The translations under genes and the position numbers were made by a program. Positions 1 to 64,000 of a DNA stretch of 64,000 nucleotides are shown one piece after another. Source of the DNA: Thermoleptolyngbya sichuanensis A183 (GTDB taxonomy: Bacteria; Cyanobacteriota; Cyanobacteriia; Elainellales; Elainellaceae); the NCBI RefSeq assembly GCF_013177315.1, contig NZ_CP053661.1:4278001-4342000 (forward strand), written 5' to 3'. Position 1 is the first letter of the stretch, and every line of letters starts with the position of its first letter. The notes beneath the pieces were generated by a model. The model saw nothing but the letters and a program-made list of their open reading frames with translations. It was not told the origin of the DNA and ran no database searches.

Positions 1-1044
1 GGGCAAGTGGCGCAGCATCGCTCCAAAGCCGCCAAAGCTGAGGGGAGATTGGCCGCCGCTGCTGTCGCCGATGGGCAAAATTCGGCTCCACTTGGGCTGG
101 AGCGGACTTTGGCGATAGCAGGGAAAAAAGCCATAGAGCGATCGCCTAATGTTTAGCGCCTCCAGCGCCACCCCCTGATACTGCGGCAATAGCCGAAAAT
201 ACTCGTCAAACAACTGCTCCAGGCTGGGGCGGCTGGGGTGTGCGTCCAGATAGGTGAAGAGATACGTTGTTCTGCCGTCGCGGGCGGGAAACGCCTCCCA
301 AAAATATTGACACTGGTTTTCAATCGGCGTGATGGAGGCAAACAGGTCGCCCGTTTCGTTGTGCGGAAAGCCCTGAGCGCAGGTGCCCACCACCATACAA
401 ACCGCATCCGGCTTCTGTCCGCCTCTTGCCTGCTGGCTAATGGGCGAAAAGTGCCCCATCGCGTCTAGCAGCAGCCGCGTTTTGAACCCGTTGCCAGCCT
501 GCACTGCCACGCCATCCGGGTGAACCGTCGCCGCTGCGAACCCCGTCTGCTCGAACAACTGCCCGCCTGCTGCCAGAAATTTTGCTTTCAGCGTTTCGAG
601 CAACTGTCGGGGACTCACGCCCACATTCAGCACGTCTCGCACCCAGAGTTCGGTGCCGCCCTGAAAGGCGATGCGGGCAGGATTATATTCACTGGCGATC
701 GCCCCCTCCAGTTCTGCCGGACTCAGCAGATGCAGGTGGACTAGCACCGCCAGTTCTCGCCGCGAAATATTCCACTCTTGGTCGCGCCCCTGCAAAATGC
801 CCCGCTCCAGCAGCGCCACCCGCCAGCCCCGCCGTACCAGCGCACAGCCCATCAGCAGCCCCAGCGTGCCGCCGCAAATTACCACGTCCCACTCGGTTTC
901 GCCCAGCGGCTCTGAGGATTCAGTTATGACAGTGGGACAGGGAATCCTGCCCTCTCGATAGGCTTGCCACAGGGCATCGGCTCGGCGCAGCCCCACTAGT
1001 GGGTTATCAGGCAAGGCAGACAGGAGGGTTTCGGCAAGTCCCAT
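1..1044 (-). CDS. cruP: Lycopene cyclase-like flavoprotein CruP (3' part outside window)
   Basis: This is the first 348 codons of a minus-strand gene that runs off the left edge. An N-terminal extension is followed by a Rossmann FAD-binding segment (DVVICGGTLGLL, residues about 55-66), then the conserved stretch QEWNISRRE. Near the window edge is GDSSGGQSPLSFGGFG, the C-terminal FAD motif typical of CruA/CruP lycopene cyclases. CruP is the paralogue whose cyclase activity is debated; in plants it limits carotenoid peroxide formation. I prefer CruP to CruA because of the N-terminal region, from memory of the families. It lies 47 bp after the cyclophilin gene on the same strand, so it probably ends a ycf4-cyclophilin-cruP operon. 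Confidence 0.78.
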   Translation of the reverse strand, partial: MGLAETLLSALPDNPLVGLRRADALWQAYREGRIPCPTVITESSEPLGETEWDVVICGGTLGLLMGCALVRRGWRVALLERGILQGRDQEWNISRRELAVLVHLHLLSPAELEGAIASEYNPARIAFQGGTELWVRDVLNVGVSPRQLLETLKAKFLAAGGQLFEQTGFAAATVHPDGVAVQAGNGFKTRLLLDAMGHFSPISQQARGGQKPDAVCMVVGTCAQGFPHNETGDLFASITPIENQCQYFWEAFPARDGRTTYLFTYLDAHPSRPSLEQLFDEYFRLLPQYQGVALEALNIRRSLYGFFPCYRQSPLQPKWSRILPIGDSSGGQSPLSFGGFGAMLRHLP

Positions 1045-1091
1045 CGGTTGCTCACAGGAGTAAAGTTCGCGGGATAAAAAACTGTGTGCCC

Positions 1092-1856
1092 TTAGCCACC
1101 CGTCTTCAGGTTTTCCAACCCTGCGGTAACGCGGGCCGTCTCGATGCGATCGCCCTGCTGAATCTCGTCCACCACGTCCATCCCGCGGGTTACATAGCCA
1201 AACACAGCATACTGCCCATCCAGAAAGCCCAGATCCGCCAGGGTGAAATAAAACTGCGACGAAGCCGAGTCAGGAAACTGCGATCGCGCCATTGCCACCG
1301 CCCCTCGCGTGTGTTTCAGCACGGGCGCGGTTCCAGGCTCCAGTGTTTTCCCATACACGGGTTCCGCTGCACCAGCGGGCTTGATTTCTAGCGGAATGTA
1401 GCGCGGGCTAGAGGTGGCAGGGTCAATAAAGCTGCCCGTACCCAGCATCCCCAGGGGCACACTGGCATCTTTGCTCTGGGGGTCGCCGCCCTGCACCACA
1501 AACGGCTCTGGCTCTCGTACCACGCGATGAAACATCAGCCCGTCGTAGACCCCGCGATTCACCAAATCGACGAAATTTCCAGCGGTAATCGGTGCATCCT
1601 GGCCGTTCACCTGGATTTCAATGGGCGACCCCTTGACCCGAATTTCGACGGTCGCTTCGCCGTCCAGTCGTGCCAGGTTTGCGTAGGGCGTAGCTGGGCC
1701 GGGAGCGGGCGTGAGGACGGGCGATTGGGCGATCGCCGAGTCGCCAGATGCAGTACCAGAACTAGCGTTGTCTGTATTCGCCCCCGAACAGCCTCCAATT
1801 AGCATCAGGCCAACCAGTCCAACCAGGGCGAACCACCGCCCCATTTTCTGTCTCAT
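1092..1856 (-). CDS. Lipoprotein cyclophilin-type peptidyl-prolyl isomerase
   Basis: The 254-residue protein begins with a lipoprotein signal whose lipobox is LIGGC (Cys23), followed by a Ser/Thr/Ala-rich linker. The cyclophilin fold fills residues about 65-250. FHRVV, VQGGDP, AMARS, SQFYFT and [12 protein letters not shown] match the usual active-site and core motifs. It should catalyse proline isomerisation on the outer face of the plasma membrane or in the thylakoid lumen. An AGGAG ribosome site precedes the ATG. It is sandwiched between ycf4 and cruP on the same strand with gaps of about 40-50 bp, consistent with co-transcription. Cyanobacterial relatives have been linked to photosystem assembly, but that role is only inferred here. 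Confidence 0.92.
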
Positions 1857-1895
1857 TGCGCGTCTCCTAGCTCCTAAACTAGCTCACTCAACTTG

Positions 1896-2462
1896 CTACA
1901 GACCTTCCAGCGGCACACCCAAAAACCGCGCCAGTTCAGCGCCTTCGGTTTCCAGTTCTGCCAGCGCCATCGGTTGTCCCACCCGCGTCAGGGGAATGTC
2001 GCCCTTGCCTTTGATCCGCAGGTAGAGCGATCGCTTCGGGTTGAGTCCTTCTTTAATCTGCACGCGAATCGCCTGCACGTCCTCTAACTTATGAGTGACT
2101 TCAATTTTGCGGTTCTTGCCCGGAAAGCCCGACCGAAAAATCGTCAGCATCCCCGTATCCCGGTTGAACTCGTTATAGCCGCCGCCCACATCCCACAAAA
2201 TCACCAGCCACAGATAGGTCGCCAGCAGCAGCGCCAACACGCCGTAAAACCCCATCACCAGCCCCTGCGGAATAAAAACGAGCTGCGTTGGGTCAGAAAA
2301 CGGCAGCAGATTGACTTTCAAATAGCTGGAAATGCTGGACAGCAAAAAGCCCAGTCCTCCGCCCAAAATTACCGTCGCCCACCAATAGTTGCTCAGGCGG
2401 CGAGACCCCACAACCGTCTTCCGCAGCACGCGGCTCTCGGTGGACACACTGGATGCGGTCAT
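1896..2462 (-). CDS. ycf4: Photosystem I assembly protein Ycf4
   Basis: The 188-residue product has the normal Ycf4 length. Two membrane segments lie at about residues 25-45 and 65-90. A soluble C-terminal domain includes WDVGGGYNEFNR, FRSGFPGKNR and the final ELARFLGVPLEGL. Ycf4 is a thylakoid protein that scaffolds assembly of the photosystem I core. It is probably the first gene of a minus-strand group with the cyclophilin gene 39 bp downstream. The start ATG follows GAGAGT, a weak ribosome site. It sits back to back with the psbD-psbC operon, so photosystem I assembly and photosystem II core genes diverge from one 650-bp region. Confidence 0.95.
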   Translation of the reverse strand: MTASSVSTESRVLRKTVVGSRRLSNYWWATVILGGGLGFLLSSISSYLKVNLLPFSDPTQLVFIPQGLVMGFYGVLALLLATYLWLVILWDVGGGYNEFNRDTGMLTIFRSGFPGKNRKIEVTHKLEDVQAIRVQIKEGLNPKRSLYLRIKGKGDIPLTRVGQPMALAELETEGAELARFLGVPLEGL

Positions 2463-2514
2463 ACTCTCAATTTCCCAGGTCGTTTTTAATGTGTTCAGAT
2501 TGAATTGATTTTGA

Positions 2515-2607
2515 TAGGACTTACGCGGTTAGACGATTTTTTGCGGGCTGCGCCCGCAAAAAATCGTCTAAAACCCAGAAAATTTAAGCGCAAGTGCATA
2601 AGTCCTA
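2515..2607. repeat. Palindromic MITE-like repeat, copy 1
   Basis: The 93-bp element has ends TAGGACTTACGC and GCATAAGTCCTA. Inside is a near-perfect palindrome (about 2529-2571) whose arms read TTAGACGATTTTTTGCGGG and its complement around a short CTGC loop. The same ends and the internal word TTTTCTGGG recur at 20171 and 40706, with different but still complementary stems. It lies between ycf4 and psbD. Confidence 0.8.
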
Positions 2608-3120
2608 TTTGATATCTACTGGATATCTGGCTGAGAAGCAAAGCACCTCAATCTCGATTATGCTGCACATCTGGCCCCTCAGCCGGAGCAGATCTCTCCT
2701 CAACAACATTCGCACTAGCCTTGTCTAAATCCAGCGAATAACTCTCAAAGCTCAGGCCCAGCGCTAGCTCGGTTTACGACCGGCTTAATTTCCTTCCAAT
2801 CTCTCTCAGGTTTTTACAGCGTTCTTGGAGAGTCTCCACAACCCGGTATCCAGAGAAATCCAGCCATTTCGGGTTCAGCCAAAGATGCAAAATCTGAAAT
2901 GAGAGGTACGTATCGGATTGTAAAAATTTTCGTATGTACTTATCATATAGACAAATCTAAACTGGCTTGGTGAATTGAAAGCTAGGTATAAGTACCTGCT
3001 TGGGTTCTGTTTCCCTAAAACCAAGTTGAGTCACACCACTCCAATCGGGCCGCTGATTCTGGTCAAACAGAGTCACACCGTGAGAGGATTGGACTTTGCG
3101 CCATATTAAGAGGTTATGAA
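2608..3120 (+). promoter_or_regulatory. Gene-free psbD upstream region
   Basis: No convincing gene is seen in these 510 bases. The stretch around 2925-2960 is AT-rich. GAGTCACACC occurs twice (about 3028 and 3070). AAGAGG at 3108-3113, seven bases before the psbD ATG, is the likely ribosome site. A two-codon reading frame (ATG AAA TGA, 3116-3124) overlaps the psbD start. I could not place a confident -35/-10 pair; a promoter for light-regulated psbDC is expected here. Confidence 0.4.
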
Positions 3121-4179
3121 ATGACCGTAGCAATGGGAAGAGCGCAAGCCCAGCGAGGATGGTTTGACGTTCTCGACGACTGGCTAAAGCGCGACCGATT
3201 TGTCTTCGTAGGATGGTCAGGCATTCTGCTATTCCCCTGCGCCTACCTGGCGCTGGGAGGCTGGCTGACCGGCACCACCTTCGTCACCTCCTGGTACACC
3301 CACGGCATCGCCAGTTCCTACCTAGAGGGCTGCAACTTTTTGACCGCCGCCGTATCCACCCCGCCCAACAGCCTGGGACACAGCCTGTTGTTTTTGTGGG
3401 GCCCCGAAGCCCAGTGGAACTTCACCCGCTGGTGTCAACTAGGCGGCTTGTGGACCTTTGTCGCTCTGCACGGCGCATTCGGACTGATCGGCTTCATGCT
3501 GCGACAGTTTGAGATTGCCCGTCTAGTGGGCATCCGTCCGTACAACGCCCTGGCATTCTCCGGTCCCATCGCCGTGTTTGTCAGCGTATTTCTGCTGTAC
3601 CCGCTAGGACAATCGGGCTGGTTCTTCGCCCCCAGCTTTGGCGTTGCCGCCATCTTCCGATTCATCCTATTCGTGCAAGGCTTCCACAACTTCACCCTGA
3701 ACCCGTTCCACATGATGGGCGTGGCCGGCATCCTGGGGGGTGCGCTGTTGTGCGCCATCCACGGAGCGACCGTGGAGAACACCCTGTACGAAGACGGCGA
3801 CAAGGCGAACACCTTCCGCGCCTTCAACCCGACACAGGCAGAAGAGACCTACTCGATGGTGACCGCCAACCGCTTCTGGTCTCAGATTTTCGGGATTGCG
3901 TTTTCCAACAAGCGCTGGCTGCACTTCTTCATGCTGTTTGTGCCGGTCACGGGTCTGTGGATGGCGAGCATTGGGATTGCGGGCTTGGCGCTGAACCTGC
4001 GGGCGTATGACTTTGTGTCGCAGGAGATTCGCGCGGCGGAAGACCCGGAGTTTGAGACGTTCTACACCAAGAACATTCTGCTGAACGAGGGCATCCGCGC
4101 CTGGATGGCTCCGCAAGACCAGCCTCACGAAAACTTTGTATTCCCTGAAGAGGTACTGCCCCGTGGTAACGCTCTCTAG
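3121..4179 (+). CDS. psbD: Photosystem II reaction centre protein D2, with unusual substitutions
   Basis: The 352-residue product has the exact D2 length. D2 pairs with D1 to bind P680, pheophytin, QA and the non-haem iron. The key residues are present: His117 (peripheral chlorophyll), Tyr160 (TyrD) with His189, His197 (P680 ligand), and His214 and His268 (iron). Several normally invariant positions differ. Trp191 in HNWTLNPF is Phe here, Gly99-Asp100 (AQGDFTRW) is Trp-Asn, and Ser166 (GQSSWFF) is Gly. The C-terminal third is canonical. The gene overlaps psbC by 17 bases, the standard cyanobacterial psbDC arrangement. It could be a D2 isoform or a recombinant allele rather than the usual housekeeping sequence. 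Confidence 0.97.
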
Positions 4180-5548
4180 TAGCTCAATGGTTGCCGGAAA
4201 CCGCGACCAGGAATCCTCCGGGTTTGCCTGGTGGGCTGGCAACGCCCGTCTAATTAATCTTTCTGGAAAGCTGTTGGGCGCTCATGTTGCCCACGCTGGT
4301 CTGATTGTCTTCTGGGCAGGCGCGATGACGCTGTTTGAAGTGGCTCACTTCGTGCCTGAGAAGCCCATGTATGAGCAAGGGCTAATTCTGCTGCCTCACC
4401 TGGCAACGCTGGGTTGGGGCGTGGGCCCTGGCGGTGAAGTGCTGGATACCTTCCCCTACTTTGTGGTGGGTGTGCTGCACCTGATTTCCTCTGCTGTTCT
4501 GGGTCTGGGCGGGATTTACCATGCCGTTCGTGGCCCCGAAACGCTGGAAGAATACTCTTCCTTCTTTGGATACGACTGGAAGGATAAGAACCAGATGACC
4601 AACATCATCGGGTATCACCTGATCCTGCTGGGTCTGGGTGCCTTCCTGCTGGTGTTTAAGGCTATGTTCTTCGGTGGTGTGTATGACACCTGGGCACCGG
4701 GTGGCGGTGACGTTCGCGTTATCACCAACCCGACGCTGAACCCAGTGACGATTTTTGGCTACCTGCTGAAGTCTCCCTTTGGCGGCGAAGGCTGGATCGT
4801 CAGCGTCAACAACATGGAAGACGTAATCGGTGGCCACATCTGGGTCGGCTTCATCTGCATCGCAGGTGGTGTCTGGCACATCCTGACCAAGCCGTTCGGC
4901 TGGGTGCGCCGCGCCTTTATCTGGTCGGGTGAAGCTTACCTGTCTTATAGCCTGGGCGCTCTGTCGCTGATGGGCTTTGTGGCTTCCACGATGGTTTGGT
5001 ACAATAACACGGTTTATCCTAGCGAGTTCTTCGGCCCCACCGGCCCCGAAGCGTCGCAGGCTCAAGCTCTCACCTTTCTGATCCGTGACCAGCGCTTGGG
5101 TGCAAACGTGGGTTCTGCTCAGGGCCCCACAGGTCTGGGTAAGTACCTGATGCGCTCTCCGACGGGTGAAATCATCTTCGGCGGTGAAACCATGCGCTTC
5201 TGGGACTTCCAGGGCCCCTGGCTGGAGCCGCTGCGTGGTCCCAATGGTCTAGATCTGGATAAGATCAAGAATGACATTCAGCCTTGGCAAGCTCGCCGCG
5301 CGGCTGAGTACATGACTCACGCGCCGCTGGGTTCCCTGAACTCTGTGGGCGGTGTGGCGACCGAAATTAACTCGGTAAACTTTGTGTCGCCTCGCGCCTG
5401 GCTGGCAACGTCTCACTTTGTGCTGGCGTTCTTCTTCCTGGTGGGTCACCTGTGGCATGCGGGTCGCGCCCGTGCTGCGGCGGCTGGCTTTGAGAAGGGT
5501 ATCGACCGCGAGTCTGAGCCGGTGTTGGCAATGCCGGATATCGACTAG
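4163..5548 (+). CDS. psbC: Photosystem II core antenna protein CP43
   Basis: The 461-residue protein matches the chlorophyll-binding core antenna CP43. It has six membrane helices with paired His ligands and a large lumenal loop with [14 protein letters not shown], whose Glu and Arg contact the Mn4CaO5 cluster. I chose the GTG at 4163, giving the usual start VVTLSS; an in-frame upstream extension to 4136 lies inside psbD and is not family-like. The GAAGAGG at 4147-4153, inside psbD, can serve as ribosome site, so translation is probably coupled to psbD. Glycine codons are often GGT here and mostly GGC or GGA in psbD. A strong terminator follows at 5601. Confidence 0.98.
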
Positions 5549-5600
5549 TCTGCCGACTAGTGTTGGCAATTAGTTGCTGACTAGTTGCTGAACTTTGTAA

Positions 5601-5630
5601 GCGCCCCCTGCGATTGCGGGGGCGTTTTTT
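5601..5630 (+). terminator. Rho-independent terminator of psbD-psbC
   Basis: GCGCCCCC and GGGGGCG arms flank a short TGCGATTGC loop and are followed at once by TTTTTT. It lies 53 bases after the psbC stop and before the convergent GTPase gene. Confidence 0.9.
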
Positions 5631-5661
5631 ACGCTTTTCTTACTTTTTTCCTAGTTTTTTG

Positions 5662-7071
5662 CTATCCGCCCAATTCCCGCTGGAGTCGGTACATGACTGT
5701 ATCTTCGTCTACTTGGCTGAGGATGTCCTGAATTACCGTGTTGGGCCCGTCCGGCCCCCAAGTACAGCCGCGTTCCAGGTAGGCCTGGGCAGCCTTGCCT
5801 ACGCGGTAGGAACCGTATCCGGCGATCGCCCCCTGAGCCACCGCCGCACTGCCGTAGGCCATTAGACCCCCGACGCTGTCGAACATCGCGCCCACCGCCG
5901 ACGCACTCTTGCCCGCCCCCAAGAGCAAGCCGCTGCCCACTTCACCCAGCAGCAGACTGCCCGAACTCCACAAAATCGCCTGGAGCAGTTTGCCCGCCTC
6001 AAAGCTGGTCATGGGTAGGCCGTAGAGCTTTGCCAGATTGCGGATCATCACCAGATCGGTCACAGCCCCGCCCGCGAGATCAAGAATCGCAATGGGGTTC
6101 ACGCCGATGGCGATCGCCTTCCACTTGGCAAATTTCCAGATCAACTCCTCCGCCTGCTCCTGGTTTAGCTTCAGGGCTTTGCGGGCGATGCCCTGCTCCG
6201 TTTCTCGCGCCTGCCGCAGCGCATTTAGCGCCAGCAGCGACTTGCCTTCCTTTTGGATAATGTCTACCAGCAGCGCCCGCAGCTCCTCCACTTGCGGCGG
6301 TGGCGACTCCCATTCGTGCGTCACGCTGCCGTCGGGCCACTCCACTCGCACCTGCACGGGCGCAGGCTCCGCCGACACACGCACCACGTCCTCCGGCATG
6401 AGAAACGGACGACCGCGATCGCCCCCTTCTGCAAACAGAATTCTCAGCTTCTGGTAAATCGCGTCCCGATCTTGGTCAGGATACAAATCTGCCTTGTTAA
6501 ACACCAGCAGCATGGGCTTGTGGGCCGCTTGCAGTTCTGCCAATGCTTGATATTCTGTGCGTGTAATATCGCCTGCAATGACAAACAAAATTAGGTCGGC
6601 CTGATTAGCCACGTCCCGCGCCATCTCAGCCCGCGTCTGCCCGCCCACTTCATCCAGCCCTGGCGTGTCGATAAGTTCCACCCGCAGGTCGCTCTCCGGC
6701 AGCGCCCAATAGACCGAGCGGGGATACTGGGTCACGCCGTTGATCGGCCCGGTCGGCAATAGCTTTTGCCCGATGAGTCCGTTAATCACCGCCGATTTGC
6801 CCCGGCTCACCAGACCAAACACTGCAATCCTCAGCAGGCTGCAATTCAGCTTGTCCAGCGCGGCTGAAAGCTGGTTCAAATCGGTTTTGAGGGAGGCCTG
6901 AAGCTCCACATCTCCTGCGCCTCGTCGGGGCGATCGCGCCTTTTGGGTATAGCGTCCGATGGCTTGTCGCAGGCTGGCCCGCGCCCGCTGAAAATGTGTA
7001 TCTTGCATTCCCAGGGGAATCAAGCCAGAGGGCGGCGCAGTAGATGAGTCGCGAGGCGGAAACTGAGTCAC
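5662..7071 (-). CDS. Membrane-associated GTPase with C-terminal DUF697-like region
   Basis: The 469-residue protein has a GTPase domain at residues about 75-290. The P-loop is GLVSRGKSAV, the switch/G3 motif is DTPG and the base-specificity motif is NKAD. The C-terminal part (about 310-460) is Gly/Ala-rich with hydrophobic helices (SGSLLLGEVGSGLLLGAG), as in DUF697-type GTPases that attach to membranes. The start is GTG. It is a cyanobacterial relative of Era/dynamin-like small GTPases; the cellular process is unknown. It converges on psbC and shares that terminator region. Confidence 0.85.
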   Translation of the reverse strand: MTQFPPRDSSTAPPSGLIPLGMQDTHFQRARASLRQAIGRYTQKARSPRRGAGDVELQASLKTDLNQLSAALDKLNCSLLRIAVFGLVSRGKSAVINGLIGQKLLPTGPINGVTQYPRSVYWALPESDLRVELIDTPGLDEVGGQTRAEMARDVANQADLILFVIAGDITRTEYQALAELQAAHKPMLLVFNKADLYPDQDRDAIYQKLRILFAEGGDRGRPFLMPEDVVRVSAEPAPVQVRVEWPDGSVTHEWESPPPQVEELRALLVDIIQKEGKSLLALNALRQARETEQGIARKALKLNQEQAEELIWKFAKWKAIAIGVNPIAILDLAGGAVTDLVMIRNLAKLYGLPMTSFEAGKLLQAILWSSGSLLLGEVGSGLLLGAGKSASAVGAMFDSVGGLMAYGSAAVAQGAIAGYGSYRVGKAAQAYLERGCTWGPDGPNTVIQDILSQVDEDTVMYRLQRELGG

Positions 7072-7289
7072 AGCAGAAAAGAAATTCTTCAGTTATATTT
7101 TGGACGATTCTGCCCATCGCTACGATCGGAGATCGGGAGCCTTGGAGGCGAAATTGCCGTATCCCCCCGACCAATCTGGAAAAATCCAGCCGAACCCACA
7201 GCCAAAGCGTCATCAAAGTCACAGCAATGTCCCAATCATCCAGGCTTCGATAACGGCATTCTGCCAGTCCTAACTCCTCGCTCGCCGCC

Positions 7290-8153
7290 ATGCGCTATTG
7301 GATTCGCCACACGACAACTTATCGATACGATCGCCCGGTGACGCTTGCCCCGCATTGGGTTCGGCTGCGGCCGCGCAGCGATGTGACGCAGATCTTGCAC
7401 AACTTTTCGCTGACGGTAGAGCCGGTGCCAGAGCGCGTAGCCGAGAACCTGGATTTGGAGGGAAATAGCGTCCTCAAGCTGACGTTTGGCGATGAACCGC
7501 TGGAGCAGTTTCAGCTGACGACGATTTCGGAGGTGGAAACCTTTCGCACCAATCCCTTTGACTTTTTGCTGGAACCCTGGGCCAGCCGCCTGCCCATCGA
7601 TTATCCCATTTCGCTGTATCGACAACTTCAGCCCTATCTGGCTACCTCGGCGGCTGGACTGCCCGCCCTTGACCCGATTGCCCTCCAGTTGGCCAACGAC
7701 CTGTGGCTGCAAACGGACGGAAACCCCGTTACCTTTCTTTGGCAGTTGAACCAGCAAATTCATGCCAACTGTCGCCATATCATTCGCGAGACAGGCGAGC
7801 CATTTCCGCCGAGCGTCACCTGGGGCAAGGAGGCGGGGTCTTGCCGCGACCTGACGGTGCTATTTACGGAAGTGTGTCGGGCTGTGGGGCTGGCGGCGCG
7901 GTTCGTTAGCGGCTATCAGGAAGCCGACGCAGGTAACGATCCCGAACTGCACGCCTGGGCAGAGGTGTACCTCCCTGGCGCAGGCTGGCGTGGCTATGAC
8001 CCAACACAGAATCTGGCAGTGGGCGATCGCTACATTGCCCTAGTGGCCAGCTCCAGCTACCGGGATGCAGCCCCCCTCAGCGGCACACTCAAAACAGGCA
8101 TCGGCGCAAGCTCAGAACTCCATACCACGCTAGAAATTGAGGCTCAGGAGTGA
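7290..8153 (+). CDS. Transglutaminase-like cysteine peptidase family protein
   Basis: The 287-residue protein starts with the beta-rich bacterial transglutaminase N-domain (about 1-85). The core domain has the Cys-His-Asp triad: Cys in GSCRDLT, His in ELHAWAEVYLP and Asp in GYDPTQN. Proteins of this architecture are cytoplasmic, often in operons with circularly permuted ATP-grasp and alpha-E proteins, and their substrates are mostly unknown. No such partners are adjacent here. It is divergent from the GTPase gene, with a 218-bp intergenic region in which I see no gene. Confidence 0.88.
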   Translation: MRYWIRHTTTYRYDRPVTLAPHWVRLRPRSDVTQILHNFSLTVEPVPERVAENLDLEGNSVLKLTFGDEPLEQFQLTTISEVETFRTNPFDFLLEPWASRLPIDYPISLYRQLQPYLATSAAGLPALDPIALQLANDLWLQTDGNPVTFLWQLNQQIHANCRHIIRETGEPFPPSVTWGKEAGSCRDLTVLFTEVCRAVGLAARFVSGYQEADAGNDPELHAWAEVYLPGAGWRGYDPTQNLAVGDRYIALVASSSYRDAAPLSGTLKTGIGASSELHTTLEIEAQE

Positions 8154-8167
8154 GCCAGCGAGGAATT

Positions 8168-8231
8168 GTCTGGGAAGCGTGTCTGGGAAGCTTGTCTAGG
8201 AAGCTTGTCTAGGAAACGTGTTTGGGAACGT
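8168..8231. repeat. 13-bp tandem repeat
   Basis: About five imperfect units of TGTCTGGGAAGCG follow the transglutaminase stop. Units vary at positions 6 and 10-13 (TGTCTAGGAAGCT, TGTTTGGGAACG). Confidence 0.75.
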
Positions 8232-8286
8232 TACGTGGAGGTTTCATATAATATCAAATCTCCAAAGATCTGCTGCATATAAGAAG

Positions 8287-8502
8287 ATGCCAAAGCTAGC
8301 CGCTATGAGTGGAGTCCTTAAAATCGATATCGATATCGCTGAAACAGCAGAAGAACTAAAAGCCGTCTTGGAACAACAGCAACGGGCATCTCAGCGCCGT
8401 AAAGTGCAGGTGTTGTGGTGGTTAAAAACAGGACAAGCGAAGCGTGTTGAGCAGTTTACCGTTTTCCTGAATGGCTCCACCGCAAGCGCAGCATTCCGTT
8501 AA
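8287..8502 (+). pseudogene. Truncated helix-turn-helix of an IS630-type transposase
   Basis: About 60 residues resemble the N-terminal DNA-binding part of cyanobacterial IS630-family transposases: AETAEELKAVLEQQQRAS, then RRKVQVLWWLKTGQA. After VEQ the similarity is lost, and a frame change would continue as WLHRKRSIP before a stop near 8540. No DDE catalytic domain follows. It is a degraded relic between the 13-bp repeats and the tRNA genes. Confidence 0.6.
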
Positions 8503-8682
8503 AAGCCTCCACCGCAGCCGCGATCGCATAAAAACCCAAAACCGCCATACCAAATCGATAACCAATTTTAGGGGGAGGATGGGAAAAACCTGTCCCTAGC
8601 TGTCCCAGGTTGGTAATTCGTACCAACAAGAAAGCCCCTAACAGGAAGCGTTAGAGGCTTGATACATAAGGCTTTTAGGCTA

Positions 8683-8754
8683 AGCCCGTGATGAGGATTG
8701 AACTCATGACCTCACCCTTACCAAGGGTGTGCTCTACCACTGAGCTACACGGGC
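8683..8754 (-). tRNA. tRNA-Thr (GGU anticodon)
   Basis: On the minus strand the acceptor arms are GCCCGTG and CACGGGC, and the D arm is AGCTCAGTGGTAGAGC. The anticodon loop TTGGTAA sits on an ACCC/GGGT stem. The T arm contains GTTCAATCC. The CCA end is not encoded. It lies 10 bp from tRNA-Tyr and is probably co-transcribed with it. Confidence 0.93.
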
Positions 8755-8764
8755 AATCGGGGGA

Positions 8765-8846
8765 TGGGCCGGGCTGGATTCGAACCAGCGTAGGCGTAGC
8801 CAGCGGATTTACAGTCCGCCCCCATTAACCACTCGGGCACCGACCC
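8765..8846 (-). tRNA. tRNA-Tyr (GUA anticodon)
   Basis: A class II tRNA with a long variable arm (about GGCTACGCCTACGC). The anticodon loop CTGTAAA sits on a GCGGA/TCCGC stem and the T loop is GGTTCGAATCC. The acceptor GGGTCGG pairs with CCGGCCC through one G-U pair. No CCA is encoded. Confidence 0.94.
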
Positions 8847-9036
8847 GTCCATCCCACGATTGATAATCGTAGCACGGGTAGAGGGGACTCTTCCACAAAT
8901 TTCTCACACAAATTTCTCAAAAGATTTCCCAGAAAAGTTTCAGGGCATCTGCGACCTTGCTTCGGGTTGGGCGGTATTGACCCGAAAATTGACCCGAAGC
9001 AAGGTGGACTGGTTGCCTAAAACCAACGCCTCAGCC

Positions 9037-10299
9037 CTAAAGAGACAAGTTGCTCAGGGACTGATTCAGCCGTCCGAGGGCTTGCTCAATTTCCGCAGCG
9101 GTGACGATCAGCGGTGGCACAAAGCGCACCACCTTCGGGCCAGCGGGAACGAGCAGCAGCCCTTGGGCGATCGCCGCTTTTACGATATCCGCCGACACGG
9201 TAGCAGTTTCTTCCTTCAGCACCAGACCGTTGATCAGGCCCCAGCCGCGCACTTCTGCGACGAGTGCTGGATATTGCTGGGCGATCGCCCGCAGCCCCTC
9301 CCGCAGTTGTTCGCCCCGCTCCTGCACGTTTTGCAACAAGTTGTCGCGCTCCAAAGTTTCGCACACTGTTAGCGCCACGCCACAGGCAAAGGGGTTGCCA
9401 CCAAAGGTGCTGGCGTGATCACCCGGTTGAAAGATGTCGCAAAACGACTTGCAGAGCATCGCGCCAATGGGGATGCCGCCGCCCAGTCCTTTAGCCGAGG
9501 TGAAAATGTCGGGTTCGATGCCCAGGTTCTCATAGCCCCACAGTTGCCCGCTGCGGCCCATGCCGACCTGCACTTCGTCCAGAATGAGCAGAATCCCTTT
9601 TTCATCGCAGATTTCGCGAATCCGCTGAAAATAAGCGCGATCGCCCGGCCGCACGCCACCTTCGCCCTGGAGCGCCTCCAGCATAATGGCCGCCACTTGG
9701 GGTTGGTCGGCATCCAGTTGGGCGATCGCCGCTTCTAGGGCTGCAATATCGTTGTAGGGAACGTAGTGAAACCCCGGCATCAGCGGGTCAAAGTTCTTCT
9801 GATACTTCGGCTGACCAGTGGCAGTGATAGTGGCCAGAGTGCGCCCGTGGAAGCTGGCATGAGCCGTCAGCACGATCGGGTTGGCGATGCCGCGCACGGT
9901 ATGGGCATACTTCCGCGCCAGTTTAATTGCGCCTTCGTTCGCCTCTGCGCCAGAGTTGCAGAAAAATACGCGATCGGCGCAGGAATGCTCGACCAGCCAT
10001 TTTGCCAAGTCGCCCTGCTCTGGGATGTAGAACAGGTTGGAAACGTGGTGCAGCTTTTGAATCTGGCGATTGACTGCGTTCACCATAGCCGGGTGGGCAT
10101 GGCCCAGTGTGCAGGTGGCAATGCCCGCCACAAAGTCCAGATAATCGCGTCCTTCGCTGTCCCACACGCGGCAACCTGCGCCTCGCTCCAGCACGATGGG
10201 AAAACGAGCATAGCTATTGATGACATAGGCATCGAACTCGGTGGGGGAGTAGGGACTTGCAGCGGCAATCGGCGGCGAGACAAGGGTTTCTAGACTCAC
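9037..10299 (-). CDS. argD: Acetylornithine aminotransferase
   Basis: The 420-residue PLP enzyme transfers the amino group from acetylornithine to 2-oxoglutarate in arginine synthesis. Class III aminotransferase landmarks are in order: GAGCRVWDSEG, FCNSGAEANEGAIK, ASFHGRT, LDEVQVGMGR, SAKGLGGG with the PLP lysine, and STFGGNP. The start is GTG, seven bases after AAGGAG. It stands alone on the minus strand downstream of the two tRNAs. Class III enzymes overlap in specificity, so activity on succinylornithine or ornithine cannot be excluded by sequence alone. Confidence 0.93.
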   Translation of the reverse strand: MSLETLVSPPIAAASPYSPTEFDAYVINSYARFPIVLERGAGCRVWDSEGRDYLDFVAGIATCTLGHAHPAMVNAVNRQIQKLHHVSNLFYIPEQGDLAKWLVEHSCADRVFFCNSGAEANEGAIKLARKYAHTVRGIANPIVLTAHASFHGRTLATITATGQPKYQKNFDPLMPGFHYVPYNDIAALEAAIAQLDADQPQVAAIMLEALQGEGGVRPGDRAYFQRIREICDEKGILLILDEVQVGMGRSGQLWGYENLGIEPDIFTSAKGLGGGIPIGAMLCKSFCDIFQPGDHASTFGGNPFACGVALTVCETLERDNLLQNVQERGEQLREGLRAIAQQYPALVAEVRGWGLINGLVLKEETATVSADIVKAAIAQGLLLVPAGPKVVRFVPPLIVTAAEIEQALGRLNQSLSNLSL

Positions 10300-10463
10300 A
10301 AGCGGCTCCTTGATGATGTGAAGTGGCTGACTCTAAAGAAGTGACTCTAAATGAGGTGACTCCGCAGCGCCCCTGAATACAGGTTGTATAGGGTTAGAGG
10401 CTGCATCAAATAATCATCGAACGATGGGACGATTCTCAATTAAATATCGAATCATTAGTTTAA

Positions 10464-10601
10464 GAGCTAATTTATGAAGCAAATCTTAAGAAGCCTGAAA
10501 CTCTTGGCATGTGTGGCTTTGAGGTCATGCTTGCCCAGGAAAAGCGGTTTCTCGGAAATCCTTGATTAACAAGGCTTTCAGGCTCCTTTACAAATTAGCT
10601 C
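10464..10601. mobile_element. 138-bp MITE of IS5-family type, copy 1
   Basis: The ends are GAGCTAATTTATGAAG and, inverted, GAGCTAATTTGTAAAGG. TAA flanks both sides (10461-10463 and 10602-10604), a TNA target duplication. There is no coding capacity. The ends match the IS5-family element at 38219-40438, whose transposase could mobilise it. Two more copies are at 17943-18221. Confidence 0.88.
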
Positions 10602-10604
10602 TAA

Positions 10605-10963
10605 GCCCCATCTTAGGGTAGTTTTTTGGCTGGGGGCTATGCCTGATCGGGTGAGGCAATCGCTTTCTGGTTATGAAATGCCAATATTTAGCGACCGATG
10701 AGGGCAAGACTAACGCCCTGACGAGGGCTGGGGTTGTGAGGGTTGACCGGTTTGGCGCTCGACCCGGTGGTTTTCGCTGGCGTGACCAGGGTTGGCGCTG
10801 CACTAGCCGATATTAGCCTGCATAGCACTGTGGATGACTCCTGATTCGGGTGTAATCTACTTCCATAGCGCTTTTTAGACCCTGAGGATGATCGCAAAGC
10901 CGTGACTAATCCCTGGGGAATCTCTCAGAACGCGAACCCAAAACTCAGACCATTGCTACTGCC
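10605..10963. other. Intergenic region upstream of ureE
   Basis: I see no convincing gene, tRNA or terminator in these 359 bases. A short minus-strand open frame (10688-10897) has no recognisable features. Regulation of ureE-ureF would be expected from here, but I find no clear GTA-N8-TAC NtcA site. Confidence 0.35.
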
Positions 10964-11683
10964 ATGCTTGTCCTCACCCAACGGCTCCCTGCTCCGGGCG
11001 ATTGCGCCGAATTGCCTGCCGAAGTGTTTCCTGAGTTGACGCTGCTGTTGACGGCGGAGGAACGAGTGCGATCGCGCCACTATTTTGAATCCTTGGAGGG
11101 CGTGCCCTGCTCGCTGCAATTGCCCAGGGGAACCGTGCTGCGGGATGGGGACGTGCTGCTGGCGGCTTCGGGCGAGCGGGTGCGCGTGGTGGCCCGACCG
11201 GAACCCGTCGTCACCGTCACCGCCCACACGCCGCTGGCGCTGCTGCGAGCCGCCTATCATCTAGGCAATCGCCATGTGCCGCTGGAGGTCGCAGAAACCT
11301 ATCTGCGCTTTTCTCCCGACTCCGTTTTGCAAGATATGGTGGGAAAAATGGGGTTGCATCTGAAACTGGAGGAGCGTCCCTTTCAGCCAGAGACGGGGGC
11401 CTATGAAGGGTCGGGGTTCGGTGGTCAGGAACTGGGACATTCGCACCACAATTCGCACCACCATTCAAATCAAGATTTGCGCTACCATTCGCATCGCCAT
11501 TCGCATCGCTATTCTCCCGCTCATGACCACGACCATGATCCTGGACGCGACCAGTCTGATGAGGACATTTACTACTCTGAGCCTTTAGATCAGCATTCTG
11601 AAACGAATTCTCAAGCAGGTTCTTTTCAGCATTCCTATGAACCTGCAAGTAAGCGTTCGCAGGAGTCTTCTCATGGCGTGTGA
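10964..11683 (+). CDS. ureE: Urease accessory nickel chaperone UreE
   Basis: The 239-residue product has the UreE N-terminal domain (about 1-75, with [14 protein letters not shown]) and the metal-binding domain with [13 protein letters not shown] and [12 protein letters not shown]. From about residue 143 a long hydrophilic tail holds many His-Xaa-His and His-Asp repeats ([18 protein letters not shown]), the classic nickel-binding tail, longer than in most UreE proteins. UreE delivers Ni(II) to the urease activation complex. The gene overlaps ureF by 11 bases. No ureG, ureD or structural urease genes are in the window. Confidence 0.93.
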
Positions 11684-12389
11684 AGCGGCGTTGGGTGGCG
11701 AGCGTCTGCTGCGGCTATTGCAGTTGGCGAGTCCGGCGCTGCCTGTGGGGGCTTACAGCTACTCCGAAGGGCTAGAGACGCTGGTAGCACAGGGGCAATT
11801 GTCGGATGTAGCCAGCTTGCAGCACTGGATTGAGCAAGAGTTGGCGGCTGGAGCGATGCGGCTGGAGGCGGCGGTGATGGCGCGGGTCTACGAAGCGGCG
11901 ATCGCCCCCAGTTTTCCTGCTCTAGGATACTGGAACCAATGGCTGTCGGCGCTACGCGAGGCAGAGGAACTGCGGCTACAAAGCTGGCAAATGGGGCGAT
12001 CGCTCTATCGGCTGCTGCTCGATCTCGACCCCAGCGTTGCCCCGCTCTTGGAAGCCTGCGGGGAAACCAGCAACGCAGCCGAAAATTTTGCGGTGAATTT
12101 TGCCGTGGTGTATGCGATCGCCGCCGCCCACTGGCAGATCGACTCGCGGGCTGCCATCCTTGGCTATTTGCACAGTTGGGCCAGCAATTTGGTCAACGCA
12201 GGCGTGAAGCTGATTCCGCTGGGGCAAACGGCGGGGCAACGGCTGCTGCTGAGCCTTGCTCCGGCGATCGCCCGCACAACCGATGCAGCGCTCGTCTTAC
12301 CCGAAGACGACTTTGGGGCGTGCAGTTGGGGACAGGCGATCGCCTGCATGGCCCACGAAACGCTTTACACACGGCTATTCCGCAGCTAA
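11673..12389 (+). CDS. ureF: Urease accessory protein UreF
   Basis: The 238-residue protein is the UreF scaffold that, with UreD and UreG, loads nickel into urease. Typical motifs are [19 protein letters not shown] near the start, [16 protein letters not shown] and [10 protein letters not shown] chose the ATG at 11673, seven bases after AGGAG. An in-frame extension to 11637 would lie inside ureE and lacks a ribosome site. The start overlaps the ureE stop in another frame, so translation is probably coupled. In many cyanobacteria ureG follows; here a broken phyH-like gene follows instead. Confidence 0.93.
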
Positions 12390-12436
12390 TTCCCAATTTT
12401 TCCTTAATTCTTGAATTTCCTGAGCAGGAGACGGCT

Positions 12437-12930
12437 TTGAACGAGCAGGAATGGTACTTGTTTGATTTGCAGGGTTATCTGGTGGTGGAAAACGTGCTGA
12501 CGGCGGCGCAACTAGACGCGCTCAATGCCGAACTCGATCGCCAAATTGCGGTTGTCAATGATCCTGACCGCACCTGGTTTCGCTGGGACGGGCTGCTGCC
12601 CTAGGGGCCGCCGTTTCAAGCCCTAATCGACCCGCCGCCCCTGATGCCGTATTTGAAAACGCTGCTGGGCGAGGGCTTTCGGCTGGATCACGACTACGCG
12701 CACGTCATCCGCCAGGGCAGCGGCCCCATCGGCACGCGGCTCCACGGCGGCGGCACGCCCTACGACCCCTGTCAGTATTACCACGTTCACAATGGGCGGA
12801 TGTATAACGGGCTGACGGCCGTCGCCTATGAACTGCGGGACGTGCGCCCCGGCGAGGGCGGTTTTGCTTGCATTCCCGGTAGCCACAAAAGTAATGCCCC
12901 TTTCCCCGATGAATGGCGCGATCTGGAAAA
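12437..12930 (+). pseudogene. phyH-like 2-oxoglutarate/Fe(II) dioxygenase, broken by stop and IS
   Basis: A TTG start, six bases after AGGAG, opens a frame reading NEQEWYLFDLQGYLVVENVL, typical of phytanoyl-CoA dioxygenase (PhyH) family proteins. At 12602 a TAG interrupts the frame (GLLP-stop-GPPF, where Trp TGG is likely ancestral). The same frame then continues with LHGGGTPYDPC, HNGRMYNGL and GGFACIPGSHKSN, conserved core segments including an iron-binding His. The gene is cut at 12930 by the IS copy that starts at 12931, and no 3' part is found beyond the element. The substrate is unknown. Two independent lesions show it is dead. Confidence 0.85.
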
Positions 12931-14042
12931 CTTTAGTTTGGACTAACTGGCATCACAATAATGCTCAACAGGATGCCATAAAGAATCTGCTCAACCGTTC
13001 ATAACAGTTGAACTTAAGGAATTGGATACAATCCTGCTCGCAGTTAAGCTGCTGTTGCAACCGGACTGTTCAGGGATTGTTCGGATGTCTTGCGTTTCGA
13101 GGCTCGTTTTTTGACCATCGGATAGCAGGGACGAGGAGTTGGCTTGTGCCCCTTGCCTCGTCCTGGCGATTTACCACGAGGTTTAGGCGCAGGAGCAGGG
13201 GTGCCAATCGCTGCCAAAATGCCTGCAAACGCTTGTGCGACCCGACCCGGAGTCAACGTTTCTTGCGGTGCCTGCCAGGGCAAGGGGTGGTCAGTACAGT
13301 CCTTTCGCGCTAACCACAACTGCCAACTGAGCAACGGCATCAGGCTGCTCCACTGTTCGGTTGCCGATACAGAACTGAACTGGGGATGTGTCCAATATAG
13401 CCTCTGCTTGGCAAAGCGATACCAGTGTTCAATGGCAAAGCGACGGAGGTAGTGCAACCACAGGGTTTCTAACGGAGGCATCTGCTCACCCAGCCAAACT
13501 AACCACAAAGGAGCCAAGCGTCGCGTGCTGCTCTGTGTCTCCAGCACCTCCACGCGCAACACTTCCATTGCCCGTTTGGGGGATTTGCGGAAATGGTATG
13601 CACTCCAACGACTGACCCGCACTCGTCCCCAGTTGGGATCATCGACTTCAACGGTTTCGACCGGGACACTCCAAGTGTCAGGGTCATTGAGTTTCATCTT
13701 ATGTCCATGCTTGGCAGGTGCGCCTCGCCCTCGATACGCTGGGGGCGCGCCATAGACACATCGATTGGATGTAACCCGCAGCAGCAAGTCTGCCTCAATC
13801 CCTGCCGTTTGGTTGACAAAACTGGCATTGCCGTACCCTCGGTCGTAGATCGCCAACGGACGCACCGCTAACTGCCGAGTCACTTGTTTGAGTTGGAATG
13901 CCGCTTTACTGGCGGGTGTTTCAAAGCTGGTGATGCGCTCATGCCGCAATGGTAATGCCCAACTGCCCCTGTCTTCAGCAATCCAGGCTAAGGTACTGTA
14001 GTTTTGTCCGGCTATCGGGGCATGTCCTGTTCTGCCTGATAA

Positions 14043-15559
14043 CTTTAGTTTGGACTAACTGGCATCACAATAATGCTCAACAGGATGCCATAAAGAATCT
14101 GCTCAACCGTTCATAACAGTTGAACTTAAGGAATTGGATACAATCCTGCTCGCAGTTAAGCTGCTGTTGCAACCGGACTGTTCAGGGATTGTTCGGATGT
14201 CTTGCGTTTCGAGGCTCGTTTTTTGACCATCGGATAGCAGGGACGAGGAGTTGGCTTGTGCCCCTTGCCTCGTCCTGGCGATTTACCACGAGGTTTAGGC
14301 GCAGGAGCAGGGGTGCCAATCGCTGCCAAAATGCCTGCAAACGCTTGTGCGACCCGACCCGGAGTCAACGTTTCTTGCGGTGCCTGCCAGGGCAAGGGGT
14401 GGTCAGTACAGTCCTTTCGCGCTAACCACAACTGCCAACTGAGCAACGGCATCAGGCTGCTCCACTGTTCGGTTGCCGATACAGAACTGAACTGGGGATG
14501 TGTCCAATATAGCCTCTGCTTGGCAAAGCGATACCAGTGTTCAATGGCAAAGCGACGGAGGTAGTGCAACCACAGGGTTTCTAACGGAGGCATCTGCTCA
14601 CCCAGCCAAACTAACCACAAAGGAGCCAAGCGTCGCGTGCTGCTCTGTGTCTCCAGCACCTCCACGCGCAACACTTCCATTGCCCGTTTGGGGGATTTGC
14701 GGAAATGGTATGCACTCCAACGACTGACCCGCACTCGTCCCCAGTTGGGATCATCGACTTCAACGGTTTCGACCGGGACACTCCAAGTGTCAGGGTCATT
14801 GAGTTTCATCTTATGTCCATGCTTGGCAGGTGCGCCTCGCCCTCGATACGCTGGGGGCGCGCCATAGACACATCGATTGGATGTAACCCGCAGCAGCAAG
14901 TCTGCCTCAATCCCTGCCGTTTGGTTGACAAAACTGGCATTGCCGTACCCTCGGTCGTAGATCGCCAACGGACGCACCGCTAACTGCCGAGTCACTTGTT
15001 TGAGTTGGAATGCCGCTTTACTGGCGGGTGTTTCAAAGCTGGTGATGCGCTCATGCCGCAATGGTAATGCCCAACTGCCCCTGTCTTCAGCAATCCAGGC
15101 TAAGGTACTGTAGTTTTGTCCGGCTATCGGGGCATGTCCTGTTCTGCCTGATAAGGTGCGGTCTTTCAAACGCCTGGCAGCAGGACGGTTCCACCGACTC
15201 GCATCACCTGCCAACAACGGTTGCTGCTGAGTCGGTATCTGCTGCACCAACAGCTTCAGCACCTTTGATCGGGGTAGGCGGCTATCGCGCAACGCTTCAT
15301 AGGTGCTCGACCACTGGCGACGAAAGACAGGACTCTGCGATAGCCTCACAAACGACACGATGCACGCACTCACTAACACGGCATCCATCAGATCAAACAG
15401 GGCATCTCTGGCGTTTCCCAAGCTGGCATACAACGTTTGGCGAAATTGCTGAAGTTCGTTGAAAATCATGGGGTCAATGTTGGTTGTACTTCATTGACCT
15501 TACGGCAGTCGGTGCTTCTCATTGACTGCCTTCCTCTTCACCATTAGTCCAAACTAAAG
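14043..15559. mobile_element. Inner intact IS4-superfamily insertion sequence (1517 bp)
   Basis: The same 16-bp inverted repeats bound this copy. It is flanked by a 6-bp duplication TGATAA (14037-14042 and 15560-15565). Inserted DNA interrupts the sequence CTGCCTGATAAGGTGCGG that is intact inside this copy itself (about 15145-15163). It therefore transposed into the transposase gene of its sibling and carries one complete transposase. Confidence 0.95.
14156..15469 (-). CDS. IS4-superfamily DDE transposase, intact
   Basis: The 437-residue transposase has the YREK signature Y-x2-R-x3-E-x6-K in YLRRFAIEHWYRFAK, placing it in the IS4 superfamily. AIYDRGYGNASF and the GDASRW segment supply candidate catalytic Asp residues. 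The C-terminus is basic (PKPRGKSPGRGKGHKP and RASKRK) and may bind DNA. The exact subgroup (IS701-like or a related cyanobacterial group) cannot be fixed from sequence alone. It is identical to the interrupted copy around it, so transposition was recent. Confidence 0.93.
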   Translation of the reverse strand: MIFNELQQFRQTLYASLGNARDALFDLMDAVLVSACIVSFVRLSQSPVFRRQWSSTYEALRDSRLPRSKVLKLLVQQIPTQQQPLLAGDASRWNRPAARRLKDRTLSGRTGHAPIAGQNYSTLAWIAEDRGSWALPLRHERITSFETPASKAAFQLKQVTRQLAVRPLAIYDRGYGNASFVNQTAGIEADLLLRVTSNRCVYGAPPAYRGRGAPAKHGHKMKLNDPDTWSVPVETVEVDDPNWGRVRVSRWSAYHFRKSPKRAMEVLRVEVLETQSSTRRLAPLWLVWLGEQMPPLETLWLHYLRRFAIEHWYRFAKQRLYWTHPQFSSVSATEQWSSLMPLLSWQLWLARKDCTDHPLPWQAPQETLTPGRVAQAFAGILAAIGTPAPAPKPRGKSPGRGKGHKPTPRPCYPMVKKRASKRKTSEQSLNSPVATAA

Positions 15560-15972
15560 TGATAAGGTGCGGTCTTTCAAACGCCTGGCAGCAGGACGGT
15601 TCCACCGACTCGCATCACCTGCCAACAACGGTTGCTGCTGAGTCGGTATCTGCTGCACCAACAGCTTCAGCACCTTTGATCGGGGTAGGCGGCTATCGCG
15701 CAACGCTTCATAGGTGCTCGACCACTGGCGACGAAAGACAGGACTCTGCGATAGCCTCACAAACGACACGATGCACGCACTCACTAACACGGCATCCATC
15801 AGATCAAACAGGGCATCTCTGGCGTTTCCCAAGCTGGCATACAACGTTTGGCGAAATTGCTGAAGTTCGTTGAAAATCATGGGGTCAATGTTGGTTGTAC
15901 TTCATTGACCTTACGGCAGTCGGTGCTTCTCATTGACTGCCTTCCTCTTCACCATTAGTCCAAACTAAAGTT

Positions 15973-16110
15973 CCCACCAGCGCGGGCTGGATTGCCAATG
16001 CCACTAGTCTAGAGAGCATTCCGGTGCTAATGCTGCCGCTGGCGATCGCCATGATTTTGATCCACCTCTGGCTGGTGCAGCACAGTCCGAGCGATCGCTC
16101 GTTGAGCTAG
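15973..16110 (+). pseudogene. Orphan C-terminal tail of an unknown membrane protein
   Basis: Forty-five codons in frame from the IS border end at TAG (16108-16110). They encode a hydrophobic segment, IPVLMLPLAIAMILIHLWLV, then QHSPSDRSLS. Codon use and an embedded GCGATCGC look like a real host gene. The 5' part is missing and is not the phyH-like gene on the other side of the IS. The family is not recognised. Confidence 0.5.
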
Positions 16111-16120
16111 CAACCTACGG

Positions 16121-17317
16121 CTAAATCGCAAATCCCATTTCCTTTAGCCCCTGCCGCAGCCGCTCTGCCTGCTCTGGATTGGACTGGGAATGCAGGGCGA
16201 TCGCCCGCCCAAAGGAGGCCAGCCCCGATTCCACCTGCCCCAGCTTGATCAGCGCCACGCCCAGATTTTGGTGTGCCTCGGCGTGGTCGGGCTGGAGCCG
16301 AATCGCTTCCTGATAATGGGTCACAGCGTTGGTAATTTGTCCCTGCGCCCGCAGCGTCGTGCCCAGGTTGTAGTGTCCGGCGGCAAAGTTGGGGTCGATG
16401 GCCAGGCAGTGTTCATAAAGCTGGCGGGCAGTGGACAGATCGCCTGCGGTTTTGCACAAGCTGCCCAGGTTGTTGTATGCGCCCAGCTTCAGCGGCTCCA
16501 GCACGGGTTGTTGCAGCGCGGCCTGATACTGCTGTGCGGCTTGCTCTAGCTGGTTTAGCCGCGAAAAGGCAATGCCCAGATGATAGTGCAGCTCATAGCG
16601 CACAGGCGCATCGAGTTGGGGCGATTTTAGCCCCTGCTGCAAAAGCTGGATGCCGCGCTCCACCTCGCCCATTTGCACATACAGCGCCCCCAGCTTGCTG
16701 CACTCGTAGGGGTCGTCGGGATGGGCCTGCCAATAGCCCTCCATGACGGTTCGCGCTTTTTCCAGCTTGTCGCGCCGGGCGATTGCCACGGGATCATAGC
16801 CATCGTGCAAAATCGCCACCTGCGGCAAGTCCACAATGCCCCAGCCCGGTTCCTGCTGTCGCAGCGCCGCCACCGCATCGTCAATCGTGGCGTGATAGGG
16901 TCGCGCAAAGGTCACGGCTGGATGCCGCCGAAATAGCCGCGACACCAGCGAATAGGGCGATTGCACTGCGCCCACCTCCTGCCGCAGCAGATTGATCACC
17001 AGCGTTTGGTCATGCTGCATCGCCTGCTGCATCCTCGGTAAGCAATCCGCCACCAGCGTTTCGTCGGCATCCAGCACCAGCACCCAGTCACCTGTGGCGT
17101 GGCGCAGCGACTCGTTGCGGGCGATCGCAAAGTCATTTTGCCAGGGGGTAGAAAATACCTTTGCCCCAAAGGATTGGGCGATCGCCACCGTATCATCCAC
17201 CGACCCAGTATCGACCACGATTAGCTCGTCGGCCACGGTCGCCACGCTCTGCAAACAGCGCCCCAACCGCTCTGCCTCATCGCGCACAATCATGCAAAGG
17301 CTTAGCTTTGGTTTCAC
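16121..17317 (-). CDS. Family 2 glycosyltransferase fused to TPR repeats
   Basis: The 398-residue protein begins with a GT2 domain: LSLCMIVRDEAERLG, then ELIVVDTGSVDDT (nucleotide-sugar binding), and VLVLDADET as the DxD motif. From about residue 200 it carries five or six TPR units (ALYVQMGEVERGIQLL, AYNNLGSLCKTAGD, GHYNLGTTLRAQG, AHQNLGVALIKLG). I chose the GTG at 17317, which follows AGGGGA; a 23-codon longer frame to 17386 lacks family-like sequence. Such proteins are cytoplasmic and common in cyanobacteria; acceptor and sugar are unknown. Confidence 0.87.
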   Translation of the reverse strand: MKPKLSLCMIVRDEAERLGRCLQSVATVADELIVVDTGSVDDTVAIAQSFGAKVFSTPWQNDFAIARNESLRHATGDWVLVLDADETLVADCLPRMQQAMQHDQTLVINLLRQEVGAVQSPYSLVSRLFRRHPAVTFARPYHATIDDAVAALRQQEPGWGIVDLPQVAILHDGYDPVAIARRDKLEKARTVMEGYWQAHPDDPYECSKLGALYVQMGEVERGIQLLQQGLKSPQLDAPVRYELHYHLGIAFSRLNQLEQAAQQYQAALQQPVLEPLKLGAYNNLGSLCKTAGDLSTARQLYEHCLAIDPNFAAGHYNLGTTLRAQGQITNAVTHYQEAIRLQPDHAEAHQNLGVALIKLGQVESGLASFGRAIALHSQSNPEQAERLRQGLKEMGFAI

Positions 17318-17942
17318 CGATTTTTCCCCTTTGCACCAACGCCTAAAGGAATGCCTAGAAAGAATGTCTGCCAAAAATGCCCGCAAAGAATGTCCACAGA
17401 AGGCTTACTCAAGCCCGTCAATCGGTCGTTGATCGCGACACCTTTTGATCCTAACTTAGGGCAGCCGTGCCATCGATGACGTTGGGGACGGATCTCCGCA
17501 CGGTTCTATATAGTACAAAAGTACGATAAAATGTCAAAGCTGATTTAATAATGCTGACCAAAATGATTTAATAATGCTGACCAAAATATTGACCAACAGG
17601 CTTGCCGAAAAGTAAAACTCTGCTCTCGCCTGATCCGGCTAAAACCACGGGATGTGCAACTTTAGCCGATCCCCCTCCCCTTTTTCTGGGATGCTGAAGG
17701 CTTTAAGCCCTCTCCCAGAGCAGGATAGAGACTTCGAGCTTCTCTTGCTCCCCTTCTCCCAAGTCGGGAGAAGGGGTTGGGGAATGAGGGCAAATTGAAA
17801 GTTGCACATCACGTAAAACCTGTTTTGCCAACGGATTCTTGGAGGATGTTTGAAAAGTTCTACTGTTTGTAGCAAAGCGTGCAAGATCCCCCTAAATCCC
17901 CCTTAAAAAGGGGGACTTTAAGGTGGTTTCCCCCCTTTTTAA

Positions 17943-18221
17943 GAGCTAATTTATGAAGCAAATCTTAAGAAGCCTGAAACTCTTGGCATGTGTGGCTTTG
18001 AGGTCATGTTTGCCCAGGAAAAGCGGTTTCTCGGAAATCCTTGATTAACAAGGCTTTCAGAGCTAATTTATGAAGCAAATCTTAAGAAGCCTGAAACTCT
18101 TGGCATGTGTGGCTTTGAGGTCATGTTTGCCCAGGGAAAGCGGTTTCTCGGAAATCCTTGATTAACAAGGCTTTCAGGCTCCTTTACAAATTAGCTCTCA
18201 GGCTCCTTTACAAATTAGCTC
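17943..18221. mobile_element. 138-bp MITE, copy 2 (outer), split by copy 3
   Basis: The copy starts GAGCTAATTTATGAAG at 17943, is interrupted after 18059 and resumes at 18201-18221 (GGCTCCTTTACAAATTAGCTC). TAA flanks it at 17940-17942 and 18222-18224. Its sequence otherwise matches copy 1 at 10464 with about one substitution (ATGCTTGCC versus ATGTTTGCC). Confidence 0.9.
18060..18197. mobile_element. 138-bp MITE, copy 3 (inner), nested in copy 2
   Basis: A complete element with the same ends, flanked by TCA on both sides (18057-18059 and 18198-18200). The target is the TTTCAGG of copy 2. It is near-identical to copies 1 and 2 (CCAGGGAAAGC instead of CCAGGAAAAGC). Confidence 0.92.
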
Positions 18222-18658
18222 TAAGGGGGGCTAAGGGGGGATCTCTGAGTGCCTAACATTACAGGCGATACCTTTTCAAACACCCTCTTAGAAAATTATG
18301 GGGAATATATAGTGGAGAACTGCGTATTTCCGCCAAATTGCCGCCAAATTGCAACCGAATTAATATCGAATTTTCTGCAAATCGCTCACCGTCTCCATTC
18401 TTGCGGAATCAGGAACCCGCTGTTGCGGCTTACAGTCCTGTCATAAAACCTCTCTAAGAGGCTAAGACATTTTCATTAAAGACTACTCGTAAGAGACTAC
18501 CCGTAAAGCTCATCAACAGCGCAAACCCTTGAGTGAGCCAGGGTGGTCTTGTAGCACGGCGATCGCCTCTTATTCAGCATCGCCAGCGGCTTGGTTCGCA
18601 AAACGCATCTGCCTTGCATGGTTCGGTCTGGTCCCTCACGTTGCTTCGGAAGCGATTC

Positions 18659-20095
18659 ATGAATATTCCATTTCCTCTCAGTTTGGCGGCATTTAGCCTA
18701 GTGGCGCTTGGGGTCACACAGGCCCTTGGCTCCCAGGGCCATACCCCCTCCGTAGAACCGGGCATCCACCTGCTCAGCAGCACTGCCACCGTCGCCTCAG
18801 GCAGAAGCGGAATGCTGAGTGCCCGTGATCCGCAGGCGTTGATCAACATCCGCGTCAGCCCCGGTGTGCAATCCAGACTCGTGTTTACGGGAACCCCCAA
18901 CACGCCCGTCATGATTCTTCAGGAAGCCCCCGGCGGAGATGGGTTTACCTGGTATCAGGTGCGGCTGGGCAACGGCGTAGAGGGCTGGGTGCGGGGCGAC
19001 TTGGTGCGCGTAACGGCGGGTTCTGGGGCGATCGCCTCCTCGCCTGCTGCACCGCACCCCCCCGCCCAGCAAGCCGCAGGTTTCCAGAATGCCGCGGCCG
19101 ATGCACCAATCTACGACCCGTCCTCTGGGGTGCTGATGCGTCCTGGAACCCGCCCGGAAGCGAGTGCGCCCAATCGCGGCGATTTGCCCAGCCCCATGTC
19201 TAATCTGCCTGCATATAATCCGTCTGTCCAACCCGTGCCGCCTGCCAGCGTGCCAACCAATGGGCAGACCAATCTCCCGCGCTATTCGCGTGAAGTCGTG
19301 GTCGATCAGCAGGGACAGCGCGACATCACCCAGGGAACGGCGAACCCTGCGGTGAACCAACCCCTACCCAGCCCCACTCCCCCCAATTCGCCAGGACTGG
19401 TGGATCGCATCGTGGATGGGATTAGTGCCATTGGCGATCGCGTGGGTGCGATTCTAAACCCTGGGCCAGCCCCCCTAGCAATCACGCAAGCAGACATTGA
19501 TTACTTCACGGAAGTCGCGCTTGGCTCGGAATGGGGAAATAGTGCGCCGCTAATTCGTAGATGGAATACAAACTTGAGAATTCGCGTCACGGGAACACGC
19601 ACTGCTGAGGATGACGCGACGATTCGCCAAGTGATGCAAGAATTAAACGACCTACTCCACGGCAGCGGCGTGCAGCTAGTCCACGACGATCGCAACCCGA
19701 ATGTCGAGATTATTTACGCACCAGAAAGCCAGTTCCGCCAGCTAGAACCTAACTATGTGCCAGGGAATTTAGGCTTTTTCTGGGTGCGCTGGAATAGTAG
19801 CGTCATCAACTATGCCCGCATTTTGATTACCAATACAAACCGCGTCACGCAGCGAGAACGGAGCCACTTGCTGCGGGAAGAACTGACTCAGGTCTTGGGT
19901 TTGATGCGCGACTCCAATCGCTATCCCAACAGCATTTTCTATCAGGGCTGGACGGATGTGACCGAGTATGCCGAAATCGATCGCACGCTGATTCGGATGC
20001 TCTACCATCCCCAACTTCGACCCGGTATGACGCAATCGCAGGCCGTTGCCGTCCTGCAAACTCTAGCTGATCCACGCGCCGCCAGAACCCGCTAG
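18659..20095 (+). CDS. Exported SH3-DUF2927 protein
   Basis: The 478-residue protein has a signal peptide (FPLSLAAFSLVALGVTQALG). A bacterial SH3 domain at about residues 55-115 (LINIRVSPGVQS, GFTWYQVRLGNGVEGWVRGD) is followed by a long Pro/Asn-rich linker. A C-terminal DUF2927 region begins near ITQADIDYFTEVALGSEWG. HLLREELTQVLGL resembles the zincin-like helix of DUF2927, with Glu residues in place of a standard HExxH. It probably acts in the periplasm. I chose the ATG at 18659, after GGAAG, over an in-frame start at 18533 that would bury the signal peptide. No operon partner is evident. Confidence 0.82.
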   Translation: MNIPFPLSLAAFSLVALGVTQALGSQGHTPSVEPGIHLLSSTATVASGRSGMLSARDPQALINIRVSPGVQSRLVFTGTPNTPVMILQEAPGGDGFTWYQVRLGNGVEGWVRGDLVRVTAGSGAIASSPAAPHPPAQQAAGFQNAAADAPIYDPSSGVLMRPGTRPEASAPNRGDLPSPMSNLPAYNPSVQPVPPASVPTNGQTNLPRYSREVVVDQQGQRDITQGTANPAVNQPLPSPTPPNSPGLVDRIVDGISAIGDRVGAILNPGPAPLAITQADIDYFTEVALGSEWGNSAPLIRRWNTNLRIRVTGTRTAEDDATIRQVMQELNDLLHGSGVQLVHDDRNPNVEIIYAPESQFRQLEPNYVPGNLGFFWVRWNSSVINYARILITNTNRVTQRERSHLLREELTQVLGLMRDSNRYPNSIFYQGWTDVTEYAEIDRTLIRMLYHPQLRPGMTQSQAVAVLQTLADPRAARTR

Positions 20096-20170
20096 CGAGG
20101 TTTCCTTAATCCTGCCGGGGCAAAGCCTGGAGAACTGCATGAATCCTATTACCTGTGAGTCCTATTGCCT

Positions 20171-20257
20171 CAGGATCTACTGCGATAAGTTTTCTGGGTT
20201 TTGGAGGATTTCTCGCGGGCTGCGCCCGCGAGAAATCCTCCAACCGCGTAAGTCCTA
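20171..20257. repeat. Palindromic MITE-like repeat, copy 2
   Basis: This copy is inverted relative to that at 2515. The right end CGCGTAAGTCCTA is the complement of TAGGACTTACGCG; the left end is degenerate (AGGATCTACTGCG). The stem arms are TTGGAGGATTTCTCGCGGG and their exact complement. The word AGTTTTCTGGG is shared with the 40706 copy. Confidence 0.78.
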
Positions 20258-20394
20258 TGCCCACAAAGCACAGAGACAAGCGGGGGACGATTGAGCCTGA
20301 AGAAGGGATGAAGTTCTCTAGAAGTTGTTTAACCTCTCCGGATGCTCTATGTCCTCAGACGTAGAAACGAATGGTAGATGCACCCTGATTCAAG

Positions 20395-20427
20395 CCCTAG
20401 AGGTTCGCCTCTGGGGTTTTTTCTTTT
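20395..20427 (+). terminator. Rho-independent terminator with UUCG loop upstream of rpmH
   Basis: CCCTAGAGG and CCTCTGGGG arms close a TTCG tetraloop and run into TTTTTTCTTTT. It lies 300 bp after the DUF2927 gene and 105 bp before rpmH, so it insulates the ribosomal operon or attenuates it. Confidence 0.82.
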
Positions 20428-20531
20428 GCGTTTGTCTTGCGTCCTCTGGAGAGTGATACAATAGTAGACCGTGGCTTTCGCAATTCACATTCTGTATCAT
20501 CCCCTTCTGCAACGGTTGGAGAGCTAAAATT

Positions 20532-20672
20532 ATGACGAAACGTACTCTGGGTGGAACCTCCCGCAAGCGCCGCCGCACTTCTGGCTTCCGCGCACGAATG
20601 CGTACCAAAAACGGGCAACGAGTGTTAAAAGCACGCCGTCGCAAAGGGCGGGTTCGTTTGTCTGTTTCCTAA
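20532..20672 (+). CDS. rpmH: 50S ribosomal protein L34
   Basis: The 46-residue, highly basic protein begins [15 protein letters not shown], contains [12 protein letters not shown] and ends RVRLSVS, the standard L34 pattern. GGAG (20519-20522) lies upstream of the ATG. It heads the conserved rpmH-rnpA-yidC order, which couples a ribosomal protein, RNase P protein and membrane insertase. Confidence 0.97.
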
Positions 20673-20801
20673 TCTCCACCTGCGTCCCGTCCAGATAGGG
20701 GTTTGAGCTAGCCACCAGTTTGCCTGGAGCTAGCTTGTTTGCGTATGGACTGATTGGGCTGGATTGGCTTATGGCTCACTGGCTTACGGAATAGATGTGT
20801 T

Positions 20802-21272
20802 GTGGCTCTCCCCAAAGTCCATCGACTTAAGCGTCGGCAGGAATTTAGCAAGGTTCACCAGTCCGGCGTGCGGCGCAGCACTCGCAACTTCACGCTACGC
20901 GCACTGCGCCAGGTTCCAGTCCACCAGAGAAAGCCCGGTTTGCCCGATTCTGATAGGTCTGATAGGAATGCGGTAGATGGCAATGCAGTAGACAGGAATG
21001 CGGCAGAACCATTAGGGCGATCGCCCACGCGCATCGGCATCACGGTCAGCACCAAGGTCAGCAAGCGGGCCGTGGTTCGCAACCGCATCAAGCGGCGTAT
21101 CCGGGCGGCTCTACGCGAGTTGCTGCCTGGGTTCGCAACGGGCTGGATGATTGTCGTCATCGTGCAACCCGTTGCAGTAAAGTGCAACTATAAAGAAATT
21201 CTGCAAGAATTAAAGCAGTTGCTGATAGAGGCCGAGGTGTTCGATGGGCATTCGGGAAGATGTGTACTATGA
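20802..21272 (+). CDS. rnpA: Ribonuclease P protein component with internal insertion
   Basis: The 156-residue protein assists the RNase P RNA in 5' tRNA maturation. N-terminal ALPKVHRLKRRQEF and the RNR signature KRAVVRNRIKRRIR are diagnostic. I chose GTG at 20802, giving the usual start; the longer frame from 20754 has no family-like sequence. Residues about 41-75 are an unusual insertion with near-repeats of DRNAVDGNAVDRNAAE, longer than the loop in most RnpA proteins. The 3' end overlaps the next gene by 29 bases. Confidence 0.93.
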   Translation: MALPKVHRLKRRQEFSKVHQSGVRRSTRNFTLRALRQVPVHQRKPGLPDSDRSDRNAVDGNAVDRNAAEPLGRSPTRIGITVSTKVSKRAVVRNRIKRRIRAALRELLPGFATGWMIVVIVQPVAVKCNYKEILQELKQLLIEAEVFDGHSGRCVL

Positions 21273-21627
21273 AGGCGGCCCCCACATCGGGGATTTGATC
21301 CTCAACTGCCTGCTGGGGCTGACAGTGGTGTGCCTGCCGCTGACGGTGGGAGCGATCGTTCGGGCCATCTGGCTCCGCTATCGGATTACCGACCGACGGA
21401 TTTCCGTTACGGGTGGATGGATGGGGCGCGATCGCTCGGATGTCATCTATTCCGAAATGGCTAGCGTGGTTGCCGTACCTCGCGGGCTGGGCAGTTGGGG
21501 CGATATGGTTGTTACGCTGAAAGATGGCAGCCGTCTGGAGCTACGCGCCATGCCCAAGTTCCGGGAAGTTGCCAACTACATCAGCGAGCGGATCGCAGCC
21601 AAGGCCTCCAAAAAAGCCAGCACTTAG
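21244..21627 (+). CDS. PH domain membrane protein of the rnpA-yidC cluster
   Basis: The 127-residue protein has a hydrophobic segment at about 20-42 (LILNCLLGLTVVCLPLTVGAI). A bacterial PH-like domain follows (YRITDRRISVTGGWMGRDR, IYSEMASVV, VVTLKDGSRLELRAMP). It overlaps rnpA by 29 bases and is a conserved cyanobacterial neighbour of yidC. Its biochemical role is unknown; membrane or lipid association is likely. Confidence 0.85.
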   Translation: MGIREDVYYEGGPHIGDLILNCLLGLTVVCLPLTVGAIVRAIWLRYRITDRRISVTGGWMGRDRSDVIYSEMASVVAVPRGLGSWGDMVVTLKDGSRLELRAMPKFREVANYISERIAAKASKKAST

Positions 21628-21929
21628 ACTCGATAGATCCGACCCGATAGAATCCGAATTGTCAGACCTGTTGGATCAGCCAAAAGCTAACTCCCCATTC
21701 GCTTAGGCAATTTGCTCTTTAGGAATTGGGACAACTGCAACCAGACGTTCAATTCGGCTGCAATCGACTGGTTTTGCAGCGTACAATGATGTCTGGTTAC
21801 GTCTGGTGATTACATCCAGTGAAGCTAAATGCGTAGCACTTAGCTAGTTTATTTCCGGATTGTTTCTAGATTGTTTCCAGGTTTAGTCACGCCGTAAACG
21901 TTCAGAGCCACAAGGTACCCACAAAGCAC

Positions 21930-23072
21930 ATGGATTTTGGTGTCGGTTTTCTCTCCAACAACGTCATGTTGCCGATCCTGGATTTCTTCTACGGGATCGT
22001 GCCAAGTTACGGGCTGGCTATTGTGGCTCTGACCCTGGTGATTCGATTTGCGCTGTATCCTCTCAGCGCTGGGTCAATCCGCAATATGCGCCGGATGCGG
22101 GTTGCCAACCCGGTGATGCAAAAGCGAGTTAAAGAAATTCAGGAACGCTATAAGGACGACCCTGCTAAGCAGCAGGAGGAAATGGGCAAGGTTTACAAAG
22201 AGTTTGGTAATCCCCTATCGGGCTGTTTGCCTGTGCTGGTGCAGATGCCCATCTTGTTTGCCCTGTTTGCGACGCTGCGGGGGTCGCCATTCTCAGACAT
22301 TAACTACAATGTGAATTTGCAAGTTCTGCCACAGGAGCAAATTGAGCAGATTCAGCCCCAGGCATATACTACCAATCCCCAAAATATTTACGTTTCGGAT
22401 GGTGTGCATGTCCCTGTGGCGGCGGTTGTTCCAGGCGGAACTCGTCTAGCAGTGGGTGAAAAAACTCGCATCGATTTCCAAACAACTGAGGGCAAGCCGC
22501 TGCGGGAAGTGCTGGCAGCGTACCCCGACACGATAATCGACCCGGTTTGGAAGGTGACTAAGGGCGCTGAAAATATCCAGATTGACGAAGACGGCAATAT
22601 TCAAGCCATCAAGCCAGGGGATGTCACGATTCAGGGCACGGTGCAGGGTCTAGCGGCAAATAAGGGCTTTTTGTTTATCGACAAACTGGGTCGTGTGGGC
22701 GCGAGGGATGCCGACGGCACGATTCACTGGGACATCGTGGGTATGATCATTTTCTTTGGTCTGAGCCTGTATGTGAACCAGCTTTTGTCGGGTCAGGGCC
22801 CCAGCAACAATCCTCAGCAGGATACAGTGAACAAGTTGACCCCAGTGCTGTTTTCGGGAATGTTTCTGTTTTTCCCGCTGCCTGCGGGCGTGCTGATGTA
22901 CATGGTGATTGCTAACATCTTCCAAACGCTGCAAACCTTTATTCTGTCGCGAGAGCCGCTGCCTGAGAATCTGCAAAAGATTTTGGATGAGCAGGAAAAG
23001 CAGTCGAGTGGAGATAGCGGGCGGGAAGCGCTGCCATTTGAGCCGGGACGTTCTAAGAAAAAGGCGGGATAG
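21930..23072 (+). CDS. yidC: Membrane protein insertase YidC/Oxa1
   Basis: The 380-residue insertase integrates membrane proteins into plasma and thylakoid membranes. Typical segments are [40 protein letters not shown], and C-terminal helices with [27 protein letters not shown] (here cited as pieces). Between the second and third membrane segments (about residues 130-265) a hydrophilic domain with [20 protein letters not shown] and [12 protein letters not shown] resembles a bacterial Ig-like (Big-2) fold. A 300-bp leader separates it from the PH-domain gene, so it may have its own promoter. Confidence 0.95.
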
Positions 23073-23075
23073 CAG

Positions 23076-23564
23076 ATGGCAAGCGTGGAGCAACAGCGGC
23101 AGGGGCGCGAGTGGCTGAATCAGCTGTTGAGTCTGGCTACCTTGCCAGCCGCGGTGGATGCTGACGGTGTGGCCATTCGCGAGGATGAAAGCTGCTGGCT
23201 GACGATTTCGTCGGATGCGCTCTCGACTAAGCAGATTCAGGCATTGCAGGGCGATCGCGGCGAGGTGCTGGACTCGATCCAGTATTTGCTCAACACCACG
23301 CTAAACATGGGCAAGCCAGAGGGTGAGCAGCAGCCGTTTACGGTGGAGCTAGACGGATATCGCGATCGCCGTCAGGCGGAGTTGCTGGCCCTGGCCGAAG
23401 AGGCGGCGGCAAAGGTGCGCGAAACGGGGGAAGAGTTTGAGATGGTAGCGCTGTCGGCGGCTGAGCGGCGACAGGTACACACCTTTCTCAAAGACTATGA
23501 GGATCTGGAAACCTCCAGTCGTGGTCAGGAACCCGATCGCCGTCTGGTGGTGCGTCGAAAGTAG
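23076..23564 (+). CDS. R3H-domain RNA-binding protein (Jag/KhpB-like)
   Basis: The 162-residue protein starts three bases after the yidC stop. The N-terminal part is KH-like (LTISSDALSTKQIQALQGDRGEVLDSIQYLLN). The C-terminal R3H motif is seen in ALSAAERRQVHTFLKDYEDL with the Arg-x3-His spacing. Proteins of this type bind RNA and are encoded beside yidC in many bacteria. It is shorter than firmicute Jag and lacks its N-terminal domain. Confidence 0.9.
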   Translation: MASVEQQRQGREWLNQLLSLATLPAAVDADGVAIREDESCWLTISSDALSTKQIQALQGDRGEVLDSIQYLLNTTLNMGKPEGEQQPFTVELDGYRDRRQAELLALAEEAAAKVRETGEEFEMVALSAAERRQVHTFLKDYEDLETSSRGQEPDRRLVVRRK

Positions 23565-23734
23565 CTGGGTCAAAGGCTATCTGGCAGTTGCGTCTGGTTG
23601 GCAGTTGCTCCTAGCTAATAGTTGCTCTGGGAGCCGAGCCTCTTGAGTGGGGCGGCCCAGGCTACAGTGCCAGGACTGAGAACGGGTTATTCTTTCCGTA
23701 GCGTCAATCGCAATGAGTGCGAGAGGAGGCGGCT

Positions 23735-24250
23735 ATGATGCAGGCAATTCATATTCCTCAACTGCTGAGGGCGGTCGAGCAGACTGAAACGATCGAGGTG
23801 CAAGATCACCTGCCCGACCTAGATACCTTAATGCCCGTGCAGGGCACGATTCGCGTGATGCACAAGGGCAACTATCTGGACGTGTCTGCAAAGGCGGAGG
23901 CGATTGTGACTCTGACGTGCGATCGCTGTTTGCAGCAATACAACCATCGCCTCTCGATCGACGTGTCGGAAATGATCTGGCTACAAGAGGCGACTTCCAC
24001 AGCCGCAGAGGATTTGTTTGATCAGGATTTAAGCTCGACGGAGGGACTGATCGAGTCGCTGCCGCCGCGGGGCTATTTTGAGCCAGATCGGTGGCTCTAC
24101 GAGCAGCTTTGTTTGGAAATTCCTCCGCGCAAGCTCTGCGACCCCAAGTGTGCAGGTATTGAGCTAAGCGACGAGTTGCCCGTGCCGACGGTGAATGTCG
24201 ATCATCGATGGGCATCGCTAGAAGCCCTGAAAAAGCAAATGCTGAACTGA
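23735..24250 (+). CDS. YceD family (DUF177) protein
   Basis: The 171-residue protein contains the DUF177/YceD signature: VTLTCDRCLQQY, then LPPRGYFEPDRWLYEQLCLEIPP in the C-terminal half. The family is implicated in accumulation of large-subunit rRNA and L32. I chose the ATG at 23735, five bases after GAGGAGG; an in-frame GTG at 23717 is less likely. The paired Cys residues (CDRC, CDPKC) suggest metal binding. Confidence 0.9.
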   Translation: MMQAIHIPQLLRAVEQTETIEVQDHLPDLDTLMPVQGTIRVMHKGNYLDVSAKAEAIVTLTCDRCLQQYNHRLSIDVSEMIWLQEATSTAAEDLFDQDLSSTEGLIESLPPRGYFEPDRWLYEQLCLEIPPRKLCDPKCAGIELSDELPVPTVNVDHRWASLEALKKQMLN

Positions 24251-24290
24251 GTGCAGCAGATGAAACGAAGGGGGTTGGCAGGAACGAGGC

Positions 24291-25802
24291 ATGAGTTTTG
24301 CAGAAGAGTTTGAACTGCTGCTGCGGGCCCGCTACCCGCTGATCTACGTGCCGACTCGCGAAGAGGAGCGCGTGGAAGGGGCGATCGCCCAGTGTGCCCA
24401 GCAGGGCAACCGCTCCTTTTACGTGTGGGATTTTGTCGATGGCTATCAGGGCAACCCCAACGATGCTGGCTCTGGCAAACGCAACCCGTTGCAGGCGCTG
24501 GAACTGGTCGAAAAGCTGCCGCCGACCGTTGCCGCAGTCTTTGTCCTGCGAGATTTTCACCGTTTTTTAGACGATGTAGCGGTTGCCCGCAAGCTCAAAA
24601 ACCTGGCGCGATTGCTCAAGTCTCAGCCCAAAAATATTGTGCTGATTTCGCCACAGGTGACGATTCCCGATGACCTCAGCGACGTGCTGACGGTGCTGGA
24701 CTTTCCTTTGCCCACCGCTAGCGAGATCCGACAAGAACTGGAGCGCCTGACGATGGCGACCGGGCGATCGCTCGATAGCCGGGTGTTGGATGATCTGGTG
24801 CGCTCCTGCCAAGGGTTGTCGATGGAGCGGATTCGGCGGGTGCTGGCGCGGGCGATCGCCACCCACGGCGAACTGCAAGCCGAAGACGTAGACCTGATCC
24901 TCGAAGAAAAGCGGCAGACGATCCGCCAGACGCAAATTCTCGACTTTTATCCCGCTACTGAGCGCATTTCCGACATTGGCGGGCTGGATAACCTGAAAGA
25001 CTGGCTGCTGCGGCGCGGCGGTGCGTTTTCCGAAAAAGCCCGACAGTATGGATTGCCGCACCCCCGCGGGCTGCTGCTGGTGGGCATCCAGGGCACAGGG
25101 AAATCGCTGACGGCAAAGGCGATCGCCCACCACTGGCACCTGCCCCTGCTGCGGCTGGACGTGGGCCGCCTGTTTGCCGGACTGGTGGGCGAGTCCGAAT
25201 CGCGCACCCGCCAGATGATTCAGCTTGCAGAGGCTCTAGCGCCCTGCGTCCTGTGGATCGACGAAATCGACAAAGCCTTTGCTGGGTTGGACGGACGCGG
25301 CGACTCAGGCACCAGCAACCGCGTCTTTGGGACGTTGATCACCTGGCTGGCAGAAAAAACCTCGCCTGTATTTGTAGTTGCAACCGCAAACGATATCGAG
25401 GCGCTGCCGCCCGAAATCAAGCGTCGGGGGCGGTTTGACGAGATTTTCTTTGTGGGGCTGCCCAGCCAGGAAGAGCGCAAAGCGATTTTTGAGGTACACT
25501 TAATGCGCTTGCGGCCGCACAATCTCCAAAGCTACGACCTAGAGCGGCTGGCGTATGAAACGCCGGAATTCTCTGGGGCAGAGATCGAGCAAATTCTGAC
25601 CGAGGCAATGCATCTCGGCTTTAGCCAGGGACGCGACTTTACGACCGACGACGTGCTAGAAGCAGCCAGCCAGATGATTCCCCTAGCGCGGACTGCTCAA
25701 GAGCAAATCGAAAAGCTCCAGCGCTTTGCCGCCGAAGGGCGGGCCCGCCTGGCCTCTCGCCAAGGCAACTTGTTCCTGCGGCCCCAGTCCCAATCTTCCT
25801 AG
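24291..25802 (+). CDS. ycf46: AAA ATPase Ycf46
   Basis: The 503-residue protein is the cyanobacterial/plastid Ycf46. The N-terminal half is a degenerate P-loop-like region (LLLRARYPLIYVPTREEERV). The C-terminal AAA domain has Walker A GIQGTGKS (about 262-269), Walker B CVLWIDEIDK and the sensor region VVATANDIEALPPEIKRRGRFDE with arginine fingers. Ycf46 has been linked to regulation of CO2 and bicarbonate use. It closes the rpmH-to-ycf46 run, 40 bp after the DUF177 gene. A Leu-rich segment follows the ATPase core. Confidence 0.94.
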   Translation: MSFAEEFELLLRARYPLIYVPTREEERVEGAIAQCAQQGNRSFYVWDFVDGYQGNPNDAGSGKRNPLQALELVEKLPPTVAAVFVLRDFHRFLDDVAVARKLKNLARLLKSQPKNIVLISPQVTIPDDLSDVLTVLDFPLPTASEIRQELERLTMATGRSLDSRVLDDLVRSCQGLSMERIRRVLARAIATHGELQAEDVDLILEEKRQTIRQTQILDFYPATERISDIGGLDNLKDWLLRRGGAFSEKARQYGLPHPRGLLLVGIQGTGKSLTAKAIAHHWHLPLLRLDVGRLFAGLVGESESRTRQMIQLAEALAPCVLWIDEIDKAFAGLDGRGDSGTSNRVFGTLITWLAEKTSPVFVVATANDIEALPPEIKRRGRFDEIFFVGLPSQEERKAIFEVHLMRLRPHNLQSYDLERLAYETPEFSGAEIEQILTEAMHLGFSQGRDFTTDDVLEAASQMIPLARTAQEQIEKLQRFAAEGRARLASRQGNLFLRPQSQSS

Positions 25803-25873
25803 CCTTGCTGTTAAATATCCTGCGGAGTTTTGTGTTCGTCCTCTGGCTGGCTCAGGTATCCTGCAAGAGTCCT

Positions 25874-25990
25874 TGAACAGTTTCCCACTCGAACAGTTTC
25901 CCGTCGAACAGTTTCCTGTCGAACAGTTTCCCACTCGAACAGTCTCCCGTCGAACAGTTTCCCGTCGAACAGTTTCCCACTCAAACAGTT
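25874..25990. repeat. Tandem repeat of 15-18 bp after ycf46
   Basis: Eight units of the word GAACAGTTTCCC with spacers CGTC, TGTC or ACTC (for example GTCGAACAGTTTCCC) lie between ycf46 and the SH3 gene. The last unit changes to CAAACAGTTTCCCC. They are open on both strands, which creates spurious long frames. Confidence 0.85.
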
Positions 25991-26016
25991 TCCCCAAAGA
26001 TTTTCAAGTTCCAAAG

Positions 26017-26463
26017 ATGAGTCGCACTATGGGTTTGCAACGGCTGGCACAGGGCGTAATTGGGGTTTCGCTGGCGATCGCCATCCTGTTTTTCGCAGGG
26101 GTCAGCGCGGCCCGCTATCTAATCAACCGCCTCACCGAACTGCCGCCTCGACCCGTCTTCCCCAACGACACCGCTCCCCCCGGCGGCGCAGTGCCCGTTG
26201 CGGATGGTACCGTGCCCCCGCCAGACACCACACCTGTCCAAGCTGCCGCATCTGGAGAGGTCTACACTGCCCGCGTTCTTCCGGCAGTTGGGATTGTGCT
26301 GCGAGACGGCCCCAGCCTGGACTCCGCGCAAATTGGCGGCATCGACTATAACCAGGAAATCACCGTGCTGGAAACCAGCGCCGACGGTGGATGGCTGCGG
26401 GTGCGCCTGAACGACGGCAGCGAAGGCTGGGTCAAAGCGGGCAACACCGAGCGAATTCAGTAA
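26017..26463 (+). CDS. Membrane-anchored SH3-domain protein
   Basis: The 148-residue protein has an N-terminal membrane anchor or uncleaved signal (GVIGVSLAIAILFFAGVSAA). A Pro-rich linker and one bacterial SH3 domain (about 80-145; VGIVLRDGPSLDSAQIGGID, EITVLETSADGGWLRVRL, GWVKAGNTERI) follow. It probably binds cell wall or another envelope component. I chose the ATG at 26017, because the longer open frame to 25726 runs through the tandem repeats and the end of ycf46. Confidence 0.8.
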   Translation: MSRTMGLQRLAQGVIGVSLAIAILFFAGVSAARYLINRLTELPPRPVFPNDTAPPGGAVPVADGTVPPPDTTPVQAAASGEVYTARVLPAVGIVLRDGPSLDSAQIGGIDYNQEITVLETSADGGWLRVRLNDGSEGWVKAGNTERIQ

Positions 26464-26538
26464 ACCTCTTGCGTGAATCGTTGGGCGGCACCGCCGCCCA
26501 ACGATTCACGCTCTCAGAAAAGCATTTATGTAAGAGGT
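26464..26538. repeat. CTCTTGCG-type palindromic repeat
   Basis: A 19-bp perfect stem (GCGTGAATCGTTGGGCGGC and its complement, loop ACC) lies between end words ACCTCTTGCG and TGTAAGAGGT. The layout resembles the TAGGACTTACGC repeats: short inverted ends and an inner hairpin nearer one end. It starts at the SH3 gene stop and could also act as a transcript end. Confidence 0.78.
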
Positions 26539-26628
26539 CTAGTAATCACGAGCTCGGCAGTCTTGCGGGTCTAATTTGCGGGACTAATTGAGCGGGACTA
26601 ATTGCAGAGAGTCGCAGAGATTCAGAGA

Positions 26629-27543
26629 TTAGCGCTTGCGGGCAAACAGCCCAAACAGTCCACCCCCTGGGTTTTCGGGCTTCGCGTTGGGCGCGTCGGG
26701 TGCTTCGAGGGGGATATTGAGCCGGGGCGCATAGCGCAGCGCTAGGGGGTCTTTGGGGTTGAGCTTGAGCGCCTGACGGCAGTGAACCTTTGCCATCGTG
26801 GGCAAGTCCTGCATCAAATAAGCCGCCGCCAGTAGCGAGTGATATTCGCTCTTTTTGGGGTCGATCTTGATGGCATCCTTCAGTTCGCGCACTGCCAGAC
26901 CGGGATTATTCTTGCGGACATACTCCTGCGCTCGCTGGTAGTGGCGCTGAGCATAGTCGATGGCAGGCTTCTCGTCATCGGCAGGGGAAGCCGGAGAAAA
27001 GGTAGCAGGCGTGGGGGCAGCCGTGGACACAATCCCCGTGCGTTTTTCCCGAATAATCGGCTCGCCCATCTTGAGCCGCAGGTAAACGAGATTCAGTTCA
27101 CCCAACTGCTCGGTGACGGACTCGAATCGATCCAGCGGGGTGTATTGCGTAGCGGCCAGATCAGTAACGGCTTGCTCATAAAACACGTCAATGTTGGCCA
27201 AAGACGTTTTGATGAGAGACTGGGCGATCGCGCTTTGGGGACGCATCGGCTCCTCTCGGCTCATGCGGCGCACCCGAAACCGAAGCAGCGCCAGATGCTC
27301 GGCCCGCCCTTTGTCTTGCTTAATTTTTTGATAAGTCGGGCTGACCAATCGCGCAAATAGCTGAGTAGCCAGTTCGCGATTGGCGGCTTCGGCCTGGGCA
27401 AAGCTGTCGGGATGCAGCAGCTTGGCGATCGCCCGATAGCGCTTGAGGACACGCCGCTCATCCGCAGTCACCGATAGCCCCAGCACCGCGTAGGGGTCGG
27501 TAAATTGCGTCAGCCAGTCGGGTGAAAAAGACCTCTGCGACAT
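26629..27543 (-). CDS. J-domain protein with TPR repeats
   Basis: The 304-residue protein has an N-terminal J domain (about 12-70) with DPYAVLGLSVTADERRVLKR and the HPD motif in LLHPDSF. HPD stimulates DnaK ATPase. After a Pro-rich linker the C-terminal half holds TPR-like helices (RHYQRAQEYVRKNNPGLAVR, YHSLLAAAYLMQ). It has no Gly/Phe or zinc region, so it is a type III J protein. This architecture is conserved in cyanobacteria. The client is unknown. Confidence 0.87.
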   Translation of the reverse strand: MSQRSFSPDWLTQFTDPYAVLGLSVTADERRVLKRYRAIAKLLHPDSFAQAEAANRELATQLFARLVSPTYQKIKQDKGRAEHLALLRFRVRRMSREEPMRPQSAIAQSLIKTSLANIDVFYEQAVTDLAATQYTPLDRFESVTEQLGELNLVYLRLKMGEPIIREKRTGIVSTAAPTPATFSPASPADDEKPAIDYAQRHYQRAQEYVRKNNPGLAVRELKDAIKIDPKKSEYHSLLAAAYLMQDLPTMAKVHCRQALKLNPKDPLALRYAPRLNIPLEAPDAPNAKPENPGGGLFGLFARKR

Positions 27544-28274
27544 TCAAGTGCGTCTCTTCAGCAAAGTCGGATATCACATAAACCCTGGTAGAACAGCATG
27601 ACTGTCTGCCCATTTCCTCTCATTTAGCCGTCGTTAGGCTCGGATGCACCGGAAGCAATCCCTAGGAACAAAGATTGAGCCATTGAAGTGACCTATCAAC
27701 CCAGAGTTGACTCTTGACCTAGAGTTGACTCTGGGTTGGTCTGCCGCCGAGTTACCTCTTAGTAAAGGATAGCAGCCTCCTACCCGTATTTCTGGGGAGG
27801 ACAACCCTCACTCACTCTGCCAGCAGGCGGCAGACACCTGCTCATGACGCAATTTTGTCCTGGTGAACTTCTAGAGTATCAGTATTTCTACGGGGGCTAC
27901 GTTACCCCGGATACTGAATCTTGCCTTTACAAAGTGGGCAGGGGATGAAAATAGACTGTCTATCGACGGACAAGAGCAACCCTGGAATCGTTAGTAACAA
28001 AAGGTAGACGCGATACACAGCCTAAAAACTTACACAGAACTCAAAAGAATTCGGCCACTTGGGGCTTCTGAGTTGGGGGCTATCCAATATTATGGCGATT
28101 TCCGCAGGCGTGTCATAGGCCAAAGTACGGTAGTCCCATAGAGTCTTTTTGAGCATTCCGCAAAGACTTGATGAAGGTAGGTGGGCAGAAATCGTGTCCG
28201 CTGCCTACCAGAATCGATATCATGGAGAGGTTTTAGGAGTCCGCGAGTTCTCTGCGATCGCCCACATCCCAGCA
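27544..28274. other. Intergenic region with a palindrome
   Basis: No gene is supported between the J-protein start and the TM2 gene. CAACCCAGAGT (27697-27707) and ACTCTGGGTTG (27728-27738) form an inverted repeat that also contains AGAGTTGACTCT twice. Another short GC-rich palindrome, GGGGCTACGTTACCCC, is near 27895. An undetected small RNA is possible. Confidence 0.4.
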
Positions 28275-28664
28275 ATGCTCAGCCAAACCTATCCGTCCCG
28301 AAACCGCCGCACTGCTATTTTGCTCGCCCTGGCGGGTGTTGTTGTTCCTGGCCTACACAAGTTTTATCTGGGTCAGCGCGGCTGGGGGATTGCCTATCTC
28401 CTGTTCTTTTGGAGCGGTATTCCCAGAATTGCCAGTCTTTTTGAAGGCATTTGGTTTCTCGTGCAGGGGCAAACGGCGTTTGATGCGGCGTTTAACGGAG
28501 GATCTGCCCTACCACCCCAGCCCGCTGCACCCCGGATTGACCCGGCTCAGGTGGGGGCGATCGCCGATGCGCTACGCCAGCTCGACATGCTGCGGCAGGA
28601 CGGCTTAATTTCTGAATACGAATTTGAGCAAAAGCGGCGACGGCTGCTCGATCAAATTGACTAA
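28275..28664 (+). CDS. TM2-domain membrane protein
   Basis: The 129-residue protein carries a TM2 domain: YPSRNRRTAILLALAG, VVPGLHKFYLGQRGWG and a second helix YLLFFWSGIPRIASLFEGIWFL. The C-terminal helix LRQLDMLRQDGLISEYEFEQ KRRRLL resembles an SHOCT motif. I chose the ATG at 28275, since the upstream in-frame extension to 28149 is not family-like; no strong ribosome site is visible. Function is unknown; membrane location is clear. Confidence 0.8.
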   Translation: MLSQTYPSRNRRTAILLALAGVVVPGLHKFYLGQRGWGIAYLLFFWSGIPRIASLFEGIWFLVQGQTAFDAAFNGGSALPPQPAAPRIDPAQVGAIADALRQLDMLRQDGLISEYEFEQKRRRLLDQID

Positions 28665-28724
28665 TGCTCATGATTAATACTCAGACTAATACTCAATTGA
28701 CTAGCACCCAATAGCAGGCAGGGA

Positions 28725-29267
28725 ATGAGCGGAAACTGGTGGTCGATGGGCTTGAGGAATAGCGCCCAAGAAGCGCTGCGATCGCGCCTGGCCAAAGACC
28801 CCTACTACCGCTTTCAATCCGTAGAGGAGTTGCAGCTTGCGGCGCGGCTCGGCGTGGCGATTGACGTAAACCAGGCGAGCGTAGACGACTGGCTGCGGCT
28901 GCCAGGATTGTCGATTCACCAAGCGCGATCGCTCTCTACCCTCACCCAGTCTGGCGTTCAGCTTCACTGCCTAGAAGACATCGCCGCCGCCCTCAGCCTG
29001 CCCGTGCAGCGCCTCCGCCCGCTGGAACCTGTGCTGCAATTTTGCTACTACGACCCCGAAAGTCTTTGCGCCATCCAGCCCGCCAACCCCAACACTGCAT
29101 CGCTGGAAGCGCTGATCCGCGTTCCTGCCATTGACCTATTTCTGGCACGGGCAATTTTGCAGCATCGCCAGCGCTACGGCCCGTATCGAAACCTGGCGGA
29201 TTTTCAGCAGCGACTTGCCTTGCCGCCGGGACTGGTTGCCGAGCTAATGCACTATCTCCGGTTTTAA
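28725..29267 (+). CDS. ComEA-like helix-hairpin-helix protein
   Basis: The 180-residue protein contains two helix-hairpin-helix units. One is IDVNQASVDDWLRLPGLSIHQA; the other is NPNTASLEALIRVPAIDLFLA followed by YRNLADFQ, the ComEA/competence pattern. No signal peptide is seen, so unlike ComEA it probably acts in the cytoplasm. Cyanobacterial homologues are widespread and their DNA target is undefined. It lies 60 bp downstream of the TM2 gene on the same strand. Confidence 0.82.
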   Translation: MSGNWWSMGLRNSAQEALRSRLAKDPYYRFQSVEELQLAARLGVAIDVNQASVDDWLRLPGLSIHQARSLSTLTQSGVQLHCLEDIAAALSLPVQRLRPLEPVLQFCYYDPESLCAIQPANPNTASLEALIRVPAIDLFLARAILQHRQRYGPYRNLADFQQRLALPPGLVAELMHYLRF

Positions 29268-29358
29268 TCCTGTTGTCATCTGGAGGCGCTACGCTTTTCA
29301 GCAGGTTTCGGAAATTATCAAAGAAGAAACATTAATAAACATTAAGCGAGAAGCGGCT

Positions 29359-30063
29359 ATGAATTTGACAGGCAAGGAAGTGCTGTTAACAGGTGGCACA
29401 GGCGGGCTGGGACAGGGCGTAACGCCCGTTCTGCTGGCCCAGGGGGCAGCGTCAATCACCATTCCCTATATGAGCGCCCGTGAAGTGGAGCGGATGAAGG
29501 GGCTGTTGTCTCCGGCAGATTTGGCGCGGATTCGGTTTGTGTTGGCGAACCTGAACGATGAGCAGTCGGTGCAGCAGTTGGTAGATGGAATGCAGCGGGT
29601 GGATGCGGTGATTCATCTCGTCGGCGGATTTTCAATGGGGCCGACCCATGAATATGCCTATGACCAGTGGCAAAAAGATTTTGACCTGAACCTGGGCACG
29701 ACGTTTTTGGTTTGTAAACACAGCCTGCGGCGGATGCTGGAGCAGGATTATGGGCGGATTGTCACGGTGGGGTCGCGGGGTGCAGTGGAACCGGGCGCAC
29801 AGCTTGCGGCCTATTGCGCCTCCAAAGCGGGCGTAGTGGCACTGACGCGGGCGATCGCTGACGAGACGCGGGGCACGGGCATTACGGCCAACGTGGTCTT
29901 GCCCAGCATCATCGACACACCCGGAAACCGAGCCGCGATGGGGGCAGAAAACGCTGCCCAGTGGGTGAAGCCGGAATCGCTGGGACAGGTAATCTGCTTT
30001 TTGGCTTCGGAAGCAGCACGGGATCTGCGGGGTGCAGTGGTTCCAGTCTACGGCAACGTGTAG
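29359..30063 (+). CDS. Short-chain dehydrogenase/reductase
   Basis: The 234-residue SDR has the cofactor motif TGGTGGLGQGV (about 10-20), VIHLVGGF in the place of the NNAG motif, the catalytic Ser in VGSRGA and the YCASK active site (Tyr-x3-Lys). It is a classical SDR; the substrate cannot be read from sequence. Pairing with the minus-strand truB is convergent, with only 5 bp between stops. Confidence 0.88.
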   Translation: MNLTGKEVLLTGGTGGLGQGVTPVLLAQGAASITIPYMSAREVERMKGLLSPADLARIRFVLANLNDEQSVQQLVDGMQRVDAVIHLVGGFSMGPTHEYAYDQWQKDFDLNLGTTFLVCKHSLRRMLEQDYGRIVTVGSRGAVEPGAQLAAYCASKAGVVALTRAIADETRGTGITANVVLPSIIDTPGNRAAMGAENAAQWVKPESLGQVICFLASEAARDLRGAVVPVYGNV

Positions 30064-30068
30064 CGGCG

Positions 30069-30968
30069 CTAGTCCATCTGTCCTGCCAGCACCACCCACG
30101 GCACCAGGCAAATGCCTTGCTGCGTGGCGCGAAATTTGCCAATGCCCAGAACCGTATCGCGGTCATCTTGAACTCGCAGCGGCGCGTCGAGGTCGGTCAC
30201 GGGGTCTGTGGCGATGGGCTGGCCCTGCGTCCAGCGAAGCGCATCAGGCGGGGGCAGCGGGATGGCGGGCAGGTGGGCAAGGGCGATCGCCGCCGAAATC
30301 GGTACGAAGGTTCCCGCTTCGACCTGTGCCGCTAGGTCTTCTAGCGTCAGGCTGGCTGCCAGGTCAAACCCGTGGCTCTGGGTGCGGATCAGGCTAGCCA
30401 GCGTGCCGCCCGTGCCCAGCAGGTTGCCCAGATCGCGGGCAATAGAGCGGATGTAGGTTCCGGCTCCGCAGGCGATCGCCAGTTCCGCTTCGGGACAATC
30501 GCCGGGTCGCCAGTCCAAGAGTTCAATCTGGTAAACCGTCACGGTTCGCACAGGTACGTCTACCGAAACGCCCGACCGCGCCAGGTTATAGAGCCGCTGG
30601 CCGCCGACTTGAATGGCGCTGTAGGCGGGCGGCATCTGCTGGATTGTGCCCAGAAACTTGGGCAATAGCGCTTCGACCCGATCGCGGGTGAGATGGGCGG
30701 CGGGGGTTTGGGTGAGGAGTTCGCCCTCCAGATCGTCTGTGGTCGTGGTGATGCCAAAGCGGGCGATCGCCCGATACGCCTTGTCCTGCCGCAAAAATTG
30801 CAGCAAGCGCGTGGCCCGACCCAGGGCGATCGGCAATACCCCCGTTGCCGCCGGATCAAGCGTACCGCCATGCCCTACGCGCTTCATCTTTAGCAGTCGC
30901 CGCACCCGCGCCACGCAGTCGTGGGAGGTCAGTCCGGCGGGCTTATGCAGGTTCAAAAAACCGTCCAT
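30069..30968 (-). CDS. truB: tRNA pseudouridine-55 synthase TruB
   Basis: The 299-residue enzyme makes pseudouridine at position 55 of the tRNA T loop. The start GFLNLHKPAGLTSHDCV and the catalytic motif VGHGGTLDPAATGVLP (catalytic Asp) are diagnostic; AIQVGGQRLYNLAR and CGAGTYIRSIARDLG are further family motifs. The C-terminal region is shorter than the PUA domain of some homologues. A 10-bp palindrome lies about 50 bp upstream. Confidence 0.96.
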   Translation of the reverse strand: MDGFLNLHKPAGLTSHDCVARVRRLLKMKRVGHGGTLDPAATGVLPIALGRATRLLQFLRQDKAYRAIARFGITTTTDDLEGELLTQTPAAHLTRDRVEALLPKFLGTIQQMPPAYSAIQVGGQRLYNLARSGVSVDVPVRTVTVYQIELLDWRPGDCPEAELAIACGAGTYIRSIARDLGNLLGTGGTLASLIRTQSHGFDLAASLTLEDLAAQVEAGTFVPISAAIALAHLPAIPLPPPDALRWTQGQPIATDPVTDLDAPLRVQDDRDTVLGIGKFRATQQGICLVPWVVLAGQMD

Positions 30969-31018
30969 CCAGGAATTCGCTCACTTTAGAGGACTTTCGG
31001 GGAAAAGCAGAGAGTTGC

Positions 31019-31046
31019 ACAACCATAGTCTTAGAACTATGGTTGT
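31019..31046. promoter_or_regulatory. Palindrome upstream of truB
   Basis: ACAACCATAG and CTATGGTTGT form a perfect 10-bp inverted repeat around TCTTAGAA. The word AGAGTTGCA occurs at 31011, about 31112 and about 31139. No T-run follows on either strand, so an operator or RNA hairpin fits better than a terminator. Confidence 0.45.
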
Positions 31047-31461
31047 ATTCAGAATCATAAGTTTGTATATAGGATTCTCGCAAAAACAGAGTACACTCAA
31101 TTCAACATCGAGAGTTGCACAGGCGCTACTGGCTTCGACCAGAGTTGCATAGCTATACCGATGGCTATCTCAATTCTTACTTGTCTTACCTGGTTTCGAT
31201 TCGTATTCCCTAGCTTTGTCGATTCAGCCTGATGCTTGCTTTCTGCAAGTATGGCAGGCCCTGGTTCTCAGGAAGGCAGAGCTAAGGAACCGTATGAACT
31301 TTCGCTATCGCTCGATCTATCACCTAGGCGATCGCCCAATCTCTCTACTCTGGACGCAGAGTGGCTTGGGTTGTGCTATCTCCATTCGGCTAAACGTTCA
31401 ACCCAAAGTTCAACTCAGCGTTCACAAAGCGACGATCTTCGCAATCGTCTTAGGAGGTTCT

Positions 31462-31653
31462 ATGTCTCATTTTTCTGGCTTGTCTCGTCGGAAGTTTTTA
31501 TTCACCGCTGGTGTATCAGCGACCGGCGCAATCTTACTCAAAGGCTGCACTACGCCATCGTCTAACTCCACTGCGAGTTCTGGTGCATCGCCAGCAGCTA
31601 GCCCTGTCGCAGCCAACAATACGCCCGAAACTACCAAAGCCGTCCTTGGCTAT
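31462..31653 (+). pseudogene. 5' remnant of an nrtA/cmpA-type substrate-binding protein gene
   Basis: A strong ribosome site (AGGAGG, 31452-31457) precedes an ATG and about 64 codons. These encode a Tat-type lipoprotein signal (SRRKFLFTAGVSATGAILLKGC) and a Ser/Ala-rich linker ending TTKAVLGY. This is the start of the nitrate/bicarbonate-binding proteins NrtA/CmpA. Homology stops at GY, where the next residues should be I-P-I; the sequence jumps instead into an ATPase gene. The remaining 370 or so residues are gone. The promoter and ribosome site appear intact, so a short useless peptide may still be made. Confidence 0.85.
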
Positions 31654-32222
31654 CTCCTGGCCCCGATCGCATGGTGGTGCTTCAAAACTATTCGCTGTTG
31701 CCGTGGCTGACCGTGCGCGAAAACATTGCGCTGGCGGTGGGTGAGATTTTGACGGACATTCCCAAGGCGGAACGGCGATCGCTCATTGAGCGGCACATCA
31801 ATCTGGTGGGGTTGCAGCACGCGGCAGACAAGCCTCCAGCGCAGCTTTCGGGCGGGATGAAGCAGCGAGTGGCGATCGCCCGCGCCCTAGCCACGCGCCC
31901 CGAAGTGCTGATTCTGGATGAACCCTTTGGCGCACTGGATGCCATCACCAAGGAGGAATTGCAGGAGGAACTGCTGACCATTTGGAATGGGCATCGCTGC
32001 ACTGTGCTGATGATCACCCACGACATTGACGAGGCGCTGTTTCTAGCCGATCGCCTGGTGATGATGACCAACGGCCCGGCTGCGAATATCGACGAAATCC
32101 TCACGATTCCTTTTGCGCGTCCTAGAGATCGCGATCGCATTATGGAAGATCCGGAGTATTACAAACTGCGGAACTACGCGCTGGATTTCCTCTACAATCG
32201 CTTCGCCCACGATGATGTATAG
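31654..32222 (+). pseudogene. 3' remnant of an nrtD/cmpD-type ABC ATPase gene
   Basis: From SPGPDRMVVLQNYSLLPW the frame is the C-terminal two thirds of the NrtD/CmpD ATPase. It has the signature LSGGMKQR, Walker B VLILDEPFGALDA and the switch His in MITHDIDEA. Walker A and everything before it are missing. The ending YALDFLYNRFAHDD recalls CmpD of the bicarbonate transporter more than NrtD, from memory. The ATG at 31671 could start a fragment, but it cannot bind ATP normally. It is fused in a different frame to the nrtA/cmpA remnant. Confidence 0.85.
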
Positions 32223-32475
32223 AAGCCAGCCCGTGTAGAAGCGAGCCTGTGTAGAAGCCAGCGAGAAGGAGCGGGCATAGAAGCAAGAGAGAGCGTTCAA
32301 CCGTTCACGCAATGGCAGTCTCCAGTCAGTCTGCTTCGGCTGCGGTTGTCCCCTATTTAGAAGGTGGGGTATGCTGCGACTAGGTTTTCGACCCATCTCC
32401 GGTTGGAAGCTTCTCGGAAGCTTCGGAAACTGAAGTTTCCCAGTCTGCTAGCACTGTCACCCTAAGCCGAACGCT

Positions 32476-34050
32476 ATGCGTGCTTTATTGCTCTATCCGC
32501 TCTTTCCCAAATCTTTCTGGTCTTATGACAAGGCGCTGGAACTGATTGGCCGAAAGGTATCGCTGCCGCCGCTGAGCCTGATCACCGTGGCGGCGATTTT
32601 GCCCCAAACCTGGGAATTTCGCCTGATAGACCGCAACGCGGGCCCCGAAACGGAGGCAGATTGGGATTGGGCGGATCTGGTGATTATTTCCGGGATGATC
32701 GTGCAAAAAGATGACCTGCTGGATCGAATCCGGGAGGCCAAGCGGCGCGGCAAGCCCGTGGCTGTGGGTGGGCCCTACGTCACCTCGGTTCCCGAACCCG
32801 CACTGGAAGCGGGCGCAGACTACCTGGTGCTGGACGAAGGAGAAATCACGCTGCCCATGTTTGTGGAGGCGCTGGAGCGAGGCGAGCCGTCCGGCATTTT
32901 TCGCGCCAATGGCGATAAGCCCGATGTCACCACCACGCCGATTCCGCGCTTTGACCTGCTGAATCTGGATAACTACAGCGAGATGTCGATTCAGTTTTCG
33001 CGCGGATGCCCCTACCAGTGCGAATTCTGCGACATCATCGTGCTATATGGCCGCAAGCCGCGCACCAAAACGCCCGCTCAACTCCTGGCAGAACTGCAAG
33101 CGCTGTATGACCAGGGCTGGCGGCGATCGATTTTCATTGTGGACGACAACTTCATTGGCAATAAGCGCAACGTCAAGCTGTTGCTAAAGGAACTAGTGCC
33201 CTGGATGCAGGAGCGAGACTATCCCTTTAGCTTTGTCACTGAGGCATCGGTGGATCTGGCGCAGGATCAGGAGTTGCTGGATCTGATGATTGCGGCAAAT
33301 TTCAACGCGGTGTTTTTGGGCATCGAAACGCCAGATACCGATAGCCTCTCGCTGACGCAGAAGTTTCAAAATACCCGAAACCCGCTGATTGATGCGGTCA
33401 AAACGATTAACCGCTCTGGGCTGCGGGTGATGGCGGGGTTCATTATCGGCTTTGATGGAGAGAAACCGGGGGCGGGCGATCGCATCATTAATTTTGTCGA
33501 AGCCACTGCCATCCCCCAGGCGCTATTCAGCATGTTGCAAGCCCTGCCCAACACAGCGCTGTCTCAGCGACTCGAAAAAGAAGGGCGGCTGATCAACCCT
33601 GACGAAACCGCCAGCATTCACCAGACCACGCTGATTAACTTTGTGCCCACGCGCCCCATCGAAGACATCGCGCAGGAATATATCCGCTGCTTTTGGGAAC
33701 TGTATGACCCGCATCGCTACCTGGCGCGGGTCTATCGCCATTTCATCGAAATGCGCCCCAGCCCCAACCGCAAGAAAAAACCGACCATGCTCACGCCGAT
33801 TGAGATCCGCGCCATGTTCATCCTCTTCTGGCGGCAGGGCATCAAGCGCAGCACCCGCTGGCAGTTTTGGCGACAGCTCTTCTCCATCCTGCGCCACAAC
33901 CCCCGTGTATATGACCATTACTTAATCAACTGCGCCCACCTAGAGCATTTTCTAGACTATCGGGCGATCGTCCGCGATGAAATCGAAGCGCAACTGGCGA
34001 CCTATTCACCGACCGAGCTAAAGCAAACCGCGCTGCCGGCCTCTGCCTGA
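32476..34050 (+). CDS. B12-binding-domain radical SAM protein (DUF4070 type)
   Basis: The 524-residue protein starts with a cobalamin-binding-like Rossmann domain (about 1-150; LLLYPLFPKSFWSYDKALEL). The radical SAM core has the cluster motif CPYQCEFC (about 178-185), preceded by MSIQFSRG. The C-terminal region is of the DUF4070 type. Known relatives include hopanoid modification enzymes such as HpnP, a C-2 methylase. General cyanobacterial paralogues without known substrate are as likely. The region before it (32223-32475) has short direct repeats of GTAGAAGCCAGC and no gene. Confidence 0.87.
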   Translation: MRALLLYPLFPKSFWSYDKALELIGRKVSLPPLSLITVAAILPQTWEFRLIDRNAGPETEADWDWADLVIISGMIVQKDDLLDRIREAKRRGKPVAVGGPYVTSVPEPALEAGADYLVLDEGEITLPMFVEALERGEPSGIFRANGDKPDVTTTPIPRFDLLNLDNYSEMSIQFSRGCPYQCEFCDIIVLYGRKPRTKTPAQLLAELQALYDQGWRRSIFIVDDNFIGNKRNVKLLLKELVPWMQERDYPFSFVTEASVDLAQDQELLDLMIAANFNAVFLGIETPDTDSLSLTQKFQNTRNPLIDAVKTINRSGLRVMAGFIIGFDGEKPGAGDRIINFVEATAIPQALFSMLQALPNTALSQRLEKEGRLINPDETASIHQTTLINFVPTRPIEDIAQEYIRCFWELYDPHRYLARVYRHFIEMRPSPNRKKKPTMLTPIEIRAMFILFWRQGIKRSTRWQFWRQLFSILRHNPRVYDHYLINCAHLEHFLDYRAIVRDEIEAQLATYSPTELKQTALPASA

Positions 34051-34135
34051 GCGCCTGGAGCGTATTCACCTTAACCACAGCGCTCCGGAAACCGTGCTTC
34101 CCTAGTAGAAACTTCGATTTCCCATCCCCCGCTCC

Positions 34136-35884
34136 ATGTTTCTAAACCGCTGGCAGCGCCGCCTGTTGCCGTTCGTTTGCAGCGCCCTGCTGTGCCTGAT
34201 GCTGGCGATCGCCTGCGGCCCTTCGCCACCCGCCTCCCAACGCCCAACGGCCAGCCCAGCGGCGGATGCCTCGGCCAGCGTCCTCAAGCTGCTCTACTGG
34301 CAAGCGCCGACGATCTTGAATCCGCACCTGTCTAACGGCTTCAAGGACTCGGAAGCCAGCCGCATTACCCTGGAGCCGCTGGCCAGCTACGATGCTGGGG
34401 GGAATCTGATTCCGATCTTGGCGGCAGACGTGCCTACGCTGGAAAACGGCGGCGTAGTGGCAGACGGTCGCTCCGTCACCTGGAAGTTGAAGCCGGGGCT
34501 GAAATGGTCGGACGGGGAGCCGTTTTCAGCGGCGGATGTGGTGTTTACGCATCAGTTTGTGACGAATCCAGAGGTGGCGGCGATTTCGGCGGCGACCTAC
34601 GAAATCATCGAGTCCGTAGAGGCGCTGGACGAGACGACGGTCAAAATCACCTTCAAAGAGCCAAATCCCGCCTGGAGCAACGTCTTCGTGGGCACAGAGG
34701 GGATGGTGCTGCCCCGGCATTCGTTTGCCGAGTATCTGGGCGCACAGTCGCGGGAGGCTCCGGCTAACCTGATGCCTGTGGGCACGGGCCCCTATCGCGT
34801 GGTGGAGTTCAAACCCGGTGATGTCGTGATTTATGAGCCAAACCCCAACTATCGCGGGGCAGACTCGCTGGGGTTTTCTCGCGTTGAACTGAAGGGCGGC
34901 GGCGATGCGGTGTCGGCGGCGCGGGCGGTGCTGCAAACGGGCGATGTGGACTTTGCCTATAACCTGCAAGTGGAAGCGCCGATCTTGGAGCAGTTGGCGG
35001 GGGCGGGGCGGGGCGAAGTGGTGGCCAACTTTGGCTCGCTGATGGAGCGAATTTTGATTAACTTCTCTGATCCCAGTGCAGACGTGGACGGAGAGCGATC
35101 GCACGTCAGCCGTCCCCACCCGTTTCTGACAGACCCCGCAGTGCGGCGGGCGCTCAGCCTGGCCATCGATCGAGGGGCGATCGCCACCCAGCTTTATGGC
35201 CGCACAGGCAAACCCACGGCCAATTTCCTGGTGGCTCCAGAATCCTTCAGTTCCCCCAACACCAGCTACCAGTTTGACCCGACCGCTGCCCAGCAAGCAC
35301 TCGAAGACGCAGGCTGGAGAGATACCAACGGCGACGGCATCCGCGATAAAAACGGCGTGCCCCTCCAGCTGGTGTTCCAGACCTCCGTCAACCCGCTGCG
35401 CCAAAAGACTCAGGAAATCCTGAAGCAGGCGTGGGAATCCATCGGCTTTCGGGTGGAGCTAAAAAGCATTGATGCCAGCATTTTCTTCGACAGCAGCCCC
35501 ACCAACCCCGACAATACCGGCCACTTTTACGCCGACCTGCAAATGTACACCACGGGCAACACCAACCCCGACCCCGGCTCCTACATGAAAACCTACCTTT
35601 GCAGCGAAATCGCCCAAAAAGCCAACAATTGGTCCAAAGACAACGTTTCGCGCTACTGCAACTCCGCCTACGATGCCCTGTGGCAGCAGGTGGCCAGTGA
35701 ACTCGACCCCGAAGCCCGGCGGCAAATCTTTATTCAGATGAACGATCTGCTGGTGACCGATATCGCCGTCATTCCCTTGGTGCATCGCGCAGAAACCGCA
35801 GGAGTGGGCGATCGCCTTGCAGGAGTAAACCTGACTCCGTGGGATTTGAACACCTGGAATATTGCCGAGTGGCGACGGAAATAG
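34136..35884 (+). CDS. Peptide/opine-type ABC transporter substrate-binding lipoprotein
   Basis: The 582-residue protein has a lipoprotein signal (CLMLAIAC) and the solute-binding family 5 fold. Typical segments are LLYWQAPTILNPHL, the WKLKPGLKWSDGEPFSAADVVF motif (cited in part) and FLTDPAVRRALSLAIDR. It should bind peptides or related solutes outside the plasma membrane and hand them to an ABC permease. No permease or ATPase is adjacent. The C-terminal region YCNSAYDALW with nearby Cys residues is typical of this cyanobacterial subgroup. Confidence 0.9.
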   Translation: MFLNRWQRRLLPFVCSALLCLMLAIACGPSPPASQRPTASPAADASASVLKLLYWQAPTILNPHLSNGFKDSEASRITLEPLASYDAGGNLIPILAADVPTLENGGVVADGRSVTWKLKPGLKWSDGEPFSAADVVFTHQFVTNPEVAAISAATYEIIESVEALDETTVKITFKEPNPAWSNVFVGTEGMVLPRHSFAEYLGAQSREAPANLMPVGTGPYRVVEFKPGDVVIYEPNPNYRGADSLGFSRVELKGGGDAVSAARAVLQTGDVDFAYNLQVEAPILEQLAGAGRGEVVANFGSLMERILINFSDPSADVDGERSHVSRPHPFLTDPAVRRALSLAIDRGAIATQLYGRTGKPTANFLVAPESFSSPNTSYQFDPTAAQQALEDAGWRDTNGDGIRDKNGVPLQLVFQTSVNPLRQKTQEILKQAWESIGFRVELKSIDASIFFDSSPTNPDNTGHFYADLQMYTTGNTNPDPGSYMKTYLCSEIAQKANNWSKDNVSRYCNSAYDALWQQVASELDPEARRQIFIQMNDLLVTDIAVIPLVHRAETAGVGDRLAGVNLTPWDLNTWNIAEWRRK

Positions 35885-35909
35885 GCGATTACCGGGTATT
35901 GCGAAGCGA

Positions 35910-37874
35910 TCACCGGGTATTGCGAATGCGATCGCCCCGACCCAGGGGATTTTCGGCCAGAAAGCCGTCTGGCAGGTTGCTGATGGCCCGCTGGAGCGTC
36001 ACCAGAGAGCGGTTGTAGCCCAGCACCGCCCGCACCAAGTTGACCTCTGCTCGCGTCAGGTCGGTTTGCGCTCGCAGCACTTCAGTTTGGGTGCCCACGC
36101 CTGCCTGGAACCGGAGACGCGCCAGCCGCAGCGATTCTCGCGCCTGTTCCACGCCCGCTTCAGCAGTCGCAATGTTGGTTCTGTTGGCCTGGAGCGAGTA
36201 GAAGGCTTGCTCCACTTCCAACCGAATAGCATCGCGGTTGTCTGCAAAAGATGCTTCGGCGATCGCCATATTCATCTCCTGCTGACGGGCCTGCGCCCTA
36301 GCTCGCCCCCCATCAAACAGCGTCATCGAAGCCCGTACCCCAAACTGGTAAATATCTCTGAAGTCTGGATTTTGATCGTTGGTAGGATTTTCAACCTGAT
36401 ACTGACCAAATAGTGCTACCTGGGGGCCCAAAGCGGCCAAAGCGGCCCGTCGCTGCTGGCGGGCCACATCTCGCTGCACCAACTGCTGCTCCAGTTCTGC
36501 CCGGTTTTTATAAGCCAACACGATGCTTTCTTCCAGCGAGAGTGTCCAATCCTCTGCTGGAGTCACCGCATCAGCCGCCACCAGATTCACCGTCTGGGAC
36601 AGATCCAGTCGGCGTACCAGTCGCCGTCGATTGGTCTGCTGCTCACTCAGCGCTTGCACCAGTTCTTGCTGGGCATTGGCCAACTCGACCTGCGCCTGCA
36701 AGACATCAAACCGAGTGCCTACGCCAGCCTGTTCCAGCGCCAGTGCGTCCCGCAAACTTTGCTCCGCCTGTCGTACCGTATCCTGAGCAATCCGGACGTT
36801 CTCATCGGCCTCTTGCACATCGTAAAAGTCGTTGCTGACATCCAGCCGCAGTTGCTCAGACAGACGCTCCACCTCTAGCTCTCGCAATCGCACCTGACCT
36901 TCAGCCGCACGAATCGTGGCTGATCGCTGCCCAGAGGTAAACAGGTCATAGTCAACTCGGAGGTTTCCTCCCAAACTGGTCGTAATGTCTGATTCTTGCG
37001 GGGGATTGGGGTTGAAGATAGAAGGCTGAGGGCGATCGGTATTTTCTGTAAACGTCAGGTCGGCTCCGATTTGGGCGGTGGGCAGGTTGGCAGCGCGGGC
37101 TTCTCGAAGTTGGGCGCGGGCTTGCTCTAGCTCCAGTTCTGCAATCTGAAGCTGGCGGTTGTTGCGTCGGGCTAGCTCGATGGCCTGCTGGAGCGTAATC
37201 GGCTGCGGTTCGCTGGTGCGGACTTCTCCGGGGCGGGTTGGAAACAGCAAAGGATTGGGATGGGGTTCCAGGTTTTCTGGAAAGCCATCGGTGAAGGTAT
37301 TGCTGACGGGCTGGAGCGGACGTGTCTCCATCTCTGACTCTGCTGGAACTGCTGGAATGTCAGCAGGCGCGGCGGATGGGGCGGGTGCTGGTTCAGGATC
37401 GGTCGCGGGAGGAAAGGGAACTGGCTCGGTCTGGGTAACTGTCTGGGCAACTAGAGGCGTTGCGCTTGGTGTTGCCGCTGGCGAGGGGCGATCGCCATTG
37501 CGTTGACCACCAGCAGCCAGCCGGGCGATCGCCTTTGCGGGTTCAGCGGACTGGGCGATCGCCGTTGTGCCGTCTGGGTCACCTGCGTCTCTCTCGCCTG
37601 CAGCGTCTCGTCGAACCCCTCCCAGTGCCGCCAGGGTTGCCCAATCGGCGGCTCGATCTGCCCGCTGCCTGCGTCGCGCCAATGCGGGTCGAATCGAGGG
37701 GGATTGGGATTGGGACGCTTCCCCTCCATCAGGTGCAGGTTCTGGCGCGGGTTCCAGGGATGCCGGGGCGGGAATGTTGGCCTCGGCGCGGATGGCTTCG
37801 GCAGAGAGCAGGGCGGCGGTAACGCTAACGGTAGCAGACAAAAAAATTGAGAGCGATCGCATAACTTCTCGCAA
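35910..37874 (-). CDS. TolC family outer membrane efflux protein
   Basis: The 654-residue protein has a signal peptide (SIFLSATVSVTAALLSAEA) and a low-complexity Pro/Ala-rich segment of about 200 residues. Two outer membrane efflux protein repeats follow (ITLQQAIELARRNNRQLQIAE; WTLSLEESIVLAYKNRAEL). Long coiled coils suit the periplasmic tunnel. TolC trimers link inner membrane exporters to the outer membrane. The Pro-rich N-terminal insert is longer than in most TolC proteins. It converges on the peptide-binding gene with 25 bp between stops. Confidence 0.92.
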   Translation of the reverse strand: MREVMRSLSIFLSATVSVTAALLSAEAIRAEANIPAPASLEPAPEPAPDGGEASQSQSPSIRPALARRRQRADRAADWATLAALGGVRRDAAGERDAGDPDGTTAIAQSAEPAKAIARLAAGGQRNGDRPSPAATPSATPLVAQTVTQTEPVPFPPATDPEPAPAPSAAPADIPAVPAESEMETRPLQPVSNTFTDGFPENLEPHPNPLLFPTRPGEVRTSEPQPITLQQAIELARRNNRQLQIAELELEQARAQLREARAANLPTAQIGADLTFTENTDRPQPSIFNPNPPQESDITTSLGGNLRVDYDLFTSGQRSATIRAAEGQVRLRELEVERLSEQLRLDVSNDFYDVQEADENVRIAQDTVRQAEQSLRDALALEQAGVGTRFDVLQAQVELANAQQELVQALSEQQTNRRRLVRRLDLSQTVNLVAADAVTPAEDWTLSLEESIVLAYKNRAELEQQLVQRDVARQQRRAALAALGPQVALFGQYQVENPTNDQNPDFRDIYQFGVRASMTLFDGGRARAQARQQEMNMAIAEASFADNRDAIRLEVEQAFYSLQANRTNIATAEAGVEQARESLRLARLRFQAGVGTQTEVLRAQTDLTRAEVNLVRAVLGYNRSLVTLQRAISNLPDGFLAENPLGRGDRIRNTR

Positions 37875-38215
37875 GTGGGAAACAGCCTAAACCAAAGCAG
37901 GAACTATCTTCAAACCAAGCTTCAAACTAAAACCTTGAACGGTGCGGACTTCTTCTGCATCACCCAAAGTCCTTAATTTCTCCCTTTTTTGCCTATTTGA
38001 AACACACCCTCAAAACAGAGAATCCCAAACCGAATCTCAAGTATTGCTGTGTAGTCATTCACCACGGGTCACACATGGGTCACACACGGCTTAGCAAGGG
38101 GCCGAATCCACAAAAAACAGGCGCAACCTTATGCAGGATAATCTGCAACCCCGACCCAGGTAAATAGTTTTGCAAGTTTTGCGGAGATCCTCCCAGATAG
38201 ATTACCGAAAATCTG
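37875..38215. other. Intergenic region between tolC-like gene and IS5 element
   Basis: I see no gene or clear RNA here. It contains the presumed promoter of the TolC-like gene and a duplicated GGGTCACACA word (about 38067-38090). Confidence 0.35.
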
Positions 38216-38744
38216 TGAGAGCTGATTTATAAAGTAGCTAAGCTGCCAAGCGCTTGAGCATCAATTGAATCATGGCACCGTAGATCATGGCTTCACTCAT
38301 TTCGCAATACAATTCGTAGTCTTTGCTCAAGCGTCGATAGCGATTCAACCAGCCAAAAGTTCGCTCCACAATCCAGCGCTTAGGCAGAATTTCAAACGAC
38401 TTGGAGGTTCGTTTGATGACTTCTACGCGGACAGGTTCCCCACAGACCTGTTGGACTGCATGGGCAAACTTCTTGCTGCTATACCCCTGGTCTACCCACA
38501 CCACCTCAAGCCGGGAGAGTTTATCGCTGGCTTCATCGAGCGTGACCACGGCTCCAAGCCGTTCTGAGGCATTCGCTTCGGTGACTAATACCCCAATTAA
38601 AAGCCCTTGGGAGTCTACAACGAGGTGGCGCTTACGCCCCTTAACCTTTTTGCCACCGTCGAAACCGTAGATGCCCCCCTTTTTTCGGTGGTCTTGACCG
38701 ATTGGGAATCAGCAATTGCCACACTGGAGTCTATGGTTCTGCCC

Positions 38745-40033
38745 CTGCTTGACTGACAAAACAGGTTAAAGCTGGAACGAAAGCCATGCGGGAAGCAGAG
38801 CATGATTTAGGCTGAGAAGTAACCACACAAACCAGTCAAATCAATGTCACCGACTTCCCGTCTTTATGATGCGTTGAATGATTTTCTGCGTCAATGCGAC
38901 ATTCAGTGGCAGGATGCTCGCCATCTGCAAACACTGTGCTGGATGATCATTGGCATGATTGGAAGCCAAAACGTTCATCTCAATGGATTTGGGGTGTATG
39001 TGAGGAGTCGCGCTCAAATGGCTCAATCCCACCAACGCCGGTTTCGCCGCTGGTTGTCGAATCGGCGGATCAATGTCGCGTCCGCTCATCATGCGCTGAT
39101 TGGGCAGGCTCTGTCCAACTGGCAGACCCAACGACTCTACTTAAGCCTCGATACAACGGTCGTATGGAATTGTTTCTGCATCGTCTGGGTCGCAGTGGTG
39201 TACCGAGGAAGAACGGTTCCGGTCGCTTGGAAAGTGGTGGCGCAATCAAGCAGCACCGTCAGGTTGTGGACGATTCAACGGGTACTGCGGCAAGCGCAAC
39301 GGCTGATGCCCGAGGGTGTCGCGATTGTCCTTTTGGCAGACCGAGGGTTTGCCGATGGCAAGTTGATGAAATACCTCCGGGAGAATCTGGGTTGGCATTT
39401 CCGCATCCGCATCAAACGCTCCTTCCAATTTCAGCACCAAGGGCAGTGGCGCCAGGTATCGTCGGTTCAATTGCAACCAGGACAAGCTTACTTTACGCCT
39501 GCAGTGTCGGTGGGTAGAACAAAGCCCTACGACAATGTTTACCTTGCCTTTGCCCACGACAAACTCAGCAGCGAGAATTGGACAATTGTGAGTGATGAGC
39601 CGACGAACTTGCAGACGTTTGCCCAATATCGACTGAGATTTCAGGTGGAGGAGTCGTTTTTGGATTTGAAGTCCAACGGGTTTAATCTCGAAGCCTCCAG
39701 ACTCAGAGACAAGGTTGCCCTTTCCCAGTTGTGTGGGGTAATCGCCTTGACGATGCTGTTCTTAGTTCTCCAAGGGGTGCAAGTGGTCGCATCCGGCAAG
39801 CGTCGCCAAGTCGATGCTCACTGGAAGCGCGGCATGAGTTATCTCAAGCTGGGCTGGAATTGGATTCGGCTGGCTATCACTCACCAGTGGAAGATTCACG
39901 TTTATCAGTTCCTCTCCTGTTCACCTGACCCTCAACCTGCCATCGCATCAAGGCGACAACACGATGACTCCCTAAAGCGTGAATTCACTGTCCTCAGCCG
40001 TATTCCAGCTTCTTAGTTTTGTCAGTCAAGCAG
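38745..40033. mobile_element. IS4-family insertion sequence (1289 bp)
   Basis: Perfect 18-bp inverted repeats CTGCTTGACTGACAAAAC bound the element. The target GGTTCTGCCC is duplicated at 38735-38744 and 40034-40043, a 10-bp duplication typical for IS4. It carries one intact transposase on the plus strand. Confidence 0.96.
38844..40016 (+). CDS. IS4-family transposase, intact
   Basis: The 390-residue protein has the IS4 YREK signature in YRLRFQVEESFLDLK (Y-x2-R-x3-E-x6-K). YLSLDTTVVWN and VLLADRGFADGKL supply the two catalytic Asp residues. It occupies nearly the whole element and stops 17 bp before the right end. It shares little sequence with the transposase at 14156, so two different IS4-superfamily elements are present in the window. 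Confidence 0.94.
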   Translation: MSPTSRLYDALNDFLRQCDIQWQDARHLQTLCWMIIGMIGSQNVHLNGFGVYVRSRAQMAQSHQRRFRRWLSNRRINVASAHHALIGQALSNWQTQRLYLSLDTTVVWNCFCIVWVAVVYRGRTVPVAWKVVAQSSSTVRLWTIQRVLRQAQRLMPEGVAIVLLADRGFADGKLMKYLRENLGWHFRIRIKRSFQFQHQGQWRQVSSVQLQPGQAYFTPAVSVGRTKPYDNVYLAFAHDKLSSENWTIVSDEPTNLQTFAQYRLRFQVEESFLDLKSNGFNLEASRLRDKVALSQLCGVIALTMLFLVLQGVQVVASGKRRQVDAHWKRGMSYLKLGWNWIRLAITHQWKIHVYQFLSCSPDPQPAIASRRQHDDSLKREFTVLSRIPAS

Positions 40034-40441
40034 GGTTCTGCCCATTTTCTGCCGCAGGTCTGCTCGGCGTTGGTCGTGCATCTGCTGCCAAATCCCCTTG
40101 CGATGCCATTTGCAAAAGTAGAAGTACACCGTTGTATACGGGGGAAGGTCATGCGGTAGCATTTCCCACTGGCATCCAGTACGCTGCACGTAGAAGATTG
40201 CGTTGAGGATTTCTCGAAAGTCCACTTCACGGGGACGACCAAAGCCTTTACCGGCAGGTATCAGCGGTTGCAAAACGCTCCATTCTGCATCTCTCATATC
40301 ACTGGGATAGGCTTTGCGCTTGGGATTGGCGATTTCCGGTAGGCGACTCATAGGCGGGCTTCAGAAGCATCTCTTTCAGACTAAAGTTCACCCTCAGGTT
40401 CGCCTGCCTCTATTTAGATTTTCTTTATAAATTAGCTCTGA

Positions 40442-40840
40442 AATCGACAAAACCGCGAATCCTCCTGAACAAACCCTTTCCAAATTGCCCCCTTATGCGA
40501 CCATTCAATCAACCAAAACTTGAGCCTTGCTGCCCGTTTTTAGGTTTTGAAAGCAGTCTTGTAGGCACAGTCTGCAAAAAATCTTTTCACTCGCCAGTCC
40601 GATGACTCCAATCTAATTAATCAGTTCTTCAGGTTCATTCCAATGGGGCTTGATTAATGCGCGATTTTCCGCATGTAAATTGCAAAACACCTTTCAAAAA
40701 CAGACAGGACTTAACGCACTTGCGATCAGTTTTCTGGGCTTTGGGCGATTTCTCGCGGGCCAGCCCACGAGAAATCGCCCAACTGCGGAAGTCCTAACAG
40801 ATTCAGCAAAACAAGTCGGAGGAATATCTCGGCGCAGGGA
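40442..40840. other. Intergenic region with palindromic repeat copy 3
   Basis: No gene is supported. Apart from the palindromic element at 40706-40795 I see no structured feature in this 400-bp stretch. Confidence 0.4.
40706..40795. repeat. Palindromic MITE-like repeat, copy 3
   Basis: The ends are AGGACTTAACGCACTTGCG and GCGGAAGTCCT. The stem arms TGGGCGATTTCTCGCGGG and CCCACGAGAAATCGCCCA pair with one mismatch. It has the same orientation as the 20171 copy and shares AGTTTTCTGGG with it. Confidence 0.8.
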
Positions 40841-41587
40841 TCAAGAGCAGAAATTTACATCCTCCAGAGGCACGACCTCAAACGCGGTCTTGCCATAGAG
40901 CAGACCTCGATCGACAGCCGACAGGATGCAGCCGTTGACCCGTTCGGAAAACAAACAGCGCCCCACCAAATCGGCCACATCAGCCCGGTGGATACTGCCA
41001 GCGATCGCCACATCCGGCGTTAGCACTGCGTTGCCTGTGGCGGGTTCCGACTTTAGTCCGCCAGGACGCACAACCGTATAGGTCAGCCCGCTGGCCATCA
41101 GGTATTCCTCTGCCTGCTCTTTCTCTGCCAAGACTGGCCCCAAGGTTTGCAGCACTTGCGGCGGCAGGGCGATCGCGCTTTTGCCCGCACCAATGGACGA
41201 CACCAACACAAATTTCCGCACCCCCGCCTGCACGGCCGCGTCGATCAGCACCTTGTTGCCCAAAAAATCAGCCCGCCGCCCGTCTGGCCCGATGCCGCCA
41301 ATTGTGCTGACCACTGCCCAGGGTGGCGCGTTGAAGGGTGGCCCCTGCATAGCACGGTTGACCGCCTCGGCATCCAGCGCATCCCCAATGGCGATCGCCG
41401 CACCCAGAGACTCCAACTCTGCCTGCGCAGGCGAGGGTGTTCCATCGGTATCGGGCGGCAGCCGCAGCAGCGCCTGGGTGGGAATGCCCCGCTGCAATAG
41501 CCAACGCGCCAGCTCGAACCCCACGCCCCGGCTAGCACCTGCTAAAAAAACATAAGGTTGCTCGGTCATGGCTCCATTCTCAGGCAT
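40841..41587 (-). CDS. NAD(P)-binding atypical SDR
   Basis: The 248-residue protein has the Rossmann motif LAGASRGVGFELA near the start, FVLVSSIGAGKS and YTVVRPGGLKSEPATG, the pattern of atypical SDRs of the NmrA/TIC62 type. The Tyr-x3-Lys active site is not obvious, so it may be a redox sensor or act on an unusual substrate. The start could be 41587 or the ATG at 41569 (MTEQPY); neither has a strong ribosome site. It is divergent from the thioredoxin-TPR gene. Confidence 0.82.
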   Translation of the reverse strand: MPENGAMTEQPYVFLAGASRGVGFELARWLLQRGIPTQALLRLPPDTDGTPSPAQAELESLGAAIAIGDALDAEAVNRAMQGPPFNAPPWAVVSTIGGIGPDGRRADFLGNKVLIDAAVQAGVRKFVLVSSIGAGKSAIALPPQVLQTLGPVLAEKEQAEEYLMASGLTYTVVRPGGLKSEPATGNAVLTPDVAIAGSIHRADVADLVGRCLFSERVNGCILSAVDRGLLYGKTAFEVVPLEDVNFCS

Positions 41588-41642
41588 GATAGGGCGAGAA
41601 GATGCACTTTCAACACCCTACCATTCTCTCAACCGCTTGCTT

Positions 41643-42464
41643 ATGGGCACTTCTGTTGACATTACGGCAGCCAACTTCGCGCAAGAAGTGACGCAAAAAT
41701 CCTACGAAAAACCAGTGCTGGTGGATTTTTTCGCCACCTGGTGTGGACCCTGCCAGTTGCTCAAGCCGATGCTAGAAAAGCTGTTGCAAGAGTACGATTT
41801 CGTGCTGGCAAAGGTGGATATTGACCAAAATCCTGACCTGGCCAATGCCTACGGTGTAGAAGGCGTGCCGGATGTGCGGATTGTGGTGGATGGCGCAATG
41901 CAGAATGGCTTTGTCGGCGTGCTGCCAGAACCGCAGTTGCGCGAGCTATTGGGCAAGCTGAATTTGCACTCGGCGCTGGAGCAAGGGCTGGCAGAGATTC
42001 GGGCGGCGCGGGCTGCGGGCGATGTAAACCAGGTGAAGCAACGATTCACAGACCTGATTCAGGCTTACCCGACCGATGCACGGCTGATGCTGGAGGCGGC
42101 AGAATTTTTGGTCAGCCAGGGGCAAATCGAGTCGGCAGAGAAGCTGCTGTCGCCGATTCCTGAGCGGGATAAAGACCTGTTTCGGCGGGCGCAGGCGGTG
42201 CGCGGGCTGATCGCGTTTCACCGAGACTTGGCCAGTCCTGCGGAACCGGGCGAACTGGAGACGAAATATCGGCAAGCAGAGCAGCACGCCCTGGAAGGCA
42301 ATTACGAAGCGGCGTTTGCAGGCTTTCTGGAGATCGTGGCGGGCGATCGCAAGTTTCGGCAGGACGGGGCCCGCAAGGCGATGATCGTGCTGTTCGACCT
42401 GCTGGGCGACGACCACCCGCTGACCCGCAGCTATCGCAAACAGTTGATGCAAACGATGTATTAA
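41643..42464 (+). CDS. Thioredoxin-TPR protein (CnoX/YbbN-like)
   Basis: The 273-residue protein has an N-terminal thioredoxin domain (about 1-110) with the active site WCGPC in FFATWCGPCQLLKPM and the cis-Pro in GVEGVPDVRI. The C-terminal half carries TPR-like helices (QRFTDLIQAYPTDARLMLEA). This fits CnoX/YbbN, a chaperedoxin that protects proteins from oxidation and hands them to chaperonins; here the full CxxC is kept. I chose the ATG at 41643, since the earlier frame start at 41568 overlaps the divergent gene. A short GAAATGGCGTATT tandem duplication follows the stop. Confidence 0.87.
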   Translation: MGTSVDITAANFAQEVTQKSYEKPVLVDFFATWCGPCQLLKPMLEKLLQEYDFVLAKVDIDQNPDLANAYGVEGVPDVRIVVDGAMQNGFVGVLPEPQLRELLGKLNLHSALEQGLAEIRAARAAGDVNQVKQRFTDLIQAYPTDARLMLEAAEFLVSQGQIESAEKLLSPIPERDKDLFRRAQAVRGLIAFHRDLASPAEPGELETKYRQAEQHALEGNYEAAFAGFLEIVAGDRKFRQDGARKAMIVLFDLLGDDHPLTRSYRKQLMQTMY

Positions 42465-42541
42465 GAAATGGCGTATTGAGAAATGGCGTATTGAGAAACG
42501 GTTCAGGTCATGGGCGACGCACACAACCTGAACCGGAAGCC

Positions 42542-43387
42542 CTATGAGCAGCGATCGCTCTGGGCGCGAAAGACCTGGCGCAGATCTCCCGAAAACACGA
42601 CTCGATAGAAAAAGGGCGACGAACCGCTGCAACTCATGGGCTGGCGATTGGCACGGCGGGGCGAAAACCACGAGTTGGCGGTGACGACGAGCCGCGAACC
42701 TGTCCAGGAAAGGCCGGTGACTTCTAGCGAGTTGCTGCGCCCGTTGCTGAGTTGAGCGGTCAGAAACGTCCCGGCGGTGGGTGCGCCGTTGGTGGGGTTG
42801 AGCCGCGCCAACACAGCGACTTTGGGGCCGCCACCGCTGCCGTAGCTGGTCAGCCAGCCCTGACGGGTAAAGCGGCGATAGTCCTGGCTGGCAGTGCCCT
42901 GGGTTCCGGTGGCGCTGAACACGGCATAGAGGGCACTGCTGCCGTCCCACACCAGCCCATAGCCTTCGCCATCGTCGGCTGTGATTTCGTAATCTGCGCG
43001 GCACCAGGCCCGCTGCCCCCGGTTAAACCGGACAACGATCGGGTTTTTGTTGTTGGCAGACACCTGGCGATAGCCAATGTAGATGCGCGATCGCCCGATC
43101 GTGACCACGGGGCCACCCTTTTGCCGCACAACGGATTCTGAGTCCTGGCAGGAAAACTCGACGGACTCCCCCACAGAGGCCGAGACGGTGGCCTGGGCAG
43201 GCAGGGCGATCGCCAGCCACAGGGGAAACAGTCCAACGGTCAGACTGGCAACGCGGGCAGCACAGCGGGTGAATGGGGCAAGCAGAAAAGACTGCGGGAA
43301 ACGATTCTCAGACGACGGACAAGGGGCGATCGCCACACTAGGGCAATGGAGAGTGTGCTTAGGGACGTGCTGATGATCGGTTGGCAT
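42542..43387 (-). CDS. Exported protein of unknown function
   Basis: The product is about 281 residues. A hydrophobic stretch (LTVGLFPLWLAIALPAQA) ends in an AQA cleavage site, followed by a beta-rich domain with GRSRIYIGYRQVSANNKN, DDGEGYGLVWDGSSALYAVF and many Gly/Ser residues. Four Cys residues may form disulphides. I do not recognise the family. The ATG at 43387 gives a long N-region before the signal; a later start is possible, and an in-frame GTG at 43432 is an alternative. Confidence 0.65.
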   Translation of the reverse strand: MPTDHQHVPKHTLHCPSVAIAPCPSSENRFPQSFLLAPFTRCAARVASLTVGLFPLWLAIALPAQATVSASVGESVEFSCQDSESVVRQKGGPVVTIGRSRIYIGYRQVSANNKNPIVVRFNRGQRAWCRADYEITADDGEGYGLVWDGSSALYAVFSATGTQGTASQDYRRFTRQGWLTSYGSGGGPKVAVLARLNPTNGAPTAGTFLTAQLSNGRSNSLEVTGLSWTGSRLVVTANSWFSPRRANRQPMSCSGSSPFFYRVVFSGDLRQVFRAQSDRCS

Positions 43388-43588
43388 AAGGTTGGGGTGA
43401 CTGATTGGAAGGAGTGGGATAGGCAGACGCACCCACTATGAGCTTCCAGTTCAGACCCTAGCCCAGCGAGCCGAATCAACGGTTCTGTGAAATTACGGGA
43501 GATTTGAGAGGGCGATCGCCCCCCGTTTCCTGGTCTTCACGCAGAGGGGTGTCGGCGGCTGGCCTTAAGGCTCCCTGCGGCTCCCTGC

Positions 43589-45698
<2,110 letters not shown>

Positions 45699-46072
45699 AG
45701 TGCTCTAACGCCTTACTGAGGTGATGGTGACATAGGTGGACGATTCAAGGGGGCGATCGCCCTCAACGCTTGTGCCTGGACTGAACCCTATGGCAAGCAT
45801 TGCGCTGTCGGCTGATTTTACCGCAAGTGGATGACCTGCATTGCCTCAAGACAGTCCACTCAGTGTCTACATAAATATCTGTTACAGAGTACCGTATTCA
45901 ACCATCGCAATGAAATAGATCTGCCTTCTGTCTGGTTATGGAGCGGCTTTTGCGAACTATGCGAACTGATAGAGCGCGATTAGAGTGCGATCGCCCCGCT
46001 TTAACCTGCTTTCTCGCGACGATTCATCGTGATTCACCAGGATGCGCCGCGATTCATCGTGATTCACTGCGA
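45699..46072. other. Intergenic region upstream of gmd
   Basis: No gene is supported. A direct repeat of GATTCATCGTGATTCAC (about 46021 and 46050) lies near the 3' end of the iron permease gene. The promoter of gmd is expected between 45720 and 45900. Confidence 0.4.
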
Positions 46073-47767
46073 TTAATTGCGATCGCCCCCGGCAATCTGC
46101 TGGCTGAGCAAGATTACGGGCACCAGCCCCACCGCCACAATCACCAGCGCCGCCGCTGAAGATTCCGCCAGCCGCTCGTCGGACGCAAGCTGGTAGACCC
46201 GCACCGCCAGCGTGTCGAAGTTAAACGGGCGCACGATCAGCGTGGCGGGCAGTTCCTTCATCACGTCCACAAACACCAGCAGCGCCGCACTGAGCAGACT
46301 GCCGCCCATCAGGGGCGCATGGACTCGCTGCAGCACGCCGAGGGAATTTTCGCCGAGCGATCGCGCGGCATTGTCCAGACTGGGCTTGATTCGCTCCAGA
46401 CCCGACTCGACCGAATTCAGCGCCACAGCCAGGAACCGCACCAGATAGGCAAACACCAGCGCCGCGATCGTGCCGCTCAGCAGCAGCCCGGTGGAAATGC
46501 CAAAGGTGCGCTGCATCCAGGCATCGACAGAGTTGTCGAACGCGCCCAGGGGCACCAGCACGCCGACCGCAATCACCGAGCCGGGAATGGCATAGCCCAG
46601 GGCCGACGTTCGCAGCGACAGGTTCATCCACCCGTTGGGACGCAGCCGCACGCCGTAGGCCAGCAGGAGGGCGATCGCCCCCGCTAGCCCCGCCGTCAGC
46701 GCTGCTGCCAGGAAGCTGTTTTTGGCAAACCCCCAGAGGCGCGGGTCGGTAAGCTGGTTCAGATTTCGCAGGGTCATGTGCAGCAGCAGTCCGGCGGGAA
46801 CCAGAAAGCCCAGCAGCAGGGGAACTACGCAGGCGGCGATCGCCAGTCCGCTGCGCCAGCCCCCCAGCCGAAAGCGGCTCTGGCTATAGGATTTGCCGCG
46901 TTTTTGGTAATAGCGCCCCTGGCGGCGAAACCACTGCTCCAGCACAATCAGCGCCAGCACAAACAGCATCAGCAGCGCCGCCAGTTGGGACGCGGCTGCC
47001 CGTTCGCCCATGCCAAACCAGGTGCGATAGATGCCCGTGGTAAAGGTGTCTACGCTGAAATATTGCACCGTGCCAAAGTCGCCCAGGGTTTCCATCAGCG
47101 CCAGGGCCGTGCCAGCGGCGATCGCCGGCCGGGCCAGCGGCAGCGCCACCCGCCAAAAGCTCTGCCAGGGGTTGCAGCCCAGGCTACGGCTGGCTTCCAG
47201 CGTGCAGACCGACTGTTCCCCAAAGGCCACCCGTGCCAGCAGGTAGACATAGGGATAGAGCGTCAGCACTAGCAGCGCGATCGCCCCGCCCAGGGATCGA
47301 ATCGGCGGAAACCAGTAGTCCTGCGCCGACTGGAACCCAAAGAGGGATCGCAGGCCCGTTTGCACCGGGCCATAATAGTCCAGCAGTTCGGTGTAGGTGT
47401 AGGCCAGGAGATAGGCGGGAAAGGCCAGCGGCAGCAGCAGCGCCCAACTGAGAATGCCGCGTCCTGGAAACTGCGTCATCGTTACCAGCCAGGCCGTGCC
47501 CGTGCCCAGCACAACTACCCCCGCGCCTACGCCCAGCATGAGCGCCAGAGAGTTCGCCACGTAGCGCCCCAGCACCGTGGCGGCGAGGTGTTGCCATACG
47601 TCCCAGGCAGGCGTAAACAGGCTGGCCGCCACCACCAGCACGGGTGCAGCAATCAGCAGGGCGATCGCCCCCACCGCCAGCGTCCACAGGTCTAGCCCGG
47701 ACTTACTGCGAGAAAGATGCAATTTTTTGGAAACGGCGATGTCCGCCGGTTTTGCAACAAAGCTCAT
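46073..47767 (-). CDS. futB: Fe(III) ABC transporter permease (FutB/FbpB type)
   Basis: The 564-residue protein is a fused permease with two binding-protein-dependent transport domains, each of about six membrane helices. Typical EAA-loop segments are ASRSLGCNPWQSFWRVALPLARPAI (cited as pieces EASRSLGCNPWQSFWRV and LPLARPAI) and DNAARSLGENSLGVLQRVHAP. This architecture is shared by FutB, FbpB and SfuB ferric iron permeases. It diverges from its likely partner ATPase at 47870. The periplasmic iron-binding protein (FutA) is not in the window. Confidence 0.88.
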   Translation of the reverse strand: MSFVAKPADIAVSKKLHLSRSKSGLDLWTLAVGAIALLIAAPVLVVAASLFTPAWDVWQHLAATVLGRYVANSLALMLGVGAGVVVLGTGTAWLVTMTQFPGRGILSWALLLPLAFPAYLLAYTYTELLDYYGPVQTGLRSLFGFQSAQDYWFPPIRSLGGAIALLVLTLYPYVYLLARVAFGEQSVCTLEASRSLGCNPWQSFWRVALPLARPAIAAGTALALMETLGDFGTVQYFSVDTFTTGIYRTWFGMGERAAASQLAALLMLFVLALIVLEQWFRRQGRYYQKRGKSYSQSRFRLGGWRSGLAIAACVVPLLLGFLVPAGLLLHMTLRNLNQLTDPRLWGFAKNSFLAAALTAGLAGAIALLLAYGVRLRPNGWMNLSLRTSALGYAIPGSVIAVGVLVPLGAFDNSVDAWMQRTFGISTGLLLSGTIAALVFAYLVRFLAVALNSVESGLERIKPSLDNAARSLGENSLGVLQRVHAPLMGGSLLSAALLVFVDVMKELPATLIVRPFNFDTLAVRVYQLASDERLAESSAAALVIVAVGLVPVILLSQQIAGGDRN

Positions 47768-47869
47768 GGCATGATAAGGAATTGACCCGAATTTCTGAGC
47801 GTTGCCCGCTCGAATTGTCGAGTTGTTGAGAAGATATTAATTGATTCTAAGTCTCAATAATGCACTTCC
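47768..47869. promoter_or_regulatory. Shared divergent promoter region of iron transporter genes
   Basis: The 102-bp region is AT-rich from 47828. TTGAGA (47826-47831) and TCTCAA (47852-47857) form an inverted repeat around GATATTAATTGATTCTAAG. GATATT is one base from the Fur hexamer GATAAT, but no convincing full Fur box is seen. Confidence 0.35.
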
Positions 47870-49012
47870 ATGAGCGCCAGCATGAATTCTTCGCCCGTTT
47901 TGCAGCTTCAGCAGGTGACGCATCAGTTTCCCAATCGCCCCGCTCCCACGGTGTATAACCTCAGCCTCGACCTGGAGCCGGGTGAAATTTTGGCGCTGCT
48001 GGGGCCGTCGGGCTGTGGCAAAACGACGCTGCTGCGACTGATTGCGGGCTTTGAGCAGCCCCAGCAGGGGGAAGTGGCGATCGCCGGCCGAATAGTCGCC
48101 AATGCAGATGGCATGGTGCCGCCGGAACAGCGCTCGGTGGGCATGGTGTTTCAAGACTTTGCCCTGTTTCCCCATCTCACAGTGCAGGAAAATATTGCCT
48201 TTGGGCTGGGGAAAGGCGACTCGCGGGGACAAGTGAGCGAGGCGATCGCCCTGGTTGGATTAACCGGATATGAACGCGCCTATCCGCACGAACTGTCGGG
48301 CGGGCAGCAGCAGCGCGTCGCCCTGGCCCGCGCCCTGGCCCCGCGCCCGTCGCTGGTGCTGCTAGACGAGCCGCTGAGCAATCTGGATGTGCAGGTGCGG
48401 CTATATCTGCGGCAAGAAGTGCGGGACATTTTGAAAGCAACGGGCACGACAGCGGTTTTTGTCACCCACGACCAGGAAGAAGCGATGGCCATCGCCGATC
48501 AGGTCGCCGTCATGCGGCACGGGCAAATCGAACAGCAGGGCCCGCCGGAAGCGCTGTATCGAGCGCCCGTCTCCCGCTTTGTGGCGGAGTTTGTCACCCA
48601 GGCGAACGTGCTGCCTGCCCGCTGGAATGGGCAAATTTGGGAAACAGAAATCGGCAGCTTTGACCTGAAATCGAGCCTTTCAGACAATTTCCCGGCATTT
48701 TCAAAAGGGGAAACCGCCGATTTGATGATTCGTCCTGAAGACATTCAAATTCAGCCCAGCGCATCGGGAACGGTGACCGTGGGCGATCGCCAGTTTCTCG
48801 GCCGCGACTATCGCTACACGCTGCTCACCCCCAGCGGCAACAAGCTCTATGCCCGCATCCCCGCCGACCGAACCTCGTCCGCCAGCGGAGCCGCGCCCCT
48901 CCCCCCCGGCACCCTCGTTCACCTCACCATCCACCCCGCCGCCCTGAAACTGTTCCCCACCACAGAGGACGTGGTAGATGGAGCAAAGGGGCGATCGCTG
49001 CCCGTCGCTTGA
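47870..49012 (+). CDS. futC: Fe(III) ABC transporter ATP-binding protein (FutC type)
   Basis: The 380-residue ATPase has Walker A GPSGCGKTT, the signature LSGGQQQR, Walker B LVLLDEPLSNLD and switch His in FVTHDQEEAMA. A C-terminal TOBE-like domain (about 250-360) contains LMIRPEDIQIQPS. FbpC/FutC ATPases energise ferric iron uptake. The divergent permease gene and its architecture support iron; spermidine or sulfate ATPases are related alternatives. Two start codons are possible (47870 or the ATG four codons later). The stop is followed immediately by a heptamer repeat. Confidence 0.88.
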   Translation: MSASMNSSPVLQLQQVTHQFPNRPAPTVYNLSLDLEPGEILALLGPSGCGKTTLLRLIAGFEQPQQGEVAIAGRIVANADGMVPPEQRSVGMVFQDFALFPHLTVQENIAFGLGKGDSRGQVSEAIALVGLTGYERAYPHELSGGQQQRVALARALAPRPSLVLLDEPLSNLDVQVRLYLRQEVRDILKATGTTAVFVTHDQEEAMAIADQVAVMRHGQIEQQGPPEALYRAPVSRFVAEFVTQANVLPARWNGQIWETEIGSFDLKSSLSDNFPAFSKGETADLMIRPEDIQIQPSASGTVTVGDRQFLGRDYRYTLLTPSGNKLYARIPADRTSSASGAAPLPPGTLVHLTIHPAALKLFPTTEDVVDGAKGRSLPVA

Positions 49013-49130
49013 AGAAAAAACGAAGAACGAAGAGGGAAAAACGAAGAACGAAGAACGAAGAACGAAGAACGAAGAACGAAGAACGAAAACCCGCTCTTCC
49101 GTCTTCCCTCTTTGTTCTTCCGTTTAACGT
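49013..49130. repeat. Composite heptamer repeat after futC
   Basis: About ten units of GAACGAA (variants AAACGAA, GAGGGAA) are followed by AACCCGCTCTTCCGTCTTCCC and TTTGTTCTTCCGTTT. The left and right halves are partly complementary, so a long hairpin can form. It starts at the futC stop and ends before the CRISPR leader. Confidence 0.88.
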
Positions 49131-49376
49131 TTCTTTCATTGACTTTTCTGGCGACAGTCTCCTATGATGCGGGTATGGATACGTCATATTCCCATCTCGC
49201 CTGAACCTTGAAAGCCGCATAACTTCGTTGACCAGCGTTGATGCCTTGTTCAGTGGGCAACTCAGACGCTAGAAAGCTAAAGTTTTAAGAAGGAAAATTC
49301 ATTTTTAGACTCCAAAAACGACCACCATCGATTTCTGCTTACGAGGCATTGCCAGGAGCAGGTTTCAGACGGTACT
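49131..49376 (+). promoter_or_regulatory. Putative CRISPR leader
   Basis: These 246 bases before the first repeat have no gene. They include an AT-rich part (about 49278-49310, AAGTTTTAAGAAGGAAAATTC). The piece GTTTCAGACGG just before repeat 1 resembles part of the repeat complement. The leader is placed here because the repeats decay at the far end of the array. Confidence 0.55.
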
Positions 49377-52300
49377 CTTTCAAGCCCATTTCCCCGCAAG
49401 GGGACTGAAACTCGACTTCCGTTTCCGTTTCAAATTCAAAATTCACAATCTTACCTCTTTCAAGCCCATTTCCCCGCAAGGGGACTGAAACAGCCTTAGC
49501 TGGCTGCATGAGGGCGCAGATACCATCACACTTTCAAGCCCATTTCCCCGCAAGGGGACTGAAACTCTGTGGAAATCGAGTGGGCTGACGGCAGCCCGTT
49601 TACATCTTTCAAGCCCATTTCCCCGCAAGGGGACTGAAACCTACTAACCTGAGTTAGAAAAACCTAGCCATAAGTAAACTTTCAAGCCCATTTCCCCGCA
49701 AGGGGACTGAAACTTGCAGCGGCAATAGCCATGCCGCGCACAGCATTGCTTGCATCTTTCAAGCCCATTTCCCCGCAAGGGGACTGAAACACTTCAATAT
49801 GCCACTTTGTGGTCTATAATAAAAAAGCAGCTTTCAAGCCCATTTCCCCGCAAGGGGACTGAAACTCCTGGGAATAAAATAAAAGGCAGCCTACTAGGAG
49901 ATATGTAGTCTTTCAAGCCCATTTCCCCGCAAGGGGACTGAAACTTTCTGTGTCAAATCCTACAATTAAGTCTTCTGTAGACTTTCAAGCCCATTTCCCC
50001 GCAAGGGGACTGAAACATAGGTACTGCGTTTATCCTGATTATTTTGACCAGGTCTTGAAACTCTTTCAAGCCCATTTCCCCGCAAGGGGACTGAAACCTG
50101 ATTATTTTGACTATGTCTTGAAACTGTATTTTATCTGTTATCCCTCTTTCAAGCCCATTTCCCCGCAAGGGGACTGAAACAGTATTCTAGGCACGTTAGA
50201 AAATCAAATAGAGAATTACTTTCAAGCCCATTTCCCCGCAAGGGGACTGAAACCGGTCTAATAGACTTCAAAATAGGCAGATAAAAAAAATCTTTCAAGC
50301 CCATTTCCCCGCAAGGGGACTGAAACAGTAGTAGTTGTAGATACAGTAACGTTAGTATCACTCTTTCAAGCCCATTTCCCCGCAAGGGGACTGAAACAAG
50401 AAGATTAGTGGTAAACATACCTCCCAGAAGTCTTTCAAGCCCATTTCCCCGCAAGGGGACTGAAACAGTTATATAGCTCTTTTTTCCAATATGACCAGGC
50501 ATATCTTTCAAGCCCATTTCCCCGCAAGGGGACTGAAACTATATAGAATACGATAATGGCAATGGTAAGACCGCTTTCAAGCCCATTTCCCCGCAAGGGG
50601 ACTGAAACTTCGAGGGTTTTTCTGAAGTGGACTTAGAGGCAGTAGAGGCTTTCAAGCCCATTTCCCCGCAAGGGGACTGAAACTAATGAAGGCTACTAGT
50701 GCCTTAGAGTACTCTAGGCACGTCTTTCAAGCCCATTTCCCCGCAAGGGGACTGAAACTTGCTCTTCTATGTTGTATAGTTCATTTGTATCTTCAGATTT
50801 CTTTCAAGCCCATTTCCCCGCAAGGGGACTGAAACCGTAGAGTTTGAAATCCTGGGTGAGGATGAAGTGATCGACGACTTTCAAGCCCATTTCCCCGCAA
50901 GGGGACTGAAACGCTCGATTCCAGTTTTAGCAGTGGGTCGCCGCAAACTTTTGACTTTCAAGCCCATTTCCCCGCAAGGGGACTGAAACTTCTTGAATCT
51001 AGTATTGTTTTTAGCTGCAATTATTACTCTTTCAAGCCCATTTCCCCGCAAGGGGACTGAAACGAGGGCATCTGGTATTCCTGTTATTTCCCCGTACTCT
51101 TTCAAGCCCATTTCCCCGCAAGGGGACTGAAACCTTTAGATAATTTATCTACACTTTTTAAAACTATTCCTCTTCTGCTTTCAAGCCCATTTCCCCGCAA
51201 GGGGACTGAAACCTATATTCTGAAAAGCTCGGAATGCTGCAGTCACTTTTCCCTTTCAAGCCCATTTCCCCGCAAGGGGACTGAAACGTTTAAGAGATAC
51301 ATTTTGCCTGCGCCTTGCGGCTTGTACTTTCAAGCCCATTTCCCCGCAAGGGGACTGAAACAATCCACTGACGGTACGAGCTACCTAGCTGCGCGCGGAT
51401 CTTTCAAGCCCATTTCCCCGCAAGGGGACTGAAACTATTATCTTAAGAGTACCTCGTTCTAGTGCCCCTATACAGTCTTTCAAGCCCATTTCCCCGCAAG
51501 GGGACTGAAACCTGGGAGCAAAGCAAAGATAGCCTACTAGGAGATATGTAGTCTTTCAAGCCCATTTCCCCGCAAGGGGACTGAAACGCTTGGCTACTGA
51601 AATGCCACTTCTCCCTAAACTATAGATGATGCTTTCAAGCCCATTTCCCCGCAAGGGGACTGAAACATTTAAAGTAATGACAGCAAATCGGCTAAAGCAG
51701 CAGTACTTTCAAGCCCATTTCCCCGCAAGGGGACTGAAACCGCCGACCTGCTCAACCACAATTTCAAGCTGCCCATTGAAGCTTTCAAGCCCATTTCCCC
51801 GCAAGGGGACTGAAACATAGCTATCTTGCGTAGGGAAAATACTACTGACTTTCAAGCCCATTTCCCCGCAAGGGGACTGAAACCCGTAGTATTTCAGCGT
51901 TGCGACGCTTTTAGGGAACTCCTTTCAAGCCCATTTCCCCGCAAGGGGACTGAAACTGGATAAAATATAAGGATCTATTAGTAAGTAATACGTCTTTCAA
52001 GCCCATTTCCCCGCAAGGGGACTGAAACTTGATTGAATCTACACTTACTATTAGCTATATTAACTTTCAAGCCCATTTCCCCGCAAGGGGACTGAAACTG
52101 TATCCCATAGGGATCATCGGCTAAAATTTTGTTGACTTTCAAGCCCATTTCCCCGCAAGGGGACTGAAACTATATTACAGGAATAAGAATCACTAAAGGA
52201 TATCCTAGACTTTCAAGCCCATTTCCCCGCAAGGGGACTGAAACCCTTGGAATTCGATGAATCGAGTCTTTGACGCTAGAGGGTTTGTCTTTCAAGCCCA

Positions 52301-53068
52301 TTTCCCCGCAAGGGGACTGAAACTTGGTTATCTTCATTTTTGCTTGCCTTTTTTCTCGATTTCTTTCAAGCCCATTTCCCCGCAAGGGGACTGAAACACT
52401 GTGAGCCTACGGGAGTATAACATTCAGAGTTTTTTGCCTTATTGGCTTTCAAGCCCATTTCCCCGCAAGGGGACTGAAACATGCAGGAATAAAGCGTAAA
52501 GGGTAGGAAATTAACCTCTTTCAAGCCCATTTCCCCGCAAGGGGACTGAAACAGAGCAGGCAGTAGCCCTTGAATATACCCCCTAGACAATCCTTTCAAG
52601 CCCATTTCCCCGCAAGGGGACTGAAACTTGTTTTTTTCGTGTAATTCTTGTTGCGTTAGCCATGCTTTCAAGCCCATTTCCCCGCAAGGGGACTGAAACA
52701 ATCGTCTTTCATTAATCAGTGTGCCCTGAAAGTGACTTTCAAGCCCATTTCCCCGCAAGGGGACTGAAACCAAATGCAAAATTTTATATTAATAATAGCT
52801 TAGTAGCAACTTTCAAGCCCATTTCCCCGCAAGGGGACTGAAACTGGGAATTACTTTTCTGCCAATATTGAACGCGCCATTCACTTTCAAGCCCATTTCC
52901 CCGCAAGGGGACTGAAACATCCAAAGCTTTACTACTGCGATAAGAGTCGTGGGCTAAATCTTTCAAGCCCATTTCCCCGCAAGGGGGCTGAAACAATAGC
53001 TTGCGCTAGTTCACGATCTGCTTGACGGCTATTCTTTCAAGCCCATTTTCCCGGAAGGGGACTGAAAC
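49377..53068 (+). CRISPR. CRISPR array, 50 repeats and 49 spacers, no cas genes nearby
   Basis: The 35-bp repeat begins CTTTCAAGCC and ends GGACTGAAAC; its centre CCCC-GCAA-GGGG is a hairpin with a GNRA-type loop. I counted 50 repeats starting at 49377, 49457, 49531, 49606 and so on to 53034, and 49 spacers of 32-48 bases. Repeats 1-48 look identical. Repeat 49 (52960) has one change and repeat 50 (53034) two, so 53068 is the old trailer end and the leader is on the left. The GGGACTGAAAC end and variable spacer length recall cyanobacterial type I-D and III arrays. Minus-strand frames through it encode only repeated FQSPCGEMGLK and are not genes. Confidence 0.98.
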
Positions 53069-53079
53069 GTTTGGGAAAA

Positions 53080-53560
53080 AAGAAGAGTGAAAAACGAAGA
53101 GCGAAAAGTGAAGAACAAAGAACGAAAAATTGCTTTTCCCTTACACAGAAAACCGAAAAATCGTTAGTGTCTCAATTTATTCGCCACTCTCAAAATGACC
53201 AATCAAGAGCAACCATGCTGTAAGGGTTTCAGCGGTTGTCAGATCGAGGTGGCGAAAAACTAAGGACACGAACAAAAATGAAGAACGAAAAACGAAAAAT
53301 CGCTTTTCCCTTGCACAGAGAACCGAAAAATCCGTTCTTCTCCCGTAAAGAAAAAATGAAAAACGAAGAACGAAGAACGAAAAACGAAAAATCGCTTTTC
53401 CCTTGCACAGAGAACCGAAAAATCCGTTCTTCTCCCGTAAAGAAAAAAATGAAAAACGAAGAACGAAAACCGAAGATCTGCCCTTCCCTCTTCGTTCTTC
53501 TATTCTTCGTTCTTCGTTCTTCGTTCTTCCCTCTTCCTTCTTCCTTCTTCGTTTTTCTCC
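53080..53560. repeat. Composite heptamer repeats with a duplicated 80-90 bp unit
   Basis: GAACGAAAAACGAAAAATCGC followed by TTTTCCCTTGCACAGAG and CCGTTCTTCTCCCGTAAAG occurs at about 53280-53361 and again at about 53371-53458. A degenerate third copy lies at about 53110-53165. CGTTCTT-type heptamers follow at 53490-53530 and GGAAGA units at 53530-53555. It starts 12 bp after the CRISPR array and reaches into the purN gene. Confidence 0.88.
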
Positions 53561-54252
53561 TCGCCGCTGCTCGCCAGCGCGATCGCCCTCGGAAAGATAC
53601 GATGCTCCTGCACCTGAATCCGCTGGTGCAGGGTGTCGGGGGTGTCGTGGGGCAGGATGGGCACGGCGGCTTGCATGATGATTGGGCCGCGGTCTACTTC
53701 CAGGCGGACGTAGTGGACGGTGCAGCCCGTCACCTTGACCCCGGCGGCGAGGGCTTGTTCGACGGCGCGGGCCCCCGGAAAGCTGGGCAGCAGGCTGGGG
53801 TGCAGGTTCAAAATGCGGTCGGGAAAGGCGGTGATCAGCACGTCTGTCACCACGCGCATCCAGCCCGCCATGATCACCCATTCCACGTCATAGCGCTTGA
53901 GTTGGTCGATGATGGCTTGATCCAGGGCTTCGCGGCTGGGAAACTGTCGATGGTTCAGCAGTTCTGCTGGAATGCCCAGTCGTTTCGCCCGCTCCGCTGC
54001 CCCGGCCTGGGGATTGTTGTAGATCATCACCTGGATTTGGGCGTTGAGCTGGCGCTGGGAAATGGACTGGGCGATCGCCTCAAAGTTTGACCCACTGCCA
54101 GAGGCCAGCACGCCCAGCCGCAGCGGTGCGCCTGCAAAATGGCGCTGCCATACGCTGGGGGGAACCGCTGGTGAGATAAACCCCGGCGCGGCGGCATCTT
54201 CGGCGATCGCATCTGTGGGGATAGACGGGGGCGACGGGTCGGGGGACTGCAT
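53500..54252 (-). CDS. purN: Phosphoribosylglycinamide formyltransferase with repeat-derived C-terminus
   Basis: The 250-residue enzyme formylates GAR using 10-formyl-THF in purine synthesis. It has LGVLASGSGSNFEAIAQ, the Asn in YNNPQAG, the catalytic region ILNLHPSLLPSFPG and HYVRLEVDRGPII. An N-terminal extension of about 40 residues precedes the core. The normal core ends near RIFPRAIAL; the last 24 or so residues (SGEEKNEEGRRKREERR and TKNEE) are encoded by the heptamer repeat DNA. The stop is inside the repeat. It overlaps nothing and lies 6 bp downstream of the ureohydrolase gene, probably in one operon. Confidence 0.92.
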   Translation of the reverse strand: MQSPDPSPPSIPTDAIAEDAAAPGFISPAVPPSVWQRHFAGAPLRLGVLASGSGSNFEAIAQSISQRQLNAQIQVMIYNNPQAGAAERAKRLGIPAELLNHRQFPSREALDQAIIDQLKRYDVEWVIMAGWMRVVTDVLITAFPDRILNLHPSLLPSFPGARAVEQALAAGVKVTGCTVHYVRLEVDRGPIIMQAAVPILPHDTPDTLHQRIQVQEHRIFPRAIALASSGEEKNEEGRRKREERRTKNEE

Positions 54253-54258
54253 TTTGAC

Positions 54259-55164
54259 CTAGCTCCAACCCTGGGCGATCGCCTGATAGCCAATCAGCTT
54301 GTAGGCTAGCTTGGCGGCGGTAAATTCCGACACCACCGACTCGCTAACGGGCGCAAGCTCCATAATGTCTGCGCCGAGGACGTGGTGATGCTCAAACACC
54401 GACCGCAAGTAGCCCAGCAGGGAATACCAGTTCAGCCCGCCGGGTTCGGGTGTGCCCACGCCGGGGATCAGCGTCGGGTCAATGCCGTCTAGGTCGATGG
54501 TGAGAAAGACGTTGCGGGTGGGGATGGCGGCCAGCGCCCGTTCGGCCCAGTCGGGCTGGGTGGCGATTTCTCGCGCTCGAAATACGGTCAGATTTTTTTC
54601 CTTAATTAAATTCGCTTCTTCTTTGCAAATGCTGCGGATGCCGATTTGCACCGTAGGAAGACCCATGTCCACCACCCGACGCATAATGCAGGCGTGGTTG
54701 TGGATCGAGCCTTCGTATTCGTGGCGGAGGTCGCCGTGGGCATCGATTTGCACCACCGTAAACGACTCCGTAGACGCGGCTCGATAAGCCCGCACCAGAC
54801 CCGTCGTGATGCTATGTTCGCCGCCCAGCCCGATGACGAACTTGCCGTCGGCAATGAGTTGGGCGGTGGTGTCCTCAACGACCTTCAGCATGGCTTCGGC
54901 AGACACTGGGCCGCTGCGCGTATCGGCGATCGCCCCGTGGGTATACACGCCGACGGGCCACATCTCCCGCTCTAGCTCCTCGTCGTAATATTCCACCTGA
55001 TGCGACGCTTCCAAAATCGCCGCCGGGCCGTGTTCGCAGCCCTTGCGATAGGTCGTCGTCGCCTCGTAGGGAATCGGCAAAATCACGACCCGCGCCGTGT
55101 CATAGTCGGCGGCGACCTCTTCGCCCAAAAAGGGCAACTCGGCAATCGGCGTAGTGGTCAACAT
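54259..55164 (-). CDS. speB: Agmatinase-type ureohydrolase
   Basis: The product of about 301 residues has the binuclear manganese motifs of the ureohydrolase family: GLGGEHSIT, QIDAHGDLRHEYEG, SIHNHACIMRR and TIDLDGIDPTLIPGVGTPEPGG. Agmatinase splits agmatine to putrescine and urea; urea could feed urease (ureE-ureF are in this window). Some cyanobacterial homologues act on other guanidino compounds, so the substrate is not certain. I chose the ATG at 55164; an in-frame TTG at 55170 is an alternative. The purN gene follows after 6 bp. Confidence 0.88.
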   Translation of the reverse strand: MLTTTPIAELPFLGEEVAADYDTARVVILPIPYEATTTYRKGCEHGPAAILEASHQVEYYDEELEREMWPVGVYTHGAIADTRSGPVSAEAMLKVVEDTTAQLIADGKFVIGLGGEHSITTGLVRAYRAASTESFTVVQIDAHGDLRHEYEGSIHNHACIMRRVVDMGLPTVQIGIRSICKEEANLIKEKNLTVFRAREIATQPDWAERALAAIPTRNVFLTIDLDGIDPTLIPGVGTPEPGGLNWYSLLGYLRSVFEHHHVLGADIMELAPVSESVVSEFTAAKLAYKLIGYQAIAQGWS

Positions 55165-55316
55165 GGGCAAAAATCCAGAACAGCAGCAGTTATAAATTCT
55201 GACACACTTGCAGCGGCGAGGAGGTGTTCTTGCTGGATGGGTATTTCTTGGGCTGCGATAACAGTTAAGCTGAGGGGGCTAAACGCTTGTCTGCATTTGC
55301 CTCTACGGGTTCCATC

Positions 55317-56537
55317 ATGTCCACCGCTATCTACCTCCAGAGTCCCCAGGCGATTCGCGATCGCACTCAGCAGCTTTTTGAGCTGGCCCGCGCCGACAAA
55401 CTAACGCACTTTCGCTATCGGGGCGATCGCCTCCAGCCCACGGCCGACTATGTGCTGCGGGTGATGCGGGAACACTATCCCGACCTAAACGTGCCGTTTC
55501 ATAGCCGCTGGCGACATTTTGGCGTGGGCAAGGTCGATCGGGCGGCCGAGTTGCAGGCGCGGCTGGCGAGGCTTGATCCGGTGGCCCAGGCGCGGGCCAA
55601 GTTCGATCTGGTGATTCTCAGCGTGCTGCTGGATGCGGGGGCGGGTGCGGTGTGGCGCTATCGCGAAGCCAGCAGCGGTCAGGTGTTTCAGCGGTCAGAA
55701 GGGCTGGCGGTGGCAAGCTTTTGGATGTTCTGCGAGGGCGCATTTTCGGGCGATCGCGCTGCTCCCCTCCAGGCAACCGCCGCCGCCCTCCAGCAGATCA
55801 CCGAGTCCGATCTGGCTCAAGCGTTCCAGGTCACCCCAGACAATCCGCTAATCGGGCTGGCGGGGCGCGTGGCCCTGCTGCAACAGTTGGGCCACACCCT
55901 TGCCCAAAAGCCAGAATTCTTTGGCACTCAAACGCCCCGACCGGGCAACCTGGTGGACTACCTGTTGGCCCAAGCCGAGGATCGCCAGTTGCCCGCGCCC
56001 ACCGTGCTGATGGCCGTGCTGCAAGGACTCGGCGACATCTGGCCCGGCCGCATCACGCTAGAGGGCGTTAACCTGGGCGATGTTTGGCCGCACTCTGCTC
56101 TGTCCAGCGCTGAGCCGGGGGCAAACCTCGTGCCGTTCCACAAGCTGTCGCAGTGGCTCACCTATTCCCTGCTGGAGCCGCTGCAAGACCTGGGGCTAGA
56201 AATCACGCAGCTTGACCAGCTTACGGGTCTGGCAGAATATCGCAACGGCGGCCTCTGCGTAGACCTGGGGCTGCTGGAGCCAAAGCACGCTGACGTACTG
56301 CGTGGGCCGCACCTGCCCAGTTCTGAGGTGATTGTGGAATGGCGATCGCTCACGCTGGTTCTGCTCGACCAAATTGCCGATGCCATCCGTACCGAACTCG
56401 GCCTCAGCGTCACCGAACTGCCGCTCGTGAAAGTCCTGGAAGGCGGAACCTGGGCAGCCGGCCGAAAAATCGCCGCCGAGCTGCGTCCGGGCGGCGATCC
56501 TCCGATCTCGATTCAAAGTGATGGAACGGTGTTTTGA
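55317..56537 (+). CDS. DUF1688 (URC4/Urg3-like) protein
   Basis: The 406-residue protein matches the DUF1688/URC4 family: YLQSPQAIRDRTQQLFELA at the start, HSRWRHFGVG, LLDAGAGAVWRY, GLAVASFWMFCEGAFS and ending in the EVIVEWRSLTLVLLDQIA region. In yeast URC4 takes part in uracil catabolism; the bacterial reaction is not defined. I chose the ATG at 55317 rather than an upstream TTG at 55287. It is divergent from the ureohydrolase gene, and a heptamer repeat begins right after the stop. Confidence 0.85.
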   Translation: MSTAIYLQSPQAIRDRTQQLFELARADKLTHFRYRGDRLQPTADYVLRVMREHYPDLNVPFHSRWRHFGVGKVDRAAELQARLARLDPVAQARAKFDLVILSVLLDAGAGAVWRYREASSGQVFQRSEGLAVASFWMFCEGAFSGDRAAPLQATAAALQQITESDLAQAFQVTPDNPLIGLAGRVALLQQLGHTLAQKPEFFGTQTPRPGNLVDYLLAQAEDRQLPAPTVLMAVLQGLGDIWPGRITLEGVNLGDVWPHSALSSAEPGANLVPFHKLSQWLTYSLLEPLQDLGLEITQLDQLTGLAEYRNGGLCVDLGLLEPKHADVLRGPHLPSSEVIVEWRSLTLVLLDQIADAIRTELGLSVTELPLVKVLEGGTWAAGRKIAAELRPGGDPPISIQSDGTVF

Positions 56538-56640
56538 AAAAAGAAGAGAGAAGAACGAACTTTTAAAGAACGAAAAGAGAAGAACGAAGAACGAAAAAAC
56601 CATTCTTCCCTCTTCGTTCTTCTCTTTTCGTTCTTCTTTT
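56538..56640. repeat. Composite heptamer repeat between convergent genes
   Basis: GAACGAA-type units (GAAGAACGAACTTTT, AACGAAAAGAGAAGAACGAA) and their complement (CTTCGTTCTTCTCTTTTCG) form a long imperfect hairpin. It fills the gap between the DUF1688 stop and the convergent exported-protein stop, so it could act as a two-way terminator. Confidence 0.88.
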
Positions 56641-56642
56641 TT

Positions 56643-57203
56643 CTAATTCACACGCTCAGGGCTAATCTTGCAGGTGTTGAGAATGCGCTGGTCGTTTTCG
56701 CTCAGTGCAGAAAGCTGGTGAAATCCTTCCAGGTTCAGAGGGGCGATCGCCTCTCCGCCTGTCGCCGCGACCGACGCATTCGCTTGAAGCGCCACCGAGT
56801 AGGGATGAACCGTTTGCTCGTAGGAATCAATCACGTTTAGCGCTAGTTCCTGGGCTTGCACCTCGCCATAAAAGCAATCAAAGGAGGAATGGGGCATATA
56901 GAACGCGCCTACCACTTGATTCTCGCTGACTTCAAACACCATGTAGGCGGAGCCAAGCTGGTCGGGCTGCTGAGACTGTCCATACAAATAAACGCCATTG
57001 GGAAACCGCTGGCTAATTGCACCTTCCAAGCGGGCAACCGTTGCAGCGCTTGCTTGCGTCAGCCGGGATGCTTCGAGACCATGGGCTGGAGCCAGTGCCG
57101 CAGCCGCCAGTCCTAATGTTAAAAACAGCGCCGTAAAGGGCTTTTCAAAACGATTCCAAAGGGACTGCGACGTTTGGGGGAAACGGTTAGTCAAGTTCAG
57201 CAT
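56643..57203 (-). CDS. Exported protein of unknown function
   Basis: The 186-residue protein has a signal peptide (FTALFLTLGLAAAALAPAHG, cleavage near AHG-LEA). The mature part contains FPNGVYLYGQSQQPDQLGSA, YMVFEVSENQVVGAFYMPHS and SFDCFYGEVQAQEL, a pattern I associate with a conserved cyanobacterial family of unknown function. Two Cys residues (DCF, NTC) could form a disulphide. AGGA precedes the ATG. No operon partner is seen. Confidence 0.7.
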   Translation of the reverse strand: MLNLTNRFPQTSQSLWNRFEKPFTALFLTLGLAAAALAPAHGLEASRLTQASAATVARLEGAISQRFPNGVYLYGQSQQPDQLGSAYMVFEVSENQVVGAFYMPHSSFDCFYGEVQAQELALNVIDSYEQTVHPYSVALQANASVAATGGEAIAPLNLEGFHQLSALSENDQRILNTCKISPERVN

Positions 57204-57895
57204 TGGCAGTCCTCCTTCACAAAACTAAAGATTAGATAGAAGATTTACAATTAGAAATTCGCTCTATAGTTCGCTGCCTATTTTGCTGCCTAGATAGAGC
57301 TTACGAGCTTCGATTTAACGCTTTGGATGGGCTTCACAACTCTTGAAGAAAAGGGGGCTAATTTCGAGAGTTTGAAACGTCCACCGTCTCTCCGAACAGC
57401 TACACCGCCAAGGATTCAAATTCCAGATTTCGCTTCAAAAAATTGCAAAACTTTTTAGAAAAGTTCACTACTGAACATTTTTAGAAGCCGCGCCGGAAGT
57501 CTTGAGTGAAGCCTAGCCCAGTCCACAGGATGATGAGATCGAGCCTGGGAATGAGATGACGGAAGCTGTGCGTAACCTTGCGAGAGAATCTGAACCGCTG
57601 AACCGCTATGGCCTTACTTTATAGAGCGAGAGTAGGAGGCAAATCACCCGATTCGCTCACCCAAGTAGGTGATCTTAATCACCGCTTGCTGGGGCATTCA
57701 TACAGCAAAACATGCAGCAAAAAATGATGACCCTGAGGCAGCGCAGAAGGCTTAGAAAAAAACCTCCTCGTCTGACCCTCACATCATCACCTATGAAATA
57801 GAGGTGGAGGGGGTATGCACCGCTCCACCTCTATTCATCCCATGCATCCAGTTAAACAAACGGGAAGAAAGGACAGTTTGACGAACTGGCTGGAA
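57204..57895. other. Intergenic region with operator-like palindrome and hairpin
   Basis: No gene is supported in 690 bases. GGTGATCTTAATCACC (57668-57683) resembles a CRP/FNR-family operator half-site pair. A 13-bp perfect stem AATAGAGGTGGAG (57797-57809) and CTCCACCTCTATT (57823-57835) lies just beyond the sigma factor stop and could terminate that gene on the minus strand. The 110 bp between them could hold a small RNA. Confidence 0.4.
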
Positions 57896-58879
57896 TTAAC
57901 TGGCCAAATATCCACGAACGTTGACTTTGCGGCGACGCAGGTGATCCAGCGCCTGCCGCTCAAGCTGACGCACGCGCTCACGGCTGATGTTCATCCGCTG
58001 CCCCACTTTTGCCAGCGATAGCTCATTGCCGTCTTCTAGCCCAAACCGCAGCACCAGCACCTCCCGCTGCTGAGGCGTTAGCTCCGCCAACAGGTTTTGG
58101 ATGTCTTGCCGCAGCGATTCCTGCACTGTGAAGGTTTCAGGCGATGCGCCGTCGTCTTCTAGCAGGTCTTGCAGTTCGGTGTCCTGGTTGTCGCCGACTT
58201 TGAGATCTAGCGACACGGGCTGACGCGCCATCAGCAAGAATTCACGGATTTGTCCTGGCTCTAGCTCCAGTGCTGCGGCGATGTCTGCGGGCGTAGGCGC
58301 ACGGCCCAATTCCTGCGTCAGTTCGCGCTGCACCTTTTTGATCTTGTTGAGCTTTTCGGTGATGTGGATGGGCAGGCGGATGGTGCGGGCCTGCTGGGCG
58401 ATCGCCCGCGTAATGGCCTGACGAATCCACCAGTAGGCGTAGGTCGAAAACTTGTAGCCCCGCGTGGGGTCAAATTTCTCCACGCCGCGCTCCAGACCCA
58501 GCGTGCCCTCCTGGATCAGATCCAGGAATTCCAGGTTGCGCTTCTGATACTTCTTGGCGATCGCCACCACCAGGCGCAGGTTCGCCTCAATCATCTTTTG
58601 CTTTGCCCGCTGACCCACGCGCAGGGCTTGGCTCAACTCGGCTTCCGTCAGATTGACCTCGGCTGCCCACTCTGCCAGCGAAGGCTCCCGCTCCAGCTTG
58701 TTGGCCAGAGCCTCTTTCGCCTCCAGGAGTGCCATCATCTGCTGCACCTGCTTGCCATAGACAATCTCCTGCTCATGGGTCAGCAGCGGCACCCGACCAA
58801 TTTCGTGCAGATAGGTTCGCACCATATCTGCGGTAAACAGCGGTTTCGTCGTTTTAGCTGTGGTGTTTGCGGTTGCCAT
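57896..58879 (-). CDS. Group 2 RNA polymerase sigma factor (SigB/SigD-like)
   Basis: The 327-residue sigma-70 factor has region 1.2 ([21 protein letters not shown]) and region 2 with [38 protein letters not shown] (core binding and -10 recognition). Region 3 ([14 protein letters not shown]) and region 4 with [18 protein letters not shown] and [17 protein letters not shown] follow. It lacks the long N-terminal domain of principal SigA. The ending VRGYLAS is typical of group 2 factors. Which of SigB to SigE it is cannot be fixed here; these respond to light, heat, carbon or nitrogen status. Confidence 0.92.
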
Positions 58880-59943
58880 GAATGCGAGACTCCGTTGAAC
58901 AATCTTGAATCGAACAGGAAACGTAAACTGGATGGTTCAGACGCTCTACTAGCCCCAGCAAAGAAGCAAAGAATAGAGAGACTAACTTATGAGCCAGCTT
59001 CTAGTGCAGTTTCTAGACCTGGAAACCGCCTTATGAAGAGGCTTGACTATACCCACTGAGGAAACCAGTGGAACGATGTTGGGGCTGGCGAACAAGTCCG
59101 AAGTAGGAATTGAAAATCCGAACGAAAGAAGCGACGCTCAGACGAAAACAGGTGAGGCAAAAACAGGTGAGATCTCTAAACCACTGCCTGGGTGCGTCTC
59201 TCTGGACGACTCTCTATTAACCAACCCAGGGCAGCTTAAAAACAGCTTAGACGCAAGTTGAATGTAGATACTACTACGACTAGCGGCATTCTTCAGGAAA
59301 GTAGTAACTCTTTCTTAAGACCAATAGACCAATACTCTTGGCAGTCAAAACTGGCAGTCAAACCAATGGTCAAAGCGCTAACAGATTGAACGTGGCGCTG
59401 AAAGCCCAGGACAGAGAGCCAAAAAGCGAAACTAGAGTAGAAGTAGACAGACGATAGAGGTATCACAAAAGCGAAGTCGTTATGAGTTCACTCTTGTATG
59501 AAGACTATAATACAAGTTTAGGCTTCCGTAAAGGGTTGGTCATTCATCCAAACGGGTGAACTTTGCAGGTGAACGGCGAGAGGACGGCGTGGCGCTTTCA
59601 GGTGAAGAGCTTTCAGGTGAAGAATCGTGAGCGGCTTTCGTAAGAACCTTTGACATCAAACCTTTAACATTAACAAAGGACGGAGAAATCAAAACAAATG
59701 TTCACCGTGTCTCCCTATCATCTAGCGATTTATGGAGAGATCAGGTTCGGCTAGTACGGGGGGAAAACCGAACTCCCTGGATAGGGCTGGATTGGAGCGA
59801 GACAGCGTAGATCAGTCGATCATCAGTAGGTCGATTATCAGTAGATCAATGGGTTAAAGAGGCAGACCAAACAGGCTAGTTTCAACGGGGTGATTTTGAT
59901 GGTCGAGGTGTGGGTTTAGGAGGGTGAGGTGCAGGAGGGTGAG
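58880..59943. other. Long gene-free region between sigma factor and Uma2 genes
   Basis: I find no supported gene in 1.06 kb. A promoter-like site is at 59493-59516. Downstream, GCTTTCAGGTGAAGA occurs twice (about 59597-59625), and GTCGAT/TAGATCA-type short repeats lie at 59815-59850. A small 72-codon frame at 59043-59261 has no recognisable features. The 5' leader of the sigma gene must lie at 58880-59000. Confidence 0.45.
59493..59516 (+). promoter_or_regulatory. Operator-like palindrome overlapping a TATAAT box
   Basis: CTTGTAT and ATACAAG arms flank GAAGACTATA, and TATAAT sits at 59506-59511 as a good -10 box for plus-strand transcription. No -35 consensus lies 17 bp upstream (TGAGTT). 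Transcription would start about 59518, leaving a leader of over 400 bases before Uma2. Confidence 0.45.
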
Positions 59944-60618
59944 ATGCAGACCGTGAGCAGTGCAGAAACGGCGATCGCCCGCCCACCCGTCCTGGGCGAA
60001 AAGCGCGTCACCTTGCGCGGGCTAACGTGGGACGGCTATCTGCAAATTTTGGATGCCCTGCCCCAGAGCCGCGCCGCCCGCCTTACCTATGATCAGGGAA
60101 CCCTCGAAATCACGATGCCGCTGGAAGATCACGAATTTTCGCTAAGGCTGATCGAACTGTTTATAAGAATCTTGGTGGTGGAATTGGGCATGAAGATCAA
60201 GACCATGGGTTCCACCACCATGAATCGGGAAGACCTGAATCGCGGATCAGAACCCGACTGCGCCTACTACATTCAGCATCAGCCGCAGGTTGCCGGCCGC
60301 AAGGTTAACTTTGCCACCGACCCGCCGCCCGATCTGGTGGTGGAAGTAGACATCACCCACACCGACATTGACAAAAATCGCTTCTATGCCAGCCTCGGCG
60401 TGCCAGAGTTTTGGCGATACAACGGGCGCGAGTGGCGGATTTACCACCTGCAAGCGGGCGAGTATGTTGAGCAGAGCCACAGTCCTACCTTTGGCTGGGT
60501 GGAAAAAGACGACCTCTACCGCTTTTTGGAGCAGGCGCAGCAGGACGAAGTGGAGGCAGAATTGACGCTGCGGGCCTGGGCGAGGGAGAAGGTGGCTGCG
60601 CTGCGATCAGAAGCCTAG
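59944..60618 (+). CDS. Uma2 family (DUF820) PD-(D/E)XK nuclease-fold protein
   Basis: The 224-residue protein belongs to the large cyanobacterial Uma2 family. LTWDGYLQILDALP and RAARLTYDQGTLEITMPLEDHE lead to the core REDLNRGSEPDCAYYI and PPDLVVEVDITHTD, with Asp and Glu-x-Asp positions of the nuclease fold; the Lys partner is in YASLGVPEFWRYN. I chose the ATG at 59944, four bases after AGGAGGG, over a GTG at 59929. The biological role is unknown; copies are often mobile or toxin-like. Its 3' end overlaps that of the convergent herA by 12 bases. Confidence 0.85.
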   Translation: MQTVSSAETAIARPPVLGEKRVTLRGLTWDGYLQILDALPQSRAARLTYDQGTLEITMPLEDHEFSLRLIELFIRILVVELGMKIKTMGSTTMNREDLNRGSEPDCAYYIQHQPQVAGRKVNFATDPPPDLVVEVDITHTDIDKNRFYASLGVPEFWRYNGREWRIYHLQAGEYVEQSHSPTFGWVEKDDLYRFLEQAQQDEVEAELTLRAWAREKVAALRSEA

Positions 60619-62322
60619 ATCAGCCTTGGCCGTCTCCGAAACGCGGAACACGGCGGCATCGGGCATTTCCTCCCAGGCGGTTTCGCCAATTTCGGCGTAG
60701 AAAGTTTCGTCGTAGGGGCGAGTGCGAACCACGACGGGCATCGGCACGGCGTGCCCCAAAATTAGCGCCTGCTGTTTGGAATCGAGCTTCGCCAGGACAG
60801 ACCGCAGCGCCTGCCCACCAGACACGCCCGTAAAAATTGCGTCGATGTCTTTTTCGTCATTCAAGAGGGCTGTGATGCGCGTGCCGATCTGCGACATCAC
60901 CTCGTTGTCGATGCCCGACGGGCGCTGATCCACCACCAGCAGCGTCACGAAATACTTCCGCATTTCACGGGCGATCGTGCCAAAGATGGTCTGCCGGACG
61001 GTGGCCGGATCGAGAAACCGGTGCGCCTCTTCGATGGTGATGACGAGCTGGTGGGGGCGATCGCCCGGATTCTTCGTCTGCAAGAAGCGCTCCGCCTTTA
61101 GCACGTAGCTGGCGTGGATGCGTCGCGCAATGATGTTCGTCGCCAGCATATAGGACAGCATGTTCGACTGGGAGCCAAACTCCACGACCACATGCTTGCC
61201 CGCCTCCAGCGCCTCTAGCACCTGCCCCACATAGTTATGCGGACAAGCGGGACGCAGATATTTCAAATCATCCAGCCGGGTCAGCTTGCGCTGGAGCGCC
61301 ATAATCGACGCTGGGCTGCCCATCTTCACCTGGCAAAACTCCTGAATCTCCTCATTGCTCATCGACAGCAGGCGAGAAATCCAGGCTTTGCCAAACTCAT
61401 TGCGGAGAATAATGGCGTTTTCTAGCGCTGCCTCCGAGACGTTCAGTTCGCCGCGCACCAGCGCCAGGTCTTCTACCTCGATCTGGTCATAGCTGATGAA
61501 TAGCTCTTGGGCATCGCGCACGCCCCGCCGCTGGGTCGATTGGGGATCGAGCGTGAAGATTTTTACCTGCCCCGGAAACAACTGCCGCAGCCCCTTCACC
61601 ATCGACACGCGAGACTTGGAGCCGCCCTCGCTGGTGGCCTCCCAGCCGTATTCCGAGTGCATATCGAAAATCAGGTTCACCGCTGCCCGCTTGCGAATAA
61701 TGCCCGACAGCAGCAGCCGCGTCAGGAAGGATTTGCCCGTGCCCGACTTGCCAAATACACCGTTGCTGCGCTCCACAAATCGATCCAGATCGATGCAAAT
61801 GGGCACGTCCATATCAATCGGCTGCCCCACGGAAAAATTGCGCCGATGGGGGTCGTCTTCCCAGCCAAAGACGGCGCGAAAGTCGCGATCGCTCGCGTCG
61901 AACACCTGGCTAAAGTGGCTGGGAATGGTTTTGACGGGCAATAGCTCGATGGCGCTGGTGTTGGCTTGGAGAGGGCTGGTTTTGGATTTTGGATTTTGGA
62001 TTTTGGATGGGGCGCTCTGTTCATCGGTGGGGGTGAACATCAGCATCGGCGACAGGTTGATGGTGCCGTAGGTGCCGCTGCCTGCTAGAACTTCTTGCAA
62101 AAAGGTGTTGCTGGGGTCGGGCGGGTTGGAGACAATGCGGGGGTTGGTGGTTCCCAGAGAGACATCGGTGAGCATACAAAAGAAGCGCGATCGCCGCCCC
62201 TGCACCACCAGAAACTTGCCCACGCGCATGTCTTCGACCGACACATCTGCGTGTAGCCGCACCTCTAGCCCCTGGCTGAGGGAGCCTTGAATCACAGACC
62301 CCAATGGATTTTCCAATTCCAT
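60607..62322 (-). CDS. HerA-like hexameric ATPase (DUF87)
   Basis: The 571-residue protein has an N-terminal HAS-barrel-like domain (about 1-130). The ATPase core has Walker A GKSGTGKS (191-198) and an acidic Walker B in QLVITIEEAHRFLDP; RQTIFGTIAREMRKY and VVDQRPSGID follow, as in HerA/VirB4-type translocases. HerA proteins pump DNA for end resection or phage defence. No NurA, SIR2 or other known partner is adjacent. Residues about 104-116 (APSKIQNPKSKTS) come from a TTTTGGA heptamer repeat within the gene. The ATG at 62322 is the first in frame. Confidence 0.85.
   Translation of the reverse strand: MELENPLGSVIQGSLSQGLEVRLHADVSVEDMRVGKFLVVQGRRSRFFCMLTDVSLGTTNPRIVSNPPDPSNTFLQEVLAGSGTYGTINLSPMLMFTPTDEQSAPSKIQNPKSKTSPLQANTSAIELLPVKTIPSHFSQVFDASDRDFRAVFGWEDDPHRRNFSVGQPIDMDVPICIDLDRFVERSNGVFGKSGTGKSFLTRLLLSGIIRKRAAVNLIFDMHSEYGWEATSEGGSKSRVSMVKGLRQLFPGQVKIFTLDPQSTQRRGVRDAQELFISYDQIEVEDLALVRGELNVSEAALENAIILRNEFGKAWISRLLSMSNEEIQEFCQVKMGSPASIMALQRKLTRLDDLKYLRPACPHNYVGQVLEALEAGKHVVVEFGSQSNMLSYMLATNIIARRIHASYVLKAERFLQTKNPGDRPHQLVITIEEAHRFLDPATVRQTIFGTIAREMRKYFVTLLVVDQRPSGIDNEVMSQIGTRITALLNDEKDIDAIFTGVSGGQALRSVLAKLDSKQQALILGHAVPMPVVVRTRPYDETFYAEIGETAWEEMPDAAVFRVSETAKADLGF
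61979..62010. repeat. TTTTGGA heptamer repeat inside the herA gene
   Basis: Four tandem units of TTTTGGA (plus strand) are read on the minus strand as KIQNPKSK. The insertion is in frame and lies in the linker between the N-terminal domain and the ATPase core, where it is probably tolerated. Confidence 0.85.
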
Positions 62323-62744
62323 ACGCTAATTCCGTAACCCGTTCGCACTAGCATTCACGCTCAGTAATTTGCAAGATAATTTGCAGGGTGATTTGCAAGC
62401 TTTTGCGGGCGTATTGCAAAGATGTACCGAGCTTTTTGGTTTCGTAATACATACGTTCTTAATGCCATAATACACACGTTCTCAGGATTTTCTATAGTAC
62501 ATGCGTTTTGCTGTGCAAACGATTTGGGGCGTGCTTGGACGGAACTGGGGTTTGGGAAAAAGATGGCTGCCCTCTAGCTGCCCTCTAATTTGTCCCCCTG
62601 ATTCTTGTCCCCCTGATTCGTCCTCCTGATTTGTCCCCCTATTTGTAATGTTTCGTTTTGCCAAGCGGAGGGTTATCAAGTCCCCCGCTGTGGTTAATAA
62701 TGAACGATTAGATTCTCTGCTGTTTATCGCTGTTAGGAATTGCC
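62323..62744. promoter_or_regulatory. Divergent control region of herA-like gene and psaX, with direct repeats
   Basis: Three similar words lie at 62445 (TAATACATACGTTCTT), 62468 (TAATACACACGTTCT) and 62495 (TAGTACATGCGTTTT), starting 23 and 27 bases apart. A separate run of TTGTCCCCCTGATTC units occupies 62589-62645. No gene is seen. Both could be control elements for herA or psaX. Confidence 0.5.
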
Positions 62745-62864
62745 ATGACTTCTAAATCCAAACCCGCCAGCAAACCTCCCTATACCTTCCGCGCCGGTTG
62801 GGCCCTGCTGCTGCTCGGCATCAACTTTGTGGTGGCGGCCTACTACTTCGGCGTTTTGAAGTAA
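62745..62864 (+). CDS. psaX: Photosystem I 4.8-kDa subunit PsaX
   Basis: The 39-residue product has a basic N-terminus (TSKSKPASKPPYTFRAG) and one membrane helix (WALLLLGINFVVAAYYFGVL). It closely matches PsaX of Thermosynechococcus, which ends INFLVAAYYFGILK and binds chlorophyll at the edge of photosystem I. TAGGA lies ten bases before the ATG. The gene is present only in some cyanobacteria, among them thermophiles. A hairpin terminator follows at 63148. Confidence 0.93.
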   Translation: MTSKSKPASKPPYTFRAGWALLLLGINFVVAAYYFGVLK

Positions 62865-63011
62865 TCCGTCAAACAGCTTTGCCCAGTGTGTATGCCCGGT
62901 GGATGCCAAGTGTGTATGTCCGGTGTGTATCCCAGAGTCCAGGCCCAGAGTCCAGGACTAGTGTTCATGTCCAGTGTCCAGGCTGTCCCTCTGTCTTGCG
63001 GGCTAGCAGCA

Positions 63012-63129
63012 TTTCGGGACACGTTTCAGGATTGATTTCAGGACGCATTCAGGGCGCATTCGGGACGCATTCAGGACGCATTTAGGTCATACTCAGGACA
63101 TACTTAGGACACATTCAGGACACATTCAG
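63012..63129. repeat. 11-bp tandem repeat after psaX
   Basis: About ten units of TTCAGGACGCA (variants TTCGGGACGCA, CTCAGGACATA, TTCAGGACACA) form a near-regular array. Upstream (62880-62985) GTGTGTATG and CCAGAGTCCAGG words are also repeated. It is noncoding. Confidence 0.85.
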
Positions 63130-63147
63130 AACAACTAAATCTTTGCA

Positions 63148-63190
63148 ACAGCGAGAGTTCTGCCCTGCGGAGTTCTCGCTGTCTTACTTT
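63148..63190 (+). terminator. Hairpin terminator downstream of psaX
   Basis: ACAGCGAGA and TCTCGCTGT arms enclose a GC-rich loop and are followed by CTTACTTTTG, a weak T-tract. It is 283 bp after the psaX stop, beyond the tandem repeats, so it may end a long 3' untranslated region. Confidence 0.6.
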
Positions 63191-63316
63191 TGGGTCGGCT
63201 TTGTGCCTTTCGGGCCGACTTTGTGCAGAACTTTTGGGTGGGGCGATCGCCCGACCGGGGGCAAAAAATGCTTGAATCAGGGTGTATTTTAGGTGTATTT
63301 TATCTGTCTCTGAATC

Positions 63317-64000
63317 ATGCAAGCCGAATTCCTGCAAGCTGAGTCCGCGTCTGGTTCTCCATCCCTTGCGGCAGCGCTGCGCCAGCGGCGACAGAGGCTT
63401 GCGACCCTGATTTCTGTTCCCGTGGTGCTGTGGTCGGGGCAGAGTCCCTCGCGCAATTTTCCGGCGAATTCCTACCCGTTTCGCGCCAGCAGCCATTTTC
63501 TGTACTTCGCGGGGTTGAACTTACCCAAGGCGGCGATCGCCCTCCAGGGTTCCCACCTGACGCTGTTCTGGGACGAGCCAACCCCCGCCGAGGTGCTGTG
63601 GCACGGGCCTGGCCCGACGCGATCGCAGCTTGCGGAACAGATCGGCGCGGATGACGCACGGCCCCTGGCCGACCTGGAGCAGTATTGTGCAGGCGCGGCG
63701 ACGATTGCAGTGCAGGATAGCACCACGCGGCAACAGCAAGAGAAGCTCTTGGGGCGATCGCTCGTTGCCCCCAAGTTGGCACAGGAGCCGGATCGGGCCC
63801 TGGTGGGGGCGATCGCCCAGGTGCGGCTCTGTCACGATGACCTGGCGCTGGCAGAAATGCGGCGGGCGGCCCAGGTGACGCGGCGGGCCCACGCGGCAGG
63901 CAGGGCCGCAACCGCAACGGCCACCACCGAAGCCGAGGTGCGGGCGGCCATGGAGCAGGTGATCCTGGCGGCGGATATGACCCCTGCCTACAGCAGCATC
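63317..64000 (+). CDS. Aminopeptidase P family protein (3' part outside window)
   Basis: The first 228 codons of a gene that runs off the right edge. The sequence LAAALRQRRQRLATLI, then SPSRNFPANSYPFRASSHFLYFAG, fits the AMP_N domain of Xaa-Pro aminopeptidases. The last part (LCHDDLALAEMRRAAQVTRRAH) begins the creatinase-fold catalytic domain. Metal ligands lie beyond the window. It should remove N-terminal residues before proline. The start is the ATG at 63317; no strong ribosome site is seen. Confidence 0.88.
   Translation, partial: MQAEFLQAESASGSPSLAAALRQRRQRLATLISVPVVLWSGQSPSRNFPANSYPFRASSHFLYFAGLNLPKAAIALQGSHLTLFWDEPTPAEVLWHGPGPTRSQLAEQIGADDARPLADLEQYCAGAATIAVQDSTTRQQQEKLLGRSLVAPKLAQEPDRALVGAIAQVRLCHDDLALAEMRRAAQVTRRAHAAGRAATATATTEAEVRAAMEQVILAADMTPAYSSI

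Follow-up and report, generated by a model that had tools for sequence, protein, structure and literature searches.

Spacers 7 and 29 of the CRISPR array in the window (array A; the window is the whole 64,000-nt stretch of Thermoleptolyngbya sichuanensis A183 that was analysed) are homologous and end at the same base. The pair is a real observation that appears to have an ordinary cause in a known kind of system: it probably reflects repeated sampling of related invaders by an ordinary type III-D system linked to a reverse transcriptase (RT), with a shared end that is coincidental. Anchoring of that end by a motif, as the original prediction proposed, is not supported.

Relationship of spacers 7 and 29

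The relationship of spacers 7 and 29 is confirmed by a local alignment score of 47: the highest score reached by chance was 28 over 50 shufflings of the array's 49 spacers, and 30 when all 168 spacers of the genome were used. The two do stop at the same base, and the positions first assigned to them are also correct (Table 1). Their exact 3′ identity stands, at a length of 22 bases rather than the predicted 20 (AGCCTACTAGGAGATATGTAGT). Upstream of this block, about eight substitutions and a one-base gap had been described; the gap is present, and the whole alignment of 42 columns contains six mismatches (nine in 41 when aligned without gaps). The 5′ halves are also alike, less strongly (anchored alignment, p ∼0.01), and all differences are confined to them, the difference in length consisting of bases added at the 5′ end. 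No reading frame is clearly favoured and there is no clear synonymous pattern, which, together with the 1-base gap, suggests that the target region may be non-coding. Hairpin targeting was considered and rejected, as folding was no better than in shuffles.

With up to three mismatches allowed, the last 20 bases of the block occur in the window at just these two places (0 expected), and in the whole 5.5 Mb genome both its last 19 bases and the full 22-mer match at spacers 7 and 29 only. The host chromosome is thus not the source of the target.

Table 1. Positions in the window of array A, its leader and the spacers discussed in the text
Feature	Position	Strand	Description
Array A leader	49206..49376	+	Also conserved upstream of arrays B and C
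CRISPR array A	49377..53068	+	50 repeats of 35 nt (CTTTCAAGCCCATTTCCCCGCAAGGGGACTGAAAC), 49 spacers
Spacer 7	49866..49909	+	44 nt, homologous to spacer 29
Shared block in spacer 7	49888..49909	+	22 nt, identical in spacer 29; abuts the repeat
Spacer 9	50017..50062	+	3′-terminal 28 nt homologous to the 5′-terminal 28 nt of spacer 10 (26/28); reverse strand FQDLVKIIRINAVP
Spacer 10	50098..50145	+	Variant protospacer that overlaps the one of spacer 9; reverse strand GITDKIQFQDIVKII
Spacer 11	50181..50218	+	5′-terminal 16 nt match the 3′ end of spacer 18 at 15/16; reverse frame NSLFDFLTCLEY, change synonymous; borderline by score
Spacer 18	50684..50723	+	3′-terminal 16 nt match the 5′ end of spacer 11; reverse frame TCLEYSKALVAFI
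Spacer 29	51512..51552	+	41 nt, homologous to spacer 7
Shared block in spacer 29	51531..51552	+	22 nt, identical in spacer 7

The array and its type III-D system

The last two repeats of array A, at its right end, are degenerate, which places the leader and the newest spacers at the left. Tandem GAACGAA-type heptamer runs lie on both sides of the array (window 49010-49100 and 53070-53560), and arrays B and C have similar runs at their ends.

These three arrays, all of the same family, hold 168 spacers in total: 49 in array A, 102 in array B (on L034, reverse strand, adjoining RT-Cas1) and 17 in array C (on L036). Array A has the same 20-nt repeat core as the array beside RT-Cas1, and a leader of ∼170 bp is likewise conserved across arrays A, B, and C when the 220 bp preceding each are aligned with MAFFT. 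The sole Cas1 of the genome (C1:3680408-3681190) is part of a 755-aa reverse transcriptase-Cas1 fusion, covered by an RT model on residues 15-295 (7e-98) and by Cas1 models from ∼390 to 750 (5e-84). Its RT part is a group II intron-like reverse transcriptase, and Cas2 and Cas6 are encoded nearby.

The operon adjacent to RT-Cas1 encodes Cas10, a Cas7-Csx10 fusion, a double Cas7, Csx19, a CARF membrane protein, and a WYL regulator. Model matches within this one operon include Cas10 (7.6e-122), Cas5_IIId (2e-30), Csx19 (5.7e-36), and Cas7_IIId (8e-150); with Cas10 accompanied by the III-D subunits Csx10 (Cas5) and Csx19, the effector operon is a type III-D system. Judged by its repeat and leader, array A belongs to this RT-Cas1 type III-D system. 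Because the genome has a single Cas1 and the leader is conserved, array A is most likely an outlying (orphan) array to which RT-Cas1/Cas2 would add spacers from a distance.

Several further features of the locus were recorded. The fused III-D subunit is an 861-aa Cas7-Csx10 protein (L083:3172-5757) and the double Cas7 a 542-aa protein with two Cas7 domains (L083:5729-7357); these Cas7 proteins show weak similarity to gRAMP (type III-E). Mean spacer G+C in array B is ∼0.40-0.46 in the half nearer the leader and rises to 0.57-0.63 at the old end, which suggests invaders changing over time. That old end runs into four near-identical 191-bp units (L034, reverse strand, 13022-13595), in each of which a degenerate repeat (GGACGGAAAG) is joined to an AACGAA-rich insert of 171 bp.

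Further overlapping pairs and their coding sense

All 168 spacers of the three arrays were compared with each other and the scores set against shuffles. Four pairs exceeded every shuffle, namely A7/A29 (47), A9/A10 (46), B32/B42 (43), and B14/B22 (37), and a fifth, A11/A18, was borderline by score (27). The original prediction had missed the equally strong pair 9/10 as well as the borderline 11/18 and the two pairs of array B. In A9/A10, B32/B42, B14/B22, and A11/A18 the similarity extends to the limits of the overlap, as overlapping protospacers predict, and these four pairs differ by 1-5 bases over 16-34. In each of the five pairs both spacers have the same strand (one-sided P 0.03), and no pair is split between arrays (0/5, P 0.02). 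Among relatives, G010 carries an array with a same-strand overlapping pair at an offset of 16. Another relative (G004) has a related pair, spacers 2 and 18 of L101, made of tandem CAGGTCTGC units and probably aimed at pentapeptide-repeat genes.

The spacers of arrays A and B have a stop-free frame on the reverse strand in 144 of 151 cases, compared with 134 in dinucleotide shuffles (0/500 shuffles reached 144), and no excess of open frames on the forward strand (135 vs 134). The arrays of relatives are biased in the same direction; taken together, 20 spacers are open in reverse only and four in forward only (combined sign test p 0.0015). In B32/B42, where the reverse frame is open in both spacers (GFLLVQKNEFGE / LAGFLLVEKNEF), three codon changes out of four leave the amino acid unaltered; B14/B22 and A11/A18 each have a single change, which is synonymous in reverse, and the reverse-frame change in A9/A10 is I/L. 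Given this excess of reverse open frames and the mostly synonymous reverse changes, crRNAs are preferentially complementary to mRNA, and thus antisense to open reading frames, both here and in the relatives' arrays, as type III RNA recognition requires. Type III systems acquire a coding-strand bias through selection (PMC7515739, PMC8482600); in RT-Cas1 systems, where only a moderate bias was found, it may come partly from RNA sampling (PMC5576922). The bias seen here would fit RNA sampling and also selection for function.

These pairs bear on where the two related targets of spacers 7 and 29 resided. The original prediction placed them in two variant genomes of a recurrent invader. Paralogous or repeated copies within one invader genome could also yield such a pair, and a conserved 3′ half next to a diverged, gapped 5′ half is what a conserved element with different flanks would leave; the remaining pairs, however, differ at few positions and mostly synonymously, like allelic variants of genes, and we regard an origin within one genome as unlikely, though not negligibly so. 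Two separate acquisitions from related targets are upheld by the existence of several further homologous pairs and by the poor fit of duplication and decay, and the recurrent invader is supported indirectly, by those same pairs across the genome.

The shared end of spacers 7 and 29

Homologous spacers that share boundaries, as expected under PAM-guided acquisition, make up one of the five pairs. The offset is 0 at the 3′ end for 7/29 and 18, 5, 16, and 24 for the other four. Taken alone, the coincidence of the 7/29 ends has P ∼0.04; with random offsets, at least one shared end among five pairs has P ∼0.19, so the common stop needs no special cause and is most likely a coincidence. Judging from these five pairs, a small sample whose protospacers were not found, no motif appears to fix the spacer end. 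Type III acquisition has been described as showing no nucleotide preference at or beside protospacers, and a PAM is reported to be lacking (PMC7515739).

The 3′ end of spacers in this genome's arrays is nevertheless not composition-neutral: across arrays A, B, and C the last base is C in 14 of 168 spacers vs 39 expected (p 4e-7; array A p 0.01, array B p 4e-5). This depletion and the exactly matching ends of 7 and 29 are what would favour motif- or end-anchored acquisition, in which RT-Cas1/Cas2 would have captured the two spacers at one discrete nucleic-acid end (a transcript end, a processing site, or a PAM-like motif) that fixed the 3′ boundary. The depletion is weaker in those arrays of relatives whose repeats start with CTTTC (16 vs 25.6, p 0.014), and is not significant when all seven relatives' arrays are pooled (35 vs 40, p 0.18). 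The ends are, moreover, unrelated in the four other overlapping pairs and in the one from a relative, and with the protospacers not found no motif is readable. Anchored acquisition is accordingly improbable. More specifically, RT-Cas1 might take spacers from defined RNA ends or processing sites, in which case homologous transcripts of variant invaders would give spacers with a common 3′ boundary and a last base that is not random; we hold this to be very doubtful.

Duplication of spacer 29 from spacer 7, or the reverse, followed by decay inside the array, which the original prediction had itself set against its reading, would suit two spacers of the same orientation in one array but is extremely unlikely, since a copied unit decaying at random would not leave every change and the added bases in the 5′ half, 48 of 50 repeats identical and without substitution, and unrelated, unduplicated neighbours on both spacers.

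Source and size of the sampled pool

No protospacer for the 7/29 pair was found, exact or degenerate, in IMG/VR, INPHARED, PLSDB, GTDB genomes, or 386 genomes of the phylum. The exact 19-mer of the shared block had no match in IMG/VR; neither the exact 18-mer in GTDB genomes nor the 22-mer, with 2-3 mismatches allowed, in 36 genomes of the order and 386 of the phylum matched outside this genome's array. A 15-mer matched 40 IMG/VR contigs, which were rejected because their flanks match at the random rate (25%). Searches by blastn of spacer 7 and of the whole array against phages and plasmids gave chance-level matches and CRISPR repeats only. Peptides inferred from the overlapping spacers gave nothing by tblastn against phages and PHROGs, and back-translated patterns searched in IMG/VR and GTDB gave no matches or unrelated, out-of-frame ones. 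A match of spacer B86 to the prophage contig L064 was judged to be chance. Searches with the spacers of Arthrospira RT-Cas1 arrays failed to find matches in the same way (PMC5513706).

Overlapping spacers offer a way to study a target without its protospacer: they show that targets were drawn on more than once, from a single strand and within coding frames, and they allow the size of the invader pool of this RT-Cas1 system to be roughly estimated. Counting pairs as random overlaps of at least 16 bases and assuming uniform sampling, the rough estimate is ∼19-29 kb, one strand, for array A (three pairs, or two without the borderline one, among 49 spacers) and 140-170 kb for all three arrays (five pairs, or four, among 168 spacers).

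Repeated sampling of related invaders, the reading we prefer, would then run as follows. The machinery would draw again and again on a small pool of related, mostly AT-rich invaders, presumably mobile elements, so that some protospacers overlap. Spacers 7 and 29 would have been acquired independently, from variant copies of a single region, and their common 3′ end would be one coincidence among about five overlapping pairs.

Comparison with known systems

The closest parallels come from three systems. The RT-Cas1 type III arrays of Arthrospira platensis (Silas et al. 2017, PMC5513706) likewise combine a cyanobacterial RT-Cas1 with type III, have spacer pools nearly without matches in any database, and have pools that are mutually disjoint between arrays, as does this genome, where no pair crosses arrays; there, however, the system is III-B with a second Cas1, whereas here it is III-D with no Cas1 besides RT-Cas1. 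Vibrio vulnificus (Gonzalez-Delgado et al. 2019, as cited in PMC9048733) shares the RT-Cas1 fusion with type III-D; according to that citation acquisition from RNA was tested there, whereas the spacers here may come from RNA or from DNA. Type III acquisition in Thermus thermophilus (Artamonova et al. 2020, PMC7515739) resembles the array described here in spacers complementary to transcripts and probably also in the lack of an adjacent motif. It differs in that acquisition was followed as it happened, the phages were known, and no reverse transcriptase took part.
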